Source of the DNA: Desulfobulbaceae bacterium UBA5628
GTDB taxonomy: Bacteria > Desulfobacterota > Desulfobulbia > Desulfobulbales > Desulfurivibrionaceae
Reading direction: 5' to 3'
Assembly: GCA_002421565.1 (NCBI GenBank)
Contig: DIKC01000137.1
Location: 1-27,363, forward strand
Length of the DNA stretch: 27,363 nt
Shown in pieces: positions 1 through 27,363 of the stretch. The translations under genes and the position numbers were made by a program. Within the stretch, counting starts at the first letter, position 1. Every line of letters begins with the position of its first letter. Under the pieces are notes generated by a model. The model had not been told where the DNA came from, made no database searches, and saw nothing but the letters and a program-made list of their open reading frames with translations.

Positions 1-1181
1 CCAACCGCGGCGGCCGTACCTGCCATGCCGCGATTATTTCCCGTGAACTCGGCATTCCCTGCGTGATCGGCACCGGCACCGGCACCGAGAAGATCAAGAA
101 AGGCCAGGACATTACCGTTTCCTCGGCCGAGGGCGAGACCGGCTATGTTTACGAAGGGCTGCTCAAGTTCGAGATCGAACGGATCGATCTCGGCGACCTG
201 CCCAAGACCAAGACCAAGATTATGATGAACCTGGCCATCCCGGAAAAGGCCTTTTCCGAATGCCAGATTCCCAACGACGGAGTGGGGTTGGCCCGTGAGG
301 AGTTCGTGATCAACTCCCACATCGGCATTCATCCCCTGGCCCTCTATAACTACGAGGAATTGAAGAAGTCCGCCGACCCGGAAAAGCAGGCGGTGATTCG
401 GGCCATCGACGAGAAGACTGCCGCCTATACCGACAAGAAGCAATTTTTCATCGACAAGGTGGCGGAAGGAGTGGGCCGGATTGCGGCCGGTTTCTATCCC
501 AAGGATGTCATTGTCCGCCTTTCCGATTTCAAATCCAACGAATACGCCAATCTGGTCGGCGGCACCTTCTACGAGCCGGACGAAGAGAATCCGATGATCG
601 GCTGGCGCGGCGCCTCCCGTTACTACGACCCCAAATACCGTCCCGCCTTTGAGCTGGAGTGCAAGGGATTGCTCAAGGCCCGCAACGACATGGGATTGAC
701 CAACATCAAGCTGATGGTGCCTTTCTGCCGCACTCCCGAGGAAGGCAGGAAGGTTGTCGAGGTGTTGCGGGATTGCGGCCTGATTCAGGGCGAAAACGGC
801 CTTGAGCTGTACGTGATGTGCGAGATCCCCTCCAACGTCATTCTGGCCGACGCCTTTGCCGACATTTTCGACGGCTTCTCAATCGGCTCCAACGACCTCA
901 CCCAGCTTACCTACGGTCTGGATCGCGATTCCGGGCTGCTCTCCGGTATTGCCGACGAACGCCATGCCGCGGTGAAAGAGATGATCAAGATGGTCATCGC
1001 CACTGCCAAGCGGCGCGGCCGCAAGATCGGGATCTGCGGCCAGGGGCCGTCCGACTTCCCCGACTTCGCCACCTTCCTGGTGGAGTGCGGGATCGATTCC
1101 ATGAGTTTGATCCCCGACACCGCGGTTAAGACCCGCTTGGCGGTGGCGGCCAAGGAAAAGGAAATGGGAATCAGCGCCTGA
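1..1181 (+). CDS. ppsA: Phosphoenolpyruvate synthase, 3' part (5' end outside window)
   Basis: PEP synthase (pyruvate, water dikinase) makes PEP from pyruvate and ATP, with AMP and phosphate as by-products, and feeds gluconeogenesis. The reading frame is open from base 3 and stops with TGA at 1179-1181, so the gene enters from the left edge and only the swivelling-domain end and the C-terminal PEP-binding barrel are present. The phosphohistidine motif GGRTCHAAI is visible, with the catalytic His at bases 24-26. The C-terminal signature GSNDLTQLTYGLDRDS and the catalytic-Cys motif GICGQGPSD (Cys at 1035-1037) are both intact. These motifs fit PpsA rather than PPDK or enzyme I of the PTS. The gene converges on thiD and their ends overlap by 11 bp. 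The PpsA regulator ppsR lies about 15 kb downstream on the other strand. Confidence 0.95.
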   Translation, partial: NRGGRTCHAAIISRELGIPCVIGTGTGTEKIKKGQDITVSSAEGETGYVYEGLLKFEIERIDLGDLPKTKTKIMMNLAIPEKAFSECQIPNDGVGLAREEFVINSHIGIHPLALYNYEELKKSADPEKQAVIRAIDEKTAAYTDKKQFFIDKVAEGVGRIAAGFYPKDVIVRLSDFKSNEYANLVGGTFYEPDEENPMIGWRGASRYYDPKYRPAFELECKGLLKARNDMGLTNIKLMVPFCRTPEEGRKVVEVLRDCGLIQGENGLELYVMCEIPSNVILADAFADIFDGFSIGSNDLTQLTYGLDRDSGLLSGIADERHAAVKEMIKMVIATAKRRGRKIGICGQGPSDFPDFATFLVECGIDSMSLIPDTAVKTRLAVAAKEKEMGISA

Positions 1182-1977
1182 TGGGAGAAACCAGATGGTG
1201 AGCCAGGGGATGGTGGGGGCCGCGGCCAAGTTTTAGCTCGGCCCCGGCCCTGATCGCGGCCTCGGTGAAGGCGACGGCCTGGCGGAAGGCCTCGGGCCAA
1301 GAGCCGTATTTGAGATGGCAGGCGGTCAGGGCGGCGGCAAAGGTGCAGCCGGTGCCGTGAAAATTGCCGCCTGCCAGCCGGGGATGGCGCTGTTCATGGC
1401 TGGTCAATCCGTCCCCTTCCTTGAGCAGCAACAGGTCGACAATCTCCGCTTCTTCTTCCCGGCGGTGACCGCCGGTGATCACCAGGGCTCGCAGTCGTGG
1501 ACAGGCGGTGAATAAAGAGGCGGCCGCCTCCGGTTGCCCGCTTAAAATCTCCAGTTCCGGTAGATTGGGAGTGAGAACGGTGGCCCGGTTCATCACCGTG
1601 GTTTTAAGCACCGCCAGATCGGCGGCCGGTAGCAGGGCATGGCCGTCGCCGGCCGCCAGCACCGGATCGTAAACCACCTCGCCGCTGAAATCCGCCAGCG
1701 CTTCGGCCACGGCCTTGGCCGCCGCCGCCCCCCCGATCATCCCGATCTTGACATGGGAAACCGGCAGATCGCTAAGCACCGCCTCGATCTGGCGGCGCAC
1801 CAGAATCGGATCCACGGCGGAAAAGGCCCGCACTCCGCCGGTGTTCTGAACCGTGAGGCAGGTGATGGCGGCGGCCCCGTATACCCCCAAGGCGGTAAAG
1901 GTTTTGAGATCGGCCTGGATTCCGGCCCCGCCGGAAGGGTCGGAGCCGGCGATGCTTAATACGATCCGCCGGGGCAA
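1171..1977 (-). CDS. thiD: Hydroxymethylpyrimidine/phosphomethylpyrimidine kinase
   Basis: ThiD phosphorylates HMP and then HMP-phosphate, giving the pyrimidine half of thiamine. The 268-residue product has the usual family length. The N-terminal ribokinase-fold signature [16 protein letters not shown] spans residues 8-23, the DPV motif is at about 104-106 and the anion-hole motif GTGCTF is at 208-213. In the segment after DPV, where the family often has a Ser-Gly pair, this protein reads [10 protein letters not shown]. It starts 3 nt after the stop of the upstream slyD-like gene, so the two are almost certainly co-transcribed. Its end overlaps ppsA, which points the other way. No thi genes are adjacent and no TPP riboswitch was recognised. 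A stand-alone pyridoxal kinase activity cannot be excluded from sequence alone. Confidence 0.93.
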
Positions 1978-1980
1978 GGA

Positions 1981-2433
1981 TTATTCTCCTGTCGCGGCCC
2001 GGATTTCGGTGACCGTAATCGAGTAGAACAATTCCTGGCCGGCCAGGGGGTGGTTGAAATCAACGGTGGCGTGTTCATCGTCCAGTTCCATGATCATGGC
2101 CGGCAGACGATGTTGCTGGCCTTCTTTTTCCAGGTTCATCGCCACCACCATCCCGGGTTGTAATTCCTGCTCCCGGCCGAGGTTTTCCCGCTTGACCCGG
2201 ATCACCAGTTCTTCGTAGCGGGGGCCGTATCCTTCCTCCGGGCCGATGCTGATGGCGCGGGTTTCTCCCGGTTTCATCCCGATCACCGCCCGCTCAAAGG
2301 AGGGCAGGGCGGTGCCGCTGCCGACCCGGAATGAGAGGGGGCCGCTGTCGCTGGATGATTCGAAGATTTCGCCGTTGGCCAGCGAACCCTGGTAATGGAC
2401 GGTTACTTGATCGTTTTCCTTGACCTGTTGCAT
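1981..2433 (-). CDS. slyD: FKBP-type peptidyl-prolyl isomerase, SlyD-like
   Basis: This is a cytoplasmic prolyl isomerase/chaperone of the SlyD group. The 150-residue protein has the split FKBP domain (residues about 1-65 and 125-150) with the start [23 protein letters not shown] and the motif [10 protein letters not shown]. An insert-in-flap chaperone domain at about 70-122 includes [25 protein letters not shown] and the final strand LFYSITV. It lacks the long His/Cys-rich metal-binding tail of E. coli SlyD, so a nickel-delivery role is not supported here. It is the first gene of a two-gene unit with thiD, behind a well-formed promoter at 2469-2497. The start codon sits in a weak Shine-Dalgarno context (GGGAG about 6 nt upstream). 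Confidence 0.9.
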
Positions 2434-2468
2434 GCTAAACTCCCAATGGCAATTTATTGAAAGGCTCC

Positions 2469-2497
2469 ATTATGCCGGAAGCTCGTTGTAAAATCAA
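2469..2497 (-). promoter_or_regulatory. Sigma70-type promoter for slyD-thiD
   Basis: On the minus strand there is a TTGATT -35 box (2497-2492), a 17-nt spacer and a CATAAT -10 box (2474-2469). This puts the start of transcription near 2462, about 28 nt upstream of the slyD ATG. The match is seen in the sequence; promoter activity is inferred. Confidence 0.6.
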
Positions 2498-2517
2498 GCT
2501 GGCGCCAGGGCATGGGG

Positions 2518-3930
2518 TCAGTGGACGATGAAATGTTCGGTCCAGATTTCCAGCTTGCCGGTCAGCCGCGACAGGGGCATGGCCTTGGTGGCCTTGCCGG
2601 AGCCGTTTTCCTGGTCGGCAACCGGCTCCGGCACTTCATAGTCCATGATGAATTGTTCCAGCCGGTCGCCGTAGACGGCGATCGCCCGTTTCATGAACTG
2701 GAGCAGTTGTTCGTAGGGAAAGGGTTTGCCGTAAACATCCAGGTGTTGATCGATAAAAATCCTGATTTTGGTCAGCTCGGCTTCGCTCTTGCCGGAGTGG
2801 CCGGGGCAGCCGGTCAGGATCGCCACCGTTTTTTCCTGTAACTCCTGGGTGGTGATGGTTCTTTGTCCGGCCAGGGATTGGAACAGCATCTTGACCGTAA
2901 GCACCATGCCCCTGAGGCCCAGAAAAAAGTCCGTTGCCTGCTCGGCGGCCAGGTAGGATGGGTTGAGGGAGGAGCCGGCTCCGGCGATCCGCTGTTTGAG
3001 GTCGGTGAGCAGGCCGGGCTTGATGGTGTCGTGAAAGAGCTTGATGTTTTTAAGAAAGACCGGCAGCAACTCAAGCTGGCGGAGGGATTTGCCCCGGTAT
3101 GCAAGGGCGGTGAGCAGGTTGCCGAGTTTGCCGATGGTGGCCGGAAAGCGCTCCAGCAGGAGGGGCAGTTCCACGGCCCGCAGTTCTTCCAGTTGCCGGA
3201 TAAAATCCTGTAACTGGTCGATTTCTTCCGGTTGATATTCCTGAAAGTCCTCGACATAGGCCTTGATCTGGTCGGAGGCCTTGATGGCGGTGAAGATCAG
3301 GTTTTGCAGCAGGCGGGTAGCCATTGCCGGCAAGCCGCTGAAGTCGATTTCTTTGAGTTTGCCTTCCAGTTGGCCGGCGCGGGCGGCGCATTGGTCCAGG
3401 GTCGGGGTCTTGGCTTCATTGTTTTCGCCGGTTACAAAACGGTAAAAACGCAGCCCCTGCTCCAGGCTTTCCGGGTTGATTTTGGTCGCCTGCTTGGCCA
3501 GCGGCAACAGGCCCGGCAGGGAAAGAAGACGGCGCAGGTTTTCCTGCCCTTCGATCAGAATCCGGCAGTGTCCTTCCAGGTCGCGGAGGGGTTGTTCCAG
3601 CCCTTCGCATTCTTGTTGCAGGCGGGCCGCCTGGAGTTTGGCGGCTTCCGGTTTGGTTGCCCGGCGGCGAACATCAATGGCCAGATCGCCCAGCTCGTTT
3701 TCCAGCTTTTCCAGTTCGCGCAGGATGGCTTTGATCCCGGCCGTATATTGATCACGGGCGCTCTTGTAATCTTCATTCAGGCCGTATAAACGGAGCTGTT
3801 CGCCGGCCTTGTCGAAGTTTACTTGTAGCCACTGGCTGAGTTGCGGGTTGGTGGTGAGCGGCTCCACCGCCCGGCGGGTGGCGGCCAGCAGCTCGGTTAT
3901 ATGATTGACGCTTGCCTGGGCGGCTTCCAT
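2518..3930 (-). CDS. Unrecognised 470-residue helical protein
   Basis: I do not recognise a family. The product is rich in Leu, Glu, Gln, Lys and Arg, has no signal peptide or membrane segment and looks almost entirely alpha-helical. Heptad-like stretches suitable for coiled coil occur at about residues 75-150 and 240-285. A Leu/Pro-rich segment (SLPGLLPLAKQATKINPESL) lies near 155-175, and the C-terminus ends in a short polar linker followed by a 25-residue tail. Codon use matches neighbouring core genes, and the long uninterrupted frame supports a real gene. It is a single-gene unit, divergent from cbiQ across 138 bp and followed by the slyD promoter. A cytoplasmic scaffold or cell-division-type role would be a guess. 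Confidence 0.75.
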   Translation of the reverse strand: MEAAQASVNHITELLAATRRAVEPLTTNPQLSQWLQVNFDKAGEQLRLYGLNEDYKSARDQYTAGIKAILRELEKLENELGDLAIDVRRRATKPEAAKLQAARLQQECEGLEQPLRDLEGHCRILIEGQENLRRLLSLPGLLPLAKQATKINPESLEQGLRFYRFVTGENNEAKTPTLDQCAARAGQLEGKLKEIDFSGLPAMATRLLQNLIFTAIKASDQIKAYVEDFQEYQPEEIDQLQDFIRQLEELRAVELPLLLERFPATIGKLGNLLTALAYRGKSLRQLELLPVFLKNIKLFHDTIKPGLLTDLKQRIAGAGSSLNPSYLAAEQATDFFLGLRGMVLTVKMLFQSLAGQRTITTQELQEKTVAILTGCPGHSGKSEAELTKIRIFIDQHLDVYGKPFPYEQLLQFMKRAIAVYGDRLEQFIMDYEVPEPVADQENGSGKATKAMPLSRLTGKLEIWTEHFIVH

Positions 3931-4095
3931 GGTTGTTCTTTGGTCTTGCGGTTAGTTGACGGCGGTCGCCGAAGGGCGAAAAAATATCGAAACAGCCCAA
4001 GCTCTATACCAGATTTCGCTGGCAAGGAGGAACTTAAAAAAGTAGGGTGGCGGCGATTATATCAATAATTGCATATGAGGCGGGCAAAGAAGGCG

Positions 4096-4830
4096 ATGGA
4101 GATCATGGGGTTGATGGCCGGCAATTCAGTGGTGCATGGGCTTGATCCGCGTTTGCGGGTGGCAACGGCCTTTGTTTTCGCCCTGGTGACGGCTCTTTCC
4201 CGCTCGATCATGGCCCCGGCCCTGGCCTTGGGAGTTGGTCTGGGGCTGGTCTGGGCGGCTCGCCTGCCGGCGGCAATGGTGGCTCGCCGCTTGCTGGCGG
4301 TCAATCTTTTCATGTTTTTTCTCTGGCTGGTTTTGCCTTTTACCTGGGGCGGCCCGGCCGACTTTGCGGATGGCCTGGGCCAGGCCTTGCTGATTACCCT
4401 CAAGGCCAATGGCATTGCCTGTCTATTTTGGGGGCTGGTGGCGACCATTCCGGTGGGGGTGCTGGGGCATGCCTTGATCCGTTTGGGAATCCCGGCCAAA
4501 CTGGCCCATTTGTTGCTCTTTACCTATCGTTATCTGTATGTTCTTTATGAAGAATACCAGCGGCTGCGGCAGGCGGCCCTGGTGCGCGGCTTTCAGCCCC
4601 GGCCATCCCGTCATGCCTTGCGGACTTACGCCTGGCTGGTGGGGATGTTGCTGGTGCGGGCCTTCAACCGTTCGCAGCGGGTTTACGAGGCCATGCTCTG
4701 CCGGGGGTTCAAGGGGCGTTTCTATTCCTTGGAGCATTTTTCCTTTTCCGGCCGGGATTGCTTGGCCCTGTTCTTTTTCGGCCTTTTTCTGGGCGGTATG
4801 GTGTATGGCGAATGGCTGCTGAATCGTTGA
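4096..4830 (+). CDS. cbiQ: ECF transporter transmembrane subunit (cobalt/nickel), CbiQ/EcfT family
   Basis: This is the membrane coupling subunit of an energy-coupling-factor transporter, linking the ATPase to a substrate-binding subunit. The N-terminus has the family start VVHGLDPRLRVATAF, followed by about five hydrophobic segments. The cytoplasmic coupling region contains EEYQRLRQAALVRGFQ and the motif MLCRGFKGRF, matching the paired Ala-Arg-Gly helices of EcfT proteins. The start is uncertain: ATG 4075 has no ribosome site, ATG 4096 follows AAGAAGG closely and ATG 4105 follows GGAG. I chose 4096 because known relatives begin shortly before the HGLDPR motif. cbiO follows immediately and is translationally coupled. 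CbiM and CbiN, the usual metal-specificity subunits, are not in the window. Confidence 0.85.
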   Translation: MEIMGLMAGNSVVHGLDPRLRVATAFVFALVTALSRSIMAPALALGVGLGLVWAARLPAAMVARRLLAVNLFMFFLWLVLPFTWGGPADFADGLGQALLITLKANGIACLFWGLVATIPVGVLGHALIRLGIPAKLAHLLLFTYRYLYVLYEEYQRLRQAALVRGFQPRPSRHALRTYAWLVGMLLVRAFNRSQRVYEAMLCRGFKGRFYSLEHFSFSGRDCLALFFFGLFLGGMVYGEWLLNR

Positions 4831-4862
4831 AAGAAGCGCACTCCCACCCTTCGGGAGAGGCG

Positions 4863-5573
4863 ATGCTTACCCTGGAACGGGTCGGGTTTGCCTATCCCGG
4901 GCAGGAACCGGTGCTGCGGGAAATCTCCCTTTCTTTGCGCGCCGGTGAAAAGCTGGGCCTGGTTGGCGACAACGGTAGCGGCAAGACCACCCTGCTCCAT
5001 TTGATCATGGGATTGCTGCGGCCGGATGAAGGTCGGGTTATTCTTTTTGGCCGTCCCATGCTGGCGGAGGCGGATTTCGCGCCCCTGCGCGGCCGGATCG
5101 GGCTGCTTTTCCAGGATGCCGACGACCAGTTGTTCTGCCCCACGGTATTGGAAGACGTGGCCTTCGGGCCGCTCAATCAGGGGAAAAGCCGGGAGCAGGC
5201 GGAAAAAATCGCCCGCCGGACCTTGGAGCGGCTCGGGATCGGCGCCTTGGCCGAACGGGTTGCCCATCAACTTTCCGGAGGAGAAAAGAAGATGGCGGCC
5301 CTGGCGGCGGTGCTGGCCATGGAGCCGGCGGTGCTGTTGCTCGATGAACCCACCACCGGCCTGGATTTCCACACCCGTCAGCGGTTGCTTGAATTGCTGG
5401 CGGGGCTCGATCTGGCCATGTTGCTGATCTCCCACGAATACGACTTTCTGGCCGAGGTGACCAAGCAGGTGCTGGTTCTCCGGGACGGCCATATTGTCAC
5501 CGAGGCGGCCGCCCCCCACACCCATGTCCACGTTCATCCCGCCGGCACCCACCCCCATCGCCACCAGCCGTAA
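4863..5573 (+). CDS. cbiO: ECF transporter ATP-binding subunit (cobalt/nickel) with His-rich tail
   Basis: This is the ABC ATPase of the ECF transporter paired with CbiQ. Walker A is GDNGSGKTT, the Q-loop is GLLFQDADDQLFCPTV (the DDQLF context is typical of CbiO/EcfA), the signature is LSGGEKK, Walker B is VLLLDEPTTGLD and the switch His lies in LLISHEYDF. I place the start at ATG 4863, 5 nt after GGAG at 4854-4857, which gives 236 residues. An in-frame ATG at 4812 inside cbiQ would add 17 residues without a good ribosome site. The C-terminus after the ABC domain ends in HTHVHVHPAGTHPHRH, eight His in 16 residues, which suggests binding of nickel or cobalt and favours a metal rather than a vitamin substrate. 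Confidence 0.9.
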   Translation: MLTLERVGFAYPGQEPVLREISLSLRAGEKLGLVGDNGSGKTTLLHLIMGLLRPDEGRVILFGRPMLAEADFAPLRGRIGLLFQDADDQLFCPTVLEDVAFGPLNQGKSREQAEKIARRTLERLGIGALAERVAHQLSGGEKKMAALAAVLAMEPAVLLLDEPTTGLDFHTRQRLLELLAGLDLAMLLISHEYDFLAEVTKQVLVLRDGHIVTEAAAPHTHVHVHPAGTHPHRHQP

Positions 5574-5596
5574 AGCCCGTAAGGTCGCTTACGGCT
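5566..5596 (+). repeat. Inverted repeat between cbiO and the hisI promoter
   Basis: TTACGGCT at 5589-5596 can pair perfectly with AGCCGTAA at 5566-5573 (8 bp), or its inner part with CCGTAAG at 5577-5583 (7 bp, loop GTCG). The arms overlap the cbiO stop codon on one side and touch the -35 box of the hisI promoter on the other. There is no T-run, so this is at best a weak terminator; it could equally be a protein-binding site. Confidence 0.4.
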
Positions 5597-5624
5597 TGAC
5601 AATTTGCTTTGATAAACATATTCT
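5596..5624 (+). promoter_or_regulatory. Sigma70-type promoter for hisI-hisG-engB
   Basis: A perfect TTGACA -35 box (5596-5601), a 17-nt spacer and a TATTCT -10 box (5619-5624) are present. Transcription should start near 5631, only about 3 nt before the first ATG of the hisI frame (5634), which makes the choice of hisI start an open question. Confidence 0.7.
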
Positions 5625-5633
5625 GCCGCCGGT

Positions 5634-6158
5634 ATGGAGTTGATCTGCGAAAAATACCGGGAAAAGGAAGCGGCGGCCATTGCCCGTTGCCGCCGCCCCC
5701 GCGAACATTGTAAATTCCGTTCGTCCTGCATGATTAATTTCCTGACTCGGGAAAACGCCAAGCGGAAAGAAGAGGAAAACGCGCCGATGCTCGATTTCAG
5801 CAAGGGAAGCGGCCTGCTCCCCGCCATTGTTCAGGACCATGCCAGCAATGAGGTACTGATGCTGGCCTATATCAACGAAGAGGCGTGGCGACAAACCCTG
5901 GTCACCGGCAAGGCCCATTACTGGAGCCGCTCGCGTAACAAGATCTGGCTCAAGGGGGAAACATCCGGCCATATCCAGGAAATCAGGGAGATTCTGGTGG
6001 ACTGCGACGCCGACACCGTGGTTTACCGGGTGGAGCAGTTGGGCGGGGCGGCCTGCCATACCGGCCATCGTAGTTGTTTTTACCGCCGGGTGGCGGGCAA
6101 TGAATTGGAAGTGATCGCAGTGCCGGTTTTTGATCCAGCGGAGGTTTATCGGAAATGA
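5634..6158 (+). CDS. hisI: Phosphoribosyl-AMP cyclohydrolase with Cys-rich N-terminal extension
   Basis: HisI opens the purine ring of phosphoribosyl-AMP in histidine biosynthesis, a zinc- and magnesium-dependent reaction. The catalytic domain starts near residue 52 ([16 protein letters not shown]) and contains [18 protein letters not shown], the metal-binding DCDADTVV and the Cys pair in [15 protein letters not shown]. It is the stand-alone cyclohydrolase, with no HisE domain. About 51 extra residues precede the domain and carry Cys5, Cys19, Cys26 and Cys32 (core [14 protein letters not shown]). If ATG 5634 is used, the mRNA would be almost leaderless. The alternative ATG 5787 gives a normal-length 123-residue enzyme with a leader of about 155 nt but only a distant purine-rich site. 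The stop overlaps the hisG start by 4 bp. Confidence 0.88.
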
Positions 6159-7027
6159 ATGTTTTAAAACTGGGAATCCCCAAGGGCAGCTTGGAAAAGG
6201 CGACCATTGAACTGTTTGAAAAATCGGGCTGGCGGATCAAGCTCTCCTCCCGCAACTATTTTCCCGAGATCGACGACCCGGAGCTTTCCTGCTCCATCTG
6301 CCGGCCCCAGGAAATGTCCATGTACATCGAAAAAGAGGTGCTGGACGCCGGGATCACCGGCAAGGACTGGACTTTGGAGAACCGCTCGGATGTGGTGGTG
6401 GTGGCCGACCTGATTTATTCCAAGGTGAGCCGGCGGCCCACCCGCTGGGTGCTGGCGGTGCCGGGGGATTCGCCGGTGCAGCGGGTCGAGGACCTGGAAG
6501 GGAAAAAGATCGCCACCGAGCTGGTCAATTTTACCCGCGAATATTTCTCCTCCCGCAAGATCAATGTGGATATTTCCTTTTCCTGGGGGGCCACCGAGGC
6601 CAAGGTGGTTTCTGGGCTGGCCGACGCCATTGTCGAGGTCACCGAGACCGAAAGCACCATCCGGGCCCACGGCCTGCGGATCATCGCCGAGCTGATGACC
6701 TCCAACACCCAGTTGATCGCCAGCAAGAGCGCTTGGGCCGATCCCTGGAAGCGGGAGAAGATCGAGAATATCGCCCTGCTCCTGCAAGGGGCGTTGCGGG
6801 CCGACAAGCTGGTGGGGCTCAAAATGAACGTGGCCAAGGAGCGGCTGGAAACGGTGATCGCCATGCTCCCCAGCCTCAACGCCCCTACGGTTTCGCCACT
6901 TTACCAGAAGGAGTGGTTTTCGGTGGAAACGGTGATCTCCGAGCATGAGGTGCGCGACCTGATTCCCCGGATGCTCAAGGCCGGGGCCGAAGGGATCATC
7001 GAATATTCCCTGAACAAGGTGATCTGA
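6155..7027 (+). CDS. hisG: ATP phosphoribosyltransferase, long form
   Basis: HisG catalyses the first and feedback-regulated step of histidine synthesis, joining ATP and PRPP. The protein is 290 residues, the length of the long form. The catalytic part includes [17 protein letters not shown] and the motif [18 protein letters not shown], close to the PRPP-binding signature of the family. The C-terminal ACT-like regulatory domain covers about residues 215-290 and includes [20 protein letters not shown] and [15 protein letters not shown]. Having this domain means it should not need HisZ and should be inhibited by histidine directly. The ATG overlaps the hisI stop as ATGA, a sign of translational coupling. 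The gene directly downstream starts 1 nt after its stop. Confidence 0.95.
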
Positions 7028-7028
7028 G

Positions 7029-7637
7029 ATGCCGGGCGGCCCGGCCCTGATCATCAAGGAAGTCACGTTTCTGGACAGCGTCTTCAGCCTGGCCCGGCTG
7101 CCGGCCGCCGACCGGCCGGAAATCGCCTTTGCCGGGCGCTCCAACGTCGGCAAGTCTAGTCTGCTCAACCGGCTGATCAACCGCCGCAATCTGGTCAAGG
7201 TCAGCGCCCGGCCGGGTAAAACCCAGAGCCTCAACTACTATGCGGTGGACGACACCATTTATCTGGTGGATCTGCCGGGCTACGGCTATGCCAAGGTGGA
7301 CAAGGGTTTGCAGGAAAAGTGGGAGCAGTTGATCGCCTCCTACCTGGAAAGCCGGGCCACCCTGCGCTGCGTGGTGGTGATCATCGATATTCGCCATGCC
7401 TTGAAGGAGCTTGACCGGCTGCTGGTCGAGTGGTTGCGGGAGCGGGATATTCCCCTGCTGCTGGTTTATACCAAGATCGACAAGCTCTCCCGCAACGAAC
7501 AGCATCGCCAGGCCCGGCAACTGGACGCCGGCCTCGGCCTGACCGCGGCCGACCGCATCCTCTTTTCCGCCAAAACCGGCGATGGCCGCGACCAGCTCCT
7601 GGCCAAACTCGCCCTGTTTCTTACGCTCCCGGAATAA
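7029..7637 (+). CDS. engB: Ribosome biogenesis GTPase EngB (YsxC/YihA)
   Basis: EngB is an essential small GTPase needed for assembly of the large ribosomal subunit. The 202-residue protein has all five G motifs: G1 GRSNVGKSS at 36-44, the G2 Thr in RPGKTQSLN (about 61-69), G3 DLPGYGYA at 81-88, G4 TKID near 147 and G5 SAKTGDG near 181. The length is normal. It starts 1 nt after hisG and so is read from the histidine transcript, an arrangement without obvious functional logic. A short A-rich stretch follows its stop, and the accessory region begins there. Confidence 0.95.
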   Translation: MPGGPALIIKEVTFLDSVFSLARLPAADRPEIAFAGRSNVGKSSLLNRLINRRNLVKVSARPGKTQSLNYYAVDDTIYLVDLPGYGYAKVDKGLQEKWEQLIASYLESRATLRCVVVIIDIRHALKELDRLLVEWLRERDIPLLLVYTKIDKLSRNEQHRQARQLDAGLGLTAADRILFSAKTGDGRDQLLAKLALFLTLPE

Positions 7638-7685
7638 AAAAAGTCCTCGCGCTTTATACGTAGATTGCGTGCTATGTCGATAGCA

Positions 7686-7871
7686 ATGAGCTCCTTGTTT
7701 AAAGAGTTGCCGACATTCTCTCGCTTCCGCTCTGCTTATTTTTGGTGGGAGTCTGGGGCGCAATTCTGGCTTTTCACTTTGTATGGCAAGGATGAAATGG
7801 CCGACCTCAGTGTTAAGGAAAAGAGACTGCTCAAGGAAATGTTGAAAGAGGAACTGGAGGGCAGGCGATGA
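7686..7871 (+). pseudogene. HigB/RelE-type toxin remnant with internal in-frame deletion
   Basis: The frame encodes two recognisable ends of a HigB-like toxin. The N-terminal segment is MSSLFKELPTFSRFRS, and the C-terminal strand and helix begin at AYFWWESGAQFWLFTLYG and end in an acidic/basic helix. In relatives as I remember them these ends are separated by about 45-50 residues that carry the basic RNA-binding and catalytic core (RGKRGG-like stretch), giving a total of about 110 residues; here only 61 remain. An in-frame GTG at 7665 could extend the N-terminus by 7 residues. The stop overlaps the antitoxin ATG as ATGA, so the original coupling is kept. A functional short protein cannot be excluded, but toxin activity is unlikely. 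Confidence 0.65.
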
Positions 7872-8182
7872 AAAAGCGCAATTTGTTTGCCGAACTGACC
7901 GAGGGGTTTCAGGCGCTTGCCGAGGAACGGAGCGGTAAGCGCACCTTGCGTACCCATGCGGTAGAGATGTTGTCGGCACCCGAGGTGACTGCCGGGGAAC
8001 TGGTGGCCTTGCGTGAGCGGTTACGGTTGTCCCGGCAGGTCTTTGCCCGTTATCTGCGAACCAACCCGCGGACTCTGGAAAATTGGGAGCAAGGACGGGC
8101 GCGTCCCAATGCTCAGGCAGCGTTGCTGATCAGGCTGGTGGAACTTTACCCGGATACGGTTGAACGTCTGGCAACGGTTTGA
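7868..8182 (+). CDS. HTH (XRE/NadS-type) antitoxin of the HigBA-like module
   Basis: This 104-residue DNA-binding protein is the type that follows HigB/RelE-like toxins. The N-terminal part (MKKRNLFAELTEGFQALAEER and on) would bind the toxin. The C-terminal helix-turn-helix at about residues 50-95 includes LRLSRQVFARYLRTNPRTLENWEQG, with LRTNPRTLENWEQG as the recognition region. Length and sequence look intact while the partner toxin upstream is internally deleted, so it may persist as an orphan autoregulator or as an anti-addiction factor against related toxins. Its ATG overlaps the toxin stop by 4 bp. Confidence 0.85.
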   Translation: MKKRNLFAELTEGFQALAEERSGKRTLRTHAVEMLSAPEVTAGELVALRERLRLSRQVFARYLRTNPRTLENWEQGRARPNAQAALLIRLVELYPDTVERLATV

Positions 8183-8226
8183 GATAAAATCGGCCAGGCT
8201 TTTTGACGTTTTAAATGGAGGAGGGT

Positions 8227-8646
8227 ATGCGTTGTCCCGGCTGCGGCCAGGAGATCAAGCTCCACCGGAATCCGGTGCCGACCGTGGATATCATCATTGA
8301 GACCGGCGGCGGGGTGGTGTTGATCAAGCGCAAGAACCCTCCCCACGGCTGGGCCTTGCCCGGCGGTTTCGTCGATTACGGCGAGAGCCTGGAGCAGGCG
8401 GCGATCCGCGAGGCCCGGGAAGAAACCGGCCTTGCCGTGCAGCTACGCCGCCAATTCCACACCTATTCCGATCCCGCCCGCGATTCCCGCCTGCACACGA
8501 TCAGCACTGTTTTCATCGCCACCGCCCAAGGGGCGCCGACGGCCGGCGACGATGCCGCCGAGGCCGCCATCTTCACCGAGGAGAATTTGCCGGATCTGGT
8601 CTTTGACCACAGGCAAATCCTTACCGATTATTTTCGGGAGCGCTGA
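8227..8646 (+). CDS. NUDIX hydrolase
   Basis: The protein hydrolyses a nucleoside diphosphate linked to another moiety; the exact substrate cannot be read from sequence. The Nudix box runs from GFVDYGES to REAREETGL (residues about 47-69) and has all the catalytic Glu residues. A short N-terminal element, [10 protein letters not shown], contributes one CxxC, and the following residues ([12 protein letters not shown]) are typical of the ADP-ribose pyrophosphatase-like group. I chose ATG 8227 because GGAGGAGGG at 8217-8225 directly precedes it; the earlier ATG at 8215 lies at the edge of that ribosome site. The gene is single, between the HigBA-like remnant and the DUF4143 ATPase. Confidence 0.88.
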
Positions 8647-8673
8647 AAACTCCGTGCATAACGAAAGTCGTAC

Positions 8674-8702
8674 TTGAAACTATCCGGATAATTTCATATA
8701 GT
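8674..8702 (+). promoter_or_regulatory. Promoter with internal palindrome upstream of the DUF4143 ATPase
   Basis: There is a TTGAAA -35 box (8674-8679), a 17-nt spacer and a TATAGT -10 box (8697-8702). The spacer carries TATCCGGATA (8681-8690), the core of an 18-bp palindrome at 8677-8694 with a single mismatched pair. That position is typical for a repressor operator. The protein that binds it is unknown. Confidence 0.6.
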
Positions 8703-8736
8703 ATTGCAAACTGTCCGAGATAATCCAGGAGGCGAC

Positions 8737-9885
8737 ATGATTACCCGCCGTTTACAATTGCCCCAGGCCGGAAAAGAAACTTTTTTTCTGTGGGGGCCGC
8801 GCCAGACCGGCAAGAGCACCCTGCTCCGCGCCGCCTATCCAGAAGCATTATGGATCGATCTGTTGAAGGCGGAGGAATATCGGCGCTATCTCGATCAGCC
8901 GGAATTGTTGCGCGAGGAACTGCGGTCGTATGAGATCCCTCCTTTTGTGGTGGTGGATGAGGTGCAAAAGGTGCCGGGATTGCTCGACGAGGTGCAATGG
9001 CTGCACGAGAACCGGCAGGTGCGTTTTGCCTTGTGCGGTTCCAGCGCCCGGAAGGTGCGGCGTGGTCATGCCAATCTGCTTGGCGGCCGGGCCATTCGCT
9101 ACGAATTGCAGGGTTTTGTCTCCGCGGAACTGGGAGATGACTGGGATCTGACCCGGATGCTCAACCACGGCTATCTGCCGAGCATCTATCTTGCCTCCAG
9201 TCCGCAAAAACGCTTTAACTCCTATGTGGCCGATTATCTGAAAGAAGAGATCGCCGCTGAGGGAGTGGTTCGCAATCTGCCGGGGTTTTCCGGCTTTCTC
9301 AACCTCGCGTCACTCTCCGATACCGAACTTGTCAATTACTCTACCATTGCGCGGGACTGCGGCGTTTCCAGCCAGACCGTCAAAGAGTATTTTACGATTT
9401 TGATCGACACTCTGCTCGGCAGATGGTTGCCGGCGTACCGGAAGCGTCCCAAACGGCGGGTGATCGGCTCGCCAAAATTTTATTTTTCCGATGTGGGGGT
9501 GGTCAACTTCCTCGCCAGACGGGGAACTCTGGAGCCCGGGGCCGAACTATACGGCAAGGCATTTGAGAATTGGTGCTTTCATGAACTCAGCGCCTACAAT
9601 CTCTATAGCGACTCCTTTGCGGAATTGAGCTATTGGCGTCTGGCCAGCGGTTACGAGGTTGACTTCATCGTCAACGACCTGGCGGTGGCCATTGAAGCCA
9701 AGGCGACGGCCAGGATTAACTCCGACCATCTGAAGGGGATCAGGGCCTTGAAGCAAGACCATAGCGCGGTTGGCCGGGCGATGGTCGTTTGTCTGGAGCC
9801 CAGGCCGCGACGCACCGAGGACGGCATTGAGATTATGCCGGTGGCAACCTTCTGCCAAGCCCTGTGGGCTGGCGAGATATTCTAG
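8737..9885 (+). CDS. AAA-family ATPase with DUF4143 C-terminal domain
   Basis: This belongs to the large, poorly understood group of AAA_14/DUF4143 ATPases common in accessory regions of bacteria and archaea. Walker A GPRQTGKST is at residues 20-28, Walker B reads FVVVDEVQKVP, and a sensor-like segment is FALCGSSARK. A winged-helix-like segment (ARDCGVSSQTVKEYF) follows in the middle. The C-terminal domain has GYEVDFIV and AIEAKAT, resembling the D and ExK motifs of the PD-(D/E)xK nuclease fold. I start at ATG 8737, 4 nt after AGGAGG, giving 382 residues, the family's usual size. The gene has its own promoter with an operator-like palindrome. Its cellular role is unknown; a link to mobile or defence genes is only suggested by context. 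Confidence 0.85.
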   Translation: MITRRLQLPQAGKETFFLWGPRQTGKSTLLRAAYPEALWIDLLKAEEYRRYLDQPELLREELRSYEIPPFVVVDEVQKVPGLLDEVQWLHENRQVRFALCGSSARKVRRGHANLLGGRAIRYELQGFVSAELGDDWDLTRMLNHGYLPSIYLASSPQKRFNSYVADYLKEEIAAEGVVRNLPGFSGFLNLASLSDTELVNYSTIARDCGVSSQTVKEYFTILIDTLLGRWLPAYRKRPKRRVIGSPKFYFSDVGVVNFLARRGTLEPGAELYGKAFENWCFHELSAYNLYSDSFAELSYWRLASGYEVDFIVNDLAVAIEAKATARINSDHLKGIRALKQDHSAVGRAMVVCLEPRPRRTEDGIEIMPVATFCQALWAGEIF

Positions 9886-9944
9886 GCAACTGTTCCCAGC
9901 CGCTGTTTTTTGATCACTCTTTTTTTCTCGTTTGTAGTGTGGTA

Positions 9945-9956
9945 ACATCATGATGT
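9945..9956. promoter_or_regulatory. Perfect 12-bp palindrome upstream of vapBC, candidate operator
   Basis: ACATCATGATGT is perfectly self-complementary and lies 50 bp before the vapB ATG. It overlaps a possible TAACAT -10 element (9943-9948). VapB antitoxins normally bind such palindromes with their ribbon-helix-helix domain to repress their own operon. The palindrome is seen; its use as an operator is inferred. Confidence 0.45.
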
Positions 9957-10005
9957 GCTCGCATCACGCACGAGTGAGAAATTTTTTGCAAGAGGGGGTG
10001 ATTTC

Positions 10006-10257
10006 ATGAGAACCACGCTGGATATTGACGACGATGTTCTGAACGCCGCCAAGGAGTTGGCTCGCCGGGAGCGGTTGTCGGCCGGTCAGGTTGTTTCCCG
10101 TTTATTGCGCAGGGCCTTTACCGGACAGAGCCAAGGTCATCCATCATCGGCCGTCGGCGCGGAGGAAGCGGTGGCTGGATTTCGCCCGTTCGGCCAGCGC
10201 GGCAAGGTCGTGACCGACGATCATGTTAATTTGTTGCGTGATCAGGAAGGGGTGTGA
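10006..10257 (+). CDS. vapB: VapB-type antitoxin (ribbon-helix-helix)
   Basis: The antitoxin half of a type II pair. The N-terminal ribbon-helix-helix is recognisable: MRTTLDIDDDVLNAAKELAR, then a helix with RERLSAGQVVSRLLRRA. The C-terminal part (about residues 45-83) is the flexible toxin-wrapping tail, including GFRPFGQRGKVVTDDHVNLL. The start is ATG 10006, 5 nt after the strong purine-rich ribosome site AGAGGGGGTG; the open frame extends further upstream without a ribosome site. The protein is 83 residues. Its stop overlaps the vapC ATG by one base (TGATG), so the two are coupled. Confidence 0.88.
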   Translation: MRTTLDIDDDVLNAAKELARRERLSAGQVVSRLLRRAFTGQSQGHPSSAVGAEEAVAGFRPFGQRGKVVTDDHVNLLRDQEGV

Positions 10258-10700
10258 TGCGGTCCTTGCTGGACGTAAACGTGCTGATTGCGCTGTTGGA
10301 TGCGGACCATATCCATCACAAGGCGGCCACTGACTGGCTTGGCCGGAATATCGCCGATGGTTGGGCCTCTTGTCCGCTTACCCAGAACGGTTGTGTTCGC
10401 ATTATGTCCCAGCCTGGTTATCCAAACCCGATCCCGACCGCCCAGGTGGCCGAGCGGCTTGCCGAAGCCGCGGCTACCGCCTTTCATACCTTCTGGCCGG
10501 ACGATGTAAACATGCTTGTTCCGGAAAAAATCGACTGGTCGAGAATACTTGCTTCCCGCCAAGTGACCGATGCGTACCTTCTCGCCCTTGCCGTGAAACA
10601 TCATGGTCGCCTGGTAACCTTTGACCAAGCCATTTCTCCGACCGTCGTCCCGAAGGCCAAGCCGATAAATCTCGTCTCAATTCCCGTCAAGGCCCGCTGA
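10257..10700 (+). CDS. vapC: VapC-type toxin, PIN-domain ribonuclease
   Basis: PIN-domain RNase toxin, predicted to cleave RNA with magnesium at a cluster of acidic residues. The first catalytic Asp is in MRSLLDVNVLIALLD (Asp6). The middle motif is CPLTQNGCVRIMSQPGY, characteristic of this VapC subfamily. The downstream acidic sites are in FWPDDVN, TDAYLLALAVKHHGRLVTFD and the final DQAI segment. The full-length 147-residue protein appears intact. ATG 10257 is preferred to GTG 10254 because AGGAAGGGG lies at a suitable distance. With vapB it forms a complete module, unlike the damaged HigBA-like pair 2.4 kb upstream. Confidence 0.9.
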   Translation: MRSLLDVNVLIALLDADHIHHKAATDWLGRNIADGWASCPLTQNGCVRIMSQPGYPNPIPTAQVAERLAEAAATAFHTFWPDDVNMLVPEKIDWSRILASRQVTDAYLLALAVKHHGRLVTFDQAISPTVVPKAKPINLVSIPVKAR

Positions 10701-10729
10701 ATCCGCTTCAGAGAGTAGAGTTGCGAAAC

Positions 10730-10764
10730 AAAAAAGGTTGCCGGATTGCCCCCAAGTCGGGGGC
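10730..10764 (-). terminator. Candidate terminator of the minor-pilin operon
   Basis: Read on the minus strand, a GCCCCC-GACTT-GGGGGC hairpin (10764-10748) is followed after about 12 nt by a run of six T (10735-10730). An outer GCC/GGC pairing could extend the stem towards the T-run. The distance makes it an imperfect intrinsic terminator. Confidence 0.45.
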
Positions 10765-10793
10765 GGCGCAAAGGGCATAAAAAAGCTTGCAGT

Positions 10794-11096
10794 TCAACGT
10801 CCGCCGGGAGGCGGGAGGGTAATGGATTCGCCGGTGCGCAGGTTGCGCAGGATCAATTCGTTCGGGCGGGAGAAATCGAGTTTGACGGCATCGCCATTTT
10901 TGGTGTCGGCCATGCCGTGGCCTTTCAGGATGGTAGGATCAGTCACCTTCATTTGTTGGTAATCGACCCCCACCTTCGGTAAGGGGGCGATGGCCTCGGC
11001 CGGAGGGCAGGAGAAAACAAGCAGTGCTGCCATGACGGTCAGGATTTGGAAGCTGGCGGCCAGGCAAGCGGTAATGGATGGCCTGAGGTTGTTCAT
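10794..11096 (-). CDS. Small secreted protein at the end of the pilin operon
   Basis: A 100-residue protein of unknown family. A signal peptide is clear: a basic start, a hydrophobic core at about residues 12-30 (LAASFQILTVMAALLVF) and a likely cleavage after AEA at 35. The mature part of about 65 residues contains DYQQMKVTDPTILKGHGMAD and ends in RTGESITLPPPGGR, a short polar and Pro/Gly-rich tail. There are no further Cys after the signal peptide. It lies 14 nt downstream of the PilX-like gene, so it is probably co-transcribed and may act in the periplasm with the pilus. The only functional clue is context. Confidence 0.65.
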   Translation of the reverse strand: MNNLRPSITACLAASFQILTVMAALLVFSCPPAEAIAPLPKVGVDYQQMKVTDPTILKGHGMADTKNGDAVKLDFSRPNELILRNLRTGESITLPPPGGR

Positions 11097-11110
11097 TGTA
11101 CTCTCCTTGC

Positions 11111-13063
11111 TTAATGGATAATCGGGCCGATGTAGGGCAGGCCGGCCCCTTCGCCGCCGCCCGCGAGCAGTTGGACGGCAAAGTCGGTGAAGTGAATGGG
11201 ACCGCGGCCCGAGGTGGAGTAGCTTGAGTCGGTATAGCCGAAGGTGTGAATCACCAATTCAGGTCTGTTTTCCTGGTTGTTGCTGAAACCGGCCGAGGTG
11301 TGGCCGGCATCGCGGACGATGGAGGCGATTCCGGCTTCGTCGTTCCGCAACAGGGCGGAAGCGGCCGGATTGACCCGATCCCAGTTGACGGCGGTGAACC
11401 AGTCGTTCTCCGCCGGACTCCAATTGCTGGCGGAAATATCCGGCAGGGAGGGCCATTTCCATAGTTCCTCGCCGGCTGGCGAGAAACGTTGGTGATAGCC
11501 GTAACGGTTGCTCATCACATCATAGGCATCGCTATTCTGGCTCCGGCCACTCTGGGTGTTGCTGCTCCAACGGGCATCGCCGAACAGAAGCTGGATGTCG
11601 TTGGTGCGGGCATCGTCCACCATTTTTTCCACCACCCGGATCATCACCGTGCTGTCGTCGTGGATGAAATAGCCGTCGCCGTTGTACTGGCTGCCCTTGA
11701 CGTAATCATCGTAAACATCGCTGCTTGTTCTTTGACTCCAGGTGTCGTGGGAGGTGAGATAATGCAGTTTTTTGTAGGCCAGCCATTGCCAGGTAGTCTG
11801 GCCGGTCTGTTCCCAGAGAACCAGGAGCATGGAGTTGTTTTCCCGGCCGCTGGCGCTGTTGGTGGGCTTGACGGCAGCGGGGATGAAGTCGCGGTCGCCG
11901 TTGACGCTGATCGGCCAGTTGTAGCGTAGGAAGGAGATGCCGTAGCCGGAATAGTAAACATTCTGGCCGCTTCCCTGTTTTTGGGCTCGGAACATAAAGC
12001 CCATGCCGGCGTAATTAAGCCAGGGACCAGTGGCCGCCTTGATCTGCACGTCGTAGCTTAACAGGTTGTTGTTCATTTCCCAGGCTTGGGACATGCCTAG
12101 TCCGGCGGCATTATGTTTGAACGGGACATAATGATAGCGGACTTCATTAAGGCCGCTTCCCTCGGAATCGTAGCCTTGGACTTTCAGGTCGGTGCGCTGA
12201 TAGGTGCCGCCCTGGGGGTGGGTATAGGTGTCGCTGGTCACAACACTCTTCGGGTCTCCGCCACCTGACAGATGGAAGTCGCTGGCCGCGATCGGGGTAA
12301 TGTTATAGGTGGGTTGTTGGCCTTCCGGAAAAGCGGCCGGATCAAAGGTGGAGAGTTCTTCGCCGCCGGAGTCCACATGCTTGCAAGGAGTGAGAGGTGT
12401 CCAGTAGGTGATGGTGCGGGCTGCGTTGAGTTCTCCGCTGCCGGGATATTCGCCCCGGAGTACCAGTTCGGCGCTGTCGATGGTTTTCGCTGTGGTGCCG
12501 GCGGCAAGGGTAACCGGGAAATCGTCATGATCAAGGCCGATAATATTTTCCATGGTGTTGCTACCGCTGTCGTAGTTGAGATAGCGATACTGTTTCTCCC
12601 CGATTTGAAAAGTGCCGTTGCGCGCTGATAAATTGCCGACCACATTGGTTATGGTCAGATCGCCGCCCTTGCTCACCGTCTGTTCCCCATTCACGGTGAA
12701 CATTTCCTCGCCACCGTCATTCATGGCGCTGCTGCTGGTAATGGTGAAACGGCCGCCGCCACCTGGGATGTCGAACGAGGAGTCGAACAGGGCGGCCAAG
12801 GCATCTTTACCATCACGACAATAGGTGGCGTAGGCGTAATTAAAGCCCGATTCCGCCAGGTAATAGGCCCGTTCGCCGTAGTTGGCCCGCACTTCATGCT
12901 GGGCGGTGGTGCCGAGCATGGAGGCGGCCCCGGCCCCCAGCACCCCGGCCACTACCATCGCCATCACCGCCCCGATCATCACTCCGCCCCGCTCTTTTCC
13001 TGTTACCCAGGAGTTGAGCCGAGCGGCCAGAGGGCAGGTGGGGGGATTTTGATGCTGCTTCAT
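11111..13063 (-). CDS. PilX-like minor pilin with large C-terminal ectodomain
   Basis: The N-terminus (about residues 20-80) resembles PilX/MshP-type minor pilins: a basic start KERGG, one hydrophobic segment MIGAVMAMVVAGVLGAGAAS and then a helix with RANYGERAYYLAESGFNYA. There is no classic GFTLIE prepilin site. At 650 residues it is several times longer than ordinary PilX. The extra part is beta-rich, Gly/Ser/Thr/Asn-rich and aromatic, as in a cell-surface domain. A region from about 340 to 480 (LLSYDVQIKAATGPWLNYAG, GMGFMFRAQ, YYSGYGISFLRYNW) is compatible with a lectin/laminin-G-like beta sandwich, though this is a weak judgement. It overlaps the upstream pilin gene by 4 bp. A tip adhesin is the most natural guess. 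Confidence 0.75.
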   Translation of the reverse strand: MKQHQNPPTCPLAARLNSWVTGKERGGVMIGAVMAMVVAGVLGAGAASMLGTTAQHEVRANYGERAYYLAESGFNYAYATYCRDGKDALAALFDSSFDIPGGGGRFTITSSSAMNDGGEEMFTVNGEQTVSKGGDLTITNVVGNLSARNGTFQIGEKQYRYLNYDSGSNTMENIIGLDHDDFPVTLAAGTTAKTIDSAELVLRGEYPGSGELNAARTITYWTPLTPCKHVDSGGEELSTFDPAAFPEGQQPTYNITPIAASDFHLSGGGDPKSVVTSDTYTHPQGGTYQRTDLKVQGYDSEGSGLNEVRYHYVPFKHNAAGLGMSQAWEMNNNLLSYDVQIKAATGPWLNYAGMGFMFRAQKQGSGQNVYYSGYGISFLRYNWPISVNGDRDFIPAAVKPTNSASGRENNSMLLVLWEQTGQTTWQWLAYKKLHYLTSHDTWSQRTSSDVYDDYVKGSQYNGDGYFIHDDSTVMIRVVEKMVDDARTNDIQLLFGDARWSSNTQSGRSQNSDAYDVMSNRYGYHQRFSPAGEELWKWPSLPDISASNWSPAENDWFTAVNWDRVNPAASALLRNDEAGIASIVRDAGHTSAGFSNNQENRPELVIHTFGYTDSSYSTSGRGPIHFTDFAVQLLAGGGEGAGLPYIGPIIH

Positions 13064-13548
13064 GACGGGCCTCGATACTTGTAGGTATTGCGTGGCAGCA
13101 CCCTGGTACTGAAGGTGATCTGGCTGCCGGCCTGGGCGTGGTTCAGGATCATGGTGATGGTTATGCGGTTGTCCGCCTCGTATTGGACGGTGAAGGAATT
13201 GACCTGGTCGATCAGGGTGTCGCCGTTGATGGTCAGGTTGGTTCCATTCAGGATAAGGGTGCGGCTGCCGAGGACATTGGTGAGGGTCGTGGGATCATTG
13301 TCCGGATCAACCGTTGGTTCACAGTCGTAGCAGGTCAGATACTCATTGGTCAGCCGGGTCATGGCCAGTTGCGCCTTCTGGCTCATGGCCGCGTTCTCCG
13401 CCGCCAGGAAATAACCCTGGACGGTGGCGATCAGGCCGAAGCCAGCCACTGCCAGCAGCAAGCCACCCAAGGCCAGGGCGGTGATGACTTCGATGAGGGT
13501 GAAGCCGCCTTGCGGGTTGCCTGCTGATATGCCGGGCCGGGTCGTCAT
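13060..13548 (-). CDS. Prepilin-type minor pilin, PilW/MshO-like
   Basis: A type IV prepilin-like protein of 162 residues. The class III signal is seen directly: a short leader ending GNPQGG, followed by FTLIEVITALALGGLLLAV, with the conserved Glu5 after the cleavage Gly. The rest is a small globular domain with two Cys close together (CYDCEP, about residues 78-81) that may form a disulfide. Its position between another prepilin and the PilX-like gene matches PilW or MshO in the pilV-pilW-pilX or mshD-O-P order. It should be processed by a prepilin peptidase and incorporated into an inner-membrane pilus-initiation complex; neither the peptidase nor assembly ATPases are in the window. Confidence 0.85.
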   Translation of the reverse strand: MTTRPGISAGNPQGGFTLIEVITALALGGLLLAVAGFGLIATVQGYFLAAENAAMSQKAQLAMTRLTNEYLTCYDCEPTVDPDNDPTTLTNVLGSRTLILNGTNLTINGDTLIDQVNSFTVQYEADNRITITMILNHAQAGSQITFSTRVLPRNTYKYRGPS

Positions 13549-13551
13549 GGC

Positions 13552-13911
13552 TTACTCCGAAAAAAGGGCGCTGATCGTCTGCTGGCCGGTGGTCATGGTG
13601 GCTTCGATGACTTCAAAGGTGTCGCCGGGGTTGAGAGTAACCGTGGTGTAGCTGATTTCGGCGTCGTCCAAGGCGGTTTTAAAGGCCGCCCAGGTAATGT
13701 TGCCGGCCAGATAACTTTGATATTCCACGGTCGCCGCCTCCATCCCCTGCCGGGAAGCGGCCAGATCCTGGACCATGATCACCGGGTCAACGCTGCGGGT
13801 GACCACCCCGCCCAGGAAGACAAAGGCGGCCAGTCCGGCCAGGGCGGCCAGCACGATGGTAAGGATGATCTCGATCAGGGTGAAGCCCTGCTGGCGGCTC
13901 TTTACGGTCAT
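13552..13911 (-). CDS. Prepilin-type minor pilin, PilV/MshD-like position
   Basis: A short prepilin of 119 residues with leader MTVKSRQQG and mature start FTLIEIILTIVLAALAGLAAF, giving Glu5 at the expected place. The soluble domain is small and contains no Cys. It overlaps the upstream gene by 4 bp and is separated from the downstream gene by 3 nt, so all pilin genes here form one tightly coupled operon. Assignment as PilV or MshD rests on gene order; sequence divergence in these families does not allow more. Confidence 0.85.
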   Translation of the reverse strand: MTVKSRQQGFTLIEIILTIVLAALAGLAAFVFLGGVVTRSVDPVIMVQDLAASRQGMEAATVEYQSYLAGNITWAAFKTALDDAEISYTTVTLNPGDTFEVIEATMTTGQQTISALFSE

Positions 13912-14363
13912 GGGATGAAACCTGTGTTGGGGGTGATGGTGATGGAAACCGTATCGTCGCCGCTGACCGTGATGGTCATGGGGGTGGCCAGGATGGCGCC
14001 GGTGGCTGGGTCGGCCCCGTTGTAGGGGGCGCCCCAGTCATCAAACGAGAGGGTGAAGGTGGTGACCGTGACCCCGGCCGGAAGACTCACGGTGTCCGAA
14101 TTTTCTCCCAGGAACATGGTCTTGTCGGCGGTATTGCCGCCGGAAAAGAGCCAGTAGCTGGAGCCGGTGGAGTTGATGCCCCAAGCGGTGTCCGAGTGCA
14201 TGGCCCGGATCTGGGCCTGGCGGAGGTGGGTCTTGATGGTGTCGGCCACGGCCCGCGCTTCTCCCCGGTTGCCGCCGATCTTGCCGAGCGCCAGGGCCGA
14301 GAGAATGCCCAGCAGTACCAGGACGGCGATCACTTCCAGCATGGTGAAACCGCGTTCCTTCAT
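13908..14363 (-). CDS. Prepilin-type minor pilin, GspH/FimT (MshC)-like
   Basis: First gene of the minor-pilin operon, 151 residues. The very short leader MKERG precedes FTMLEVIAVLVLLGILSALAL, a clear prepilin N-terminus with Glu5. The following helix (EARAVADTIKTHLRQAQIRAMHSDTAWG) resembles the GspH/FimT family, and the remaining beta-rich domain ends in a strand-rich segment. The ribosome site AAGGGGG lies about 6 nt upstream. Gene order (GspH-like, prepilin, PilW-like, PilX-like) agrees with the fimT-pilVWX and mshCDOP clusters. PilY1, the major pilin and assembly machinery are absent from the window. Confidence 0.87.
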   Translation of the reverse strand: MKERGFTMLEVIAVLVLLGILSALALGKIGGNRGEARAVADTIKTHLRQAQIRAMHSDTAWGINSTGSSYWLFSGGNTADKTMFLGENSDTVSLPAGVTVTTFTLSFDDWGAPYNGADPATGAILATPMTITVSGDDTVSITITPNTGFIP

Positions 14364-14388
14364 GGATAGCCCCCTTTCATTCTCACTT

Positions 14389-14416
14389 TATATATCAGTT
14401 TTTATGAGCTTTGCAA
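14389..14416 (-). promoter_or_regulatory. Candidate promoter of the minor-pilin operon
   Basis: On the minus strand, TTGCAA (14416-14411), a 16-nt spacer and TATATA (14394-14389) precede the first pilin gene; shifting to TATAAA gives an 18-nt spacer. The segment is AT-rich in a GC-rich background. The transcript would start near 14382, about 19 nt before the ATG. Confidence 0.5.
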
Positions 14417-14449
14417 CAGGCAAATGCTTTTTCCGGAACCTTTATTCCG

Positions 14450-16483
14450 TCAGGAGAAATGCGCCTCCGTCATGCTTTCAAGTTCGGCCTGGAGGGTGCT
14501 CCACTGATCGTAGAGGCGTTCCAGGCGGCGTTCCAGGCTGCCGTATTCCCGGCTCAGTTCGGTGAATTCATCCTGGCGCTGGTAGGTTTCAGGGTCGGCC
14601 AGGGCCTGTTCCACGGTTTTCTTGCGGGTTTCAACCTCCTCCAGTTCCTTTTCCAGTTGGGTGATTTTTTTAGTCAAGGGCGCCAGTTGCCGGTTTTTTT
14701 GCTGGCGCAGTTGGGCCTGCTCCCGGCGCTCTTCCTTGCCGCGCTTGCCCTTGTCGGCTCCCGGCGTTTGGGGAGTGGCCGCGGCCGGCGTAGCGGCGGC
14801 CTTCTTCCCCGTCCCGGCCGGCGGTTTTGCGGCGCTGCTTGATTTGTCCGTCAGGGCCGCATTCTCCCGCTCCCGGTCGCGGCGGAGTTTTTCCAGATAT
14901 TCGTCGATGTTGCCCTGGTAGATGGTGCCCCGGCCTTCCTTGATTTCCAGCACCCGGCCGACAAAGCCGTTGACGAAATAGCGGTTGTGGGAGACCACGA
15001 TGATGCTGCCGTCGTACTGGCGCATCGCCTCCTGCAGCACCTCCTGGGAGCTGATGTCCAGATGGTTGGTGGGCTCGTCCATGATCAGCAGGTTGGCCGG
15101 GGTGGCGATCATCTTGGCCAGGGCCAGCCGGCTCTTTTCGCCGCCGGAGAGCACCGCCACCTTCTTTTCCACCTCATCGCCGCGGAAGAGGAAGGCGCCC
15201 AGCAGCGACCGCGCCTGGGTGAGGCTGATGTCGCTGGTGACCTGATAGACGGTGTCGAAGACCGTGTAGCGCTGGTCCAGTTCCTGGGCCTGGTGCTGGC
15301 CGAAATAGGAAAGTTTGACGTTGTGGCCGAAGCGGATGTTGCCGCCGTCCGGGGCGATCAGCCCGGCCAGGGTCTTGACCAAGGTCGATTTGCCCGCCCC
15401 GTTGACCCCGACCACCGCCATTTTTTCGCCCCGTTCCAGGGTGAAGGAAAGGCCGTCAAAGACCTGGAGTTGGCCGAAGCGTTTGCTCAGGCCGCGAACC
15501 TCCACCGCCAGGCGGCCGCTGGCAGGGGCGGGCGGGAAACGGAAATCGACCCGGGCCTCGCTCTCCTCCAGCTCGACTTTGTCCATTTTTTCAAGCTGGC
15601 GCAAACGGCTCTGGACCTGGCTGGCCTTGGTCGATTTGGCCCGGAAGCGCTCGACAAAGCGCATGGTCTGCTGGATGTTGGCCTGCTGGTTTTCCCAGGC
15701 GGCCCGCTGGATGGTCAGCCGTTCCTCTTTTTGCCGGAGGTAGAGCGAGTAATTGCCCTTGTAGGTGTTCAACCGCCCCAGGCTTAGTTCCCAGGTCAGG
15801 GTGGTGACATTATCGAGAAAGGCCCGGTCGTGGGAGATGATCACCAGGGCGCCTTGGTAGGATTTGAGAAAATCCTCCAGCCAGGTGAGGGAATCGAGAT
15901 CGAGATGGTTGGTCGGCTCGTCGAGCAGGAGCAGGGAGGGGCGGGCCAGAAGCAGCTTGGCCAGCATCAGCCGCATCAGCCAGCCGCCGGAAAAGGCCCG
16001 GCACTCCTTGCTGAAATCGGCGGGTTTAAAGCCCAGGCCGGTCAGCACCTTCTCCACCTGCGATTGGATGCGGAACACGTCGTGGCCTTCCAGTTCGTGC
16101 TGGAGGTCGCCCTGGCGTTCCATCAGGGCGGCGCATTCCGGCGAGTCGGCCTTGATTCCGGCCAGTTGCCGGTTGACTTCATCCAGTTCCGCCTGCAAAC
16201 GCAACGCCTCGGCAAAGGCGCTTTCCGCCTCCTGGTAAAGGTTGCGGCCGGCCGGGAAGTTTTCCACTTCCTGCGGCAGGTAGCCGACCGTGGCCCGGCG
16301 GGCCCGGATCACCACCTTTTCGTCGGCCATTTTTCGGCCGACCATGATTTTCATCAAGGTGCTTTTGCCGGCCCCGTTGACCCCCACCAGCCCGATTCGG
16401 TCCTGGGGATGGATTTTGGCCGAAATATCCTTGAACAGGTGCTTGTCGCCGTACTGGATGGAAAGATTTTGAATAGTCAGCAT
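14450..16483 (-). CDS. ABC-F family ATPase
   Basis: A soluble duplicated ABC protein without membrane domains; ABC-F proteins act on the ribosome in translation control. Domain 1 has Walker A GVNGAGKST at 34-42, signature FSGGWLMRL and Walker B LLLLDEPTNHLDLDSL. Domain 2 has Walker A GVNGAGKST near 348, signature LSGGEKSRL and Walker B LLIMDEPTNHLDISS. Between them lies the ABC-F linker of about 80 residues (KEERLTIQRAAWENQQANIQ and on). After domain 2 comes a Lys/Ala/Pro-rich stretch and a coiled-coil tail of about 95 residues, giving 677 residues, longer than EttA. It starts 16 nt after the ppsR stop. No antibiotic-resistance role is implied by the sequence. Confidence 0.93.
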   Translation of the reverse strand: MLTIQNLSIQYGDKHLFKDISAKIHPQDRIGLVGVNGAGKSTLMKIMVGRKMADEKVVIRARRATVGYLPQEVENFPAGRNLYQEAESAFAEALRLQAELDEVNRQLAGIKADSPECAALMERQGDLQHELEGHDVFRIQSQVEKVLTGLGFKPADFSKECRAFSGGWLMRLMLAKLLLARPSLLLLDEPTNHLDLDSLTWLEDFLKSYQGALVIISHDRAFLDNVTTLTWELSLGRLNTYKGNYSLYLRQKEERLTIQRAAWENQQANIQQTMRFVERFRAKSTKASQVQSRLRQLEKMDKVELEESEARVDFRFPPAPASGRLAVEVRGLSKRFGQLQVFDGLSFTLERGEKMAVVGVNGAGKSTLVKTLAGLIAPDGGNIRFGHNVKLSYFGQHQAQELDQRYTVFDTVYQVTSDISLTQARSLLGAFLFRGDEVEKKVAVLSGGEKSRLALAKMIATPANLLIMDEPTNHLDISSQEVLQEAMRQYDGSIIVVSHNRYFVNGFVGRVLEIKEGRGTIYQGNIDEYLEKLRRDRERENAALTDKSSSAAKPPAGTGKKAAATPAAATPQTPGADKGKRGKEERREQAQLRQQKNRQLAPLTKKITQLEKELEEVETRKKTVEQALADPETYQRQDEFTELSREYGSLERRLERLYDQWSTLQAELESMTEAHFS

Positions 16484-16499
16484 GGGAAAGAGGGGATGC

Positions 16500-17333
16500 T
16501 CAAACCTGGGAATTGAGGGTTGCGGGTTTTTTCGAAAAACCCAGTTCCTGGGTGACCTGGGTGGCGGTTTCCTCGATGGATTTACCGGCGGTGTTGATTA
16601 CCGGAATATGGTAGTTGTGGTAAATCTGCTCGGCCTGCTTGATCTCCTCGCTGCAAGTGGCCAGTTTGGCGTAGCCGCTGTCCCGGTAGCGTTTTTCCCG
16701 GACGTTGTGGAGCAGTTCCGGGGTGGTGGTGAGGGCCACCACCCGCCGGAGATTGCGGCGCACCCCCTCCGGAAGTTTGTATTCCTGGAGATACTCGGCG
16801 GTAAGGGGGAAGTTGGCGGCCTTGAGCCCCATCTGGGTGGCGAGATAAACGCTGACCGGGGTCTTGCCGGAGCGCGACACCCCCAGGAGAATCACGTCCG
16901 CTTCGTCCAGTTCCTCGATTCGCACCCCGTCGTCATGTTCCAGGCAGAAGTGGATTGCCTCCACCCGTTTGGCCATGGTGATGTTGTCCACATGGCGGGA
17001 AAAGCCCGGCACCCGCAAGGCCCTGGTTTCCAGGCATCCTTCCAGCCGTTCCAGGAAGACGGCAAAGGCGTCGAACAACTCCACCTCGGAGTGATCGAAG
17101 ACCCGGCGCACCTCTTCATTCATGATGGTGCTGAAGATGATCGGCCGTCGGCCGCCGGATTGCTTGAGGATATAGGCCAGGGTTTTTTGGGCTTCTTCCT
17201 CGGTCAGGATGAAGGGGAAACGCTCCTCATGGAAGCTGGTCTCGGGAAACTGACGGATCATGGCATGTCCCAGATTGGTGGCCAGGATGCCGGTGCTGTC
17301 CGAGACAAAATAGACGTCCTTGGAGCTCCACAT
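16500..17333 (-). CDS. ppsR: PEP synthase regulatory protein (kinase/pyrophosphorylase, PpsR/DUF299)
   Basis: PpsR-type proteins inactivate PEP synthase by ADP-dependent phosphorylation of a Thr and reactivate it by phosphate-dependent pyrophosphorolysis. The N-terminal SKDVYFVSDSTGILATNLG is the family start. The P-loop is GVSRSGKTP near residues 152-160, and the C-terminal part has RYRDSGYAKLATCSEEI. I chose ATG 17333 (277 residues, the same as E. coli PpsR), preceded by GAGGAGAG about 7 nt upstream; the open frame begins ten codons earlier without such a site. The target ppsA sits at the left end of the window. Downstream it is followed by the ABC-F gene. It faces the chemoreceptor across about 200 bp. 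Confidence 0.93.
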   Translation of the reverse strand: MWSSKDVYFVSDSTGILATNLGHAMIRQFPETSFHEERFPFILTEEEAQKTLAYILKQSGGRRPIIFSTIMNEEVRRVFDHSEVELFDAFAVFLERLEGCLETRALRVPGFSRHVDNITMAKRVEAIHFCLEHDDGVRIEELDEADVILLGVSRSGKTPVSVYLATQMGLKAANFPLTAEYLQEYKLPEGVRRNLRRVVALTTTPELLHNVREKRYRDSGYAKLATCSEEIKQAEQIYHNYHIPVINTAGKSIEETATQVTQELGFSKKPATLNSQV

Positions 17334-17532
17334 TTTCTTCTCTCCTCGACTACCACCCTGCAACAGATGGCGCCCTTAAAATATCTATTCCAATATCTTG
17401 AGAAATAAGGTAATGGCCTGTCATGGCAGCCAGTAAGCCTATAAGTTAGTTTGGCCCGGGTACTTACGCAACAGGAAAGTTCAGCCCACGGCTATGGTTT
17501 GATCGTGATTATTTACGGGGATGGAGGGAGTG

Positions 17533-19173
17533 ATGGAGATGCGGGATCTGACAATCGGCAAGAAGGTGTTCGGTGGTTTCGGGGCGGTGATAGTGCTTCT
17601 GTTGATCATCGGGGCGTTCAACTATTTCGGGGTCAAGAGCATTGTTGACAACGGCCATGAGGTGATCCACGGCAACGAGCTGGACGCCGAACTGGCCCAG
17701 CGGGAGGTGGATCATCTTAACTGGGCCGGGATGGTTTGCGCCTATCTGGTCGATACAAATATCAGCGACCTGCGGGTGGAAGCCGATCCCCGTAACTGCG
17801 GTTTCGGTAAATGGTATTACGGCGAGGGTCGTCGCCAGGCCGAACGGATGGTGCCCAGTCTCGCGCCCTTGTTGCAGCGGATCGAAAAGCCCCATTCGGA
17901 GCTGCATGCCTCGGCAATAGCGATCCGGCAGGCCGGCGGCGATTCGGAAGGCCGTCTCCGCGCTAATGCCATTTTCGTGGAGCGAAGCAAACCGGCCCTG
18001 GCCGGGGTTCAGGGGTTGCTCCACGAGATTCGGGCCGAGGCCAGAAAGTCCATCATGACCGATACGGTGATGATGGACGCGGCCAATAAAACCTTGCTCG
18101 CGATCAGCGCCGCCGCTGCGATTACGGTGGCGGTGGCCCTGCTGATGGCCTTTCTCACCAGCCGGGGGATCACCATGATTCTGACCGGTATCGCTCGTCA
18201 GATGAGTGACGGCTCCTCTCAGGTGGCGGCTGCCGCCGCCGAAGTTTCTTCCGCCAGTCAGTCCCTGGCCGAAGGCGCTTCCGAACAGGCCTCTTCCCTG
18301 GAAGAAACCTCCGCTTCCCTGGAAGAGGTAGCGGCGATGACCAAGCAGGACGCGGAAAACGCCGGCCAGGCGGACCGGGTGATGAAGAACGCGGCCGAGG
18401 TGGTCAGCAGCGCCGATGCCTCCATGCAGCGGCTGATCGCCTCCATGCAGGAAATTTCCGAGGCCAGCGCCGAGACCCAGAAGATCGTCAAGACCATCGA
18501 TGAAATCGCCTTCCAGACCAACCTCCTGGCCTTGAACGCGGCGGTGGAAGCAGCCAGGGCCGGCGAGGCCGGAGCCGGATTCGCGGTGGTGGCGGAAGAG
18601 GTGCGGAGTCTGGCGATGCGCAGCGCCGAGGCGGCCAAAAGCACCGCGGTCCTGATTGAGCAATCGCAGAAAAACGCCGATAACGGGGTGGAGTCAGCGG
18701 GCGAAGTCAAGGAAATCCTGGTCAAGATCGTGGACGGAATCAACAAGGTAAGCCAGTTGGCCAAGGAAATCGCGGTGGCCAGCGACGAACAGGCCCAGGG
18801 GGTAAATCAGATCAACCTGGCGGTTTCCGAGGTGGACAAGGTGACCCAGTCCAACGCCGCCACCTCCGAGGAGTGCGCCTCGGCCAGCGAGGAATTGTCC
18901 GGCCAGGCCAAGGAATTGAACGAACTGATCCGGGAAATGGCCCGGGTCGTAGGGGCCAGGCAGCCGTCGGAGGCCAACAGCCGCGGCGCCCTGAAACGGC
19001 CGCCGATGGTTGACCGGCCCGCCGCCAAGAAACCGGCCCTTGCCGCCCCGGCTCCCAAGGTAACCCGGAAACCGACGGTGAAAAACGCGGCTCCGGCCGC
19101 CGCCCTGCCTCCCGGCAAGGGCAAGAGCAAGGATGTGATTCCCTTTGACGATGACGATTTCGAGGATTTCTAA
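17533..19173 (+). CDS. Methyl-accepting chemotaxis protein with CZB-like ectodomain
   Basis: A membrane chemoreceptor. TM1 is at residues 13-32 and TM2 at 188-209. The periplasmic part contains a CZB-type zinc-binding pattern: His61 and Trp64 (DHLNW), Cys89 (CGFGKWYY) and His121/His125 (KPHSELH). A normal HAMP domain is not visible: TM2 runs after about 10 residues straight into the signalling helices, whose hairpin tip reads [24 protein letters not shown]. The tail from about 475 is Ala/Pro/Lys-rich and ends in DDDFEDF, fitting the xFxxF tether motif for CheR/CheB. ATG 17533 is chosen because GGAGGGAG lies 5 nt ahead; ATG 17521 is possible. Its end overlaps the convergent ferredoxin gene by 4 bp. 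Confidence 0.92.
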
Positions 19174-19478
19174 ACCGGATCGGGAATTTCAATAACCAAG
19201 TCGCGCAGGGCATGGTTCTGGCACGCCAGCCGCCAGCCCTGCGCCAGTTCTTCCGGGGTGAGCCGTTTTTTCTCCGGTTCCCGCAGGGGGGTCAGACCTT
19301 CCTTGCCGGCCAGCACCTTGATCCGGCAGCGGCCGCACTGGGCCTTGCCGCCGCAGATGGTGGCAATCGGCACTTCCTGCATCAGGAAATTATTGAGCAG
19401 GCTGTAAGCCGGATTTACCCGCACCCGCTCTTCCCGGTTCTTGATCAGCACCTCCGGCATCATACCCTTTTCAGGCAT
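19170..19478 (-). CDS. [2Fe-2S] ferredoxin
   Basis: A 102-residue plant/adrenodoxin-fold ferredoxin. The four cluster ligands are Cys42, Cys48, Cys51 and Cys86, in the pattern C-x5-C-x2-C-x34-C ([10 protein letters not shown] and RLACQNH). The basic loop around the cluster suggests an acidic partner. It is the last gene of the hcp operon and its start overlaps the upstream ferredoxin-like gene by 8 bp. A role as electron donor in the Hcp pathway is inferred from this linkage. Its stop overlaps the chemoreceptor stop. Confidence 0.9.
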
Positions 19479-20220
19479 TCCGCAACTCGCCGCGCACCCC
19501 GACCACCACCTCTTTCACCGGCATGGATTTACCGGCCCGCTGCATGGCCTCGCGGATGATATTGCGCATCGCCCCGCAGCAGGGCACCTCCATGATCGCG
19601 ATGGTCACGCTTTTAAGCCGGCCGGAGGCGAAAATTTCAGTGAATTTCTGAACATAGGCCTCGGCGTCGTCAAACTTGGGGCATCCGGTCATCACTGCCC
19701 GGCCGGCCAGCAAATCCTGGTGGAAACGGGGATAGGCCACCGGCACGCAATCGGCCGCCACCAGCAGATCAGCCCCTTCCAGAAAGGGGGCGGTGGGCGG
19801 CACCAGCCGAATCTGCACCGGCCAGTGGCTCAGAGCCGAAGCCGAGGGGCCGCTCTCCGAACCGGTTTGGCGCGGCTGATTGGCGGCCTGGCAGGGAGTA
19901 GCCCCGGCGGTAAAGGTCTGCAAATGGGAGGAAGGACAGCCGCAGCCCATGCTTGCCGCCGCCTCGGCGGCCCGTTGCCGGCTGAGCAGCTCCTCCACCG
20001 CTTCCTCGTCAAAGTCGTCCGCTGCCCGCTCGATTACCTTGAGCGCCCCGGTGGGGCAACCGCCCAGGCAGGCGCCCAGGCCGTCGCAGTATTTTTCCGC
20101 AATCAGGCGGGCCTTGCCGTCCACAATCCGGAGGGCACCCTCGGCGCAGGTGGGGACGCACTCGCCGCAGCCGTTGCACAATTCATCATCAATCTCGATA
20201 ATTTTACGTGTTATTTTCAT
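19471..20220 (-). CDS. Two-cluster ferredoxin-like protein with Cys-rich C-terminal domain
   Basis: A 249-residue iron-sulfur protein. The N-terminal ferredoxin domain has a complete first motif, Cys15/18/21/25 (CNGCGECVPTC). The second motif has only Cys45, Cys51 and Cys55 (CDGLGACLGGCP), with Leu48 in place of the second Cys. The C-terminal half (about 95-249) contains GCGCPSSH, MTGCPKFDD and the tandem Cys in VPCCGAMRN, possible ligands for another cluster. Such proteins are found beside hcp and related reductases in anaerobes. The ribosome site AAGGAA lies 6 nt before the ATG. It is 42 nt downstream of the HD-domain gene and overlaps the [2Fe-2S] ferredoxin. Confidence 0.85.
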   Translation of the reverse strand: MKITRKIIEIDDELCNGCGECVPTCAEGALRIVDGKARLIAEKYCDGLGACLGGCPTGALKVIERAADDFDEEAVEELLSRQRAAEAAASMGCGCPSSHLQTFTAGATPCQAANQPRQTGSESGPSASALSHWPVQIRLVPPTAPFLEGADLLVAADCVPVAYPRFHQDLLAGRAVMTGCPKFDDAEAYVQKFTEIFASGRLKSVTIAIMEVPCCGAMRNIIREAMQRAGKSMPVKEVVVGVRGELRNA

Positions 20221-20262
20221 GACTAATTCCTTGTAAGGGAAAAATAATAAACCAATGGTCGC

Positions 20263-20994
20263 CTAATCGGCCAAAAGTACCCGCCTGGCCAGATTCACCC
20301 CGCTGGCGGTAAGAAAACTCTTTTCCACCATCTTAACCAGATGCTCGCGGGGAGAGGGCTGCTCCGCCTGTTTTTCCTCCAGGTTGACCAGCAGGTCAGC
20401 GTCGTAGAGCACCTTGAAATTGACGCTCTCATTCGGCCCCGGACTGTGATGATGGCCGATGATCTCGCATACTTCCTCGATCATCCCCGGCTCTGCTCCC
20501 AGTTCGGTGAGGATTTGCCGGGCCACCGGCGGCCCTTCCTGGTGCTGGTAACGGGCGGCGCTGCTGTTATATTTTCGTTCCGCCTCGGGAATTCCGATGT
20601 CGTGGAGATAGGCAACGGCCAGGGTAACCGCCGGGTTGCTCCCCTCCTGGGGGCCGATTTCCCCGGCATAACGGGCCACCTTGGCGGCGTGACCGATCCG
20701 TTTGAAATCCTTGCCAAAGTATTTTTTCATCGCAATCGCCACCCGGTCCTTGAAGAGTTCCTCCTTCTTGGCCAGCAACTCCGGAGGCAGCGAACCCAGA
20801 CACTGCTCGGCATAAGGACAGTAGGCGGCGCAGCCGAAATCGGTGCGGGGATTGAGGAGCCGATGGCCGCAGCCGCCGCATTTGCGACTGGCGTCATCCT
20901 TGAAGAACTCCACCGCGCCGCCGCATTTGGGGCATTTAACCTCAAAGACCGCGGCCTCGTCCCAGTAGCGACTATCCTGTCCGGGGCATTGCAT
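20263..20994 (-). CDS. HD-domain phosphohydrolase-like protein with zinc ribbon
   Basis: A 243-residue protein. The N-terminal ribbon has Cys21, Cys24, Cys39 and Cys42 (CPKCGG and CGGCGH). A second Cys group follows at Cys55, Cys59 and Cys65 (CAAYCPYAEQC). The HD fold has His102 (RIGHAAKVARYA), the metal-binding pair His131-Asp132 (AYLHDIGIP) and IGHHHSPG further on. HD proteins of this type hydrolyse phosphoesters or nucleotides; the substrate is not evident. The gene lies 70 nt downstream of hcp and upstream of two ferredoxins on the same strand, so it is likely part of the response to nitric oxide or hydroxylamine. The ribosome site GAGG lies 7 nt before the ATG. Confidence 0.83.
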   Translation of the reverse strand: MQCPGQDSRYWDEAAVFEVKCPKCGGAVEFFKDDASRKCGGCGHRLLNPRTDFGCAAYCPYAEQCLGSLPPELLAKKEELFKDRVAIAMKKYFGKDFKRIGHAAKVARYAGEIGPQEGSNPAVTLAVAYLHDIGIPEAERKYNSSAARYQHQEGPPVARQILTELGAEPGMIEEVCEIIGHHHSPGPNESVNFKVLYDADLLVNLEEKQAEQPSPREHLVKMVEKSFLTASGVNLARRVLLAD

Positions 20995-21015
20995 ATTTTT
21001 TCCTCTTCCGCGATC

Positions 21016-21047
21016 CGGGCGGCGGCCCTTGCCACAGCCGCCGCCCG
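21016..21047 (-). repeat. 11-bp GC-only hairpin between hcp and the HD-domain gene
   Basis: CGGGCGGCGGC (21016-21026) and GCCGCCGCCCG (21037-21047) are perfect inverted repeats around a 10-nt loop. No T-run follows in the direction of transcription, so an intrinsic terminator is unlikely; a role in processing or stability of the hcp message is more likely. Confidence 0.6.
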
Positions 21048-21064
21048 CACCGGCTCAGGTTTTC

Positions 21065-22690
21065 TTAACCGAGAATCGCCTTCAAATCCTCGTCCGGGGT
21101 GGTGATCGCCTTGATCCCGAAATTCTTGACCAAGACGTCCAGGACGTTGGAGGTGACAAAGGCGGGCAGACTCGGCCCGAGGCGGATGTCCTTGATTCCC
21201 AGGTGGAGCAGGGTCAGGAGAATCGCCACCGCCTTTTGCTCGTACCAGGAAAGCACCAGGGAAAGGGGCAAATCGTTGACCCCGCACTCAAAGGCATTGG
21301 CCAAAGCCACCGCGATCTGAATCGCGGAGTAGGCGTCGTTGCACTGGCCCACATCGAGTAGCCGCGGAATCCCGCCGATGTCGCCAAGTTTCTTGTCAAA
21401 GAAGCGGAACTTGCCGCAGGCCAGGGTCAGCACCACGCAATCCTGGGGCACCTTCTCCACGAACTCGGTGTAGTAGTTGCGTCCCGGCTTGGCGCCGTCG
21501 CAGCCGGCCACCAGGAAAAAGTGCCGAATCTGCTTGTTCTTGACCGCCTCGATCACGGCCCCGGCCACTCCCATCACGGCATTGCGGGCAAAGCCGACCA
21601 TCACCGAACCATGATCGGTATCGGCCGGGAAGCCGGGCATGGCCAGGGCCTTGTTGATCACCGGGGTGAAATCCTTGTCCTTGATGTGGGTAACCCCCGG
21701 CCAACCCACCAGACCGGTGGTGAAGAGGTTGGCCTGGTAAACTTCCTGCGGCTTCTGGATGCAGTTGGTGGTCATCAGAATGGCGCCGGGGAAGACGGCA
21801 AATTCCTTGTGCTGGTTCTGCCAGGCCGTGCCGTAATGGCCGTAAAAATGGGGATACTTCTTCAGTTCCGGGTAGCCGTGAGTCGGCAGCATTTCGCCGT
21901 GGGTGTAAACATTGATTCCCTTGCCCTCGGTCTGCTTGAGAAGCAGCTCGAGGTCCTTGAGATCGTGGCCGGAAACCAGGATCGCCTTACCCTTCTTGGC
22001 GCCCAGAGGAACCTCGGTCGGCACCGGATGGCCGTAAGCGCCGGTGTTGCCGGCATCGAGCAGTTCCATGGCCCGGAGGTTGGTTTCGCCGCACTTCAAG
22101 ACCAGCCCGACCCAATCCTGAAGGCCGAGATCGTTGCGGAGGATGGCGGCCAGCCCTTCCTGGATAAAGGCGTAAACCTTGTCGTCTTCCTGGCCGAGAA
22201 TCTTGGCGTGATCGGCATAGGCGGCCACGCCCTTAAGCCCGAAAAGCAGGGTGTGCTTGAGGGACTGGATATCCGGGTTGGCGGGATCGGGATGGATTTC
22301 CACCGCCTGCCCCTGCTTGACCAGACCGGCGAGATCAGCGGCCGGGGTAAAGTTGGCGGCTGCCTCGCTGAAATCAACCTTGCCGCCGGCTGCCTTGACC
22401 TTGCCCTTGAGCTGTTCGCGCAGGGCCACCGCCCGCTTGATCAAGGCGATAAAGCGCTCCGGATCAAAATCAACATTGGTAAGGGTGGAGAAGGTCGCCT
22501 CGCAGGTAAAAATATTGGCCTCCGGGTCGCTCACGCCCACCTTGCGGCCTTCCACCGCGTAGAGGGAAAGTCCTTGCAGGGCGTGGACCAAAAGATCCTG
22601 CAGGGCCGCCACCTCCGGGTTCTTGCCGCAAACGCCCATTACCGTGCATCCCTGTCCCTTGGCCGTTTGTTCACATTGATAACAAAACAT
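21065..22690 (-). CDS. hcp: Hybrid cluster protein (Hcp, nitric oxide/hydroxylamine reductase)
   Basis: Hcp reduces hydroxylamine in vitro and is best supported as a nitric oxide reductase in anaerobic nitrosative stress. The N-terminal cluster motif is Cys3/6/15/21 (C-x2-C-x8-C-x5-C, MFCYQCEQTAKGQGC), the arrangement of strict anaerobes. Ligands of the hybrid cluster lie in KCGETN, THGEMLPTHGYP, MTTNCIQKP, VAGCDGAKPGRNYYTEF, LACGKF and DVGQCNDAYSA. ATG 22690 follows AAAGGAGG by 8 nt and gives the usual N-terminus and 541 residues. A second in-frame ATG at 22768 also has a good site (AAGGAG, 9 nt) and would add a basic 26-residue extension. Three genes follow on the same strand. Confidence 0.95.
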   Translation of the reverse strand: MFCYQCEQTAKGQGCTVMGVCGKNPEVAALQDLLVHALQGLSLYAVEGRKVGVSDPEANIFTCEATFSTLTNVDFDPERFIALIKRAVALREQLKGKVKAAGGKVDFSEAAANFTPAADLAGLVKQGQAVEIHPDPANPDIQSLKHTLLFGLKGVAAYADHAKILGQEDDKVYAFIQEGLAAILRNDLGLQDWVGLVLKCGETNLRAMELLDAGNTGAYGHPVPTEVPLGAKKGKAILVSGHDLKDLELLLKQTEGKGINVYTHGEMLPTHGYPELKKYPHFYGHYGTAWQNQHKEFAVFPGAILMTTNCIQKPQEVYQANLFTTGLVGWPGVTHIKDKDFTPVINKALAMPGFPADTDHGSVMVGFARNAVMGVAGAVIEAVKNKQIRHFFLVAGCDGAKPGRNYYTEFVEKVPQDCVVLTLACGKFRFFDKKLGDIGGIPRLLDVGQCNDAYSAIQIAVALANAFECGVNDLPLSLVLSWYEQKAVAILLTLLHLGIKDIRLGPSLPAFVTSNVLDVLVKNFGIKAITTPDEDLKAILG

Positions 22691-22819
22691 TTTTCCTGCC
22701 TCCTTTTGTTGCTGGGGTTGTGGGGAAAATATCCGCTGAAAGCGGGAAATCGCCTTTTGCCAAACCATAATCCTGATCTCCTTGTTTAGGGGGGTTCGAT
22801 TGCTGCCCAATTTCGATCC

Positions 22820-22861
22820 ACCATAACCGCCGCCAAAGAGAAGCACCTTGACTTAAATCAA
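22820..22861 (-). promoter_or_regulatory. hcp promoter with FNR/CRP-family-type binding site
   Basis: The 14-bp sequence TTGACTTAAATCAA (plus strand, 22848-22861) has the TTGA-N6-TCAA form of FNR-family sites. On the minus strand a TATGGT -10 box occupies 22825-22820, which predicts a start at 22813 and puts the site centre at -41.5, the class II activator position. There is no good -35 box, consistent with a need for an activator. HcpR or FNR are candidate regulators; neither gene is in the window. Confidence 0.65.
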
Positions 22862-22884
22862 CCCCGGATTTTTTTTTGGCTCTT

Positions 22885-23355
22885 TCAATAAGGAGTTTTG
22901 CCGGGCAGTACCTCCCAGCGGGCAAAAACCGGCAGGGCCGCCTCCCGCATCAGCTGATACATGGGCAGAGCACGGGCTTCCAAGGGGCGGGCCAGTTCCT
23001 CGTAAACGTGCTGGTCGGCAAAACCGATCCGGGCCGCGTCCCGGCGGTCGGCGGCAAAATAAACCGCCTCGATCCCGGCCCAATAGGCGGCGGCCAGACA
23101 CATGGGGCAGGGTTCGCAGTTTACGTAGAGGGTGCAGCCGCTGAGGCGAAAATCCCCCAGCTGTCGGCAGGCGGCCCGGATCGCCTCGATTTCGGCGTGG
23201 GCGGTGGGGTCGTTGGCCGAGGTAACCCGGTTCCAGCCCCGGCCGATCACCTCGCCCGCCCGGACGATCAAAGCCCCGAAAGGGCCGCCTTCGCCCTTTT
23301 CCATCATGGTGGCGGCCAGGCCTATGGCCTCGGTCATGAATTTTTCATGGGTCAT
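22885..23355 (-). CDS. guaD: Nucleoside/guanine deaminase (GuaD-like, CDA fold)
   Basis: A zinc-dependent deaminase of the cytidine-deaminase fold, 156 residues. The zinc ligands are His53 (TAHAE, with catalytic Glu55) and Cys83/Cys86 (CEPCPMC). The surrounding sequence GGPFGALIV, NDPTAHAEIEAIR and the C-terminal FADQHVYEEL with a terminal aromatic residue look more like bacterial guanine deaminase (guanine to xanthine) than tRNA adenosine deaminase TadA, which it resembles in the core. The ribosome site GAGG is 7 nt before the ATG. It is divergent from plsY across 61 bp and lies upstream of the hcp operon, from which it is separated by the hcp promoter. Confidence 0.85.
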   Translation of the reverse strand: MTHEKFMTEAIGLAATMMEKGEGGPFGALIVRAGEVIGRGWNRVTSANDPTAHAEIEAIRAACRQLGDFRLSGCTLYVNCEPCPMCLAAAYWAGIEAVYFAADRRDAARIGFADQHVYEELARPLEARALPMYQLMREAALPVFARWEVLPGKTPY

Positions 23356-23416
23356 GGTTATTCCTCAAGAAAGATGTTATTTTAGCATATTCTCATCGGA
23401 GGGGAGTAAAATCGCG

Positions 23417-24013
23417 ATGCTTAACTATATTTTATTGATTTGCGGCGCTTATCTGCTGGGGGCAATCCCCTTTGGCTTACTTTTCGGAAAACTGGCGGGG
23501 GTGGATGTGCGGAGCAGCGGCAGCGGCAACATCGGGGCCACCAACGTGGGCCGGTTGCTCGGCCGTAAACTGGGGCTGCTCACCCTGGCGGCGGACACCG
23601 GCAAGGGGGTGCTGCCGATGCTGCTGGCCGCCTGGCTGATGCCGGCCGGGCCGGAACGGGAAGTGGTAATGGCGCTGGCCGGCGGGGCCGCCTTCCTCGG
23701 CCACCTCTTTCCAATTTATCTGAAATTCAAGGGGGGAAAAGGGGTGGCCACCGCCCTGGGGGTTTTTCTTTATCTCGCTCCCCTGGCGGCGGCCCTTGAT
23801 CTGCTGATCTTCGCGGCGGTGGTTTACAACTGGGGCTATGTCTCGCTGGGATCGCTGACCGCCGCCCTCCTGATGCCGGGCCTGGTCTGGCTGATCTCCG
23901 GCTCCCTCCCCCTGACCTTGCTGGCCCTGCTGATCGGGGCTCTGATCTGGTTCAAACACCGGGACAACATCACCCGCCTGCTCAACCAGGAAGAAAAGAG
24001 CTGGAAGAGCTAA
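23417..24013 (+). CDS. plsY: Glycerol-3-phosphate acyltransferase PlsY
   Basis: PlsY transfers an acyl group from acyl-phosphate to glycerol-3-phosphate, the first step of membrane phospholipid synthesis. The 198-residue protein has about five membrane segments and the family motifs GSGNIGATNVGR (near residue 34) and LKFKGGKGVAT (near 109); the third conserved region is around the WFKHRDNITRLL segment. The start is ATG 23417, about 10 nt after GGGGAG; the open frame reaches far upstream through guaD on the opposite strand, which is not meaningful. The 3' end overlaps that of the convergent ppiD by 4 bp. Confidence 0.95.
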   Translation: MLNYILLICGAYLLGAIPFGLLFGKLAGVDVRSSGSGNIGATNVGRLLGRKLGLLTLAADTGKGVLPMLLAAWLMPAGPEREVVMALAGGAAFLGHLFPIYLKFKGGKGVATALGVFLYLAPLAAALDLLIFAAVVYNWGYVSLGSLTAALLMPGLVWLISGSLPLTLLALLIGALIWFKHRDNITRLLNQEEKSWKS

Positions 24014-25470
24014 AAATCCGGACTGACCTCAACCTTGCCCTGGGCCTGCAACAAGGTTACCCAGGCGTCAACCAGGGCCAGTTGCTTGGCCTGGAGGAGT
24101 TGGGCGCCAATGGCCTCGGCCTGGCGCTTGAACTCCTCCTCGGGGGCCGGCCGCCGGTCGGCCAGACGGACAATATAATGCTCCGCGCCCACCGAACTTA
24201 CCGTCTCGGCCAGGGGAGCGGCCGCGGTCAACTGCAAAGCAGCCTGGGCCACCGGGGCCGGCAAACCGGCTTGGGCCACCGTCTGGCGAGAAAACCAGGC
24301 CGACTCGGCGGGACTTTTGCCGACCTTACGGGCGGCAGCGGCCAATTCCTCGCCGCCCTTGATGGTTGCCAACAAACCAGCGGCCGCCTGGCGGGCCAGC
24401 TCCCCGGCCTGCTCGGCCCGGAAATCTTCCTCCACCCGTTGCCGCACCGCGGCCAGTTCCGGCACCTTCGGCTCCTGCCGTTCCTTGACAAAAATCACCC
24501 CGTAGCCGTCCCGAATCTCGACGATGGAGCTTAACTCCCCCTGCCGCAACCGGAAGGCGGTATTAAGCAGGGCGGGATAAGAAGCCAGATCGGCCGGCGA
24601 CTTGTCCCGGCTGAAAAACTCGCTCTTTTGCAGCGGCAGATTCAGGGCCTGGGCGCCTTGTTCCAGACCGCCCAGGGTGATGATCTTTTCATAGGCCTCA
24701 CTGGCCTGGCTGAAGGCCTGCTGCTTGGCCTCGCTTACCTCCGGGGAACTATGAGCGCCCTGGGAGAAAATGAGATACTCCAGCCGCACCCGGGGCTCGC
24801 TGCGATAGTTATCGGCCCGTTCCTGAAAAAATTTATTCAGGGCCTCTTCCTCGATGGTTACCTGGCTCCGGAAATCATCGGCCTTAAAGGTAAGATAGTT
24901 GAGCTTGATCTGATCATGGTCGCGGCCGAACCATTCCCGCACCTCATCGTCGCTCACCTGGGCAAAGGCGGCGAGATGGCGGAGAATTTTGCTCCGTTGC
25001 AGATCGACCCGGATGGAATTTTCAAACTCCTGGGGACTGAGGCGGGAAAGGGCCAGGGTCTGCTTGTAGCGGTCCAGGTTGAAAATCCCGTCCTGACGGA
25101 AGGTTTCCATGCCATGAATCATCGCCTGCACTTCCTCGTCGCTCACCAACAAACCGGCCTGTAGCGCCCCCTGCCGAAGCAAGGTTTCCTGGATCAACTG
25201 ATTGAGCACCTGCTGCCTGACCCCCAGGGATTCCAGCAGCCCGGCCGGGATGACCCCGCCCAGTTGTTCCCGGTACTGGCCGATAGCCTGTTCGTAAAGA
25301 CGCTGAAATTCCCGGCCGGACACCGGCTGGCCGTTGACCGTGGCCACCGTGTCGGGGCCGCCGCCATCGCCGCCCATCTTGGGCAGCCAGAAGATGAAAA
25401 CCAGAATAATGATGACGATCGCCGCCTGGATGATCGGCGACTTGGCTTTACGACGGAGCAAATCAAGCAT
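24010..25470 (-). CDS. ppiD: PpiD-like periplasmic peptidyl-prolyl isomerase/chaperone
   Basis: A membrane-anchored periplasmic folding factor at the Sec exit. The N-terminus is LRRKAKSPIIQAAIV with one membrane segment at residues about 13-30, then a SurA-type N-terminal chaperone domain (ATVNGQPVSGREFQRLYEQ). A parvulin-like region is at about 225-350 (RVRLEYLIFSQ and GYGVIFVKERQEPKVPELA), and a second SurA_N-like helical part lies towards the C-terminus. It is 486 residues, somewhat shorter than E. coli PpiD. The parvulin region is divergent, so chaperone rather than isomerase activity is likely. The gene has its own promoter (25518-25546) and a GAGGAA ribosome site. Confidence 0.9.
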   Translation of the reverse strand: MLDLLRRKAKSPIIQAAIVIIILVFIFWLPKMGGDGGGPDTVATVNGQPVSGREFQRLYEQAIGQYREQLGGVIPAGLLESLGVRQQVLNQLIQETLLRQGALQAGLLVSDEEVQAMIHGMETFRQDGIFNLDRYKQTLALSRLSPQEFENSIRVDLQRSKILRHLAAFAQVSDDEVREWFGRDHDQIKLNYLTFKADDFRSQVTIEEEALNKFFQERADNYRSEPRVRLEYLIFSQGAHSSPEVSEAKQQAFSQASEAYEKIITLGGLEQGAQALNLPLQKSEFFSRDKSPADLASYPALLNTAFRLRQGELSSIVEIRDGYGVIFVKERQEPKVPELAAVRQRVEEDFRAEQAGELARQAAAGLLATIKGGEELAAAARKVGKSPAESAWFSRQTVAQAGLPAPVAQAALQLTAAAPLAETVSSVGAEHYIVRLADRRPAPEEEFKRQAEAIGAQLLQAKQLALVDAWVTLLQAQGKVEVSPDF

Positions 25471-25517
25471 ATCGGTTCCTCAAGACGAATGACGAAACGG
25501 GACGGAATAAAGCGGGC

Positions 25518-25546
25518 ATCCTAATTTTTTCCGGCCCCGCCGTCAA
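25518..25546 (-). promoter_or_regulatory. Sigma70-type promoter for ppiD
   Basis: On the minus strand, TTGACG (25546-25541), a 17-nt spacer and TAGGAT (25523-25518) lie between the toxin stop codon and ppiD, predicting a start near 25511 and a leader of about 40 nt. It means ppiD does not depend on transcription from the toxin-antitoxin module upstream. Confidence 0.6.
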
Positions 25547-25559
25547 TCCCTTTCCCATG

Positions 25560-25847
25560 TTATTTGTTTCTTTCCGCGGCCTTTTTATAGACTGAATTTT
25601 TTTCTCTTTTTCCCACTGCGATAACTAAAACAAACAACTCGTTATCGACAATCTCATAAACTAGCCGATAGCCACTGGCTCTCAATTTAATTTTATAGTG
25701 GTTTTCAAATCCAGAGAGTTGGCTGCCAGGGATATGAGGTTGCTGAAGACGCTCTGTTAATTTCTTTTTGAATTGAGTTTGGATTGAATTGTCAAGCTTC
25801 TTCCATTCCTTAAGCGCTGTAGGAAGAAATTTTAGTTTATAAATCAT
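25560..25847 (-). CDS. relE: RelE/StbE-type toxin
   Basis: A 95-residue RelE-superfamily toxin, expected to cleave mRNA on the ribosome. The N-terminal helices include MIYKLKFLPTALKEWKKLD, and the central part is QLSGFENHYKIKLRASGYRLVY, with the typical basic residues. The C-terminal strand is ELFVLVIAVGKREKNSVYKKA. The length is normal and no damage is seen. It overlaps the antitoxin gene by 11 bp. The pair is clearly AT-rich compared with ppiD and other core genes, a sign of recent acquisition. Its place next to an attC-like site fits a cassette-borne module. Confidence 0.92.
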   Translation of the reverse strand: MIYKLKFLPTALKEWKKLDNSIQTQFKKKLTERLQQPHIPGSQLSGFENHYKIKLRASGYRLVYEIVDNELFVLVIAVGKREKNSVYKKAAERNK

Positions 25848-26088
25848 CGATATCTACTTCCACGGCTGAAATTTTTTCATTTTGGCGTTCATTGACTATC
25901 ACACCTAATTGGTAATCTTCAATTTTATCCATTAATGTCTCGTAAGTCTCAGCCGGGATCAAATATGCTGTTGGTTTGTTATGGTTGAGAATGGCAATAG
26001 GCTCTCCTCCAGCTTGCTCAATGAGAGCAGAAGGGTTCTTCTTTAATTCTGATATGCTTGCTGAACAACCTGCTAATACTGATTCCAT
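25837..26088 (-). CDS. Phd/YefM (StbD)-type antitoxin
   Basis: An 83-residue antitoxin of the Phd/YefM fold. The DNA-binding dimerisation domain contains CSASISELKKNPSALIEQAG and EPIAILNHNKPTAYLIPAETYE, the hallmark of the family. The acidic C-terminus (EKISAVEVDIDDL) is the toxin-binding tail. The start is ATG 26088, 6 nt after GAGGTG. The promoter upstream has an operator-like repeat (26113-26140), consistent with autorepression by the antitoxin and the complex. Confidence 0.92.
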   Translation of the reverse strand: MESVLAGCSASISELKKNPSALIEQAGGEPIAILNHNKPTAYLIPAETYETLMDKIEDYQLGVIVNERQNEKISAVEVDIDDL

Positions 26089-26112
26089 TATTGCACCTCG
26101 CTAATTTATTAT

Positions 26113-26159
26113 GACCTAATTTGTAACTATATTATAGGTCTTACTTTAGAGCTTAGCAA
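26113..26159 (-). promoter_or_regulatory. Promoter and operator-like repeat of the RelE-type module
   Basis: On the minus strand, TTGCTA (26159-26154), a 17-nt spacer and a perfect TATAAT (26136-26131) form a strong promoter. GACCTA (26113-26118) and TAGGTC (26135-26140) form an inverted repeat 22 bp centre to centre, about two helical turns, spanning the -10 box and start site. Repressor binding there is inferred. Confidence 0.7.
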
Positions 26160-26171
26160 GTTATTATTTCT

Positions 26172-26232
26172 GGTTAACGTCCGCCCTCTGCGGCGGCGCG
26201 ATAGCGACGTACGCAGCAGGGCATGGTTCGGC
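26172..26232 (-). other. attC-like site downstream of the methyltransferase gene
   Basis: Read on the minus strand the 61-bp site starts with GCCGAAC (R'' box, 26232-26226) and ends with GTTAACC (R' box, 26178-26172). In between, TGCCCT-G-CTGCG pairs with CGCAGAGGGCG, leaving one unpaired G in the left arm. That is the extrahelical base expected in the L'' arm of an attC site, and it fixes the orientation along the methyltransferase gene. The ends do not fit the RYYYAAC/GTTRRRY consensus exactly. Confidence 0.65.
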
Positions 26233-26234
26233 TT

Positions 26235-26930
26235 TCATTTTTCACAGATGTAGACTGATAGGAAGCCTTCTTCTCTCTTCTCTATGATCGTCAATCCGTT
26301 ACGAGCAATCATTCCTTCAAGAATCCAATCCAGAGTCGAAAACTCGGTCTTGATGTGCTGGACTGTTTGCTCTGCCACATCGTCACCTGCTTGAGACCTA
26401 ACACCTTCTATTACCACTCGGAAGAAGGCATCGTAATCATCAGTTGCGGAAGGGAATATAACATCCCGAAGATATAACCTCCCTTGAGATAGAAGACTGT
26501 TTGCGATTACTGAAATGGCTTTCAACTTCCAAAAATCCGGGAGGTGATGTAAGGCCAGTTGAGTTACAATACCATCAACTGGATGATCAGGACGAAAGCC
26601 TGACAGGAAGCCGCCGTGTGCAAAGGTGACATTCGTAATACCGCGCCTTTTCGCCTTTTGACGGGCATACTCAAGCATCGCCGGAGAAACATCCGTGGCG
26701 TAGACATGCTTGACCGTTCCTGCAAGGGTGATCGCACATTCTCCCGTGCCGGTACCGATCTCCCATACGGTTGAGTTTGCCGACAGGTTCAGAGCCTTTG
26801 CGATATCAGCCGCCTCGACATCTGTATTGCGAAGTTTCTGCATCCGTTCGTCATACGCCGCAACCTCGCTTTCGTCACGGTAGTCAGTTCCGACCTGGGC
26901 CGTCTCATCATATTGCCATGGATAGTTCAT
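26235..26930 (-). CDS. Class I SAM-dependent methyltransferase, likely cassette gene
   Basis: A 231-residue Rossmann-fold methyltransferase. Motif I is VWEIGTGTGECAI (about residues 55-67), followed by the acidic motif II in YATDVSPAMLEYAR and the motif IV region VTQLALHHLPDFW. The start MNYPWQYDETAQVGTDY and segment LYLRDVIFP are familiar from unassigned methyltransferases; the substrate is unknown, and a small molecule is as likely as a macromolecule. Codon use is more mixed than in neighbouring core genes. The gene sits alone between two attC-like sites, its stop 3 bp from one and its start 17 bp from the other, filling a 775-bp unit, the size and layout of an integron cassette. Confidence 0.85.
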   Translation of the reverse strand: MNYPWQYDETAQVGTDYRDESEVAAYDERMQKLRNTDVEAADIAKALNLSANSTVWEIGTGTGECAITLAGTVKHVYATDVSPAMLEYARQKAKRRGITNVTFAHGGFLSGFRPDHPVDGIVTQLALHHLPDFWKLKAISVIANSLLSQGRLYLRDVIFPSATDDYDAFFRVVIEGVRSQAGDDVAEQTVQHIKTEFSTLDWILEGMIARNGLTIIEKREEGFLSVYICEK

Positions 26931-26946
26931 CTGTTTGTCTCTATCA

Positions 26947-27003
26947 GCCGAACGAACTAAGAGTTTTTGCGGCGCGTAGCCGCCGCCAAAACTCCTGTTG
27001 AAC
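26947..27003 (-). other. attC-like site upstream of the methyltransferase gene
   Basis: Read on the minus strand the 57-bp site starts with GTTCAAC (fits RYYYAAC, 27003-26997) and ends with GTTCGGC (26953-26947). Inside, GAGTTTT-G-GCGGCG faces CGCCGC-A-AAAACTC, a 13-bp stem with one G/A mismatch and a 6-nt loop. The right-hand box GTTCGGC is the exact complement of GCCGAAC at the far side of the methyltransferase gene, as expected when both derive from one circular cassette. The spacers beside the stem are uneven (2 and 7 nt), which is atypical. Confidence 0.65.
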
Positions 27004-27363
27004 TTAACCGCGGGGGCGGGCCGAACTGGTTGGAGTTTTATCGGCGGATTTCCGTGAACATCAGTCGATGATATGGGGAATGGCTGGCGAGGTCAAGCAA
27101 TAAATATCCGCATGTCAGGAGAATGCCGACCTTTGCTGTGCCCCGGCCCTGAATCCGGCCGGGTAACGGAGAGGGCATCCGGGGCATTTCCCGGTAATCA
27201 GGCGCAATTTTCCGTTTACGGAGAATTGCGTTTTCCAAAATCCGCGTCTCATTTTCGCAGCCATCCGGGCGGTAATCGGCCGGATTCATCATGGGGGCGA
27301 TCTCGCCGGTTTTTTCCATTGGCGACGCGGAACAACAGGGTGCTTCCGGGTTTTCAGTGGGTA
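27004..27363. other. Right-end region without a convincing gene; structured repeats
   Basis: No clear gene is seen in these 360 bases. One 93-codon frame on the minus strand (27319-27038) lacks a recognisable domain or ribosome site and has a Pro/Gly/Arg-rich middle that looks non-coding. Two hairpins are present: CCCGGCC/GGCCGGG at 27142-27163, and a 12-bp stem (one G-T pair) with a TTTA loop at 27203-27230. The octamer CGGTAATC occurs at 27192-27199 and 27270-27277. If the attC reading is right, this is the 3' part of another cassette or non-coding array DNA. Confidence 0.4.

Follow-up and report, generated by a model that had tools for sequence, protein, structure and literature searches.

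Gene content of the locus

The window analysed here, a stretch of 27,363 bp, represents the entire contig C186 of the source genome (G000), an assembly of 1.80 Mb in 197 contigs that is 60.7% complete. On the minus strand at the right end of the window lies a gene predicted to encode a methyltransferase, located between two short attC-type sites and followed by genes predicted to encode an antitoxin, a toxin and the chaperone PpiD. In the reading direction of this strand the features are:

27068-27096, minus strand: promoter-like site TTGACC-17-TATCAT, directed at the cassette (10 of 12 matches, weak)
27004-27363, minus strand: remainder of the putative upstream neighbour, ended by the contig end, without a convincing gene
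26947-27003, minus strand: putative attC of the neighbouring upstream cassette, GTTCAAC...GTTCGGC, 57 bp, homologous to a site on contig L024
26178-26952, minus strand: predicted gene cassette, 775 bp from crossover base to crossover base, R' and R'' matching at 7 of 7 positions
26235-26930, minus strand: methyltransferase, class I SAM-dependent, 231 aa (Pfam PF13649, 3.2e-15)
26172-26232, minus strand: the cassette's own putative attC on the downstream side of the gene, GCCGAAC...GTTAACC, 61 bp, top match of the covariance models R1 and R2 in the window
25837-26088, minus strand: Phd/YefM antitoxin, 83 aa (PF02604, 6.9e-14)
25560-25847, minus strand: RelE/ParE toxin, 95 aa (PF05016, 6.2e-13; TIGR02385, 2.3e-9)
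24010-25470, minus strand: ppiD (SurA-type chaperone), conserved chromosomal flank, with a match in 35 of 36 genomes including the own genome

According to the AlphaFold2 model (pLDDT 90.3) the 231-aa protein has the class I methyltransferase fold. Class I methyltransferases (among them 3hnr, AtmM and YcgJ) were its nearest solved folds in the structure search and also in the sequence search, and based on these fold neighbours the modelled enzyme is predicted to act on a small molecule. It has the fold and the SAM-binding half in common with YcgJ, BT9727_4108 and AtmM (PDB 1xxl, 3hnr and 6uv6), but at a sequence identity of 20-28% their functions are not transferable. The top-scoring NCBIfam family was the corrinoid protein-associated methyltransferase CpaM (NF043040, 64.4 bits), which was the best family for all ten relatives tested as well (57-85 bits). 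As this is far below the family cut-off of 180 bits, the identification as CpaM was rejected; the cassette also contains no gene for a corrinoid protein. In a PADLOC scan of four window proteins the methyltransferase matched mad2 with 74 bits over residues 25-158 of 231.

The open reading frame at 27038-27361, upstream of the putative cassette, had no match in Pfam, NCBIfam or PADLOC. The promoter-like site in this stretch is regarded as weak since four such sites were found in the region compared to 2.8 expected; the cassette may be transcribed from it (27096-27068). The 23 bp at window positions 27339-27361 recur without mismatch at the extreme end of contig C54 (23071-23093), where they sit in an ATPase-like gene as judged by eye. 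This identity may be an assembly effect.

On the other side of the cassette, comparison with related genomes revealed an altered gene neighbourhood. In 10 of 11 loci of relatives polA is located at most 0.85 kb from ppiD and in the same direction. In the window no polA was detected in the 1.9 kb before ppiD, and the phd-relE genes together with the cassette occupy the stretch up to the contig end. The block formed by the toxin-antitoxin pair and the cassette thus takes the place of the relatives' polA beside ppiD. In the own genome polA resides on contig C99 and precedes a tyrosine recombinase gene and an IS91-type transposase gene (L173, G000:C99:9800-13544), where C99 ends. The gap between C186 and C99 could provide room for an integrase.

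A promoter-like TTGAC...TAGGAT motif precedes ppiD in the window (25518-25546, minus strand) and, as compared by eye, recurs in three of seven relatives' loci (L029, L030, L035) and in a looser form in two more (L032, L034). Based on the recurrence of this motif, the conserved chromosome seems to start just past the stop codon of relE. The toxin-antitoxin pair may or may not be a cassette too; by eye, no attC was seen after it, between the toxin gene and ppiD.

The two attC-type sites

An integron cassette consists of one gene with its own attC site at the 3' end, and the R'' and R' boxes at its ends match. The attC site folds into a hairpin whose 5' arm has an additional base, and the crossover takes place at G^TT. 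The locus shares all of these features with the cassettes of class 1 and other integrons: a single gene with a 3' attC, the R''/R' match, the extra base in the 5' arm and G^TT.

Re-reading of the sequence confirmed the positions and lengths given for both sites in the original prediction (26947-27003, 57 bp; 26172-26232, 61 bp). GTTCGGC of the upstream site and GCCGAAC of the downstream site are exact reverse complements at 7 of 7 positions, as had been claimed, and reckoning from the crossover bases results in the same cassette of 775 bp at 26178-26952. The internal inverted repeats described for the sites correspond to one main hairpin in each, and the unpaired base reported for the downstream site is present in the 5' arm. 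Compared to shuffled sequences the hairpin of the upstream site reached z-values of -3.3 and -4.0 on its two strands, and that of the downstream site was weakly better than the shuffles (z of -2.4 and -1.6).

The box match was evaluated by a scan for single hairpins bordered by an R''-like and an R'-like box, combining sites on the same strand at a distance of 200-2000 bp to pairs. The box pattern was loosened after a stricter version had given the upstream site alone, so that the R' box GTTAACC passes, and the controls were run with the loosened pattern. In the window this loosened scan found a single pair of attC-like hairpins on the same strand, and the boxes of this pair match at 7/7. Other loci comprising 1,115,785 bases, some of them with integrases, contained 41 single sites and six pairs, and none of the six pairs had a box match of at least 6/7. 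Sixty first-order Markov copies of the window, 1,641,780 bases in all, yielded 36 sites, none of which formed a pair. As positive controls, six stretches of class 1 integrons gave six pairs, all with a match of at least 6/7, which originated from three of the stretches, the other three giving none. Beside the integrases of relatives the hand-made scan found few sites, and a covariance model did better.

Two covariance models were used as well, both built with the window left out: R1 from 11 class 1 attC sites and R2 from 27 matches (15 from class 1 and 12 from relatives). Their E-values are rough due to a short calibration. The original prediction had proposed such a check for both sites, and it held for the 61-bp downstream site. 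The stretch 26173-26232 (minus strand) ranks first in the window with R1 (16.2 bits, E 0.06) and with R2 (19.9 bits, E 0.008), the latter also with default filters, and in the whole 1.8-Mb genome it is the best of three R2 matches, with a modest E-value of 0.54. Its R2 score falls just below the limit of 20 bits which PMC9892861 applied with that study's own models. The 57-bp upstream site, however, was found neither by R1 nor by R2. A further R2 match in the window at 22223-22274 (14.9 bits) was dropped since a long open frame (21065-22846) covers it.

Applied to 28 loci, of which 27 contain or adjoin the integrase of a relative, R1 returned 18 matches with E-values of at most 10 in 12 loci. 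By hand comparison with the integrase coordinates 17 of the 18 are in the orientation expected for cassettes, the exception being a partial match (E 6.5). With default filters and the same E-value limit R2 had no match in 60 loci of more distant methyltransferase relatives (624,556 bases) and none in 31 other loci (106,453 bases). The Rfam search of the window and the BLAST search of the 61-bp site against plasmids also gave no match. Four class 1 loci contain a stretch that matches 14 bases of the downstream attC (26172-26234) exactly (E 0.57). In two of these loci (L155 and L157) the stretch adjoins the annotated intI1, and it may be part of attI1.

The upstream site is backed by homology. 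Among the loci compared its best match was L024 2168-2220 (53 bases at 90.6% identity, E 3.8e-15). The locus L024 comprises a whole contig from a genome of the same order, which harbours a full integron integrase gene at 4881-5819 (470 bits) as well as two R1 matches on the strand of the matching site (E 3.5e-5 and 5.1). Between the window and L024, 48 of the first 53 bases of the site are identical, compared to 19 of 64 bases past G^TT and 29 of 60 bases before the site. Such a drop in identity at the crossover base is expected from integrase recombination, and the match to a site of a contig that also encodes an integrase supports the assignment of the 57-bp site as a probable attC. A 12-base block, ATAAAACTCCAA (window 27030-27041, minus strand), precedes the 57-bp attC by equal distances in the window and in L024 (upstream of 2220); by eye, pairing between this block and the GGAGTTTT arm of the attC could form in competition with the hairpin.

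Distribution of the methyltransferase and its putative cassette form

A protein search with the methyltransferase yielded 2252 proteins, 120 of them listed, including metagenome proteins with 81-90% identity (P0001-P0014). No close copy was found in 26 other genomes of the family, the best protein by E-value being 31% identical. Of 395 phylum genomes drawn evenly from a larger group, four including the own genome had a match at 1e-45, and the other three proteins are 39-41% identical. From a scan of GTDB contigs the best 80 of at least 573 loci were taken. Among these, 16 loci (L052-L066, L068) share 57-80% identity with the window's protein and carry 12 phylum labels; the closest of them, L052 from Kiritimatiellae, reaches 80%. 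The protein encoded at L053, in a Verrucomicrobia MAG, is 74% identical at the amino acid level. A tree that combines 33 of the best 80 loci with the window groups the latter with L052 (97/88) and then with L053 (99/97). Taken as a whole, the phylum labels show slightly more clustering on this tree than after shuffling (22 changes compared to 25.2). No occurrence of the methyltransferase in viral contigs was confirmed, and the 32 plasmid records are all below 60% identity.

From this distribution we infer that the cassette gene was probably passed between distant bacterial phyla. The evidence for this spread is good but no proof, since the phylum labels were taken from the titles of MAGs, binning errors readily affect short cassette contigs, and there is the slight clustering of labels on the tree.

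The original prediction also proposed a search for the same methyltransferase with attC sites in other genomes, and such cases were found: L053 has the same cassette ends, and the genes of L057 and L063 are surrounded by attC matches on the same strand. In L053 GTTCGGC is located 16 nt before the start codon and GCCGAAC 2 nt after the stop codon, at the same spacing as in the window. Among the best 80 of at least 573 loci, L053 is the only one with a 7/7 box pair at the ends of the gene. A further 17 box pairs at 6/7 in 13 other loci, and three more in L053, were regarded as background due to their scattered distances.

Over the same best 80 of at least 573 loci R2 had seven matches. L057 and L063 contributed three apiece, every one in the orientation of the gene, and the seventh was in L053. 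The last of these (185-412, minus strand) was dropped since it spans 228 bases inside the gene. Without filters R2 gave 15 matches in five loci (E 0.006 to 9), with six on the gene strand and one on the other strand in L063, three and one in L057, one and one in L053, and none and two in L055. The R2 matches at 5089-5147 and 7061-7123 in L063 flank its methyltransferase gene, with a toxin-antitoxin-like pair also located between them. Since this pair intervenes in L063 and the methyltransferase genes of L057 and L063 showed no box pair that matches at their ends, both loci represent attC neighbourhoods and not exact single-gene cassettes. In L052, the closest relative among these loci, no attC was detected beside the methyltransferase gene. 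L063 too has a gene for a RelE-type toxin, located before its methyltransferase gene (5432-5680); the toxin is 26% identical to the RelE of the window.

An integron integrase above the cut-off was detected in six of the 11 genomes asked among those of the best 80 loci. The genomes of L053, L057 and L063 hold one each, and together they contain 29 R2 matches with E-values of at most 1, several per genome. These observations allow for the reading that the methyltransferases form a clade of small-molecule modifying enzymes adapted to life in cassettes, passed by integrons among about 12 phyla with the ends kept (GTTCGGC and GCCGAAC at equal spacing) and the inner part of the attC diverging. We propose this only tentatively and consider it rather unlikely.

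Probable origin as an integron cassette

The methyltransferase gene at 26235-26930, placed between attC-type sites with matching boxes, is very probably an integron gene cassette of 775 bp, likely inserted by an integrase. This interpretation is supported by the covariance model match of the downstream site, the L024 homology of the upstream site, the R-box match, the identical cassette ends in L053, the lack of a close copy in 26 other family genomes and the position of the block in place of polA. In the proposed mechanism the bottom strand of each attC would fold as a hairpin, the integrase would cleave R' at G^TT, and the array would take up the circular cassette TTCGGC...GCCGAAC...G. The recombination was presumably catalysed by IntI, and the cassette may still be mobile. 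That the methyltransferase gene is an ordinary transferred one and the hairpins on its two sides are unrelated or due to chance (terminators, for example) is highly improbable: each site alone is unremarkable, with 41 similar single sites in the 1.12-Mb control, and many genomes carry the gene family without attC-like boxes at the gene's ends, but no box match as good occurred in the controls, the upstream site is homologous to one on an integrase contig with identity dropping at the crossover base, and L053 has identical boxes and spacing.

An integrase had been expected to the right of the window, which could not be confirmed. The contig as assembled shows two attC sites as the visible array without an integrase nearby and breaks at 27363, 360 bp past the last site, and no recombinase in the 60.7%-complete genome reaches the cut-off for integron integrases (TIGR02249). 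Such an integrase was detected above this cut-off in 22 of the 38 genomes searched, the own genome being among the 16 without. The tyrosine recombinase on C99 was rejected as integron integrase since its gene is located directly before the IS91-type transposase gene; it scored 112 and 74 bits in two pieces compared to the cut-off of 265.

The lack of an integrase above the cut-off in the assembly may also indicate an integrase-free remnant (CALIN), in which the cassette and its sites persist after the loss of the integrase and the gene is no longer mobile. In agreement with this, R2 revealed no other convincing attC in 1.8 Mb, and the region has been rearranged, given the IS91-type element with its own tyrosine recombinase after polA on C99, a contig which ends inside the element. 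However, with the genome 60.7% complete, the contig ending so close to the last site and integrases present in 22 of 38 genomes, we regard the loss of the integrase as a serious possibility but the less probable one.

The IS91-type element may itself have brought the block, in which case the attC sites would be passengers and integron recombination would not have been involved. On C99 its transposase and tyrosine recombinase genes closely follow polA, and L024 carries an element of this type at 2622-4388, with the integrase on one side and the matching attC on the other. Yet the right 360 bp of the window have no convincing match to either element and the ends of the cassette coincide with the attC crossover points, so this scenario seems quite improbable.

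Insertion as an integron cassette would represent a known kind of gene capture and not a new mechanism. The locus differs from class 1 cassettes in that none of the recombinases of its genome exceeds the integrase cut-off and that the class 1 attC model gives a low score to one site and fails to find the other. Both integrons in Desulfobacterota and attC sites common to several phyla are described in PMC9668308. Methyltransferase genes have been found in cassettes or attC clusters before, as here: an RNA-methyltransferase from environmental cassette arrays (Nield et al. 2004, as cited in PMC3856429) and predicted DNA methyltransferases in attC clusters of phages (PMC9892861). By these descriptions the published enzymes are RNA- or DNA-methyltransferases, whereas that of the window has a class I fold of the small-molecule kind. 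Many integron cassettes outside clinical bacteria are without known function, which is the theme of PMC3856429.

An attC model derived from class 1 cassettes misses a site that is backed by homology. The locus provides one cassette gene that may be traced between phyla with its ends intact, and since the cassette is located at a polA-ppiD junction that is conserved in relatives, both the transfer route and the enzyme are testable.
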